DNA of 36,184 nt from positions 1-36,184 of the forward strand of contig JABXGR010000006.1 in assembly GCA_013538805.1 (NCBI GenBank), in the 5' to 3' direction. The notes under the pieces were generated by a model, which did no database searches, was not told the origin of the DNA, and worked only from the letters and a program-made list of their open reading frames with translations. Both the position numbers and the translations under genes were made by a program. Below are positions 1 to 36,184 of this stretch, in pieces (positions within the stretch are counted from its first letter, which is position 1; each line of letters starts with the position of its first letter). Source of the stretch: Candidatus Nitrosocaldus schleperae (GTDB lineage: Archaea; Thermoproteota; Nitrososphaeria; Nitrososphaerales; Nitrosocaldaceae).

Positions 1-553
1 CATTCATAATACCCCATCTTGCCCCTAATGCAGATACCTTTAGATCTAATCTCTTGAACCCATCTTGCATATCCCTTCTAAGATCTTCAATGCTCTTCCA
101 TACCCTAGCGAATTCCTCATCATGCCTCTTGAATCCTTCAAGCATATCCTGCCTAAGCTTCTCTATACTCTCCCAATGCCTCTTTAGTTCCTCATCATGC
201 CTCTTGAATCCTTCAAGCATATCCTGCCTAAGCTTCTCTATACTCTGCCATACCCTAGCAAACTCCTCATCATGTCTTCTAAACCCTTCAAGCATATCCT
301 TCCTTAGCACATTAGCCTCCTCCCTTAGTGACTTGATCTCTTGCAGTATAACATTGAACTTCGCATCATGCTCCTCCAACTTTACATTGGTCTTTATCTG
401 TGCTTCAGCAAGCAATGCTATAGCATTCTCAAGCCTATTCAAGGATGATCTTACATCCTCTAACCCTATCGCTCCTGCTATAGCATATCTAAATTCTACA
501 TCTTCAAGGAGTAGGTTAAGCAACACCTTCTTCAACTCCTCTTTGCTCTGCAT
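1..553 (-). CDS. Coiled-coil DUF3782-type protein, C-terminus outside window
   Basis: The minus strand is open from an ATG at 553 to the window edge, giving about 184 residues with no stop. The N-terminal 60 residues are ordinary globular sequence. The rest is a charged heptad-like region with four copies of a 25-residue unit around RRDMLEGFKRHDEE followed by W.SIEKL. Archaeal proteins of this kind (DUF3782) usually place such a coiled coil before a PD-(D/E)XK nuclease-like domain; that domain would lie beyond the window and cannot be confirmed. The opposite strand is also open here, but encodes an implausible Ser/Leu/Cys-rich product that mirrors the repeats. Family assignment is from recall of the pattern; the reading frame itself is secure. 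Confidence 0.7.
   Translation of the reverse strand, partial: MQSKEELKKVLLNLLLEDVEFRYAIAGAIGLEDVRSSLNRLENAIALLAEAQIKTNVKLEEHDAKFNVILQEIKSLREEANVLRKDMLEGFRRHDEEFARVWQSIEKLRQDMLEGFKRHDEELKRHWESIEKLRQDMLEGFKRHDEEFARVWKSIEDLRRDMQDGFKRLDLKVSALGARWGIMN
67..300. repeat. 75-bp tandem repeats inside the coiled-coil gene
   Basis: A unit containing CTCATCATGCCTCTTGAATC recurs at 116, 191 and (diverged) 266; a more diverged unit starts near 67. Spacing is exactly 75 nt, or 25 codons, so copy-number change keeps the frame. The copies at 116 and 191 are almost identical over about 56 nt, which suggests recent duplication or conversion. Confidence 0.85.
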
Positions 554-760
554 AATGTAAGTAAGCATAAAGCAGTATATAAGAGTAAGTAAACTAATTT
601 GAGTCAGGCTAACAATAGCGATAATTTACGTACATCGTTATACCCATCATCCCTGTATGAGCAAGATCATGTTAGTTTATAAGCAAGACGCAATAATCTC
701 AAGAAGGAAGGTAACATTTAGAATAGTATTGATAAGCATAGTAAGGCTATCCATCATGGT

Positions 761-769
761 TTTTATAGT
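761..769 (+). promoter_or_regulatory. TATA-like box of purM
   Basis: TTTTATAGT is centred about 29 nt before the ATG at 795. This is the spacing expected for a leaderless archaeal transcript starting at or just before the start codon. Confidence 0.45.
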
Positions 770-794
770 GTAATGTAGAAAGGATACCAAAGGC

Positions 795-1940
795 ATGACT
801 AAATCCAAAGAGAGTAGAAGTAGGAAGAAGAGTAGCATGAGCAGTAAGAAGCAAGGCATAACCTATAAGGATGTTGGAGTTGATACAGCAAAGATAGGTA
901 AGATACACTCCATCATAGGGGGCATGATAGCAGGTACACATGGAGAGCATGTCATCTCTGGCTATGGGCATTACGCTGGGCTCATAAGCATAGATGATGA
1001 GAGAGTGCTAGCAATACACGTAGATGGGGTTGGTAGCAAGGTCATTGTTGCTAGCCTAGCAAAGAGATATTCTACCATAGGAATAGACTGCATAGCGATG
1101 AATGCTAACGATGTTGTATGTGTTGGTGCAGAGCCTATAGCATTCGTTGATTATCTAGCAGTTAGGAGCCCAGATGCAGATATGATTGAGGAGATAATGA
1201 AGGGTCTTGCTCAAGGTGCAAGGGAAGCAAACTTATCCATAGTAGGAGGGGAGTTGGCAGTGCTCCCAGATCTCCTTGCTGGTGAGTTTGAGATGAGCAA
1301 AGGCAAGGGTAAAGGCAAGACTAGGGGTAGAGGCAAGGTAAAGGAGAGGGTTGATAATGCATTTGACCTTGCTGGTGCTGTTATAGGTATAGCAAGGAAG
1401 GATGAACTCATCCTTGGTGAGAGCATCAGTGCTGGAGATGTTATAGTTGGTATAGCAAGCAATGGATTGCATGCCAATGGTTATACACTTGTAAGACATC
1501 TACTCCTTAGCAGGTACAGGCTTGATGAGAGGATAGATGAGCTTGGTTCAACATTGGAGGATGAGTTGTTGAAGCCTACAAGGATATACGTTAAACCTGT
1601 CCTGGATATGATTAGGAGTATGGATATTCATGGCATAGCGCATATAACTGGAGGGGCATTCAAGAAGTTGACAAGGCTTAACAGCAATGTAAGGTTCGTT
1701 CTCAACTCTATGCCAGAGCCTCCATCGATATTCAAGTTGATAAAGATGCATGCAAAGATAGATGATGCTGAGATGTACTCAACATTCAACATGGGTATAG
1801 GGCTGTGTGTTATAGCATCAAAGGGTGATGAGGATGCAATAATCTCAATATGCAAGAACCATCATGATATGGATGCATATGTTATAGGAAAGGTTGAGGA
1901 GGGTAAGGGCGTATATGTTAACGATATAAGGCTTGTATAG
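795..1940 (+). CDS. purM: Phosphoribosylformylglycinamidine cyclo-ligase (AIR synthase)
   Basis: Catalyses ATP-dependent ring closure of FGAM to AIR, the fifth step of de novo purine synthesis, in the cytosol. Recognisable PurM motifs are VDGVGSK (about residue 76), GIDCIAMNANDV (96), HITGGAF (283) and TFNMGIG (330). The glycine-rich motif usually written GGETAEMP reads GGELAVLP at 151. Length is 381 aa against roughly 340-350 for the family; the excess is a basic N-terminal tail and an insert at about 167-187 of mostly Lys, Gly and Arg, encoded by an imperfect AAGGGTAAAGGC-type repeat. The start at 795 fits the TATA box; an ATG at 837 would remove the basic tail and is the alternative. No purine genes flank it. 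Family assignment is strong. Confidence 0.9.
   Translation: MTKSKESRSRKKSSMSSKKQGITYKDVGVDTAKIGKIHSIIGGMIAGTHGEHVISGYGHYAGLISIDDERVLAIHVDGVGSKVIVASLAKRYSTIGIDCIAMNANDVVCVGAEPIAFVDYLAVRSPDADMIEEIMKGLAQGAREANLSIVGGELAVLPDLLAGEFEMSKGKGKGKTRGRGKVKERVDNAFDLAGAVIGIARKDELILGESISAGDVIVGIASNGLHANGYTLVRHLLLSRYRLDERIDELGSTLEDELLKPTRIYVKPVLDMIRSMDIHGIAHITGGAFKKLTRLNSNVRFVLNSMPEPPSIFKLIKMHAKIDDAEMYSTFNMGIGLCVIASKGDEDAIISICKNHHDMDAYVIGKVEEGKGVYVNDIRLV
1296..1344 (+). repeat. In-frame Lys/Gly-coding simple repeat in purM
   Basis: Imperfect repeats of (A)AAGGCAAGGGT-like units encode KGKGKGK and then TRGRGKVK between two conserved blocks of the enzyme. It is best read as a microsatellite-derived loop insertion. 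Confidence 0.6.
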
Positions 1941-2104
1941 CATAAACATATCATCAATCAATCAACCAAGGAGAGGCTCACATACTCAACTTACAATAAT
2001 TTACTCTCTAACATTCCTAGCAGGATGTGAGTTAGTTAACAATACCAACATAATAAACTCTTGCTATCCTATGAAGTCTACCCTACATGCTCTATATAAT
2101 AAAA

Positions 2105-3559
2105 CTAGAGGAGAGGCAAGAGTGAGTATGAAGGATAGCCATTATCATCAAGTATAACAGCATAGACACTCTCCTCAGGCTTCACTATGGATAGGATGTG
2201 CGTATCATTCTCATTCATAAGTTTTATATGCACATCTGCAAGCATATTTGCAGCATCTGCAAGTTCTGTCCTGCTCTTAACTGTTATCATCAGCACATCC
2301 CTGTTGTTCCTAACAACCTTTGCACTATATACTAACCTATCCTTAACCTCATCCAGCTCATTCCATATCATATTTGCATATATAACCATGCTCTTCCCTT
2401 CTTCCTTTAACTTTATGTAACTATCTACCAGCAATGCAAAGTTCTCCTCAGGATCATCTGTAAGGTTCATGACCATCCCTTCATTCATGCTGTTCTTATC
2501 GTAGGTACTTAACTCCCTGTATGCTGTAGCATACTCCTGCTCCTGCATATGCGATGGGCTTGTGAATACCATTAACCTGTTTAGATCGTATGATGTGCAG
2601 TGAGGTACTATCTTCCTCAAGACCTTGACCAGTGGCTCATCCTCTCCACATATAACCATAGCCTGCTTATTGCTCCTTATGTTGTTTAGTACAGTGCTGA
2701 GCATGATTATCCTTGCATACTGCATGTTAACATTGTTATCAACCTCAAGTACTACTACACTCCCCTCTCTTATCCCATCCCCTAGCGCATCATCCATATC
2801 CCTGCTCCCTGTTGATACATAACCATGCTTACTTGCCAATGGAGGGAATAGTGAAGGTACATAACTTACCTTCTTCTTGTTCTCTACCATTGTGAAGTGT
2901 CCTCCATGAAGTGTGTAGATAAACTTGTTCTTCCTTATCGCTACCCCTCTCATCTTATCTATCTTCATGGTTCTCATCCATACATTGTTACTCTCATCCT
3001 TGTCAAGGGTTATAACTGCATCAACAAGGTATGCAAGGGTGTTCATCTCTGGCTCCTCACTTATGAATACAAGCATACCATCGTTTGCATCTGCAACAGC
3101 AAGCATACTCTTCTCCATCTTGAGCCTCTCATCCATTGGTATCTCCTTTGCTAATGCATCCCAACTATCTAGGACTAGAAATGCTCTCCTACTATTTATC
3201 AGCTTATCAACAACAAAGTTGAGCAGGTTATCTGCACTACTCAACCTTAGATCTATACTATCTATCTTGTTCGTATCACCATTCTTACTAATTGCAGCAC
3301 GACCTTGCATAAACTGTAATGCAGTGCTATCATCTAGCATATCCTCAACCCAAGGTAGTTGCTTCCTTAACTTGTTGTATGATACCCTGGTTGAGATGTA
3401 GAAGCAGTTGTACCTATCTCTAACACTCCTCATCAACTCCAATGCCAACGTTGTCTTCCCTGCTCCAGGTAATCCTCTTATAAGTAGGGCTACAGGATCT
3501 ATATCCATGAATGGCTTGAATATCTGCTCGAATGCATCCCTTACCTTTAACTCCATCAT
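2105..3559 (-). CDS. GvpD/KaiC-like RecA-fold ATPase
   Basis: A 484-residue protein with a Walker A motif GLPGAGKTT at residues 29-37 and a Walker B strand FLVLDSWDAL at about 127-136. The second half (from about 245) begins like a KaiC repeat, with YVSTGSRDMDDALGDGI, but the following P-loop is replaced by LEVDNNVNMQ, so only the first lobe should bind ATP. Archaeal proteins of this layout are usually annotated as gas vesicle protein GvpD family or KaiC-domain proteins. No gas vesicle genes are present here, so a regulatory ATPase role is more likely than flotation. ATGATG at 3559/3556 gives two possible starts; an AT box at 3581-3590 lies about 27 nt upstream and supports the first. It is convergent with purM, with 164 nt between the stops. 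The cellular role is unknown. Confidence 0.75.
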   Translation of the reverse strand: MMELKVRDAFEQIFKPFMDIDPVALLIRGLPGAGKTTLALELMRSVRDRYNCFYISTRVSYNKLRKQLPWVEDMLDDSTALQFMQGRAAISKNGDTNKIDSIDLRLSSADNLLNFVVDKLINSRRAFLVLDSWDALAKEIPMDERLKMEKSMLAVADANDGMLVFISEEPEMNTLAYLVDAVITLDKDESNNVWMRTMKIDKMRGVAIRKNKFIYTLHGGHFTMVENKKKVSYVPSLFPPLASKHGYVSTGSRDMDDALGDGIREGSVVVLEVDNNVNMQYARIIMLSTVLNNIRSNKQAMVICGEDEPLVKVLRKIVPHCTSYDLNRLMVFTSPSHMQEQEYATAYRELSTYDKNSMNEGMVMNLTDDPEENFALLVDSYIKLKEEGKSMVIYANMIWNELDEVKDRLVYSAKVVRNNRDVLMITVKSRTELADAANMLADVHIKLMNENDTHILSIVKPEESVYAVILDDNGYPSYSLLPLL

Positions 3560-3580
3560 ACAGTTATCTTCTAGGCTAGG

Positions 3581-3590
3581 GTTAAAATTA
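3581..3590 (-). promoter_or_regulatory. TATA-like box of the GvpD/KaiC-like gene
   Basis: On the minus strand this reads TAATTTTAAC, centred about 27 nt before the ATG at 3559, consistent with leaderless transcription. Confidence 0.45.
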
Positions 3591-3721
3591 GTTGTTGTGT
3601 ATTGATGATTAATTACAGATTATACAAGGCATGGCATCTTTACTCGAGATAAAGTTATGAGCCTATATATGGATGAATGGATGGGTAGATTATGGTTAGC
3701 ATCATCTCTTTAGCCCTACTC

Positions 3722-4675
3722 TTACTTCTCATACAGCCATCCACGCCTGTAGAAGTAGTATAGCATGAATAGTGCACTTGCTATTGATATCATAACAGTA
3801 ACTATGAATGTTGTGTACTTGCCTAGGAAGAGCCAAGGTTCATCCTCTACTCCTCCAGGGATGATTACATTCATACCATAGAATGTGCCTATGAGTGTTG
3901 CAGGTATGGATAGTGTGAAGACTATGGTAAGAATAGCAAGTATCTTGTTGGTCTTCTCACTGCTTAGTATAAAGTCTGTATCCTTGTATATATTTATGGT
4001 CTCATTTGCAGTATCAAGCATCTCTATAGCCTTCTCAAGATGATCCTTCACATCGTTCCAGTATGGTGTAAGGTCTATGCTAGAGAACTGTTGAGACTCC
4101 CTTGCTATATCTGTTAGTATCCTCCTCAATGGAAGGATTATCCTTCTAAGCGCAAGGATCTCCCTTCTAATATTGGTTATTGCCCTTATTGCAGATACAT
4201 TCTCAGCAAATACAAGATCCTCTATATCCTCTATGTTACCTTCTATCTTTATTAGGATGTGGAGCAACTCATCTATTATAGCATCTATTATCTTATGGAG
4301 CAGGAAGGATGGTGAGTTGCCCATTATATTTGCTCTATTTACCACATCCACCTTGCATGCATTGAAGAGATCTGTTATAGGCTTTATCTCGCCCTTGTGT
4401 ACTGTTATTAGGAAGTTTAAGCCCATAAATATCGAGAGTTGGATGTTCTTAGGCACGCCATTGCTGTAGAATGGGTAATGCATAACTATGAATATGCTAT
4501 TGGCATATTTGTCAATCTTTGGTACCTGTATCTTTGATAAGCAGTCCTCTACATTCAATGGATGAAGATTATAGATATCTGCTAGAGATGTTAGAATACT
4601 CCTATTTGGATCATTAACATCTATCCATCTAAGCCCATTGTTATCTACAGAATTGATATGCTCTAGTGTCTTCAT
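3722..4675 (-). CDS. corA: CorA-type magnesium/cobalt transporter
   Basis: A 317-residue protein with the CorA layout: a soluble alpha/beta N-terminal domain, a long helical stalk (about 125-235) and two C-terminal membrane helices (about 240-265 and 283-308). The signature YGMN lies at the end of the first helix (GMN at 267-269), and an acidic loop GGVEDEPW follows, as in the periplasmic loop of the family. It forms a pentameric Mg2+ (or Co2+/Ni2+) channel in the cytoplasmic membrane. The start at 4675 is preceded by a clear TATA box about 38 nt upstream, giving a leader of about 10 nt. It is monocistronic by spacing. Confidence 0.92.
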   Translation of the reverse strand: MKTLEHINSVDNNGLRWIDVNDPNRSILTSLADIYNLHPLNVEDCLSKIQVPKIDKYANSIFIVMHYPFYSNGVPKNIQLSIFMGLNFLITVHKGEIKPITDLFNACKVDVVNRANIMGNSPSFLLHKIIDAIIDELLHILIKIEGNIEDIEDLVFAENVSAIRAITNIRREILALRRIILPLRRILTDIARESQQFSSIDLTPYWNDVKDHLEKAIEMLDTANETINIYKDTDFILSSEKTNKILAILTIVFTLSIPATLIGTFYGMNVIIPGGVEDEPWLFLGKYTTFIVTVMISIASALFMLYYFYRRGWLYEK

Positions 4676-4708
4676 GCCTTCATCTCCCAGATAGCATTAG
4701 ATAACACT

Positions 4709-4720
4709 TTATATATAATT
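4709..4720 (-). promoter_or_regulatory. TATA-like box of corA
   Basis: The minus strand reads AATTATATATAAAG, the strongest TATA match in the first 5 kb, centred about 38 nt before the corA ATG. Confidence 0.5.
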
Positions 4721-4744
4721 TTGAGAGTAAGATATGCAAATAAT

Positions 4745-5176
4745 TTATATACTTGAGAGATGCTCATGCACTATATACCATCTACCATCAAACTTCTTGC
4801 ATATGATGGTGCATCTCACCCTACCCTTTATAGTCTGTCCAGTAAAGCTGTAATCATCCACAACAATTCCCTTGTACTCAAGGATGAACGTTGCTAGTGC
4901 AACTGAGGATGATTCATCCAGCAATGTTATCCTTAGGTCCTCTATAGAGTAATCGTAATCTGATATGTTAGCAAAGAACATCTCCTCATGTAGGCATGCC
5001 TCCTCATAATCCATCATGTGATGAGGAGGAGTATCGCTGAACTTTGTAAGCATGCTATGATGCACCTCTCTTATCGATGAGAGCTCCTTGTTCTTACCTA
5101 TGTAGAATGCTCTATGGATGAGATCCTCTATAGCCTTATTATCATCGCTGCCCTTATCGCTCTTGTAAATGCTCAT
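4745..5176 (-). CDS. NTF2/SnoaL-like domain protein
   Basis: About 143 residues. The C-terminus GRVRCTIICKKFDGRWYIVHEHLSSI-type ending (last 26 residues) matches the last two strands of SnoaL/DUF4440/CaMKII-association NTF2-like folds, where an R.T...+.DG.W.IVHEH.S pattern is typical. The central part DLRITLLDESSSVALATFIL fits the preceding strands. Such proteins are small cone-shaped ligand-binding or enzymatic domains; the substrate cannot be told from sequence. The longer open frame begins with TTG at 5191; I prefer the ATG at 5176 because a TATA-like TTATAAAT lies about 26 nt upstream of it. It is divergent from ilvB, 165 nt away. Confidence 0.7.
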   Translation of the reverse strand: MSIYKSDKGSDDNKAIEDLIHRAFYIGKNKELSSIREVHHSMLTKFSDTPPHHMMDYEEACLHEEMFFANISDYDYSIEDLRITLLDESSSVALATFILEYKGIVVDDYSFTGQTIKGRVRCTIICKKFDGRWYIVHEHLSSI

Positions 5177-5196
5177 GCATCTACTCTGCAAGTAAA

Positions 5197-5206
5197 ATAT
5201 TTATAA
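5197..5206 (-). promoter_or_regulatory. TATA-like box of the NTF2-like gene
   Basis: The minus strand reads ATTATAAATATT, centred about 25 nt before the ATG at 5176. This decides that start over the TTG at 5191. Confidence 0.45.
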
Positions 5207-5341
5207 TTATCATGTACTCTCATCAACACATGCTGTATCATAAGTACTGTAGCATGATGATGATGGTTGGTATAATAATAAGCTTGGGTTTGAACGCAAA
5301 GCACCCACTATAGATACTTAAGGCATGCAAGGTAGATCTCT

Positions 5342-7042
5342 ATGGTTGAGATGTCTGGTGCAAAGGCACTCATACAGGCTTTAGAGAGGGAGGGTGTGGA
5401 TGTTGTATTTGGGATGCCTGGAGGAGCAAACCTCCCCATCTACGATGAGTTATATTCAAGCAGTATAAGGCATATACTGGTTAGGCATGAGCAGTCAGCA
5501 GCACATATGGCAGATGGCTATGCAAGGATAAAACGCAAGGCAGGGGTATGCTTTGCCACATCAGGCCCTGGAGCAACCAACCTTGTTACTGGGATAGCAA
5601 CTGCCTACATGGACTCAAGTCCTATAGTTGCTGTTACAGGGCAAGTACCCAAGGCAATGATAGGCAAGGATGCGTTTCAGGAGTGCGATATAGTTGGTAT
5701 ATGTGCATCTATAACAAAGTACTGCTTCCAGCCTATGAGTGCTGGGGAGGTGCCAGAGGTTGTAAAGAAGGCATTCTACATAGCAGAGAGTGGTAGACCA
5801 GGACCCGTGCTTATAGATGTGCCAAAGGATGTGCAACAGGAGAGTGCAGATATGGTATTCCCTGAAATAGTAAAGATAAGAGGCTACTCACCCCATATAG
5901 AGCCTGATGTTGCACAGGTTGCAAGTGCAATAGACCTATTACTCAATGCTGAGAGACCAATTATAATGGCTGGTGGAGGTGTGCACATATCTGGAGCATT
6001 TGCTGAGCTCCAAGCATTGGCAGAGATGCTCATGATACCAGTGGTAACAACATTCAAGGGCAAGGGTGTATTCCCTGAGAACCATCCATTATCTTTAGGG
6101 CCTATAGGTATGCATGGGCATGCAGAGGCAAACAAGCTTGTTACAGAGGCTGATGTGTTATTGGCAGTAGGCTCAAGGTTCTCAGACCGCTCAGTTGGTA
6201 GATTCGATGAGTTTGGTAGGGATATGAAGATAATCCATATAGATATTGATCCTGCAGAGATAGGCAAGAACAAGCAGGCTGATATTGGTATAGTTGGTGA
6301 TGTTAAGGTCTCGCTTAGGATAATGCTTAAGATGCTTGCAAACAAGGTTATAAGGAAGGGTGAAGGAGAGTGGGAGAGCAACCAATGGCTTAAGCATGTT
6401 AGGGAGGTGAAGGAGTACTACAGGAGTATGATCAAGGATCATGCTAGAGAGGTTACTGCTATGAAGGCTATAAAGAAGTTGAGGGAACTCCTTCCTGCAG
6501 ATGCTATAGTGACTACTGAGGTTGGACAGTGCCAGATGTGGACATCGTTGCACTTTGATGTTATAACCCCTGGTACATTCTTCAGTTCAACTGGTTTGGG
6601 TACTATGGGCTTCGGGTTCCCAGCATCCATAGGTGCAAAGGTTGCAAGGCCTGATCTGCCTGTTGTTGATATAGCAGGGGATGGGAGCTTCAACATGACA
6701 GAGAACTCTCTAGCAGTATCAGTGCTAGAGAATATCCCAGTGATAGTATTCCTGCTCAACAACTACTCTCTAGGCATGGTTGCTCAATGGCAAAGGTTAT
6801 TCTACAACAGGAGGATGATAGGTGTTGATCTAAAGGGCATGCCTGACTTCGTTAAGGTTGCTGAGGCGTATGGTGCACAAGGTATAAGGGCTGAGAGCAT
6901 GGATGAACTGGATAAGGCTATAAGGACTGCCTTGAGGAGTGATGTAACAACAGTTATAGATATACCCATAGATCCTGAGGAGAACGTATTCCCATTCATG
7001 CCCCCAGGCAAGGGGCTGAAGGATACTATAATAGCAGCGTAG
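5342..7042 (+). CDS. ilvB: Acetolactate synthase large (catalytic) subunit
   Basis: A ThDP-dependent enzyme that condenses two pyruvates to acetolactate, or pyruvate with 2-oxobutyrate, as the first common step to valine, leucine and isoleucine. At 566 aa it is normal family length. Visible features: activating glutamate E50 in the RHEQSAAHMADGYAR block; SGPGATN and TGQV blocks; the ThDP/Mg2+ motif GDG at 446-448 ending in NN at 473-474; QWQ in the C-terminal domain. A TATA-like ATACTTAA lies about 26 nt upstream, so the ATG at 5342 is likely leaderless; an ATG at 5351 is possible. ilvN follows after 23 nt, giving the usual catalytic-regulatory pair. Confidence 0.95.
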   Translation: MVEMSGAKALIQALEREGVDVVFGMPGGANLPIYDELYSSSIRHILVRHEQSAAHMADGYARIKRKAGVCFATSGPGATNLVTGIATAYMDSSPIVAVTGQVPKAMIGKDAFQECDIVGICASITKYCFQPMSAGEVPEVVKKAFYIAESGRPGPVLIDVPKDVQQESADMVFPEIVKIRGYSPHIEPDVAQVASAIDLLLNAERPIIMAGGGVHISGAFAELQALAEMLMIPVVTTFKGKGVFPENHPLSLGPIGMHGHAEANKLVTEADVLLAVGSRFSDRSVGRFDEFGRDMKIIHIDIDPAEIGKNKQADIGIVGDVKVSLRIMLKMLANKVIRKGEGEWESNQWLKHVREVKEYYRSMIKDHAREVTAMKAIKKLRELLPADAIVTTEVGQCQMWTSLHFDVITPGTFFSSTGLGTMGFGFPASIGAKVARPDLPVVDIAGDGSFNMTENSLAVSVLENIPVIVFLLNNYSLGMVAQWQRLFYNRRMIGVDLKGMPDFVKVAEAYGAQGIRAESMDELDKAIRTALRSDVTTVIDIPIDPEENVFPFMPPGKGLKDTIIAA

Positions 7043-7065
7043 CAAGGGAGCAGGAGGCGTTGTAT

Positions 7066-7557
7066 ATGACATGGCGTATAATATCTGCATTGGTTGAGAA
7101 TAAGCCTGGCGTGCTCTTCAGGGTATCTAACATGTTCAGGGCAAGAGGATTCAACATAGAGTCACTCTCAGTTGGTCCAACAGAGGAGCAGGATCTCTCA
7201 AGGATAACGATAACAATAAACAGTGATGATCATACTACAGAGCAGTTGGTCAAGCAGTTGAGGAAGATAATAGATGTTGTTGATGTTATAAAACTGCCTT
7301 TGGATAACAGTGTGTATAGGGAATTGGCACTAATAAAGTTGAAGGCTGAAGAGCCAACAACTAGGCTAGAGATAATGAATTTAGTAAATGTTTTTAGGGG
7401 GAAGGTGGTTGATATAAGCAAGAGATCTATAATGGTGGAGATAACTGGAACGCCAGATAAGATAGATGCGTTCAAGGCATTGGTTGAGCATTATGGCATA
7501 ATACAGTTGGCTAGAACTGGGGTATGTGCACTGCCAAGGGGTGTAGTGTATGAGTAG
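7066..7557 (+). CDS. ilvN: Acetolactate synthase small (regulatory) subunit
   Basis: This ACT-domain subunit binds the catalytic subunit, raises its activity and usually confers valine feedback inhibition. It begins WRIISALVENKPGVLFRVSN, the typical ACT start of IlvN/IlvH, followed by RGFNIESLSVGPTE; the second half, from about residue 80, is the conserved C-terminal domain. I chose the ATG at 7066 because a Shine-Dalgarno-like GGAGG at 7053-7057 is 8 nt upstream; the TTG at 7060 is too close to it. Its stop overlaps the start of leuA by 8 nt, indicating translational coupling. Confidence 0.95.
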   Translation: MTWRIISALVENKPGVLFRVSNMFRARGFNIESLSVGPTEEQDLSRITITINSDDHTTEQLVKQLRKIIDVVDVIKLPLDNSVYRELALIKLKAEEPTTRLEIMNLVNVFRGKVVDISKRSIMVEITGTPDKIDAFKALVEHYGIIQLARTGVCALPRGVVYE

Positions 7558-9139
7558 TAGTGATGTTAACAATAGTATGAGCAACAGTGGTGGTAGTAGC
7601 AATAGCACAGATTATGTAAGGATATACGATACAACGCTTAGGGATGGGGAGCAGACCCCAGGAGTAACATTAACGCCAGAGGATAAACTGCTTATAGCAA
7701 TACAACTGGATAAGTTGGGTGTAGATGTTATAGAGGCTGGGTTCCCCATAGTATCTCAAGGCGAGAAGGAGGCTGTTAAGATGATAGTAAAGCAAGGGCT
7801 GAGCAGCGAGATCTCTGTTCTTGCAAGAACTGATAAGAGGGATATAGATGCTGCAATAGATTGTGGTGTTAGATATGTACACACCTTCATAGCAACATCT
7901 GACATCCATCTGCAGTACAAGTTGAAGATGAGCAGGGAAGAGGCTCTAAGGAAGGCTGTAGAGGCTGTAGAGTACTGCAAAGCCCATGGCCTCTACGTTG
8001 AGTTCTCTGCTGAGGATGCTACTAGGAGTGATAGGGAGTATCTTAAGCAGATGTACAAGGCTGTTGTTGATGCTGGAGCAGACAGGATAGATGTGCCAGA
8101 TACAGTAGGATATGCAACACCAAAGTACATATACTCACTCATAACAGAGTTGAAGAATACTGTTAGAGTGCCTATAAGCATACACTGCCATGATGACTTT
8201 GGCCTAGCCGTTGCAAACTCAATAGCAGCAGTAGAGGCAGGGGCAGAGTGTGCCCATGTAACCATAAATGGGTTAGGAGAGAGGGCAGGAAATGCATCGC
8301 TAGAGGAGTTTGTTATGGCACTGCACTGCCTTTACAACAAGAGGACTAGAATAAACACCAAACTCTTGTATGAGACATCAAAGTTGGTAGCAAGTCTAAC
8401 AGGGATAATAGTACAGCCAAACAAGGCCATAGTTGGTGAGAATGCATTTGGTCATGAATCTGGCATCCATACACATGGCGTGTTATCAAATCCATTATGC
8501 TATGAGCCTATAAGCCCTGAACTTGTTGGTAGGAAGAGATGGTTAGAGGCAGGGAAGCATGCTGGTGCACATGGTATAGCAGCCATGCTTGCAGAGTATG
8601 GGATAAAGCCAGATAATGAGCAGTTGAGGCAGATAGTTGCAAGGGTTAAGGAGTTGGGGGATAAGGGTAAGCAGGTCACAGATGCTGATCTTATAGCAGT
8701 AGCATCCCAAGTCATGAACCAGCAGAACCTTGTTGAGCATGTTAGGCTCATGGACTTTGTTGTTACTACAGGCATAAACGTTGTGCCTACAGCCTCTGTT
8801 AGGCTTGTAATAGATGGGAAGGAGTACATAGTTGCAGAGACTGGTGTTGGTCCTGTAGATGCTGCTCTAAAAGCAATACAGAAGATAACAGATAGGATAG
8901 CAAGTATAAGGTTGAGCGAGTTTAGGCTTGAAGCAATAAGTGGAGGCTCAGATGCACTTGCAGAGGTTAGTGTTAAGGTTGAGGATGGTAATGGTAAGAT
9001 CTCATCTGCTAGAGCAACTGGAGAGGATATAGTTGTTGCTAGTGTCCAAGCAATGATAAACGGTATAAACAAGATAATGATGAAGAGGGCAGTTGATAAG
9101 GATAGTAATAGAGGAGAGGTTCAGGGTTATACAGTCTAA
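7550..9139 (+). CDS. leuA: 2-isopropylmalate synthase (LeuA family)
   Basis: A 529-residue member of the DRE-TIM metallolyase family, predicted to condense acetyl-CoA with 2-oxoisovalerate in leucine synthesis. Visible: DTTLRDGEQTPG near residue 27 (R31, D32), metal ligands H212 and H214 in IHCHDDFGLA, the GLGERAGNA loop, and HESGIHTHGV. A C-terminal LeuA dimer regulatory domain of about 120 residues, with VGPVDAALKAI, supports LeuA over short homocitrate or citramalate synthases without that domain. The first 20 residues are a Ser/Asn/Gly stretch not found in the family core. It overlaps ilvN by 8 nt; ilvB-ilvN-leuA is one likely operon. Homocitrate or citramalate synthase remains possible. 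Confidence 0.88.
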   Translation: MSSSDVNNSMSNSGGSSNSTDYVRIYDTTLRDGEQTPGVTLTPEDKLLIAIQLDKLGVDVIEAGFPIVSQGEKEAVKMIVKQGLSSEISVLARTDKRDIDAAIDCGVRYVHTFIATSDIHLQYKLKMSREEALRKAVEAVEYCKAHGLYVEFSAEDATRSDREYLKQMYKAVVDAGADRIDVPDTVGYATPKYIYSLITELKNTVRVPISIHCHDDFGLAVANSIAAVEAGAECAHVTINGLGERAGNASLEEFVMALHCLYNKRTRINTKLLYETSKLVASLTGIIVQPNKAIVGENAFGHESGIHTHGVLSNPLCYEPISPELVGRKRWLEAGKHAGAHGIAAMLAEYGIKPDNEQLRQIVARVKELGDKGKQVTDADLIAVASQVMNQQNLVEHVRLMDFVVTTGINVVPTASVRLVIDGKEYIVAETGVGPVDAALKAIQKITDRIASIRLSEFRLEAISGGSDALAEVSVKVEDGNGKISSARATGEDIVVASVQAMINGINKIMMKRAVDKDSNRGEVQGYTV

Positions 9140-9173
9140 TCTATCTATCTATATTTAGTTGGTGTAGTCCTCT

Positions 9174-10193
9174 ATGTATAGAGTAGCATCCATAGAGGGC
9201 GATGGTATAGGACCAGAGATAAGCAGGGCAACTAGGCTTGTGCTCAATGCAGTTAATACAAGGCTAGGGATAAGGATGGAGTTCATGGATGTTGAGGCTG
9301 GAGACTCTGCACTAGCGAGGTATGGTAGAGCATTGCCAGAGAAGAGCCTTGAGATGATAAGGAACTCACATGTGTGTATAAAGGCACCCATAGGTGAGAG
9401 TGCAGCAGATGTCATAGTATACCTTAGGAGGTTACTCGACCTATATGCAAACATAAGACCAGCAAAGACATATCCAGGGGTAAGAGGATTGAAGGATGGT
9501 ATAGACCTCATCATAGTGAGGGAGAATACTGAGGATGTATACTCTGGTTTAGAGTATGATATAGGAAGTGATGCAAAGATAGCAATAAAGGTTACAACCA
9601 GGAAAGCATGTATGAGGATAGCAGAGCACGCATTCAGGATTGCAGAGGCTAGGAAAGGCAAGAGGAGTGTAGTTGCTGTACACAAGGCAAACCTTTTAAG
9701 GAAGACAGATGGACTCTTCGCCTCATGCTGCAATGAGGTTGCATCAAGGCATCCTAGCATAAGGTTTGCACATATGTACGTTGATGCATGTGCCATGAAC
9801 CTCATAAGGAACCCAGAGGAGTTCGATGTTATAGTTACTATGAACATGTATGGTGATATACTATCGGATGAGGCTGCCCAAGTAATTGGGAGCCTAGGGC
9901 TAGCACCATCAGCAAATGTAGGAGATGAGTATGCCATATTCGAGCCAGCACATGGCTCTGCTCCAGATATAGCAGGTAAGGGTATCGCTAACCCATTATC
10001 GTTGATACTCTCAGCAGGGATGATGTATGAGTGGCTTGCAAGAAGGTATAGCGATGTTAAGTGTGCAGAGGCATCTAAGCTTATAGAGGCTAGTGTATGC
10101 AATGTACTGAGCAAGGGTATAGCAACACCAGATCTAGGAGGCAAGAGTAGCACTGATGACGTTGCATATGCAATAGTTGAAGAGATAAGGTAA
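9174..10193 (+). CDS. leuB: Isopropylmalate/isocitrate dehydrogenase family enzyme, probably 3-isopropylmalate dehydrogenase
   Basis: A 339-residue beta-decarboxylating dehydrogenase. Visible family blocks: IEGDGIGPEI at the N-terminus, IVRENTEDVYSGLEY, the K.NLLRKTDGLF block, the metal-binding MNMYGDILSDEAAQ aspartates, and EPAHGSAPDIAGKGIANP for the cofactor. The position right after leuA suggests LeuB (oxidation of 3-isopropylmalate), but isocitrate or homoisocitrate dehydrogenase cannot be excluded from motifs read by eye. A TATATTTAG element about 23 nt upstream of the ATG, in a 34-nt gap, suggests its own promoter as well as readthrough. leuC/leuD are not in the window. The opposite strand is also open over 332 codons, but this is a codon-bias shadow. 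Confidence 0.8.
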   Translation: MYRVASIEGDGIGPEISRATRLVLNAVNTRLGIRMEFMDVEAGDSALARYGRALPEKSLEMIRNSHVCIKAPIGESAADVIVYLRRLLDLYANIRPAKTYPGVRGLKDGIDLIIVRENTEDVYSGLEYDIGSDAKIAIKVTTRKACMRIAEHAFRIAEARKGKRSVVAVHKANLLRKTDGLFASCCNEVASRHPSIRFAHMYVDACAMNLIRNPEEFDVIVTMNMYGDILSDEAAQVIGSLGLAPSANVGDEYAIFEPAHGSAPDIAGKGIANPLSLILSAGMMYEWLARRYSDVKCAEASKLIEASVCNVLSKGIATPDLGGKSSTDDVAYAIVEEIR

Positions 10194-10230
10194 GCACGTT
10201 ATGCTATATATTTATGTTACAGATCTTACT

Positions 10231-10662
10231 CTATCTCTTAAAACCTCTTTTGCTCTCCTCTATTATATCCCATCTTTCTTTATATCCTTCATAATCTTTA
10301 TATTGTAGCCAGTAGCTATACTTTCCCTGCATTTCCTTTTCAGCGATCCTTTTATTGACTTCCTCGCTTTTCATTATAAATACCTCTGGTTTATCGAACA
10401 CATTTCTTACTATGATCACAAAATCAGCAATTAGTTGGGGTCGTTTGTTACCAAATGGAACAGGGTTCCTTTTTCTTAGAGCCTTGATCTGAATGGTGAA
10501 ATGATTCTTTGCATCCTGATCATATATTACTAGATCCACACCCCTTGCATTCCTTGTGGTTGGTAGACAGTTCCAGTACCTCTTTGATAACTCATAACAT
10601 ATGTAAAATAGACCTATGTTACCAACTAGTTGATTTGGGATTTCTTTATTCAAGACTCTCAA
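10231..10662 (-). CDS. Small PD-(D/E)XK-type nuclease-like protein
   Basis: A 143-residue protein with a pattern typical of a stand-alone restriction-like fold: N-terminal helix, then NARGVDLVIYD (candidate catalytic D), 10 residues, then FTIQIKALRKR giving the QxK half of D...(E/Q)xK. This is followed by ADFVIIVRNVFDKPEVFIM, the next core strands. Similar short orphan proteins are widespread in bacteria and archaea with no settled function. The gene is visibly richer in A/T and in AAA, GAA and AAT codons than its neighbours, suggesting horizontal acquisition. The start is TTG at 10662, supported by a TATA-like ATATATAAT about 30 nt upstream; no ATG is available near the N-terminus. It is convergent with leuB. 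Confidence 0.6.
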   Translation of the reverse strand: MRVLNKEIPNQLVGNIGLFYICYELSKRYWNCLPTTRNARGVDLVIYDQDAKNHFTIQIKALRKRNPVPFGNKRPQLIADFVIIVRNVFDKPEVFIMKSEEVNKRIAEKEMQGKYSYWLQYKDYEGYKERWDIIEESKRGFKR

Positions 10663-10709
10663 TAATACTTAAAGAAAGACCAAACATCGTATTATATATC
10701 TACACTTAC

Positions 10710-11045
10710 TCACTCCCCACTCCTCTTCCATGATCTGAAGAGGAATACTAGGGGTATTATCATCGCTACACTCGCTATTATTATAGGCATCAAGACAGCA
10801 TAGTGCAGAGAGTGCTCGTAGCCGAAGAGGAATGGGTATGGGAATACCATGAAGAGCCATGCTAATGCTATAATAGAGAAGAGGTAAAGGTTCCTCCTCA
10901 CGAATACTGCCAATGGCATAGATCTTAGATGCTTGCACTTTATACACTTCCTAGCCTCATCATCAATGCAGCCAGAGCATACACTCTTCTTGCAGTACAC
11001 ACATGTATGCTCAGCGAACCTTGCACCGCAGATAGCACAAGGCAT
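10710..11045 (-). CDS. Cys-rich zinc-ribbon/B-box-like membrane protein
   Basis: A 111-residue protein. The first 40 residues hold four CxxC pairs (C3/C6, C15/C18, C23/C26, C34/C37), enough for two zinc sites in a cross-brace or double-ribbon arrangement. Two hydrophobic helices follow at about 53-72 and 82-102, ending in a basic tail RSWKRSGE. This predicts a cytoplasmic zinc module on a two-pass membrane anchor. The family is not recognised. The start at 11045 is the only sensible ATG; a weak AT element lies about 27 nt upstream. It lies downstream of aspS on the same strand, 136 nt away, probably as a separate unit. Confidence 0.65.
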   Translation of the reverse strand: MPCAICGARFAEHTCVYCKKSVCSGCIDDEARKCIKCKHLRSMPLAVFVRRNLYLFSIIALAWLFMVFPYPFLFGYEHSLHYAVLMPIIIASVAMIIPLVFLFRSWKRSGE

Positions 11046-11136
11046 GAATTAATAATGTATAAGTTGATAATAACGTTTATGCTGGAAGAGTTGGAGTTGG
11101 AGATAGTTACTGGTAATAACAGGGTAGATTGGTTGC

Positions 11137-11156
11137 TTATTTATTTATTTATTTAT
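11137..11156. repeat. TTAT tetranucleotide microsatellite (5 copies)
   Basis: Five perfect TTAT units lie between aspS and the zinc membrane protein gene. As read on the minus strand (ATAA repeats) they lie about 90-110 nt upstream of that gene. Confidence 0.8.
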
Positions 11157-11181
11157 CTGCTTGACTAATAGATGGACTAGA

Positions 11182-12468
11182 CTATGGACTCAAGCGTTCA
11201 GTATCCCTAGGGTAGAGTACAACCTCTCTAACGTTCCTTGCATTGCATATGACCATCATGAGCCTATCAAGCCCTAATCCCCATCCAGCATGTGGAGGCA
11301 TGCCCCACTCAAATACCTTAAGATGGTCTCTAAACTCCTCTGGATTCAAGCCTTGTTCTACAAGCCTCTTCCTTAACCTTGATGCATCATGCTGCCTCTT
11401 CCCCCCAGATGCAAGTTCCAATGCCCCATACTGCAGATCGAATGAGTATGAGAATCTTGGGTCATCATCTCTCTCATGTATGTAGAATGGCTTGAGGTTG
11501 GTTGGCCAATCGGTTATGAAGTAGAACCCCTTCATACTCTCGCCTAAGAGCCTTAATACATGATCGCTAAGATCATCCCCAACCTCTATGCTTATACCAT
11601 GATCCTTCTTCAGCATCTCTACAACCTGCATGTAACTCATCCTTGGGAATGGTAGATCTGGCACATCTATATTTGAGCCTACCAAACCCAACTCCTTGCT
11701 GCACTTGCTCTTAAGTTCCTTTAACACATCAACTATCAACTCCTCAGCAATCTTCATAACATCATCAGCATCCATGTACGCTGCCTCTATATCAACGCTA
11801 ACAAACTCGTTGAGATGCCTTGTTGTATGAGACTTCTCTGCCCTATAGTATGAGGCTATCTCGAATACTCTATCTAGAGCAAGGGTCAACTGCTCCTTGT
11901 ACAGCTGTGGGCTTTGAGCAAGATAGGCTTGCCTATTGTTGAAGTAACTGAACTTGAATAGGTTTGCCCCTCCCTCACTTGCACTCCCTATTATCTTTGG
12001 TGTATTGACCTCTATGAAACCTCTCTCTACAAGAAATCTTCTTATCATCTGTAGTACTTGATGCCTCAACTTGAATATCGCTGCTACACTAGGGTTCCTA
12101 AGATCTAATGCTCTAGCATCTAGCCTTGCATCAAGGGATGCATTAACCCTACCTGTAGGATCTATGGGCAATGGATGCTTTGCTATTGAGTATGCGTGAA
12201 GTGATTCAGCCTTTATCTCAAGAGGGTAGTTAATAGATCTGCTCCTCTGCACCCTACCTCTAACCCTGACAGAGCTCTGCCTTGTGACCTTAACCCCGTT
12301 TGCTGTAAGCATTGATGGATCTGCAATTATTTGCACTCCTCCAGTCACATCTCTAACTATTAGGAAGACTATGGCACCCAACTCCCTTACATCCTCTATC
12401 CATCCTGCTACCTCAACCTCTCTTCCTAGCATTGACTCATCTAACTGGTTTGCATATATTCTATCCAT
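11182..12468 (-). CDS. aspS: Aspartyl-tRNA synthetase, archaeal type
   Basis: A class IIb synthetase charging tRNA with aspartate. With the start at 12468 the product is 428 aa, the usual archaeal size. Order: OB-fold anticodon domain (about 1-105), then the catalytic core with motif 2 at YYRAEKSHTTRHLNEF and motif 3 at GWGLGLDRLMMVI near the C-terminus. A longer frame reaches 12546, but the ATG at 12468 begins at the conserved domain and lies about 27 nt below a TATA-like ACTTAATAAT, so the 26 extra codons are unlikely to be translated. The anticodon-domain segment after GW reads IEDVRELG; whether the enzyme is discriminating or also charges tRNA-Asn cannot be decided by eye. Confidence 0.93.
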   Translation of the reverse strand: MDRIYANQLDESMLGREVEVAGWIEDVRELGAIVFLIVRDVTGGVQIIADPSMLTANGVKVTRQSSVRVRGRVQRSRSINYPLEIKAESLHAYSIAKHPLPIDPTGRVNASLDARLDARALDLRNPSVAAIFKLRHQVLQMIRRFLVERGFIEVNTPKIIGSASEGGANLFKFSYFNNRQAYLAQSPQLYKEQLTLALDRVFEIASYYRAEKSHTTRHLNEFVSVDIEAAYMDADDVMKIAEELIVDVLKELKSKCSKELGLVGSNIDVPDLPFPRMSYMQVVEMLKKDHGISIEVGDDLSDHVLRLLGESMKGFYFITDWPTNLKPFYIHERDDDPRFSYSFDLQYGALELASGGKRQHDASRLRKRLVEQGLNPEEFRDHLKVFEWGMPPHAGWGLGLDRLMMVICNARNVREVVLYPRDTERLSP

Positions 12469-12490
12469 GCACACCATAACTTTACATGCT

Positions 12491-12500
12491 ATTATTAAGT
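12491..12500 (-). promoter_or_regulatory. TATA-like box of aspS
   Basis: The minus strand reads ACTTAATAAT, centred about 27 nt before the ATG at 12468. It falls inside the longer open frame and so argues against the upstream start at 12546. Confidence 0.5.
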
Positions 12501-12630
12501 CATTACTCCTGCCCTTGAATAGCAGTATCAAGTGCATGTTATGCATTGCATAACATAGGCAGATAGATAGAGCATCATCCTAATTTAATTCCCATCTATC
12601 CATAATTATCATGCTCCATTGCTTGCATCA

Positions 12631-12640
12631 CTTATATATT
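12631..12640 (+). promoter_or_regulatory. TATA-like box of the ABC exporter operon
   Basis: CTTATATATT is centred about 25 nt before the ATG at 12661, a leaderless arrangement. It excludes the upstream TTG at 12619 as start. Confidence 0.5.
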
Positions 12641-12660
12641 TGAGGCTCCAACTCATCCTA

Positions 12661-13656
12661 ATGGATTATGCTATAGAGGTTATGAATCTTGTAAAGAGTT
12701 ACTCAGGGAAGAATGTTGTTGATGGTGTATCGTTCAATGTAAGCAAGGGTACAGTATTTGCATTACTTGGCCCAAATGGTGCAGGGAAGACAACTACTAT
12801 AGAGATAATCGAGTGTCTTAGAACCTTCACATCTGGTAGCGTGAATGTCCTTGGATATAGGGTAGGGGATAGAAGGGATGAGCAGGAGATAAAGAGGAGG
12901 ATAGGTGTTATGCCCCAAGAGTTTAGAGCACTGGATAAGCTCACGGTTAGAGAGAATATAGAACTATTCTCAAGGTTCTATGATAGGCATAGAGATGTAG
13001 ATGAAGTTATCAAGGAGTTTGATATTGAGGAGTATAGCAATGTCAGGTTTGAGAGACTATCTGGAGGGCTAAGGCAGAGGCTAGGCTTGGCAATCTCTAC
13101 AATAAATGATCCTGAGATACTCTTCCTGGATGAGCCTACAACAGGCTTGGATCCAGCATCTAGGAAGCAGATATGGGGCATGGTGAAGATGTTGAAGGAC
13201 TCTGGTAAGACTATAGTGCTCACATCGCACTACATGGAGGAGGTTGAGCATCTTGCTGATGAGGTTGCAGTAATGAGCAAGGGTAAGATAGTTGCAATGG
13301 GAAGCCCTTACTATATAGCAAGTAGATATGGTACTGGTAGAAGGCTGGTTATCAAAGGCTACTCAAGATCAAAGATGTTAGCAGCACTTGCAGATTCTAA
13401 CAATACAGTTGGGGATGCTCTCATAATAAGCATGGACAAGTACAATAGTAATAGTATCAGCAATATACCAATAACAGAGATAGTAGATATAGCGATTAGA
13501 GAAGGGTTAGAGGTGCAGTTCAGGAACCCTTCATTAGAGGATGCATTCCTTAGGCTAGTTGGGAGGATGGATGATGATGGTAGGTTGATCAACCATGATA
13601 GTAATAATAGGATTGGAGATGGTGATTATGATGATGGAGAAGAGGTTGAACAGTAG
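12661..13656 (+). CDS. ABC-2 type exporter, ATP-binding protein
   Basis: A 331-residue ATPase of the drug/polyketide (DrrA/CcmA-like) exporter class. Walker A GPNGAGKTT at about 37-45, Q-loop MPQEF, signature LSGGLRQRL, Walker B ILFLDEPTTGLD, H-loop LTSHYMEE. About 30 C-terminal residues beyond the usual domain are rich in Asp, Asn and Gly and end at a stop inside an AGT-type microsatellite. The gene overlaps the permease start, so the two are one transcript and one transporter: two copies of this subunit would drive the membrane partner. The substrate is unknown. Confidence 0.9.
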   Translation: MDYAIEVMNLVKSYSGKNVVDGVSFNVSKGTVFALLGPNGAGKTTTIEIIECLRTFTSGSVNVLGYRVGDRRDEQEIKRRIGVMPQEFRALDKLTVRENIELFSRFYDRHRDVDEVIKEFDIEEYSNVRFERLSGGLRQRLGLAISTINDPEILFLDEPTTGLDPASRKQIWGMVKMLKDSGKTIVLTSHYMEEVEHLADEVAVMSKGKIVAMGSPYYIASRYGTGRRLVIKGYSRSKMLAALADSNNTVGDALIISMDKYNSNSISNIPITEIVDIAIREGLEVQFRNPSLEDAFLRLVGRMDDDGRLINHDSNNRIGDGDYDDGEEVEQ

Positions 13657-15025
13657 TAACAGTAGTAGTAGTAACAGTAGTAGTAGCAAGAATATGGTTG
13701 TATTATTTGTTGTAGTAGTTATATCACTTGCTAGAGCACTAATACTGGACTGGTTGAGGAGCAAGACTGGCGTATTCTTTACAATACTCTTCCCAATAAT
13801 GCTTATGAGTATACTAACACTTGTATTCAGTGATGATAGCAATAGACTAGATCTGTATGTTAAGAACCTTGATGTTGGTAGCGATGGGATGCCTACAGAA
13901 CTCTCCAGAGCACTTATTAGTGAACTAGAGTCCAGTAGAGTCATTAGCATAAAGCATATCTCTGCAGATGTTGATGTATACGAGTATGTGAAACACTCAA
14001 GTAAGAGGGTGCTTGTAATACCAGAGGGTTTTGATGCCTCGCTAAGGGAGAAGAGTATAGAGGCAAGGATGATGATAACGCTATCAACGCTAGACCTCTT
14101 ACTAGAGCAGCCATTACCAGATAATAGTAGTAATAGCAGTAGTAGCAATGGTAATAGCAATAGCAGTAGTAATAGCAGTAGTAGTAATGATTATACAGGA
14201 TCAGACATGATTTATGGCAGAGAATTGTTGGAGAATTGGTTTGCATTAAGGGCTAGCAATGATAATGATGGCCCAGCAAGGCTGCTACTTGTAGCAGATT
14301 CTAGCAGGGATGGGGAGTATGAGCAGATACATGGTATATTGATGAGTATACTGCTTAGATTCCAGCATAGAACAATGGATGCACCAGAGATACTTGCTAT
14401 GGATGTGAACGATGTTAATGATGCTAACATAGCAGGCAAGGCAAACTACTACCTCCCTGCTGTACTTGCAGCATTCATAATGACCAATGGTATTCTAGGC
14501 ACGAGCGGGATAGCAGCAGAGTTCAAGAGGAAGGGTATGCTCAAGAGGCTTATGAGCACTCCATTGAGTAGATTACAATGGATAATAGCAAACATGCTTA
14601 CACAGACAGTGCTTGCTCTGATACTTGCATCAATGATGATATGCATAGCAGTTGTAGCATTAAACACATCCCTTCCAAATGCCATTAGCATAGTTGTGCT
14701 TGCTATAGGCGCGTTATGCTTCACAGGCTTGGGTATGATTATTGCTGGGGCATTGAAGGAGCCTCATGCAATAACTGGTGCAAGCAATGCTATAGCATTC
14801 CCCATGATGTTCCTCTCAGGTGTATTCTGGCCTTTAGATAGCATGCCTGAGTATATGCAGAGCATAGCATATGCTCTACCTCTAGCATACTTTATAGATG
14901 CATTATATGCTAGCATGTACTCATCCAGCATTATTGAGACGGTGCAATCAACCTTCATGCTAGCAGTGCTTACTGGTGCATTTATACTTGTAGGTTCATA
15001 CCTTACAAGATGGAAGCAAGATTAG
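13628..15025 (+). CDS. ABC-2 type exporter, permease
   Basis: About 465 residues. One N-terminal membrane helix is followed by a large extracytoplasmic domain, then about five C-terminal helices containing the ABC-2 pattern (ILGTSGIAAEFKRKGMLKRL, then FPMMFLSGVFWPLDSMPEYM), typical of ABC-2 permeases of the YadH/YhgE-like group. The frame opens at 13595; several ATGs follow and I chose 13628 because GGAG lies about 10 nt upstream; 13634 is as good. Any of these overlaps the ATPase gene. Two Ser/Asn tracts, one at the very N-terminus and one in the external domain, are encoded by AGT/AAT microsatellites. The substrate is not predictable. Confidence 0.85.
   Translation: MMMEKRLNSSNSSSSNSSSSKNMVVLFVVVVISLARALILDWLRSKTGVFFTILFPIMLMSILTLVFSDDSNRLDLYVKNLDVGSDGMPTELSRALISELESSRVISIKHISADVDVYEYVKHSSKRVLVIPEGFDASLREKSIEARMMITLSTLDLLLEQPLPDNSSNSSSSNGNSNSSSNSSSSNDYTGSDMIYGRELLENWFALRASNDNDGPARLLLVADSSRDGEYEQIHGILMSILLRFQHRTMDAPEILAMDVNDVNDANIAGKANYYLPAVLAAFIMTNGILGTSGIAAEFKRKGMLKRLMSTPLSRLQWIIANMLTQTVLALILASMMICIAVVALNTSLPNAISIVVLAIGALCFTGLGMIIAGALKEPHAITGASNAIAFPMMFLSGVFWPLDSMPEYMQSIAYALPLAYFIDALYASMYSSSIIETVQSTFMLAVLTGAFILVGSYLTRWKQD
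13649..13690 (+). repeat. AGT/AAC microsatellite across the ATPase stop codon and permease N-terminus
   Basis: Repeated AGT with AAC interruptions encodes a Ser/Asn tract in the permease frame. The TAG stop of the ATPase gene (13654-13656) lies within the repeat in the other frame, so slippage here could alter both proteins. Confidence 0.75.
14121..14189 (+). repeat. AGT/AAT/AGC microsatellite in the permease external domain
   Basis: About 23 near-perfect NRT/NGC triplets encode a tract of Ser and Asn, with one Gly, between the conserved parts of the external domain. The tract contains many N-x-S sequons and could be N-glycosylated if exposed. Confidence 0.8.
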
Positions 15026-15163
15026 GTTTAGGTTAGGTTTAGGTTAGATGGGTTCCAACAGATGATATCCTACCTACCTTATCATCTATCTATCTATCTG
15101 CCTTGCAATTGCTCATCACTGCTAACCTTTAAAGGGTACAAGTGCTTAGATTCATAATAGGAT

Positions 15164-16120
15164 ATGACAAGGCTGGAGGTCAGCAACTTAAAGGCATACT
15201 ACTTCACAAGCAAAGGTGTAGTTAAGGCTGTTGATGACGTTACATTCAGTACTAATGAGTCTATTGGTATAGCAGGTGAGTCTGGCTCTGGTAAGAGTAC
15301 ACTAGCCCTATCAATCTTGAGGATGCTCCAACCCCCTGGTAGGGTTGTTGATGGCAAGATAATGCTTGATGGTATAGATATCTTGGCTATGGATGAGCAT
15401 GAGTTCAATGCTAGGATTAGGTGGAAGAGGATAGCAATGGTATTCCAAGCAGCGATGAATGCATTGGATCCTGTATATAGGGTAGAGGAGCAGATGGAGG
15501 AACTGCTCAGATACCATGATTATGTTGGTGATGATGTATCTACACTCTTGAGCAATGCTGTAAAGCAGGTTGGGCTTGGTGATGATGTGTTGAGACGCTA
15601 CCCTCACGAGCTATCTGGAGGGATGAAGCAGAGGATAGTCATAGCGATGGCACTACTCATGAAGCCCTCACTGCTCATAGCAGATGAGCCTACAACTGCG
15701 CTTGATGTCCTTGTTCAGGCACAGATAATAAACCTCCTCAAGAGACTGAAGAGGGAAGGGCTCATGCTCATGCTCATAACACATGATCTCTCAATAATAG
15801 CAGAGGTAGCAGATAGGATAGGAATAATGTACGCTGGGCAGATGGTAGAGTTTGGAAGTACAGATCAGGTGTATAGAGAGCCAAGGCATCCATATACACA
15901 AGCACTACTCCAATCCATACCAAGGTTAAGGGGGGAGAAGAGGCTCACCTACATAAAAGGTAGTCCTATAGATCTGCTCAACATACCTAGAGGATGTAGG
16001 TTCTATGCTAGATGCCCATACGCAATGGATAAGTGTAGAGAAGAAGACCCTCCAGCATTGTATGATGGCGGTGGTAATGAGTATGGCTATGTTAGATGCT
16101 GGCTCTACTCAAGGCACTAA
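15164..16120 (+). CDS. oppD: Oligo/dipeptide-type ABC transporter ATPase, OppD-like
   Basis: 318 residues. Walker A GESGSGKST at 38-46, Q-loop VFQAAMNALDP, signature LSGGMKQRI, Walker B LLIADEPTTALD, H-loop LITHDLS. The C-terminal oligopeptide/dipeptide extension ends with RGCRFYARCPYAMDKC, whose cysteines are conserved in OppD/DppD. It powers uptake of peptides, nickel or sugars together with OppF and two permeases. oppF overlaps its 3' end by 32 nt. No OppB/OppC permease or binding protein lies next to the pair, so its membrane partners must be elsewhere. The substrate is unassigned. Confidence 0.9.
   Translation: MTRLEVSNLKAYYFTSKGVVKAVDDVTFSTNESIGIAGESGSGKSTLALSILRMLQPPGRVVDGKIMLDGIDILAMDEHEFNARIRWKRIAMVFQAAMNALDPVYRVEEQMEELLRYHDYVGDDVSTLLSNAVKQVGLGDDVLRRYPHELSGGMKQRIVIAMALLMKPSLLIADEPTTALDVLVQAQIINLLKRLKREGLMLMLITHDLSIIAEVADRIGIMYAGQMVEFGSTDQVYREPRHPYTQALLQSIPRLRGEKRLTYIKGSPIDLLNIPRGCRFYARCPYAMDKCREEDPPALYDGGGNEYGYVRCWLYSRH
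15998..16031 (+). repeat. 34-nt block shared exactly with oppF
   Basis: The block is identical to 17037-17070 and encodes the FYARCPYAMD segment of the C-terminal extension in both ATPase genes. Confidence 0.85.
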
Positions 16121-17141
16121 TAGGGATAAGGATAAAGATAAGGATAGGGATAATAACAACCTACTAGAGGTTGATGGGCTAAGGAAGTGGTTCAGGGTAA
16201 AGCGATCCATGCTAGAGATACTTCAAAGGAGGCAGGAAGGTATAGTCAAGGCAGTTGATGGTGTTAGTTTTAATGTGAGGCAAGGTTCTACATTCGTACT
16301 TGCTGGAGAGTCTGGATCTGGTAAGAGCACAATAGCAAGGCTCATCCTTAGAGCAATAGAGCCTGATGAAGGACGCATAAGGTTTGCTGGGAGGGATGTA
16401 CTCTCTCTAGATAAGAGAGGACTTATGTGGTTCAGGAGGAATGCACAGATGATCCATCAGGATCCATACTCATCCCTCAACCCTAGGATGAGGATAATCT
16501 CCATAGTTGGGGAGCCTCTTGAGGTTCATGGCATAAAGGATAGGAAGGAGAGGGATGAGATGGTATTCAAGGCATTGCAGGAGGTTAGGCTTGAGCCTGT
16601 TGAGGAGATAGCATACAGGTACCCTCATATGCTCTCTGGAGGGCAGAGGCAGAGGGTTGCAATTGCTAGAGCATTGGTGCTTAAGCCTATGCTTATTGTT
16701 GCTGATGAGCCAGTATCCATGCTTGATCTATCGGTTAGGGCTGAGATACTTGAACTAATGCAGAGCCTCAAGGTTAAGCATAACATAACCTACATATACA
16801 TAACCCATGACCTCTCAACTGCTAGGTACTTTGGCGATAGCATAGCGATACTCTACAAGGGCAGGATAGTTGAGATGGGTAGCATAGATGATGTGCTGAA
16901 TGAGCCATTGCATCCATATACCCAAGCATTGATAGATGCTGTACCAGAACCTGATCCTGCAAATAGGTTGAAGGAGAAGGTGATTAGGATAAGGGCAGAC
17001 ACCATTATGGTGGATGGGGTTGATGATTATGGGTGCAGGTTCTATGCTAGATGCCCATACGCAATGGATATATGCAAGGAAGAACCTAAACTGCTAGAGG
17101 TGAAGAAGGGGCATCTTGTGAGTTGCTTCCTCTATAAGTGA
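16089..17141 (+). CDS. oppF: Oligo/dipeptide-type ABC transporter ATPase, OppF-like
   Basis: 350 residues with the start chosen at 16089. Walker A GESGSGKST, Q-loop MIHQDPYSSLNP (the QDPYSSLNP form is typical of OppF/DppF), signature LSGGQRQRV, Walker B LIVADEPVSMLD, H-loop ITHDLS, and the C-terminal GCRFYARCPYAMDIC extension. It pairs with OppD as the second ATPase of the heteromeric transporter. The frame is open from 16005, but earlier starts would run deep into oppD. The N-terminus carries an Asp/Lys/Arg/Asn tract (about residues 11-24) from a GGATAA-type repeat. It overlaps the convergent GNAT gene by 10 nt. Confidence 0.9.
   Translation: MLDAGSTQGTNRDKDKDKDRDNNNLLEVDGLRKWFRVKRSMLEILQRRQEGIVKAVDGVSFNVRQGSTFVLAGESGSGKSTIARLILRAIEPDEGRIRFAGRDVLSLDKRGLMWFRRNAQMIHQDPYSSLNPRMRIISIVGEPLEVHGIKDRKERDEMVFKALQEVRLEPVEEIAYRYPHMLSGGQRQRVAIARALVLKPMLIVADEPVSMLDLSVRAEILELMQSLKVKHNITYIYITHDLSTARYFGDSIAILYKGRIVEMGSIDDVLNEPLHPYTQALIDAVPEPDPANRLKEKVIRIRADTIMVDGVDDYGCRFYARCPYAMDICKEEPKLLEVKKGHLVSCFLYK
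16121..16154 (+). repeat. GGATAA-type hexamer repeat at the oppF N-terminus
   Basis: Imperfect AGGGATAAGGATAAAGATAA units encode RDKDKDKDRDN directly before the conserved start of the ATPase domain. Confidence 0.7.
17037..17070 (+). repeat. 34-nt block shared exactly with oppD
   Basis: Identical to 15998-16031. Flanking sequences diverge, so this is either strong local constraint or gene conversion after an oppD/oppF duplication. Confidence 0.85.
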
Positions 17142-17662
17142 TCCTCTACAAGTCCTGTATTTAGGAACGGTATCTCCTCTCTCCTTGCTACCATTATGAG
17201 TTCATCACTGCCATAGATATCATGCAGTACTGCTTCCTCCTTAGCATTCAGCACCTTCCCATAGAACCTCTTTGCATTGGTATTGCTGTTAGATGTTGTA
17301 ACAATTACAAGCTTGAGTTCAGACCCTCTCTCATGCAAGTATCTGCACACATCCTTAAGTGACTCTACAACTAACATGCCCCCTATACCTCTGCCTTGGT
17401 ACCTCTTTGCTACTGCTATCTGCTCAAGCTCTAGCACTGCATTGCTCCTAAACCCTCCATGCTCAGTCCAGAGTATGTAACCTACATGCTCCTCTCCAAG
17501 CATTGCTATATAGTACATGCATACTGGCTTACTTCTATGCTTCATCACCATCCATCTTACAACATCATCATAACTCTTCATACCCTTGAAGTTCTCAAGG
17601 TATATCCTTGCTACAGAAGGTATATCCTGTTCAACCATCGCTCTTATCCTTATCTGAACCAA
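17132..17662 (-). CDS. GNAT family N-acetyltransferase
   Basis: 176 residues with the GNAT order: beta1 IRIRAMVEQDIPSVARI, acceptor-side region, beta4 LELEQIAVAKRYQGRGIGG with the acetyl-CoA pyrophosphate loop QGRGIG at 89-94, then beta5 LVIVTTSNSNTNAKRFYGKV. It transfers an acyl group, usually acetyl, from CoA to an amine; the substrate is unknown, with protein N-termini, small molecules or antibiotics all possible. The start is TTG at 17662: the next ATG (17638) would remove beta1, and an AAATAA element lies about 24 nt upstream of the TTG. It is convergent with oppF. Confidence 0.85.
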   Translation of the reverse strand: MVQIRIRAMVEQDIPSVARIYLENFKGMKSYDDVVRWMVMKHRSKPVCMYYIAMLGEEHVGYILWTEHGGFRSNAVLELEQIAVAKRYQGRGIGGMLVVESLKDVCRYLHERGSELKLVIVTTSNSNTNAKRFYGKVLNAKEEAVLHDIYGSDELIMVARREEIPFLNTGLVEDHL

Positions 17663-17716
17663 ACTCCCATCTATACACCCTTATTTAGATCATCACTACT
17701 ACTATTACTACCACCA

Positions 17717-18298
17717 CTACCTCTCATCTCTCATATGTATAGTTAGTGCATGCCTCCTGAGTTCCTCATCGCTAGCAAACTCCAGATTGCACTCTGCACA
17801 TGTGTATATCATCATACCTGAACCTACATCCCCCTTCACTTCACCCCTCTCAGCCTGTAAACTACCATTATCATCCCTGTATCCTGCACCCTCTGCAAAT
17901 ACGCTACCCCTACCCTTCCTCACTGCAAGTGCCCCACCTAGAAGCCCAAGGATTAACCCAGGCAGCATACCTATATTTATAAACCCTATGCCAAGTATGC
18001 TTATTATGCACAGTATGATTATCATAACACCCCATCTCTTACTCTCCTCCCTCCTTTTCTCTATAAGTACTGCTAAGAGTATTATCATTGCACCAGTAGA
18101 TATACCTGCTATACCAGCCCTAATCAACATGAGCCTGAACCCTTCCTCTCCAAGCATACTCCTTAGATCGTTCAACATCTCATCCTGAGGGAGGCCTATG
18201 AATATACCTGCTATGAACGTGAGCCCTTGGGCAAGTATTATAAGCCCTGCTAGGAATGATAGTATGAACTCTGGGGCCCTCTTCTTCACAGTTATCAT
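17717..18298 (-). CDS. Four-helix membrane protein with C-terminal C2H2 zinc finger
   Basis: 193 residues. Four hydrophobic helices at about 10-33, 58-82, 89-107 and 108-126, then a polar linker rich in Gly and Asp. The protein ends in one classical C2H2 finger: C167-x2-C170-x12-H183-x4-H188, with the expected aromatic and Leu positions (YTC..C...F.....L..H). The finger should face the cytoplasm if the C-terminus is inside. Single C2H2 fingers are known in archaea, but fusion to a multi-pass membrane domain is uncommon. The family is not recognised. ATG at 18298 with a TATA-like TATATTAATTAG about 39 nt upstream. Confidence 0.7.
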   Translation of the reverse strand: MITVKKRAPEFILSFLAGLIILAQGLTFIAGIFIGLPQDEMLNDLRSMLGEEGFRLMLIRAGIAGISTGAMIILLAVLIEKRREESKRWGVMIIILCIISILGIGFINIGMLPGLILGLLGGALAVRKGRGSVFAEGAGYRDDNGSLQAERGEVKGDVGSGMMIYTCAECNLEFASDEELRRHALTIHMRDER

Positions 18299-18370
18299 CT
18301 TACCCTACTCACCACCTACCTACCTACCAAACTAATTAATATACTCCTTAACTATATAAAAAGTCTCATG

Positions 18371-18847
18371 CTAGAGACTACTCTTAAACCTCTGCTGTTT
18401 GGGTTTAACTGTGTAGAGATGGGCCCCAACACCTATCAATGGTAGCGATGCTACCATGAAGATCTGAGGGATGATATTGAAGAGGTAAGCCTCGCCTCTA
18501 TTCGTAAGGGTTTCAACATAGTAATCGTTCATGACCTTCTCCACACTTCCAGCATTGATCATTCCAAGCATTAGTATTATGCCTTGTGCTATTATTATTA
18601 TGCTTGGGGCCTTCCTAACCTCTAACTTCCTTGCCAACCCCTTTGCAAGAATGTACGCAACACCTGCCAATCCAAAGCCAGGTATGCCGAAGAGGAACAT
18701 GCCTATTATCATCATATTCCATGGCTGTGCTATAGTAGCACCTATTGCTAGAGGCTTGGTTAATGCAATGTAGAGCGAGTTTATATATATAACGAACATT
18801 GTGTGTAATGCTAGAGATGCTATGGCCATCCATGTATCATAACGCAT
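18371..18847 (-). CDS. Four-helix membrane protein, unknown function
   Basis: About 158 residues with hydrophobic helices near 8-28, 43-66, 79-97 and 123-145, and a basic C-terminus KPKQQRFKSS. The loop between helices 3 and 4 (VEKVMNDYYVETLTNRGEAY) is polar and probably outside. No motif was recognised. Two ATGs (18853 and 18847) are possible; an AT element CACTTAAAG centred near 18872 is 25 nt from the second. It shares strand and topology with the preceding membrane gene but not obvious sequence. Confidence 0.6.
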   Translation of the reverse strand: MRYDTWMAIASLALHTMFVIYINSLYIALTKPLAIGATIAQPWNMMIIGMFLFGIPGFGLAGVAYILAKGLARKLEVRKAPSIIIIAQGIILMLGMINAGSVEKVMNDYYVETLTNRGEAYLFNIIPQIFMVASLPLIGVGAHLYTVKPKQQRFKSSL

Positions 18848-19018
18848 AGGCATAAGTATAGTCTCTTTAAGTGAAATAAATTGTTTGCTGGCAATGGCAA
18901 TGATGCCATCAACTAACTAATGCTGATCTAATATAATTCAACCAAACCTAGCCTAGCCTGATCAGATCCAATAAAACAGAATAACCCTACTAGTTATTAT
19001 TATTGCTGTTGATGATGA

Positions 19019-20047
19019 CTAGGTTATCCCAACTATCCTTGCAAGTTCCCTCCTTGAAGCAAAACTCAGCCTTGAGGCAGCATACTCTGGAGATACGTTG
19101 AGGAAGTGTACACCAAACCCCTCAAGCCCATGGCTATCAGTCATTTTAGGACTAACCTCTATATGCCAATGTAACTGCTTCCTACTCTTCTCAGATGATG
19201 TATGTACAATCATACTGAACCTCACATCACCTAGGGTATTGTAGAGCCCTCCAAGCATAACCCTAAGCATTGTAGCAAGCTCATCTATCTCCTTCTGGGT
19301 CATCCTCAACAACTGTACCATATGCTTCTTGGGCACTATCCAGAACTCGTATGGGCGGGTTGGGGCCCAAGGGCATAATGCCATGAAGTTCTCTATGCTG
19401 ACTAGGTGCCTAGGGCTCTTATCCTCCATGCTTACCATGTTGCATAAAGGGCATGAGCCAGCCTCATTTATGTATCTATTTATTGACTCAACCTCCTGCT
19501 CTATAAGTGGGGGTATGTAGGGGAAGGTTACTATGTTGAGGTGTGGATGCCATAAATCGCTAGCATCGTAGTCCATGTATACAGCAACATAACTAACGCC
19601 TTTCTGCATGTAGAGCCACTTCACCCTATCCTGTAGTGCTACAAGTACATTGGACCACTGCTCTGCTGGTATGGATGATGGCTTACAGTGCTCTCTACTT
19701 GCTATAAGCAGGTAATGGTAGCCGTATGCAGGTTCACTGTAGAATGGCTTGTTTGTATACTTGCCATTTGCAGATACGCTAACCAATGGGTTCTTGCTTG
19801 GTACTACTCTAACACACCAATCATCTACACGGTTATCCTCAGTATCTGAGAGCCTCCTCATCATCCCCTCCTTCTGTACAAGAGCGAGTACTGCTGGTCT
19901 AGTTAAATGCTCGTTACCAGGGCAGTATATACATATTCTCTCATCCCTATTCTTATCATTACCATCGTTGGCATCAACACCATCACCACTACCATCATTC
20001 ACTATCACTAACCTTTCAAGTATCTCATCCTTCCTGAAGTGAGTCAT
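19019..20047 (-). CDS. galT: Galactose-1-phosphate uridylyltransferase-like protein (GalT family, HIT superfamily)
   Basis: 342 residues. Two half-domains of the GalT fold are visible: zinc pairs CIYC (39-42) and CPLC (199-202), WHPHLN at 166-171, PYEFWIVPKKH at 232-242, and HWHIEVSP from 293. In typical GalT the active site is HPH(G/S)Q; here the Q position is N and G/S is L, so the reaction may not be Gal-1-P/UDP-Glc exchange. Related enzymes act as ADP-sugar phosphorylases or Ap4A phosphorylases. Residues 18-36 form an Asp/Gly/Asn-rich insert from simple repeats. The ATG at 20047 is preceded by a G-rich purine tract rather than a clear TATA box. It is divergent from apgM. Confidence 0.75.
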   Translation of the reverse strand: MTHFRKDEILERLVIVNDGSGDGVDANDGNDKNRDERICIYCPGNEHLTRPAVLALVQKEGMMRRLSDTEDNRVDDWCVRVVPSKNPLVSVSANGKYTNKPFYSEPAYGYHYLLIASREHCKPSSIPAEQWSNVLVALQDRVKWLYMQKGVSYVAVYMDYDASDLWHPHLNIVTFPYIPPLIEQEVESINRYINEAGSCPLCNMVSMEDKSPRHLVSIENFMALCPWAPTRPYEFWIVPKKHMVQLLRMTQKEIDELATMLRVMLGGLYNTLGDVRFSMIVHTSSEKSRKQLHWHIEVSPKMTDSHGLEGFGVHFLNVSPEYAASRLSFASRRELARIVGIT

Positions 20048-20058
20048 CTACATAAACA

Positions 20059-20077
20059 CCCCCTCCCCTCCCTTCCC
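20059..20077 (-). other. Potential G-quadruplex motif upstream of galT
   Basis: On the minus strand four G runs occur in the order G3, G3, G4, G5, separated by AA, A and A, within a longer purine tract (20059-20100). The motif satisfies the standard G3+N1-7 rule and lies 12-30 nt upstream of the galT start codon. Confidence 0.6.
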
Positions 20078-20238
20078 TTCCTCCTACCTCTCCTTCCTTC
20101 AGTTCCATCCATACCATACTCTTCCATATTATTCAACTTACTATCCTGTGCTTTTATCTAAATCTTACCTTCAATAATAGTTAACAAATGATGATGCAAT
20201 TCTTTATAAGTATAGTAGGTTATGCTAATAAGTGGATT

Positions 20239-21618
20239 ATGAAGTCTAGATTCAAGGGTATGGATGGGGATTACTATAGCAGTGGTATGAATAGCAATGG
20301 TAGTAAGAGAAGGATGAGGAGGATGATCTACGTACTACTTGATGGTGTTGGAGACCTGCCTCATCCAAGCCTCAATCATCTAACACCTCTAGAGTCTGCA
20401 TATACACCAAACCTAGATGCATTGGCAAGGAAGGGTAGGATGGGCATGGTATATACTGTAGGGAAGGGTGTTGCACCAGAGTCTGATATAGCAGTCTTCA
20501 GCATGCTAGGCTACAGATTCAAGGATGATGAGTACCCTGGTAGGGGTATAGTAGAGGCTATAGGGGCAGGGATAGATATAAGGGATGGTGATCTTGCAAT
20601 GAGGGGTAACTTTGCAACCATAGATGGTGAAGGGAGGATAGTGGATAGGAGGGTTGGAAGGAACTTAGCAGACGATGAAGCCAAAGAACTTGTCAAGACT
20701 ATAAAGGATAATGTAAAGTTGGATGGTGCAGAGTATGAGCTTGTGCATACAAAGGGGCATAGGGTAGTGCTCACTATAAGGGCTAAGAGCATGTTATCAG
20801 CAGATATAAGCAATACAGACCCAGCCTATGAGAGGATCAAGGGAATGGGTGTAGCAAGGGAGGATAGTAATAGTACTAGCATGAGCATCAATAGATGCAA
20901 GGCTCTTAGTAGAAGCAAGGATGCTCTACTCTCTGCTAAACTTGTAAATGAGTTCACTGAGAAGGCTATAAACGTGCTTAGGAAGAGTTCTGTAAATGAG
21001 AGGAGGAGAGGCATGGGTATGCTTGAGGCAAACTGCATACTCTTGAGGGATGCTGGAAGCAGACTCCCTCGGGTTGAACCTATAGCAAGCAAGTACAATG
21101 ATGCAAGGTTTGCATGTATAGTTGATATGCCTGTTGAGTATGGTATAGCAAAGGTTACAGGCATGGCAGTACTTGATGGTGGAGGCATGAGGGATTACGA
21201 GACCAAGGCTAGAAGAGCAGTTGAGGCACTAAACAACTACGATGTTGTGTATGTGCATCTCAAGGGTCCAGATGAGTTTGGGCATGATGGTAATGCTAGA
21301 GGCAAGGAGGAGAGCATAGAGGAGATAGATGAGAGGTTCTTCGGTGAACTGCTAAGACATGCTAGTATCAGTGATGATGGAAGGATGCTCTTCATAGTTG
21401 TATCTGGAGATCACTCAACACCATGCATAAAGAAGGCTCATAGTGCAGATCCAGTACCATTGATGGTATCATGTATCAGCAATGATTACAAGGATGATGG
21501 GCTTGGCAGGTTCACTGAACGTGAGGCAAGGAAGGGCAGCATAGGTTATATAATGGGGTATGAGGTATTGAGCAAGGTATTCAGCATGATATCCTCTTAC
21601 TCCCTCTCATCATCATAA
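20239..21618 (+). CDS. apgM: 2,3-bisphosphoglycerate-independent phosphoglycerate mutase, archaeal type
   Basis: Interconverts 3- and 2-phosphoglycerate in glycolysis/gluconeogenesis, using two metal ions and a phosphoserine. Visible: IYVLLDGVGD near the N-terminus (first metal Asp), TPNLDALARKGRMG, and APESDIAVFSMLGY with the catalytic Ser. PGRGIVEA follows, and near the C-terminus come VHLKGPDEFGHDGN and VSGDHSTPC, the second metal site. With the start at 20239 it is 459 aa, longer than the usual 400-430; about 25 N-terminal residues precede the conserved strand. The frame opens at an ATG triplet at 20188, but a TATA-like CTTTATAAG at 20202-20210 lies inside that extension and favours 20239. 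Confidence 0.9.
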   Translation: MKSRFKGMDGDYYSSGMNSNGSKRRMRRMIYVLLDGVGDLPHPSLNHLTPLESAYTPNLDALARKGRMGMVYTVGKGVAPESDIAVFSMLGYRFKDDEYPGRGIVEAIGAGIDIRDGDLAMRGNFATIDGEGRIVDRRVGRNLADDEAKELVKTIKDNVKLDGAEYELVHTKGHRVVLTIRAKSMLSADISNTDPAYERIKGMGVAREDSNSTSMSINRCKALSRSKDALLSAKLVNEFTEKAINVLRKSSVNERRRGMGMLEANCILLRDAGSRLPRVEPIASKYNDARFACIVDMPVEYGIAKVTGMAVLDGGGMRDYETKARRAVEALNNYDVVYVHLKGPDEFGHDGNARGKEESIEEIDERFFGELLRHASISDDGRMLFIVVSGDHSTPCIKKAHSADPVPLMVSCISNDYKDDGLGRFTEREARKGSIGYIMGYEVLSKVFSMISSYSLSSS

Positions 21619-21636
21619 TAGAGTAACAGCAATACA

Positions 21637-22221
21637 CTATAGCCTGTATTCTAGCATGGTTCTAGCATCCTTGCTATCTAATGCTACCATCATCCTCTTA
21701 ACCATCCCCTCTATATCTAGCCCATGATACCTGCATGGCTTGTTCTTTAGTTTGTCTAGTGCCCTTGCCAGTATGGATATGCATACATCGTACTCTGCCT
21801 TCTGTGCATGCACAAGAGCAGCACATACAAGTATGATGCCTTGTATGAGTTCCTTCTCATCACCCTTGCTATCCTTCCATGCCCCCTCTAGCACCTCATG
21901 TGCCTCCCAGTAACGCTCAGCATTGAATAGATCCCTAGCATGTAAGATCCTCTCATCCTTGCTCATACTCTTCTCATCTATCTTAGTATAGCCTAGCGTT
22001 GGTGCTATCCTCTCCATCTCTATAAGCAGTTTATTCAACATGCTCTGCTCAACGCTTACATCCAACTCTATATGCTTACTTGCTACCCTAACATCCCTTA
22101 CCTCTACCCCCTCTAACCCAGCATCAATGCATACCCTGCTAGCATTCTTCAAGAGCATCCTTGAATCCTCTGGCCTATAGCCATGGTTTACAAGCCTTAC
22201 CATATACCTTGAGTATACCAT
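21637..22221 (-). CDS. DUF309 domain protein
   Basis: 194 residues. The C-terminal half contains the DUF309 helical core ARDLFNAERYWEAHEVLEGAW followed by ELIQGIILVCAALVHAQ, whose invariant EAHE..E..W residues suggest a metal or ligand site. The N-terminal 90 residues have an alpha/beta pattern not typical of the short bacterial members. Function is unknown. The ATG at 22221 is about 26 nt below the AT core at 22243-22250, which it may share with the divergent S24e operon. Confidence 0.75.
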   Translation of the reverse strand: MVYSRYMVRLVNHGYRPEDSRMLLKNASRVCIDAGLEGVEVRDVRVASKHIELDVSVEQSMLNKLLIEMERIAPTLGYTKIDEKSMSKDERILHARDLFNAERYWEAHEVLEGAWKDSKGDEKELIQGIILVCAALVHAQKAEYDVCISILARALDKLKNKPCRYHGLDIEGMVKRMMVALDSKDARTMLEYRL

Positions 22222-22242
22222 ATGCTGTAAGGGATCATTAGG

Positions 22243-22250
22243 TTTATTAA
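22243..22250. promoter_or_regulatory. Shared TATA core for DUF309 (minus) and S24e-S27ae (plus)
   Basis: TTTATTAA reads TTAATAAA on the other strand. Its centre is about 26 nt from the DUF309 ATG at 22221, and 24 and 30 nt from the S24e ATGs at 22270 and 22276. Only 40-54 nt separate the two genes, so one core box probably directs both leaderless transcripts or two boxes overlap completely. Confidence 0.45.
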
Positions 22251-22275
22251 GAGTTAAGGTATGGATGGAATGGTA

Positions 22276-22602
22276 ATGGATGGACTAGTGGTTGAGGAAG
22301 AGAGGCTTAACCCCTTGCTCAACAGGATAGAGTTGAGGTGTATAATCAAAGGCATGAATGGTATGTTGAAGAGGCAGGACGCTGCAAGGATGATAGCAGA
22401 GCATAGGGGTTATGCTGGGCGGTTCATAGTGCCTATAAACCTGAGGGGTGAGAAGGGCAAGAGTGATCTTAGATGCTTATTCTACATATACGAGGATGAG
22501 GGTACTGCTAGGTCTCAACTCCCAAGGTATATAATTGCAAGGCTGACTGGGGAGAAGGTAGATAAGAGTAAGAAAAGGAGTGAGGGTGAGAAGAAGAAAT
22601 AA
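22276..22602 (+). CDS. rps24e: Small ribosomal subunit protein S24e
   Basis: About 108 residues, with the S24e start pattern of a short strand then NPLLNRIEL, and the later I.....G.+.+.F.YIYEDE section typical of the family. The C-terminus is a lysine-rich tail KVDKSKKRSEGEKKK. It is part of the 30S subunit. ATGs at 22261, 22270 and 22276 are in frame; 22276 gives the N-terminus closest to other archaeal S24e and fits the promoter. S27ae follows after 24 nt, an order conserved in archaea. Confidence 0.85.
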   Translation: MDGLVVEEERLNPLLNRIELRCIIKGMNGMLKRQDAARMIAEHRGYAGRFIVPINLRGEKGKSDLRCLFYIYEDEGTARSQLPRYIIARLTGEKVDKSKKRSEGEKKK

Positions 22603-22626
22603 TGATGATGGTAAGGTGGTATGGAT

Positions 22627-22851
22627 ATGGGTAAGGGGAGCAATACACAGGTATGGAAGTACTATACTGTTGAGAATGATAGGATAAAGAAGGTAAGAAG
22701 AGAATGCCCAAGATGCGGTAGAGGGGTATTCATGGCTGAGCATAGTGATAGGGTTACATGTGGAAGGTGCAAGTATACAGAGTTCAAGCGTAAGGAGAAG
22801 GAGAGAGCGGGTAGAGGAGAGGAGGGAGGTAAAGGAAGGAAGAAGCAATAA
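22627..22851 (+). CDS. rps27ae: Small ribosomal subunit protein S27ae
   Basis: A 74-residue zinc-ribbon ribosomal protein: [22 protein letters not shown], then [11 protein letters not shown], supplying the four zinc cysteines in two CxxC pairs. The C-terminus is a lysine/glycine-rich tail. An in-frame ATG lies at 22621, directly after AGGTGGT (22614-22620); the ATG at 22627 has a proper 6-7 nt spacing to that element and is preferred. In many archaea the KEOPS gene kae1-bud32 follows; here the downstream gene is on the opposite strand. Confidence 0.9.
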
Positions 22852-22956
22852 GTAAAATTATACTAAATGAAGAACCTTGATTATGTTATGTTCAATACAA
22901 GCATCTTGATGAAGGGATGATGGCATGCTATAACATTCAAGCAATTAAGATATAGC

Positions 22957-22969
22957 AAAATTATAAACC
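22957..22969 (+). promoter_or_regulatory. TATA-like element in the gap after S27ae
   Basis: AAAATTATAAACC resembles a strong archaeal TATA box in the 205-nt AT-rich gap between S27ae and the convergent kinase fusion gene. No reading frame follows it, so it would have to drive a short RNA antisense to the end of the kinase gene, or be chance in AT-rich DNA. Confidence 0.2.
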
Positions 22970-23056
22970 TAACCTAACAATAAATAATGGAATAATTAAT
23001 AATAGGTTGATTACCAGTTTAAGATCTGATTGGCTAATAATCATTCAATTATTCTA

Positions 23057-24979
23057 TCAACACCTAAAGGATCTTATCTCTTCCCTAACAGCCTTGATTA
23101 TGCCTATAACCATTGCTGGGTAGAATGGTAGAAAGTAGGAACTCTTTGCTGCTCTTGCTATAGCATCACTACTGCCATGCTGGGCATAACCCTCTAGAAA
23201 TGCCCTTACAAACATCCTTGCCATATCCTCATCCCTTTTGAATAGTAGAGAGTAGTAGAGGAAGCATGCTATATCCCATGCCATATCATCGTAGTCTGTT
23301 GATGTGGAGAACTGCTCAAAGTCTGTAATGTATAGCATATCAGAGCTGGTTTTAGCAATAGCAGTACTGCCATCACTATAATCATCAGCATTATAAGGAG
23401 GAAGAGGAACAACAAGCACGTTACTTGGTTTTGTGTCTCTAAGTATGAACCCATTGGCATGTATCATGCCTAATAAAGCCCCATACCTCTTTACATGGCT
23501 TAGCAGCCCTTCCTCTCCTTCCATTCTATTTACTCTACCTGTTTGAACATGATCATTGCCATGGCTATGGCTATGGTTATGGTTATGATCACCAACCAAT
23601 GCATCAATCATGCTACTCAACGGGATACCATCTACATACTTGAATGCTATGAGCCTCTTCCCGAACGATACAGCCACAACCTCTGGCGTATTTATGCCTA
23701 GAGCCCTAACCCTCCTTACCCCTATATACTCGTTCATCATCCTCTTCTCTGGCGATACGTCGTAATGCCTTATCCCTGCTAGCCATACATTCAGTGCTAT
23801 CCACTTAGCCATCTTAACATTGGTGTAGTACTTGATGACTATGCTCTCCTTCTTCTTAGTAGCCTTCCCTCCTTCCATCCCTTCTTCATGCTCTAGTGTG
23901 CAGAGGCTTGTTGCTGCATGCTTATCACCTATGCTTGTGAACCTTGCAGAGTAACCATCTCTGAATCCTAGAGCCTCTGCTATCATATCAAGCCAAGAGT
24001 TACCATCAACAACTATACCCTCATTAACCTTGAGGAGTATAGTAGGAGTATCTAATGCTGGAGGTATGCTGTAAGCCTTGACCTCCTTCCTCCTCTTCAG
24101 TTTAGATGCAGCCTCCTCCTTGAAGAAGTTAAGGGTTCTTCTTGCTGCATATGAGTGTACAAGCCATGCAAATGCACCCCTGAACATCTCCTTCATCAAT
24201 GCCCTATGGTTACCCTTGCACTTATCCTTGAGCATGATATGGTAGTAATTGCCATCATCCCCATCTTTATGCACCTTCAACTCAATCCTACCTTCCTTTT
24301 CAAGTTCCCTCAATGCCCTCATGAAGCCTCTCCTGCTGATCTCCATATTCCTTGCTGCATGACTCCCTGTGTAGGTCTTCACATAACTGTACAGTGCATG
24401 TGGGTATATCCTTGCCCTCTTCTTGATCTTTGAGAATAGAAAGTACTCAAGGGGAATTGCAACCTCATCAGTAGCAACAAGGGGATTAAGCCCCATAAGT
24501 GTTGAATACTCCTCAACTATAACCCTCTTCTTGTATAAGGTCTCAACATCGTTGAGGTATGAACCATTGTACAATGGGAGATATGGGTGGAGGAGCCTAC
24601 CTGCAACGAACTCTCCAAGCATTGCATGCTCAGCATCCCTTAGGAGTGCCTTACCATCAACTACCAGCACTGATGCATTCAGCCTATAATCATCACGTAC
24701 ATAAACATACTTGATTATCTCCTTGTAATCCTTCAGTACAAGAAGGATATCATAATCGCTGTCTGGTCTAGCATAGCCTGATACCTTTGAGCCATATATG
24801 CAGTATGAGAGTATCTCACATCCATGCTCCTCTGCTATAGCATTAACGATCCTTGATAACTCCTTGCTATCATCAACACTTATGCTCTCCAAATAGTTTA
24901 TAGAATCATCACTACCTATAGGATCATCCCTACCATCACCCTCCCTCCTGCTCCCCTTCCCCATCTCCATGGATACCAT
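23057..24979 (-). CDS. Nucleotidyltransferase - winged helix - protein kinase-like fusion
   Basis: 640 residues in three parts. (1) About 40-165: MNT-type nucleotidyltransferase with YGSKVSGYARPDSDYD (GS at 63-64, D75 and D77), the metal-binding pattern. (2) About 170-250: winged-helix-like segment ending SRRGFMRALRELEKEGRIEL. (3) About 320-640: kinase-like domain with VIK (K383), a candidate helix-C Glu (E417), hinge FKYVDGIPL, catalytic loop ILRDTKPSN (D515, K517, N520; the HRD His is Leu) and DFE at 553-555. The kinase resembles small archaeal RIO/Bud32-type or phosphotransferase folds more than eukaryotic kinases. A His/Asn/Ser tract at 464-474 is an insertion. Its start overlaps the upstream peptidase-like gene by 44 nt, so the two are co-expressed. 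Substrates are unknown. Confidence 0.75.
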   Translation of the reverse strand: MVSMEMGKGSRREGDGRDDPIGSDDSINYLESISVDDSKELSRIVNAIAEEHGCEILSYCIYGSKVSGYARPDSDYDILLVLKDYKEIIKYVYVRDDYRLNASVLVVDGKALLRDAEHAMLGEFVAGRLLHPYLPLYNGSYLNDVETLYKKRVIVEEYSTLMGLNPLVATDEVAIPLEYFLFSKIKKRARIYPHALYSYVKTYTGSHAARNMEISRRGFMRALRELEKEGRIELKVHKDGDDGNYYHIMLKDKCKGNHRALMKEMFRGAFAWLVHSYAARRTLNFFKEEAASKLKRRKEVKAYSIPPALDTPTILLKVNEGIVVDGNSWLDMIAEALGFRDGYSARFTSIGDKHAATSLCTLEHEEGMEGGKATKKKESIVIKYYTNVKMAKWIALNVWLAGIRHYDVSPEKRMMNEYIGVRRVRALGINTPEVVAVSFGKRLIAFKYVDGIPLSSMIDALVGDHNHNHSHSHGNDHVQTGRVNRMEGEEGLLSHVKRYGALLGMIHANGFILRDTKPSNVLVVPLPPYNADDYSDGSTAIAKTSSDMLYITDFEQFSTSTDYDDMAWDIACFLYYSLLFKRDEDMARMFVRAFLEGYAQHGSSDAIARAAKSSYFLPFYPAMVIGIIKAVREEIRSFRC

Positions 24980-25757
24980 CCCTTATGCTCCCCTTCCTCC
25001 TACTACCTCTCTTCCTCTTGCTACTTCTACCACTAGCATTAATAAACTCATATATCTTGCTCCTTAACAGATCATCTATGCTGAACGATGCTATAGCCTC
25101 TATGGGTATCCTTGCAACATTAGCCTCAACACTAATCCTTGTAGTTGGTAGACCCTTCTCTATCCAATCCCTCATACACCTCTCCTCTAGCCTGTGATCA
25201 CTAAACCCATCTGGGAACTTCCTTGCGATAAGCCTGATAAGTGCTCTATCCTTCTTGAATACTATTCTTGGCTCTACAACCCTGCCCATATCAGCATAAA
25301 CACTCTCGAATATGCTACTTGAGATCTCATCAGATATGATGCTCATCTTAGCAAATCTAGCAAGTAGTTCTATGTAGTGAAGGAACTCATGTGCAAGTAT
25401 CGCATGTATAGTCCCTTTTAGCCCATATGCAACGAGTGGAGCAGTAACCTCAACAACTATTGATAACCTGTTATGACCATTGCTGTAACCATAATCATGA
25501 TCATAATCATAACTGCTCTCAGGCATCTCTTTAACTACAGGTATGGTTCTAGCAAACATAAGTCCTAAACCGTACTGGGCATCTGCTACAACCATCCTTG
25601 GCTCTATGTAATATTCTGGATATTCTATGCCAGATGCCCTCTCAACCCTCTCTATACCTTCAGTAACGTATCTGTAGCGTTCAATGATCCTAGCATATAT
25701 CTTCTCTGGCATCAATGATCTAGACTCCTCTACTCTATGCAGTGGATCTAACCTCAT
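24936..25757 (-). CDS. HExxH metallopeptidase-like protein
   Basis: 273 residues from the ATG at 25757. A helix with IHAILAHEFLHYIELLARF provides HEFLH, the zinc-binding HExxH pattern of zincin peptidases, in a hydrophobic helix context. A third ligand is probably one of the acidic residues in SSSIFESVYADMG about 20 residues later. No signal peptide or membrane helix, so cytoplasmic. A Tyr/Asp/Asn/Gly/His stretch (SYDYDHDYGYSNGHN) precedes the helix, and the C-terminus is very basic then acidic (RSSKRKRGSRRKG). The family is not recognised. An AT element TTTATAATAC lies about 27 nt before the ATG. It overlaps the kinase fusion gene by 44 nt. Confidence 0.65.
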   Translation of the reverse strand: MRLDPLHRVEESRSLMPEKIYARIIERYRYVTEGIERVERASGIEYPEYYIEPRMVVADAQYGLGLMFARTIPVVKEMPESSYDYDHDYGYSNGHNRLSIVVEVTAPLVAYGLKGTIHAILAHEFLHYIELLARFAKMSIISDEISSSIFESVYADMGRVVEPRIVFKKDRALIRLIARKFPDGFSDHRLEERCMRDWIEKGLPTTRISVEANVARIPIEAIASFSIDDLLRSKIYEFINASGRSSKRKRGSRRKGSIRDGIHGDGEGEQEGG

Positions 25758-25778
25758 GTTCAAGTTATCATCCTAGTA

Positions 25779-25789
25779 TTATAAATATG
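25779..25789. promoter_or_regulatory. Shared TATA core for the peptidase operon (minus) and Trm14-like gene (plus)
   Basis: ATTATAAATAT lies between the divergent ATGs at 25757 and 25817, at about 27 and 32 nt. It is the only AT-rich box in the 59-nt gap. Confidence 0.4.
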
Positions 25790-25816
25790 TCAGGGTAAGA
25801 GCTTTTCTACAAAGTC

Positions 25817-26848
25817 ATGATCGATCTATTACTAACATGCCCTCCTGGCTTAGAGGATGTGGTTGAGTTGGAGGCAAAGGAGAAGTTACCAGATGCACAT
25901 GTTAGCAAGAGGCATATGGGGGTTAGGGGGCATGTACTCCTGCATCTTGAGCGTGATGAGTGTATAGCCAAGGTACTCTCTATGCGCTCAATACACCATG
26001 TGATGAGGTATATAGCATCATTCAGCATAGAGAGGAGTAAGGATGCCCTCAACACAATATACAGGAATATCCTTGCTCTAGACCTCAATCTTGATGAAGG
26101 GGTTAGGTTCAGGGTTACGAGCGAGAGGCTTGGGAGGCATGAGTTCACATCTATAGATGTGCAGAGGATTGCTGGTAAGGCAATAGTTGATAGGTTCTCA
26201 AGTAAGGTTGATCTTGAGCATTATGATGTTGAGGTTAGGGTTGATGTTGTAGGGGAGCAGTGTATAGTAGGTGTAGCATTGACAAGGGAGTCACTCCATA
26301 AGAGAGGGTATAGAGTATTTGATCATCCAGCAGCACTAAAGGCAAGTATAGCGTATGCTATGCTTAGGCTTGCAGAGCCTAGAGCAGGGAATATACTTGT
26401 TGATCCAATGTGTGGTTCTGGTACAATACCCATAGAGGCAGCACTAGCAATGCCAACTCTGAACCTAGAACTCTATGGGTTCGATGTAAATACCATTTAC
26501 ATAGATGGTGCAAAGGCAAATGCAGAGAGTGCAGGGGTTGGGAGGCTTATAAAGTTCATGTGCTATGATTGTAGGATGCTTGATAGGATAGTTACTCCAG
26601 ATAGGATAGTCACAAACCCCCCATATGGGATAAGGATGGAGCCTAGCATTGGGCTAAGGAACCTCTACATGGGGTTTGCAAAGGCATCGTACAGGGCTAT
26701 GGTGGATGGCGGTAGGATAGTTGTTATAACACTCAAGCATGGGATGATGAAGAGCATGCTAACATCCTCTGGCTTCAACATCATCAAGAGCATCCCTGTC
26801 ATGCATGGCGATCTATGGACACACATAATAGTTGGGGAGAAGAGGTAA
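25817..26848 (+). CDS. THUMP-domain tRNA guanine-N2 methyltransferase, Trm14-like
   Basis: 343 residues. The N-terminal 165 or so carry an NFLD/THUMP-type RNA-binding region, including VRVDVVGEQCIVGVALTRESL followed by HKRGYR. The rest is a Rossmann SAM-dependent methyltransferase with motif I DPMCGSGTIPIEAAL from D196 and motif IV TNPPYG (N267-P-P-Y). The NPPY tetrapeptide fits exocyclic amino-group methylation. DPMCGSGT with THUMP is the pattern of Trm14 (m2G6 in tRNA) and bacterial RlmL; Trm-G10 enzymes usually read DPFCGTGG. It should act on tRNA in the cytosol. The start at 25817 is unambiguous. Confidence 0.85.
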   Translation: MIDLLLTCPPGLEDVVELEAKEKLPDAHVSKRHMGVRGHVLLHLERDECIAKVLSMRSIHHVMRYIASFSIERSKDALNTIYRNILALDLNLDEGVRFRVTSERLGRHEFTSIDVQRIAGKAIVDRFSSKVDLEHYDVEVRVDVVGEQCIVGVALTRESLHKRGYRVFDHPAALKASIAYAMLRLAEPRAGNILVDPMCGSGTIPIEAALAMPTLNLELYGFDVNTIYIDGAKANAESAGVGRLIKFMCYDCRMLDRIVTPDRIVTNPPYGIRMEPSIGLRNLYMGFAKASYRAMVDGGRIVVITLKHGMMKSMLTSSGFNIIKSIPVMHGDLWTHIIVGEKR

Positions 26849-26960
26849 TAGAAGAGAAGTAAGGGAACAAGCAGAATGGATTGGATATGGAAAGGGATGG
26901 GTAGATGATAGCGAAGGATTAAATTAAATAAAGCATGTCCATTCCTTGAATGGATGTAGG

Positions 26961-27368
26961 ATGGGCACGTTCCAGTACTTCACACCACAACAGGCTAATA
27001 GAATGCTAGGAGAGGTTAGGAGGAGGTTTAACAACATAGTTGCCATAAGGGATGAGGTGCTTGAGCTGCAGGAGGAGTTGCAGAGTATAGTTGATCATGA
27101 TGCCTCACTACAGGCATACATAGAGAAGAAGCAAAGACTCAACTCTGCACTCACAAGGCTCTATGCTGCAATAGAGGAGTTGGAGGCCATGGGTGTTGTG
27201 TTGAAGAGCATAGATGAAGGGTTGATAGACTTCCCAGCGAAGAGGTTCGATGAGGATGTATGGCTCTGCTGGAAGGCTGGAGAGGATGAGGTTAAGTTCT
27301 GGCATGGCAAGGATGAGGGGTTCATGGGTAGGAAGCCTCTACCAGTTAGCGATGAGTCTCTAGTCTAA
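26961..27368 (+). CDS. DUF2203 family protein
   Basis: 135 residues. It opens with YFTPQQANRMLGEVRRRF, the characteristic DUF2203 start, followed by a long amphipathic helical hairpin (about 20-85). The conserved end follows: GVVLKSIDEGLIDFPA, then VWLCWKAGEDEVKFWH, then GRKPL. The last region, with C/W/H residues, looks like a small globular cap. The biochemical role is unknown; the family is common in thermophilic bacteria and archaea. The TTG at 26946 opens the frame, but the ATG at 26961 begins next to the conserved segment and follows an AT-rich box at 26918-26930. Confidence 0.8.
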   Translation: MGTFQYFTPQQANRMLGEVRRRFNNIVAIRDEVLELQEELQSIVDHDASLQAYIEKKQRLNSALTRLYAAIEELEAMGVVLKSIDEGLIDFPAKRFDEDVWLCWKAGEDEVKFWHGKDEGFMGRKPLPVSDESLV

Positions 27369-27400
27369 CTATCTTTCTCTAGCATCCTATCTCTTAATCT

Positions 27401-27410
27401 TATTATATTA
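27401..27410 (+). promoter_or_regulatory. TATA-like box of the prenyltransferase gene
   Basis: TATTATATTA is centred 26 nt before the ATG at 27432, an exact leaderless spacing. Confidence 0.5.
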
Positions 27411-27431
27411 TGATGATGCTAAACCATATAC

Positions 27432-28325
27432 ATGGTATCTGCATGGCTTAGAGCGATAAGGGTAAGGTTCCTTCTAGCCTCAATAATATCTGTAAGTATT
27501 GGTCTAGCCATAGCATTATGGAAGAATAGCATCATAGACCCATTCTATGCACTCCTTACATACATTGGTGTGCTAAGCCTTCATGCTAGTGTTGATCTCC
27601 TGAACGATTACTGGGACTACAGATCTGGCATAGACAAGGTTACTAGAAGGACCCCATTCTCTGGAGGGACTGGTGTGCTACCAGAGCATATGCTCTCACC
27701 ATCAAGCGTGTATAGAGCAGGTATAGCATTCCTCATCATAGGAGCATTGATAGGCTTATACTTCGTTGCAGTTAAAGGCATTGCTATTGCAATGATACTT
27801 GCATTTGCTGTAGTAGCAGTGTATCTATACTCAACAAGCATAGTAAGGATAGGCTTAGGCGAGTTCTTTGTTGCTTTAAAGGGCACCATGATAGTTATAG
27901 GCACTTACTATGTGCAGGTAGGAGCATTCAGCATCGAGCCTGTATATGCTGGCATAATATCTGGGATGCTATCATCATCAGTACTCTTCATCAACTCATT
28001 CCCAGATTATGAGGCAGATAGGAGAGGTGGTAGAAGGACCCTTGTTATACTGCTTGGTCCTGCTAGAGCATCAAGGTTATTCATAGCATTCCCAATGGCA
28101 GTATACGTTATGGTTGCTTCAGGTGTGGCATTGCATATACTGCCATTATACACCCTTGCTACTCTTCTAGCATTACCCCTTGCACTTAAAGCATACAGAA
28201 TGCTTAAGGCAAGGTATGATGATGCTGAAGGGCTTATACCTTGCATGAGTAGTACTATAGCGTTCTCAAGGATAGTTGGTGCAGTAATAGTAGGAGGGGT
28301 TCTTGTAGAATATCTATTATTCTAA
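27432..28325 (+). CDS. UbiA-superfamily prenyltransferase, MenA-like
   Basis: 297 residues, eight to nine hydrophobic helices. Both Asp-rich motifs of the superfamily are present: LLNDYWDYRSGID (N58, D59, D62, D68) and NSFPDYEADRRGGRRTL (D192, D196). The spacing and the RRTPFSGGTGVLPE loop between the first motif and helix 3 match MenA-type enzymes, which attach a polyprenyl chain to 1,4-dihydroxy-2-naphthoate during menaquinone synthesis. Thaumarchaeota use menaquinones, so this role is plausible; other UbiA members such as geranylgeranylglyceryl-phosphate synthases are less likely by motif. An integral membrane enzyme. No other men genes are adjacent. Confidence 0.82.
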   Translation: MVSAWLRAIRVRFLLASIISVSIGLAIALWKNSIIDPFYALLTYIGVLSLHASVDLLNDYWDYRSGIDKVTRRTPFSGGTGVLPEHMLSPSSVYRAGIAFLIIGALIGLYFVAVKGIAIAMILAFAVVAVYLYSTSIVRIGLGEFFVALKGTMIVIGTYYVQVGAFSIEPVYAGIISGMLSSSVLFINSFPDYEADRRGGRRTLVILLGPARASRLFIAFPMAVYVMVASGVALHILPLYTLATLLALPLALKAYRMLKARYDDAEGLIPCMSSTIAFSRIVGAVIVGGVLVEYLLF

Positions 28326-28378
28326 TTTGAACTTTATTGTTGTTATTGATGGTTGGTTGTTACTTGATTGGTTCTTGC

Positions 28379-28717
28379 TTACCTTATAGATCTAGCAATA
28401 TCTACAAGGTCATCAACACTAAGATACCTACTCTTGAATGAGTATATCACTCTACTCTCATCATCGTAAAGGTCTAGGATATTGTAGTAGTACTTCTCCC
28501 ATATATCATAGTCTACATCGACACCCTTGTACGCTATTCCCTGCTTACCATTTATATCAACTATGATAGCATCTGCATTATTCACATCTATGTATGCATT
28601 CCAGTAACCCTCCGATGGAAGCACTCTATAAGCAGTAACCACAAGCACGCCTTTTGCTAATGCCTCCTGCATGCTAGTTGCAGGTCCAGCACTCACACCC
28701 TTGCTATAGTATATCAT
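28379..28717 (-). CDS. Probable C-terminal part of a split exported protein
   Basis: 112 residues starting MIYYSKGVSAGPATSMQEAL and ending DDLVDIARSIR. There is no ribosome-binding signal or TATA box of its own. Its frame is open upstream of the ATG (reading LQILNNYVM) and joins naturally to the end of the preceding gene, which stops 11 nt before this ATG in the other frame. The pair LPSYLPEG...V.L.YK then IYYSKG resembles a single DUF4367-like (LPEGY...YY/YS) domain common in exported archaeal proteins. I read it as the second half of one gene separated by a one-base shift. If real and separate, its function is unknown. Confidence 0.5.
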   Translation of the reverse strand: MIYYSKGVSAGPATSMQEALAKGVLVVTAYRVLPSEGYWNAYIDVNNADAIIVDINGKQGIAYKGVDVDYDIWEKYYYNILDLYDDESRVIYSFKSRYLSVDDLVDIARSIR

Positions 28718-28728
28718 AACATAATTGT

Positions 28729-29709
28729 TCAGTATTTGTAGAGCACACTTATACTCATACCCTCTGGCAGGTATGAGGGCAGTTTAAGATCAAAGTTTGC
28801 TAGTGCATAACCATGCCTAGCCTCATCTGCACTCATGCATGAATGGTATGATCTAACATTCACTATACCCTCCATATTGTAGGGCTTTACAGTGTATAAG
28901 TACTTGCTCTCCATCAATCCTGGAAATATTACAGGCCTAGAACCCTTTGGAGGTATTATTGTTACTGATGCATGCTTATATGAGAGATCTTCCATAAGAT
29001 GCTCCTCTGCATAAGCATAAAGAGTTAACTTGCTATCCAACTCGTTGATGAAGAGTAGGATGTTATTGAATGGTGCTAAGACCTCATGCTTATTACTATC
29101 AAGGGCAACTATCTTGAACCTTGCATCACTAAACTCCTTGTATGCTATCCTTACAGTAACATAACCTTGATCCTCTGGTATGCTATTATACCCATATCCA
29201 TAGCCATCATTCAGTATAAATGCAAAGGGATTTATACTGATGTGATAATACCTTCCATCATATTCTATTATGCATGAGATGTAACCATACTCATCCCTCA
29301 TCTTGTAGAGCATATCTATCTGTGGCTTATCTGCTATCGCTAAAGTTGCTTGCTTCACCATTGCTCTTATGAGTTCGTATGCCTCATCATTAGATATGGT
29401 TACTCCACTATACTCATTGTACATCCCTGCAGTATCTGCCCAGTATCTAACATTCATTATCTCATCCCTCAACGCCTTGGATATGTTAATGAGCCCCTCT
29501 GCTTCTCTAATGAGGCATTGCTCATAACCACCAAGCTTATCAAGTACTGCTACGCTAGCAGAAGCATCAACCTTGTAGAGGTCTGAGAGCGTTATACCTA
29601 TGCTCTTGTATGTTATGCTGATAAATGCTAGTAGAGATGTAAGTATTATAGCGATACCAACAATGATAGCAATTGCATAGCTCATCACTTTATCTATTAT
29701 GCCTTGCAT
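28729..29709 (-). CDS. Membrane-anchored exported protein, apparently truncated by a frameshift
   Basis: 326 residues with an N-terminal membrane anchor (about 9-33, AIAIIVGIAIILTSLLAFIS) and no cysteine lipobox, so the remainder should lie outside the membrane. The body is beta-rich with many Tyr and Asp, and includes GYVTVRIAYKEFSDARFKIV. The last residues LPSYLPEGMSISVLYKY are the opening of a LPEG-type domain that is not completed before the stop at 28729; the missing part is in the next frame at 28379-28717. The ATG at 29709 has an AT core about 22 nt upstream, shared with the divergent reductase. Family unknown. Confidence 0.6.
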   Translation of the reverse strand: MQGIIDKVMSYAIAIIVGIAIILTSLLAFISITYKSIGITLSDLYKVDASASVAVLDKLGGYEQCLIREAEGLINISKALRDEIMNVRYWADTAGMYNEYSGVTISNDEAYELIRAMVKQATLAIADKPQIDMLYKMRDEYGYISCIIEYDGRYYHISINPFAFILNDGYGYGYNSIPEDQGYVTVRIAYKEFSDARFKIVALDSNKHEVLAPFNNILLFINELDSKLTLYAYAEEHLMEDLSYKHASVTIIPPKGSRPVIFPGLMESKYLYTVKPYNMEGIVNVRSYHSCMSADEARHGYALANFDLKLPSYLPEGMSISVLYKY

Positions 29710-29726
29710 TTCTTTATCTTTTACCT

Positions 29727-29735
29727 TATATAATA
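29727..29735. promoter_or_regulatory. AT core between divergent genes at 29.7 kb
   Basis: TATATAATA lies about 22 nt from the minus-strand ATG at 29709 and 36 nt from the plus-strand ATG at 29767. It is the only TATA-like sequence in the 57-nt gap. Confidence 0.4.
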
Positions 29736-29766
29736 AATAGTGCTGTTGAAAAGGGAAGGATGAAGG

Positions 29767-30873
29767 ATGATCAAGGGTTATGCAACAAGGGAAGGTACAT
29801 CAAGGTTTAGAGCAAGGTATGAGGGGAAGAGCACTGCTATAGGGCACTTCAAGCAGTTTGGGGAGTACATGCTTACAAGCATAGGCATGGGCACATACCT
29901 AGGCAAGGCAGATGATGCAACAGACCTGCTCATCATAAATGCTATCAAGAGATCTGTTGGAGAAGGGGTTATCAACGTTGTAGATACTGCAATAAACTAC
30001 AGGTTCCAGAAGTCTGAGCGTGCAGTAGGCAAAGCAATTAAGGAGTTGGTAGAGCAAGGAATATGCAGGAGGGATGAGGTATTCATAAGTACAAAGAATG
30101 GCTACCTTACACATGATGCTGATCTTAACATGGAGTTTTGGGAGTACATACATGCAAATCTAATAAAGGCTGGGGTTATAAGGGCTGATGATATCTCATC
30201 TGGCTACAACTGCATCAAGGTATCTTATCTTGAGGATCAGTTGAAGAGGAGCATAAAGAATCTAGGGCTGGAGTGTATAGATCTGATCTACCTTCACAAT
30301 GCTGCTGAGGAGCAACTACCAGATCTTGGCAGGGATATGTTCATGAAGATGCTCAAGGAGGCATTTGAGTTCTATGAAGCAAAGAGGAGGGAAGGGCTCA
30401 TCAGATACTATGGGATGGCTACATGGGACTGCTTTAGGGTTGATCCAAGCAGTTCTATACATATGAATATTAAGGATGTGGTTGATATGGCAAGAGGTAT
30501 TGCTGGAGAAGAGCATGGGTTCAGGTTCATACAATTACCATTCAACATTGCAATGCATGAGGCAGCAACACTCAAGAACCAGATCATAGATGGTAATATC
30601 TATACAGTTATGGAGGCTGCTACACTGCTAGGCATTAATATATTCACAAGCGTGCCATTACTTCAAGGCAGGTTACTGCATAGAGATGTTATGAGTATGG
30701 TAAAGGCAGAGACACCAGCACTTGCATGCTTACAGTTTGCAAGATCATCTAGAGCAATACCCCTAGTTGGGCAGAAGAGAATGGAGCATGTTGAGGAGAA
30801 TCTAAGGATAGCAATGATGCAACCATTGAGCAATGATGAGTTCTCAAGCATAGTTGCCTCACTGACTGGCTAG
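29767..30873 (+). CDS. Aldo/keto reductase family protein
   Basis: 368 residues with a TIM-barrel AKR pattern: LTSIGMGTYLG, then VVDTAINYRFQKSERAVGKA, STKNGYL, and IDLIYLHNAAE. The catalytic tetrad is complete: D73, Y78, K110, H177. The C-terminal RSSRAIPLVGQKRMEHVEENL matches the NADPH-binding IPG...+..+L..N segment. It reduces a carbonyl or oxidises an alcohol with NAD(P)H; the substrate is unknown. It is longer than typical AKRs because of about 35 extra N-terminal residues and an insert near 120-150. The last 4 nt overlap the convergent Lrp gene. Confidence 0.87.
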   Translation: MIKGYATREGTSRFRARYEGKSTAIGHFKQFGEYMLTSIGMGTYLGKADDATDLLIINAIKRSVGEGVINVVDTAINYRFQKSERAVGKAIKELVEQGICRRDEVFISTKNGYLTHDADLNMEFWEYIHANLIKAGVIRADDISSGYNCIKVSYLEDQLKRSIKNLGLECIDLIYLHNAAEEQLPDLGRDMFMKMLKEAFEFYEAKRREGLIRYYGMATWDCFRVDPSSSIHMNIKDVVDMARGIAGEEHGFRFIQLPFNIAMHEAATLKNQIIDGNIYTVMEAATLLGINIFTSVPLLQGRLLHRDVMSMVKAETPALACLQFARSSRAIPLVGQKRMEHVEENLRIAMMQPLSNDEFSSIVASLTG

Positions 30874-31313
30874 AGCAGCCTGAAATCTTCTTTTATTGTG
30901 TTTAGCACAACATGTGTATTGGTTCTCTCAACGTATGATAGGCTTAGAACATGCTTTGTAAAGTTACTCAACTCCTCTATGCTCTTGAACTTTGCAACTA
31001 TCATGGCATCTGTTGTGCCTGTAGTATCGTACACAGCACATACATTTGGGATCTTTGCTATCTCCCTCTCCATCTCAAGCAATCTACCTTTAGACATTGT
31101 AACCTCCATGACTATCGTTATAGTATAGCCAAGTAACCTATGCTCAAGCATTGCTGAGTAACCCTTTATTATCCCTGCTCTCTCCATATCCTTAATATGC
31201 TTGAGTACCGTGCCAGTTGATACCTGCAGGGTATCTGCCAACTGCCTGTATGATCTCCTTGCATCCCTGAGCAGTTCAGCAAGTAAGCGTTTATCGAACT
31301 CTGCAAGTTCCAT
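30870..31313 (-). CDS. Lrp/AsnC family transcriptional regulator
   Basis: 147 residues. An N-terminal winged HTH, ELAEFDKRLLAELLRDARRS, continues with YRQLADTLQVSTGTVLKHIKDMERAGIIKGY, and a RAM/ACT-type ligand-binding domain occupies about 70-147. This is the compact Lrp architecture that in archaea senses amino acids and controls metabolic genes as dimers or octamers. The frame opens with 8 more codons at 31337, but MELAEFDKRLL is the family-like start. No clear operator was identified. The target is unknown; the branched-chain operon 23 kb away is a guess only. Confidence 0.9.
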   Translation of the reverse strand: MELAEFDKRLLAELLRDARRSYRQLADTLQVSTGTVLKHIKDMERAGIIKGYSAMLEHRLLGYTITIVMEVTMSKGRLLEMEREIAKIPNVCAVYDTTGTTDAMIVAKFKSIEELSNFTKHVLSLSYVERTNTHVVLNTIKEDFRLL

Positions 31314-31435
31314 AGTAGTATTTAAGCATACATGCACTAAACCTTTGCTATACTACTGCTTTATCCTGTACATTAGAATGAATATTATCAATTTCTACGA
31401 TATAGATAAATTATCTAATATGCATACTCTCTAAC

Positions 31436-31774
31436 ATGCCTACAGAATACGATCTACCATTCAAACTATCGCTCATTGCAGGCATGATGATAATAGCAAA
31501 TGGTATCTGGACGTATATACAACTTGCATATGTTTATAGCATACCATTTTGGATACTCGAGTTCGCTAGTGTAATCTCTCTACTTGGTTATGGTATAGTT
31601 GTGATATTCAGTGCTATGAAACTGAAGGAGGATAACACTTCTGATAAGTTGCTATGGATAGCATTGATAATAGCATTCTCAATAGCAGGCTATAGCCCTT
31701 ACATAGGTACTGCTGGCACTATCCTTGGAGTGCTAGGTGGGGTTCTAGCCTTGAGACCCATGCTTAGAAGATAG
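31436..31774 (+). CDS. Small membrane protein, unknown function
   Basis: 112 residues with four predicted helices (about 9-29, 34-56, 68-83 and 87-106). The last is glycine-rich (IGTAGTILGVLGGVLALRPM), resembling the ending of short archaeal membrane proteins that finish LGGVLAL+. A TATA-like GATAAATTATC lies about 24 nt before the ATG, so leaderless. The next gene begins 28 nt downstream on the same strand and may be co-transcribed. Confidence 0.65.
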   Translation: MPTEYDLPFKLSLIAGMMIIANGIWTYIQLAYVYSIPFWILEFASVISLLGYGIVVIFSAMKLKEDNTSDKLLWIALIIAFSIAGYSPYIGTAGTILGVLGGVLALRPMLRR

Positions 31775-31802
31775 AAATAAGAGTTTCATCTAAATCTGCT
31801 AG

Positions 31803-32777
31803 ATGAGGGTATGTGTTACAGGAGCATCAGGCTTCATAGGTAGAGAGGTTGTTAAGCAACTTCACATGAAAGGCTATGATACAGTAGCCCTGGTAAGGGA
31901 TAGGAGTAAAGCACAATCTCTAGAGAGATATGCAGATATCCATACTATAGATCTTGTAGATGCTGATGCTAGTGTATTGAAGAATATAGTAGGTAGTTCA
32001 GATGCTGTTATCCATCTAGCAGCAAAGGTTAGATTCCATCCATACCATACGTTAAGGGCAATAATGGTTGATAGCACTGAGAGCATAGCAAGGATATGCA
32101 GAGAGCATGGTTCAAGGCTTGTTTATGTAAGTAGTATAGCAGCATATGGTAATGGTCATGGGATGATCATGGATGAGGAGAGTACATGCAATCCTGATAC
32201 TGGTTATGGAAGGGCAAAGTTGGAGGCTGAGAGGATAGTTATGGGTATGGTAAAGCAAGGGCTTGATGCACTAGTGCTTAGACCTGGCTACGTATATGGC
32301 TATAGCAATGGTCATAGCGATCCTATATCAAGGATGCTAAGGAATGGCAAGGTATTCTGGATAGGCGATGCTACAAACTACACTGGTGTTGTACATGTGC
32401 ATGACTGTGCAAGGGCACTGGTTGAGTGCCTCTCATACAATGGTAGTGTTAGGGTATTCAATCTAGTTGATGATGAACCTGTAAGATGGCTTGATTACCT
32501 AAACTATGCATGCTCCTTTCTAGGCATAGGAAGACCAGTGCTGCTACCTTACGCTCCTCTCAACGCTCTATCATACCTTATAGATGGCATTGCAAGGTTG
32601 ATCAACAAGGCTAGCGATATAAGCCCAGATCTCATGAGGGCAATAAGGTACTCAGCAAGATACAGCAATGCAAACCTGAAGCAGCATATGAACTTCAGGT
32701 TTGTATACCCAACATACAGGGATGGTTTAAGGCAGGTTGTAGATGAGATTAATAAGGATAGGAAGTATCAACATTAA
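31803..32777 (+). CDS. NAD-dependent epimerase/dehydratase (extended SDR)
   Basis: 324 residues. N-terminal Rossmann motif VTGASGFIG (G7, G10, G13), DAVIHLAAKVRFHP, YVSSIAAYGNG with catalytic Ser at 110-111, and YGRAK giving Y135-x3-K139. LRPGYVYG follows, the usual substrate-pocket strand. This is the extended-SDR pattern of nucleotide-sugar epimerases, dihydroflavonol reductases and 3-beta-hydroxysteroid dehydrogenase-like enzymes; the R+FHP segment and lack of further sugar genes leave the substrate open. It is probably co-transcribed with the small membrane protein upstream. Confidence 0.88.
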   Translation: MRVCVTGASGFIGREVVKQLHMKGYDTVALVRDRSKAQSLERYADIHTIDLVDADASVLKNIVGSSDAVIHLAAKVRFHPYHTLRAIMVDSTESIARICREHGSRLVYVSSIAAYGNGHGMIMDEESTCNPDTGYGRAKLEAERIVMGMVKQGLDALVLRPGYVYGYSNGHSDPISRMLRNGKVFWIGDATNYTGVVHVHDCARALVECLSYNGSVRVFNLVDDEPVRWLDYLNYACSFLGIGRPVLLPYAPLNALSYLIDGIARLINKASDISPDLMRAIRYSARYSNANLKQHMNFRFVYPTYRDGLRQVVDEINKDRKYQH

Positions 32778-32835
32778 CCTTAGAATGGGAATATTATAAC
32801 TTAAAGTTTTTACGTTCTATCTGCTTATATAGCAT

Positions 32836-34080
32836 ATGATGGCTGTGCGTGAACATATATGTGCTATGCTCATAATGCTGCTCATAACCTCCATAGGCAT
32901 AGGCATAGATGCAAATAATATAGCCTTGGCAAGTAACATACAACCATCCTATGCCAATGATATTATAAGCAATGGTGATGGTAGCAGGAACGATGATGGC
33001 TCTATACCATTACTTACATTCGATAGATCTGAGTACACACCATTCAGTACAGTTGGTATAATACTTCAGGATAGATCTAGGGATGTTAACCCAAATGCAG
33101 TTGATACTGTTAGCGTGATTGTTAAGGGCAGGAGTTCAAGCACTGTTGTTGTTAACCTAACTGAGACATCCAAGAGCAGTGGTGTATTCACTGGGAGCAT
33201 AAGGCTGAGCCCAAACCTATTGATATACAATGGTGATCTTGAGGCTAGGCGTGATGACTGGATAATTGCATTGTACAATACTACTATAGCAACATCAGCA
33301 AGGATAGTCTACAATGAGGCAAGACTTACATTCGATAGACAGTATTACTACTCCACAGACAAGGCAGAGATAAGGCTTGAGGAGCCTGAGGCTAACAGAG
33401 ACCCATATGCTAGGGATAAGGTAACTATCTTCCTTTGGTCTGATACAGATACCTCAGGGATTAGGGTAACGCTTGTTGAGACAGATGTAAATACTGGGGT
33501 ATTCACTGCCATGGTTAATCTAGTCTCAAGCAAGGGTGAGGAGCAACCTCAACGGCAACCTCAACAACTCCAACAACAACAGCAATCCATAAGGGTTACT
33601 GATAACGATAGGATAGTTGCAAGGTATCTAGATGATACACTCCCCTATCCTGTAAGGCTTGCAGCAGATGGTATAGTAACGGTTGAGATGAGGTATGTAA
33701 CTGCAGAGGCTGTATTTGGTACTGGTATAGCAGCAAGGGAGAGGATGCTAGTATCAAAGCCAGAGGTGATAACACAGTTTGGTGAGCAGATAAGAGTGTT
33801 ATCATTTGGTAGCAAGTTGGCGGTTAAGGTTGAGTTGCTAAACAAGCAGCCGATAGCGCAGGAGTTTGTATGTGTAGCACAGGTCAAGTACTCAGATGGT
33901 ACTGTAGCATCCATTAGCATGATAGCATCAGAGTTGGAGAGCAATACACGTGCAATAGTAACGCTACCATGGACCCCTGATAGGCAGGATACATACAGGA
34001 TAGAGGTATTTGTGTTAGATAATATAAGTAGACCAATAGCACTAGCCCCAATTCAGAGCATAGAGGTTGATGTTGTATGA
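32836..34080 (+). CDS. Secreted or surface protein with two tandem beta-sandwich repeats
   Basis: 414 residues beginning with a signal peptide (MMAVREHICAMLIMLLITSI, cleavage near an ALA or SYA site at about 33-42). Two repeats of about 120 residues follow, at 55-165 and 170-290. Each opens LTFDR..Y and contains a D..(R/N)..P.A.D.V.(V/I) block and the hallmark V.L.ET...(S/T)GVFT. These look like Ig-like modules of archaeal surface proteins. A Gln-rich linker (about 236-253) from CAA repeats interrupts the second repeat. The C-terminal 90 residues form another beta domain. No C-terminal membrane helix. It is encoded just before a transporter binding protein; a link is speculative. Confidence 0.65.
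   Translation: MMAVREHICAMLIMLLITSIGIGIDANNIALASNIQPSYANDIISNGDGSRNDDGSIPLLTFDRSEYTPFSTVGIILQDRSRDVNPNAVDTVSVIVKGRSSSTVVVNLTETSKSSGVFTGSIRLSPNLLIYNGDLEARRDDWIIALYNTTIATSARIVYNEARLTFDRQYYYSTDKAEIRLEEPEANRDPYARDKVTIFLWSDTDTSGIRVTLVETDVNTGVFTAMVNLVSSKGEEQPQRQPQQLQQQQQSIRVTDNDRIVARYLDDTLPYPVRLAADGIVTVEMRYVTAEAVFGTGIAARERMLVSKPEVITQFGEQIRVLSFGSKLAVKVELLNKQPIAQEFVCVAQVKYSDGTVASISMIASELESNTRAIVTLPWTPDRQDTYRIEVFVLDNISRPIALAPIQSIEVDVV
33541..33590 (+). repeat. CAA-type repeat encoding a Gln/Pro linker
   Basis: Imperfect CAACCTCAACGGCAACC and CAA units encode QPQRQPQQLQQQQQS within the second module of the surface protein. It is probably a flexible loop or linker. Confidence 0.75.
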
Positions 34081-34177
34081 TTTATATTTATAGTGATGGT
34101 TTCATCCTTTAAGCATTTTGACTTGCTCCCAAATACTGAAGGATAAAATTAATAGTGTTCTATCCAATAGTAGAAGG

Positions 34178-35203
34178 ATGAGATACACAGTTATAGTAGG
34201 CATAGTTGCATCAGCAGTTACAGTATCTGCACTACTCCTACTACTATCATCTGTGAAGGATGAGCATGCATCTGCAGCAACAAGGCTAAGGATAGGCTTA
34301 CAGGCAAATCTAACGCATGCCCCAGCACTTATAGCAAAGAGTAGCGATGCATTTAGCAAGGAGTTAAGCATGGATGTAGAGTATAGGATATTCAAGGCAG
34401 GTCCAGATACCATGTTTGCACTACTCACAGGACAGGTTGATATTGCATATACTGGTCCAATACCTGCAATTCAAGCATATCTAGCAAGTAATGGTTCTGT
34501 TAGGATAATAGCAGGGGTTACTGCAAATGGTGCAATGTTTGTAACCCGTGATAATATAAGTACAGTTGAAGATCTAAGGGGTAAGAGGTTTGGTACACCT
34601 CAGTATGGTAATACTCAAGATGTGATGCTAAGATCATACCTGCTAGAGCATGGACTAAGGCTGAAGGAGGATATGGGGGATATAAGCATAATAAATGCAA
34701 AGAACTCAGAACTCCTGCTACTCTTCAGGAAGCATGAGATAGATGGGTTATGGGTACCAGAGCCTTGGGCTAGTATGGCACTGAAGGAGCAGGGGAGCAG
34801 GCTCTTCCTTGATGAGAGAAGTATATGGCCAGATGGTAGGTTTGCAACTACAGTGCTTGTTGCTAGATCAGATCTTGTAGAGAGTAGCCCAGATTTGGTT
34901 AATAAAGTGCTTAGTGTTCATATCAATATCATAAGGTGGATGAATGAGAATAGGGACGAGGCATTAAGCATTACAAGTAGGGAGATAAAGAGCATAACAG
35001 GCCAATCCCTACCAGAGGATGTTGTGAAGAGTGCATTCTCATCCCTAGAGTTCACATACGATCCAATGCAAGGATCTGTAGAAGGTTATATAAGGAAGGG
35101 GAGGATGCTTGGGCTATTCCCTTCAGAGCATCTTCCTAGCAATCTATTCTATCATGATGGTTTGAAGAGCATAGTTGAGGAGATGAGCAATAAACAGAAT
35201 TAA
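34178..35203 (+). CDS. ABC transporter substrate-binding protein, TauA/SsuA/NrtA type
   Basis: 341 residues from the ATG at 34178. An N-terminal hydrophobic signal/anchor, MRYTVIVGIVASAVTVSALL, is followed by RLRIGLQANLTHAPALIAKS, the typical beginning of nitrate/sulfonate/taurine-type binding proteins. Other family blocks are FALLTGQVDIAYTGPIPAI, DLRGKRFGTPQYGNTQDV and EIDGLWVPEPWASM. It should capture a small anion or a vitamin precursor (sulfonate, nitrate, bicarbonate or pyrimidine types are all in this family). The frame is open from a TTG at 34118, which itself lies about 30 nt after a TATA-like element, so a 20-residue longer product is possible. The cognate ATPase follows after 66 nt. 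Confidence 0.87.
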   Translation: MRYTVIVGIVASAVTVSALLLLLSSVKDEHASAATRLRIGLQANLTHAPALIAKSSDAFSKELSMDVEYRIFKAGPDTMFALLTGQVDIAYTGPIPAIQAYLASNGSVRIIAGVTANGAMFVTRDNISTVEDLRGKRFGTPQYGNTQDVMLRSYLLEHGLRLKEDMGDISIINAKNSELLLLFRKHEIDGLWVPEPWASMALKEQGSRLFLDERSIWPDGRFATTVLVARSDLVESSPDLVNKVLSVHINIIRWMNENRDEALSITSREIKSITGQSLPEDVVKSAFSSLEFTYDPMQGSVEGYIRKGRMLGLFPSEHLPSNLFYHDGLKSIVEEMSNKQN

Positions 35204-35269
35204 ATGCATACATAACAATATTCAAATTATACTTAATATAAAGATGGTAAGCAGAAGTGGTAGATTGCC

Positions 35270-36064
35270 TTGGCCAAGTTGGAGGTAAGGAATGTAAGCA
35301 AGGTGTATAACAACTCAAATGGTATAGTTAAGGCAATAGATAATGTTAGCATGAGCGTTGAGGATGGCGAGTTTATATGCCTAGTTGGCCCTTCAGGATG
35401 TGGCAAGAGTACACTATTGAACATAATTGCAGGGCTAGAGAGCCCATCTGATGGAGAGATACTTCTAGATGGGAGATGCATAAGAGATACTGGTCCAGAT
35501 AGGATAATGATATTTCAGGAAGGAGCATTATTCCCATGGCTTACAATAATAGAGAATGTGGAGTTTGGGCTCAAGATGGCTGGGGTAGAGAAGGCAAGGA
35601 GGAGGGAACTTGCAATGCACTACCTTCAGTTGATGCAGTTGGATAAGTTTGCTAACTATTATGTGCACCAACTCTCTGGAGGTATGAAGCAGAGGGTAGC
35701 AATAGCAAGATCCCTTGTTATGGACCCTGAGGTTCTGCTCATGGATGAACCATTCGCTGCTCTAGATGCACAGACTAGAGATCTTCTACTCGTTGAACTC
35801 CAACTACTATGGCAGAAGACAAAGAAGACAATACTATTCGTTACACACAACATAGCAGAGTCTGTATGCCTTGCTGATAGAGTTATAGTATTCACGCATA
35901 GACCTGCTAGGGTTAAGAAGGAGGTTAGGGTAGATTACAGGAGGCCAAGGCTTATAGAGGATGCTAACTTGGGTAGGTATGCTAGCGAGGTTATAGAGGC
36001 TCTCAAGGGAGAGGTTATAGCAGCGATGAGGGAGGAGTACAAGAGTGCAGATGGTATAGTATGA
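35270..36064 (+). CDS. ABC transporter ATPase, SsuB/TauB/NrtD type
   Basis: 264 residues. Walker A GPSGCGKST, Q-loop FQEGALFPWLT, signature LSGGMKQRVAIARS, Walker B VLLMDEPFAALDAQTR and H-loop VTHNIAES are all intact. FPWLT and DEPFAALDAQTR are typical of the nitrate/sulfonate/taurine importers, which agrees with the binding protein just upstream. The start is unusual: a stop (TAG) lies three codons upstream, so only ATT at 35264 and TTG at 35270 or 35279 are available. TTG at 35270 is chosen; ATT at 35264 sits best relative to the TATA-like ACTTAATATAAAG. No permease lies between the two genes. Confidence 0.9.
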   Translation: MAKLEVRNVSKVYNNSNGIVKAIDNVSMSVEDGEFICLVGPSGCGKSTLLNIIAGLESPSDGEILLDGRCIRDTGPDRIMIFQEGALFPWLTIIENVEFGLKMAGVEKARRRELAMHYLQLMQLDKFANYYVHQLSGGMKQRVAIARSLVMDPEVLLMDEPFAALDAQTRDLLLVELQLLWQKTKKTILFVTHNIAESVCLADRVIVFTHRPARVKKEVRVDYRRPRLIEDANLGRYASEVIEALKGEVIAAMREEYKSADGIV

Positions 36065-36082
36065 TGAAAGAGTAAAGCAGAT

Positions 36083-36091
36083 AAGGTTAAA
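36083..36091 (+). promoter_or_regulatory. TATA-like box before the last, partial gene
   Basis: AAGGTTAAAT is centred about 27 nt before ATGATG at 36114, matching the leaderless spacing seen elsewhere in the window. Confidence 0.35.
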
Positions 36092-36113
36092 TGGAATCCC
36101 CTTCACTATTCTT

Positions 36114-36184
36114 ATGATGTCTAGCAAGAATGCATCACACTACTCCTCCTCCTACTCATCTCTTACTCCTATATCACCTACACA
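36114..36184 (+). CDS. Start of a further gene, possibly the ABC permease (partial)
   Basis: From ATGATG at 36114 the frame stays open to the window end (23 codons), giving a Ser/Tyr/Thr-rich N-terminus MMSSKNASHYSSSYSSLTPI. It lies 49 nt after the ATPase stop on the same strand and has an upstream AT box. The importer still lacks a permease, so this is the natural candidate, but the visible residues carry no family signal. Confidence 0.4.
   Translation, partial: MMSSKNASHYSSSYSSLTPISPT

Follow-up and report, generated by a model that had tools for sequence, protein, structure and literature searches.

MNT domains are known to silence HEPN toxins, Tam41 makes CDP-diacylglycerol, and the RIO/Bud32 cluster of atypical kinases is commonly taken to comprise RIO1, RIO2 and Bud32 in archaea. 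Rio, Bud32 and KdoK were placed in one loose cluster by Kannan et al. (2007; PMC1821047), and it has been described that Tam41 keeps only one of the three acidic residues of nucleotidyltransferases (PMC11646218).

We analyzed a locus of Candidatus Nitrosocaldus schleperae in which these themes meet. In the window, that is, the whole stretch of 36,184 nucleotides under analysis (contig JABXGR010000006.1), a gene for an HExxH peptidase-like protein (pep) overlaps one for a fusion (kin) of a nucleotidyltransferase (NTase), a winged helix (wHTH) and a RIO/Bud32-like kinase. The initial annotation was aware of no described system of this kind, and no description of the combination, of a Thaumarchaeota-specific family or of an RNase J-kinase operon was found in the open-access literature. 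The folds as such are familiar. For the three-domain family, the kinase clade, the operon with the peptidase and the partner-dependent loss of catalytic heads, no account was found there, and the fusion family has likely been noticed earlier as an uncharacterized cluster.

The NTase head shares with the MNT/ANT enzymes (MntA, kanamycin NTase) the GSxxxG...SDxD motif and a third acidic residue, exceeds the NTP_transf_2 cut-off (PF01909, 22.1 bits against 21, the matches elsewhere in the fusion being weak or sub-threshold) and finds ANT4''/KNTase structures in Foldseek. It differs from them in that it has no HEPN partner, stays below the cut-offs of the aminoglycoside-specific models and is embedded in a larger fusion. 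The nearest relative of the kinase head, both by sequence profile and by fold, is Bud32/PRPK of KEOPS, from which it departs by missing the Bud32 cut-off, by forming its own clade, by the attached NTase-wHTH and by not adjoining kae1 in the window. In RIO2, as in the fusion, an atypical kinase comes after a winged helix, and weak RIO domain matches occur in 16 of 29 fusion members; however, the fusion has an additional NTase head and falls in a different clade, and RIO2 is separately present. As for the peptidase, SprT/DA1-like and minigluzincin (jannalysin, selecase) metallopeptidases are likewise small single-domain HExxH proteins, and 18 and 8 of 38 pep members match their Pfam models weakly, but pep exceeds no curated cut-off and its third metal ligand is represented by candidates only.

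The gene pair and its distribution

Both open reading frames were confirmed on the minus strand, the peptidase gene being the upstream member and the fusion gene the downstream one. The main features, given 5' to 3' along the pair, are the following.

24936..25763, minus: HExxH metallopeptidase-like protein (pep), 275 aa from TTG 25763 or 273 aa from ATG 25757
25377..25391, minus: HEFLH zinc-binding/catalytic motif, pep residues 125-129
25290..25307, minus: E153-SVYA-D158, candidate third metal ligand E153 (putative assignment, low-confidence stretch of the model) and invariant D158
24936..24979, minus: gene overlap, exactly 44 nt
23057..24979, minus: NTase-wHTH-kinase fusion (kin), 640 aa, ATG start
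24590..24877, minus: NTase domain, about residues 35-130 (PF01909; AlphaFold2; Foldseek ANT/KNTase and Tam41)
24749..24793, minus: NTase catalytic motif G63-S64...D75-x-D77
24230..24451, minus: winged-helix segment, residues 177-250, three helices and a two-strand wing (AlphaFold2 secondary structure; weak HTH_29 match)
24035..24202, minus: conserved linker helices, residues 260-315, with invariant E289, S292, K293, R296 and P312
23066..23995, minus: RIO/Bud32-like kinase domain, about residues 329-638 (TIGR03724 E 3.7e-10, below cut-off; Foldseek Bud32/PRPK E 7e-8; own clade)
23420..23437, minus: catalytic loop D515-x-K517-x-x-N520
23315..23323, minus: DFG-equivalent motif D553-F-E555
22261..22851, plus: rpS24e (22261-22602) and rpS27ae (22621-22851), convergent neighbors outside the operon

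The anatomy proposed in the initial annotation was borne out: the single-strand layout with a 44-nt overlap, the HEFLH motif within a helix, and the residues GS...D75, D77, K383, D515, N520 and DFE were all recovered at their positions, the latter conserved. The three domains that it had named as MNT, winged-helix-like and kinase-like are real, since the AlphaFold2 model of the fusion (pLDDT 82.6, pTM 0.82, from a 29-sequence alignment) displays the NTase first, then the winged helix, the linker helices and finally the kinase, with Foldseek matches to Bud32/PRPK, WaaP, aminoglycoside NTases, Tam41 and RIO2.

The peptidase-like protein carries HEF.H in 76 of 76 aligned homologues, together with invariant D158, W200 and P206, E153 being present in 66 of the 76. 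The HExxH motif that characterizes zinc metallopeptidases sits on a well-predicted helix (residues 116-143) of the AlphaFold2 model (pLDDT 80.8), in which the E153/D158 stretch has low confidence. Foldseek searches with this model found nothing significant in the PDB or in viral libraries, jannalysin and selecase being among the best PDB fold matches at a non-significant E of 0.6, and sequence searches of the PDB returned nothing useful. Altogether, pep is predicted to be a cytoplasmic single-domain HExxH zinc-peptidase-like protein.

About 100 relatives were compared, and lineages were named by inference from those contigs that carry titles (Nitrosocaldus, Nitrosopumilus and others). In Nitrososphaerales the peptidase gene lies immediately upstream of the fusion, on the same strand and overlapping it or within 63 nt, in all of the approximately 37 informative genomes, i.e., those where the fusion is present with enough flank; the co-occurrence and gene order that had been proposed for checking thus held throughout this set. 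The overlap is retained in nearly all pairs. The arrangement goes beyond chance, because one-strand adjacency is found in every informative genome and the fusion has homologues, with E as low as 1e-138, in further families of the phylum. The pair is a co-translated two-gene unit and a conserved operon in this order. S27ae-S24e lies convergently downstream of it, and the upstream side varies over at least three contexts, being occupied by a THUMP methyltransferase, an AsnC-type regulator or Pus10-SRP54-diphthamide synthase.

The two genes are nevertheless not obligate partners: for each of them there are large groups that lack the other. In a phylum-wide sample, the peptidase was found in 73 of 74 genomes of the order and the fusion in seven, all seven paired with the peptidase; the other 66 genomes with a peptidase, of which 63 are Nitrosopumilaceae-type, carry it without the fusion. 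The lone gene of the Nitrosopumilaceae occupies the same genomic place. Outside the order, the peptidase was encountered only in two families (f20 and f52), essentially without the fusion, a single f20 genome (G162) having both genes, on different contigs. Conversely, the fusion, or a decayed form of it, is widespread in Thermoproteota without the peptidase. From its persistence alone in these 66 genomes and in f20 and f52, it follows that the peptidase does not need the NTase. The idea that peptidase and fusion make up one system consequently stands as regards the conserved operon of Nitrososphaerales, and fails as a strict rule.

Suf iron-sulfur genes had been considered, from gene sizes, as neighbors of the peptidase in Nitrosopumilaceae, and were discarded when Pfam gave Pus10, SRP54, diphthamide synthase and IF5A. 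Dph6 and IF5A are also seen in the peptidase neighborhood of relatives.

The same distribution bears on the possibility of a toxin-antitoxin or defense module, in which an MntA-like NTase, or the kinase, would silence a toxic peptidase. The established silencing of HEPN toxins by MNT domains and weak matches of the NTase to MntA and PADLOC PDC-S09 lend it some appeal. Yet a toxin would never be found alone and would show a patchy, mobile distribution, and what is observed is a partnerless peptidase in 66 genomes of the order, including all sampled Nitrosopumilaceae-type ones, a fixed syntenic place by ribosomal protein genes and a peptidase in almost all genomes of the order. Furthermore, phage records yielded no homologues of the fusion, the MntA model (NF047752) gave 19.6 bits against a cut-off of 60, and the neighbor is an HExxH protein rather than HEPN. 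We consider a module of this kind highly improbable.

The fusion protein and its kinase clade

In the window protein the NTase motif reads Y62-G63-S64...S74-D75-Y-D77, with D108 as third acidic residue, so that the GS motif and three carboxylates on a palm fold that define the NTase (pol beta/MNT) superfamily are all present. The residues expected of an active protein-kinase-like fold (the lysine K383, E417 of the C-helix, the catalytic D515 and N520, and D553/E555) are likewise found, both in the window protein and in its homologues. Among full fusions of the order, G63, S64, D75, D77, K383, N520 and E555 are invariant, and E417 and D553 nearly so.

The location next to S24e-S27ae, where kae1-bud32 is found in many archaea, had led the initial annotation to envisage a link to translation or a KEOPS-like function, together with a comparison against Bud32 and RIO and a search for a separate Bud32. 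Both were carried out, and neither lends support to the KEOPS link, which we rejected. The Bud32 model TIGR03724 gives 39.6 bits for the fusion kinase against a cut-off of 125 and 213.9 bits for a true Bud32 encoded elsewhere in the same genome; indeed, a separate Bud32 over the cut-off exists in 24 of 24 genomes checked, including that of the window, and the fusion gene is convergent to S24e-S27ae. RIO1 and RIO2 are also encoded separately, and the window protein is not retrieved by the RIO Pfam model (PF01163) at E<=1. In a tree of 123 kinase sequences, the 87 fusion-type kinases form one clade with an UFBoot of 100, the Bud32 and RIO splits receiving 99 and 100. Since genuine Bud32, RIO1 and RIO2 are present alongside and the clade is its own, the fusion kinase is neither Bud32 nor RIO; judged by profiles and phylogeny, it represents a fourth archaeal RIO/Bud32-related family, apart from those three, which belongs near the Rio/Bud32/KdoK cluster. 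It would thus add to the usual count a further conserved clade, endowed with an extra catalytic head and distributed through much of Thermoproteota, including soil and hot-spring ammonia oxidizers.

Fold similarities of the fusion raise the question of a small-molecule pathway, where the kinase would phosphorylate a metabolite or lipid, the NTase would activate the product with a nucleotide and the peptidase would be incidental. Foldseek aligns Tam41 over about 300 columns, spanning the NTase and the following domain, and also retrieves the sugar-lipid kinase WaaP, while the Kdo/WaaP Pfam family is matched by 4 of 29 members. However, the Tam41 model (PF09139) retrieves no protein of the genome at E<=1, so that membership in that family was rejected in spite of the fold match, and the three acidic residues are all present here as opposed to one in Tam41 (PMC11646218). 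Moreover, several lineages have lost one head and kept the other, and no pathway genes recur consistently among the neighbors. This pathway is, in our opinion, decidedly unlikely.

Catalytic heads and partner genes

A second partner was found in another lineage (families f18, f27, f36, f50, f54, f68 and f70, Bathyarchaeia-like by inference). At 27 loci, the gene immediately after the fusion, in the same orientation, encodes an RNase J-like beta-CASP nuclease that conserves all beta-CASP/MBL metal-binding motifs, as in the RNase J family, and is distinct from the ordinary RNase J-type paralogues. Its TIGR00649 score, 100 bits where the cut-off is 400, makes it a distinct relative of RNase J. 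The Nitrosocaldus genome does not contain this gene.

The state of the two heads follows the partner. The NTase motif (GS plus DxD) is intact in 38 of 38 peptidase-paired proteins, in 0 of 27 nuclease-paired ones and in 11 of 44 others, figures to be read as a correlation with few independent events and non-independent residue counts, because each paired set is largely one lineage. All 27 nuclease-paired proteins have an intact kinase. Beside the peptidase, the kinase has been wholly and cleanly deleted in five proteins, at whose loci the convergent S27ae gene ends within about 20 nt of the fusion stop, and in five others the catalytic Asp (D515 in the window protein) is replaced by Asn (FGNIKPKNVI for LRDTKPSNVL), all of them, where the family is known, from f7 (Nitrososphaeraceae, inferred). 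As read from these sequences, the kinase was lost on at least two occasions in the peptidase-paired set, by two different routes. Mean pairwise identities point in the same direction, being 0.55 for the NTase and 0.39 for the kinase in the peptidase-paired set, vs. 0.31 and 0.51, respectively, in the nuclease-paired one. Linker residues E289, S292, K293 and R296 are retained in the kinase-deleted forms, which indicates that the NTase-wHTH-linker portion (residues about 30-320) forms a unit of its own.

A strictly kept NTase next to a kinase that may be deleted or mutated means that nucleotidyl transfer, and not phosphorylation, tracks the peptidase, and suggests that the NTase head is the part tied to it. 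The joint link of both activities to the peptidase advanced in the initial annotation is thereby split: the NTase, with 38 of 38 motifs intact, is the candidate partner activity, and the kinase, altered in ten peptidase-paired proteins, would be dispensable. That modification switches the peptidase is a conjecture. This complementary loss of heads according to the partner gene offers a testable two-headed system, where it can be asked which head acts on which partner.

These data also weigh on an explanation without any functional link, by which two core genes would have stayed together through vertical inheritance only. The existence of each gene without the other and the likewise conserved S27ae/S24e neighbors are compatible with it; the overlap kept in nearly all pairs despite repeated upstream rearrangement, and an NTase strictly preserved beside the peptidase and decayed in most unpaired proteins, are not easily accommodated. 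We therefore hold mere adjacency to be unlikely.

The main rival is an NTase acting on RNA, within an RNA or ribosome-assembly factor: a RIO2-like ATPase would work on the pre-30S particle, the NTase would add nucleotides to RNA and the peptidase would trim or remove a ribosome-associated protein. RIO2 structures (4gyg, 7vbt) are aligned by Foldseek over 450 or more columns, the winged helix precedes the kinase in both proteins, the neighbors include S24e/S27ae and Pus10/SRP54, an RNase J-like nuclease partners the same scaffold in the other lineage, and the NTase has weak RlaP and MTPAP-like matches. Nevertheless, genuine RIO1 and RIO2 are already encoded, the window protein goes unmatched by the RIO Pfam model, some genomes with the peptidase pairing do without an active kinase, and the ribosomal genes are convergent and not co-transcribed. 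Taken together, these elements leave an assembly factor rather doubtful.

Possible roles of the two heads

As a tentative proposal, which we regard as possible but less likely than not, the co-translated unit would be one in which the NTase head gates limited proteolysis by the HExxH protein, the kinase is accessory, and the action possibly takes place near the ribosome. The winged-helix segment may position the fusion on RNA, DNA or another protein. The NTase head would then nucleotidylate a protein, be it the peptidase or its substrate, and so gate limited proteolysis. The kinase head could serve as a dispensable RIO/Bud32-like ATP switch tuning the NTase-gated proteolysis. As a first guess, the target would be the ribosome or something linked to translation, given S24e and S27ae here and Pus10, SRP54 and diphthamide synthase in relatives; this setting is suggestive only, since the ribosomal genes are convergent and the contexts vary. 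The NTase link would provide a functional lead for an HExxH family that lacks annotation and is present in nearly every sampled genome of Nitrososphaerales.

The scaffold of the sister lineage, devoid of NTase catalysis, would work through its kinase beside the RNase J-like nuclease. More speculatively, and with some skepticism on our part, an ancient NTase-winged helix-atypical kinase scaffold could be seen as a modular controller of metallohydrolases, coupling the NTase to a zinc peptidase and, elsewhere, the kinase to an RNase J-like nuclease. If this were true, it would apparently be the first NTase tied to a peptidase, within a fourth conserved archaeal family of RIO/Bud32-related kinases.

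Finally, kinase-only relatives of 223-226 aa exist in genomes of one lineage (Sulfolobaceae-type; L157, L168), and in the one such genome tested (G439) a true Bud32 is located elsewhere. They may correspond to one of the unexplained kinases described in PMC5682000.

Variation in the partnership of the peptidase and the fusion

In Nitrosopumilaceae-type genomes (loci L134-L140 and L151-L153), the peptidase gene stands alone, in an unchanged position adjacent to S24e, and is preceded by the genes for Pus10, SRP54 and diphthamide synthase, often also by that for IF5A. In marine Nitrososphaerales relatives (L046-L050), the gene following that of the peptidase encodes an NTase-wHTH protein of 279-292 aa, from which the kinase domain has been cleanly deleted, and the end of the convergent S27ae gene lies within about 20 nt. 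In five further loci (L015, L019, L026, L060 and L131), Asn replaces the kinase catalytic Asp (GNxKPKN) while the NTase and the DxE motif are retained; these proteins could be pseudokinases.

Both proteins of the window carry His/Asp/Asn/Tyr-rich low-complexity inserts (NHNHSHSHGNDH and YDYDHDYGY, respectively), which have low model confidence and are missing in most relatives outside the genus:

23525-23584, kinase protein, residues 466-485
25479-25511, peptidase, residues 85-95

Other partners of the fusion

In another lineage, a gene for an RNase J-like beta-CASP nuclease lies directly 3′ of the fusion kinase gene, constituting a conserved operon separate from the peptidase pair; each of these 27 fusions has a degenerate NTase site.

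L120, L124-L128, L233-L261, L272 (27 loci): operon of fusion and downstream gene
L118 9254-10820: fusion neighbourhood, family f46

In the latter, the CysRS gene precedes the fusion, and downstream of the fusion come a 111-aa ORF, the gene for an archaemetzincin (M54), another zinc-metallopeptidase neighbour, and that for a HemK2-like methyltransferase.

Other genes of the window

19019-20047 (-), GalT/HIT-fold protein (PF02744 match)
21637-22221 (-), DUF309 protein, 194 aa
25817-26848, THUMP methyltransferase, upstream of the DUF2203 gene
26946-27368 (+), DUF2203 protein

In many loci of the Nitrososphaerales, the DUF309 gene (cluster c5) is conserved in the vicinity of S24e, the THUMP methyltransferase and DUF2203 genes are jointly conserved within the genus, and the predicted GalT/HIT-fold protein gene adjoins that of phosphoglycerate mutase.

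Follow-up and report, generated by a model that had tools for sequence, protein, structure and literature searches.

Among archaeal genes that are distributed over two reading frames, two described cases are close enough to be compared with the locus presented here. In the chitinase of Pyrococcus furiosus (PF1234/PF1233) a gene that forms a single ORF in a relative was halved by the insertion of one nucleotide, with a stop about ten codons further on and a second ORF 37 nt away; this break was confirmed by a sequenced PCR product and by genetics (PMC3575233). The gene fucA1 of Saccharolobus solfataricus is built differently, with full-length relatives and two frames in a -1 relation that overlap by 40 bp and carry a slippery A-rich heptamer together with flanking elements (PMC8211752). 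It is presented there as the established cellular case of recoding in archaea, and frameshifting cases from archaeal viruses are mentioned too (PMC8037382, PMC8211752). In the latter review, interrupted genes of archaea are also argued to be functional in many cases; we have counted this view against the reading of a broken gene as a pseudogene, and because of it recoding was kept among the options for the locus described below (PMC8211752).

Here, we describe a split gene that shares features with both systems. Its host, Candidatus Nitrosocaldus schleperae, is an ammonia-oxidising archaeon of hot springs with a draft genome of 1.45 Mb (16 contigs, 42% G+C). The analysed stretch of 36,184 nt, hereafter called the window, comprises positions 1-36184 of a contig of 97,974 bases, and the closest named match is Ca. 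Nitrosocaldus tengchongensis, whose contig JACAFJ010000027.1 is 82% identical in the best segment. As in P. furiosus, an archaeal gene with single-ORF relatives is halved by a one-nucleotide change, the stop follows after a similar number of codons and the second ORF is near (11 nt). In contrast with the chitinase, where the insertion hit an enzyme, a base is missing here from a gene whose product has no assigned role, and the break is read from the assembled sequence. With fucA1 the locus has in common the -1 relation, the existence of full-length relatives and the size of the overlap (55 nt), but no heptamer of that kind is present in it. For plain breakage the P. furiosus chitinase offers a closer precedent. 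We consider it probable that the gene is an ordinary frameshift pseudogene of recent origin.

The split gene and its parts

The features of the locus are as follows.
28729..29709, reverse strand: 5' piece, with an N-terminal transmembrane segment and about 300 residues; the nine residues past LPEG are off the ancestral frame
28759..28761, reverse strand: site of the frame change within the codons of the conserved LPEGY motif; in the DNA alignment the window has one empty column here that is filled in four relatives
28379..28717, reverse strand: 3' piece, 112 aa counted from its ATG; its frame is open from 28783
28379..28842, reverse strand: putative C-terminal domain of DUF4367-like type in the ancestral protein, spread across both frames
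27432..28325, forward strand: neighbour with conserved synteny, which we take to be UbiA-prenyltransferase-like
29767..30873, forward strand: neighbour with conserved synteny, presumably aldo/keto-reductase-like

On re-reading, the coordinates and readings of both ORFs agreed exactly with those of the preliminary description. The ORF 28729-29709 ends with ...LPSYLPEGMSISVLYKY and its stop codon occupies 28729-28731, whereas the ATG of the second ORF lies past this stop in the -1 frame. That frame had been described as open upstream of its ATG also, and it indeed remains open back to 28783, which accounts for the overlap of the two frames. The hydropathy of the 5' piece peaks at 2.9 over 19 residues in the N-terminal membrane segment; the ancestral protein would be a single-pass exported one. 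Since the intact relatives start at about window position 29685, some eight codons inside the listed ORF 28729-29709, the stretch ahead of that point is probably untranslated and the real start is to be sought near 29685.

In the proposed course of events one base would have gone missing in the lineage of the window, inside the LPEGY codons. Translation would then quit the ancestral frame at the gap and stop nine codons later, and what is made would be the anchored N-terminal portion of the protein, lacking the folded C-terminal DUF4367-like domain. The pseudogene reading takes the DNA as correctly read, the protein as exported, the truncated product as devoid of a role and the loss as recent.

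A separate second gene starting at 28717 was considered and rejected. Its ATG corresponds to an internal methionine (M325 in the G005 protein) that all three intact congeners have kept, and by eye no Shine-Dalgarno-like run occurs in the 25 nt upstream of it. Furthermore, an ORF beginning at this ATG would start at residue 44 of the domain model described below, within the second strand, and its product would be predicted to lack the first strand.

Relatives inside and outside the genus

The protein was detected in six of the 41 genomes searched, all of them from one genus and the window's own genome included. Three of the five other congeneric genomes contain it as an uninterrupted single ORF (440 aa in G005, 431 aa in G001 and 435 aa in G003), flanked in each case by the same two neighbours as in the window. 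Both pieces from the window align end to end with these single ORFs of 431-440 aa, and a profile of the three intact proteins recovers them as two separate matches (E 5.6e-148 and 2.3e-65); the arrangement is not fortuitous. Among five aligned DNA sequences the one-base gap is private to the window and is found neither in G005, G001 and G003 nor in the decayed copy of G002; the copy of G004, where this region is missing, was left out of this alignment. With a 4-nt gap ahead of the G005 start disregarded, six of the seven coding indels between the window and G005 are multiples of three and one is an exception. When the three intact genes are compared in pairs, no indel departs from multiples of three (0/9, 0/5 and 0/6).

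The two remaining copies in the genus are degenerate. That of G002 contains stops, and of the indels that separate it from the intact genes 13/24 to 13/28 depart from multiples of three, the gap of the window not being among them. In G004 there is only a remnant that covers query residues 46-194 with 8 stops, and the space between the neighbours has shrunk to about 500 bases compared with about 1,440 in the window; this genome is 67% complete, but the locus is nonetheless interior to a 22-kb contig. The six genomes thus comprise three intact copies, two degenerate ones and the window with its single lesion. Since the copies of G002 and G004 have decayed, the gene is dispensable in some lineages and its breakage is tolerated in related species.

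Profile searches over wider samples gave matches in 11 genomes out of 250 from the class (E up to 0.01) and in 17 out of 400 from the order (E up to 1e-5), the two sets of matches overlapping. All eight matches of the class search that lie outside the genus, distant thaumarchaeal relatives read as ORFs of 227-850 aa, are unbroken across the junction motif; in the order search the match to one of them (L024, G136:C21) is longer and has stops farther upstream. Another match (L046) is cut by a contig end and is uninformative on the boundary. Nine full-length relatives, including the three congeners, have four invariant cysteines in common (C60, C141, C284 and C315 in G005 numbering), and the frame break falls between C284 and C315.

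The view taken in the preliminary description, that one domain was cut in two by the net loss of one base, is borne out by the intact ORF in three of five congeneric genomes and by the eight unbroken distant relatives. The alignment with full-length homologues that was proposed there has assigned both pieces to single ORFs, with a one-column gap in the DNA. Homologues encoded as two proteins with the same boundary, or a homologue of the first piece ending at LYKY, had been named as evidence to the contrary, and neither occurs among the 11 relatives.

Programmed -1 frameshifting would join both frames into the full protein, and the direction of the shift, the 55-nt overlap, the conserved frame beyond it and the precedent of fucA1 speak for such a mechanism. 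However, the overlap is free of any slippery heptamer of the form X XXY YYZ, and its longest homopolymer run has three bases (no run of at least four), which makes programmed frameshifting unlikely; in addition, no shift is needed in the three intact congeners or in the eight distant relatives read. With regard to a stimulatory stem-loop or pseudoknot 5-9 nt downstream, folding of 80 nt around the stop gave -14.1 kcal/mol, a value from one fold without shuffled control. Altogether we regard recoding as very improbable. An unconventional -1 ribosomal shift that dispenses with a slippery heptamer, or two separately made and cooperating pieces, in either case in one archaeal species only, is likewise scarcely to be expected. 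Most likely this is an ordinary broken gene rather than a new mechanism, and general understanding is left unchanged.

Disruption is also seen farther away, as a relative from another family of the order (L045, G138) has 10 stops inside its match.

The C-terminal domain

The C-terminal part of the G005 protein, modelled alone from a 17-row alignment, reached a pLDDT of 90.4. The full-length model from three sequences had a pLDDT of 34.9, and therefore we make no claim on the fold of the N-terminal part. In the domain model the break is located at residue 29-30, directly before the first long strand (31-39). Since it is the domain's first motif that is hit, the 3' piece would contain almost the entire folded core, and for the 5' piece just this motif and the leading helix are predicted. 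Open throughout, the 3' piece is 81% identical to the G005 domain.

In a Pfam scan of 10 relatives DUF4367 (PF14285) was listed for eight, in three of them above the gathering cut-off, and among 17 domain sequences it was listed for 13 with E values of up to 10, the best being 8e-07. The same family was matched by neither of the two window pieces and by none of the three intact Nitrosocaldus proteins in the Pfam scan, and for the intact proteins no match above cut-off was obtained in Pfam and NCBIfam. The domain aligns with relatives that match PF14285 but, because the window pieces and their congeners miss the Pfam gathering score, we suggest the denomination DUF4367-like and would not consider it a member. 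The earlier impression of a DUF4367-like ending can be upheld through the relatives (3/10 above the Pfam cut-off), whereas the window's own pieces gave no match. No paper on DUF4367 was found within the literature searched.

A sequence search of solved structures returned chance-level matches only (best E 0.5). The best structural match of the domain model is the C-terminal domain of RseB/MucB (3m4w, Z 10.5, rmsd 2.3, 94 residues). The predicted resemblance is accompanied by an identity of only 6-13%, and other folds are close behind at Z 9.2-9.5 (BT_1490 and LpqN within about 1.3 Z units), BT_1490 being the top match in Foldseek. Archaea are not known to have a sigma/anti-sigma system.

The domain was also matched at two further loci of the same genome (contigs C15 and C1, E up to 0.01) and at other loci in each of six further genomes searched with the same threshold, some of these matches being weak (0.0026 in G002). 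From these matches the lineage seems to keep other members of the domain. In the genome of the window they are the DUF4367-like L067 (G000:C15:32198-32689) and G000:C1:19366-19929, which lie within frames open for 230 and 248 aa.

Selection, sequence error and the surrounding locus

Omega was 0.67 on the window branch versus 0.28 elsewhere (2dlnL 8.1), and a value of 1 on the window branch was not rejected (2dlnL 1.6). Taken by piece, the window-branch omega amounted to 0.76 in the 5' part (2.3x background) and 0.51 in the 3' part (2.6x background). Pairwise omega between the window and G005 (NG86) was 0.57 and 0.31 for the 5' and 3' pieces, respectively, and 0.15-0.25 for the four flanking genes (27432, 29767, 30873 and 31803). 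All ten control genes, i.e. those left after dropping genes with any identity below 50%, likewise had a higher omega on the window branch (two of them with p below 0.05); the omega ratio of the target (2.4) compares with 2.3 for 29767-30870 and 3.4 for 30873-31337. Because all ten controls lean the same way, the signal for relaxed selection on the broken lineage is weak.

The N-terminal part could still be useful as a shorter exported protein from which the C-terminal domain was lost. The 5' piece is long, and it has kept the membrane segment as well as three of the four invariant cysteines. However, according to the above values it is no more constrained than the 3' piece, and among the 11 relatives read there is none that stops at the same boundary, so that we hold this variant to be quite improbable.

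A small but appreciable chance is left for a sequencing or assembly error, or a minority variant caught in the consensus, in a gene that is in fact intact. The genome is a draft of 16 contigs, the 3' frame is fully open and still somewhat constrained (window-branch omega about 0.5 against a background of 0.2), and its high identity with the G005 domain is the outcome that an uncorrected assembly error would also give. Against an error stand the site itself, which is not a homopolymer, and the decay of the gene in two congeneric genomes, by which breakage is seen to be tolerated. Moreover, indel errors should be rare, on general knowledge, if the genome is the Illumina/SPAdes draft described in PMC7819960.

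A survey of reading frames bears on the same question. With non-overlapping reference ORFs, a set that may still hold some spurious ones, 79 of 92 ORFs from 100 kb of G001 were matched in 96 kb of the window's contig. A clean split over two frames was found in one of these 79, the target gene alone, which argues against a generally error-ridden assembly. Twelve of the 79 were flagged, namely the target, six with a stop inside the match, two partly covered without a stop and three weaker second or tandem copies; the six stop-containing matches were not examined one by one, and the count of one clean split stands beside them. With query and target exchanged, 80 of the 99 ORFs of the window's contig were matched in G001 with 12 flagged, and after subtraction of two tandem copies four had matches in more than one frame (2-568, 22480, 31436 and 81483). 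This means that G001, whose genome is a single contig, is no freer of split matches. Among the three alternatives put forward originally, recoding is disfavoured, and a real mutation seems likelier than an assembly error.

With the pseudogene reading, a gene of an uncharacterised thaumarchaeal family of exported proteins is seen being lost within one genus. For annotation, the two pieces are not to be counted as two proteins.

Between 20188 and 32777 the closest relative switches along the window. Six genes at 20.2-27.4 kb group with G001, whereas G005 is the closest to 27432, 29767 and 31803, with dS much lower, and 30873 groups marginally with G001. This change points to recombination close to 27.4 kb or to chimaerism of the draft contig. 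In the same neighbourhood, 31436-31774 (forward strand) codes for a membrane protein of 112 aa that is intact in G005 and nearly intact in G003. The corresponding stretch of G001 contains a mere remainder of it, interrupted by a stop and by a frame change, and judged from these copies it would be a second decaying gene.
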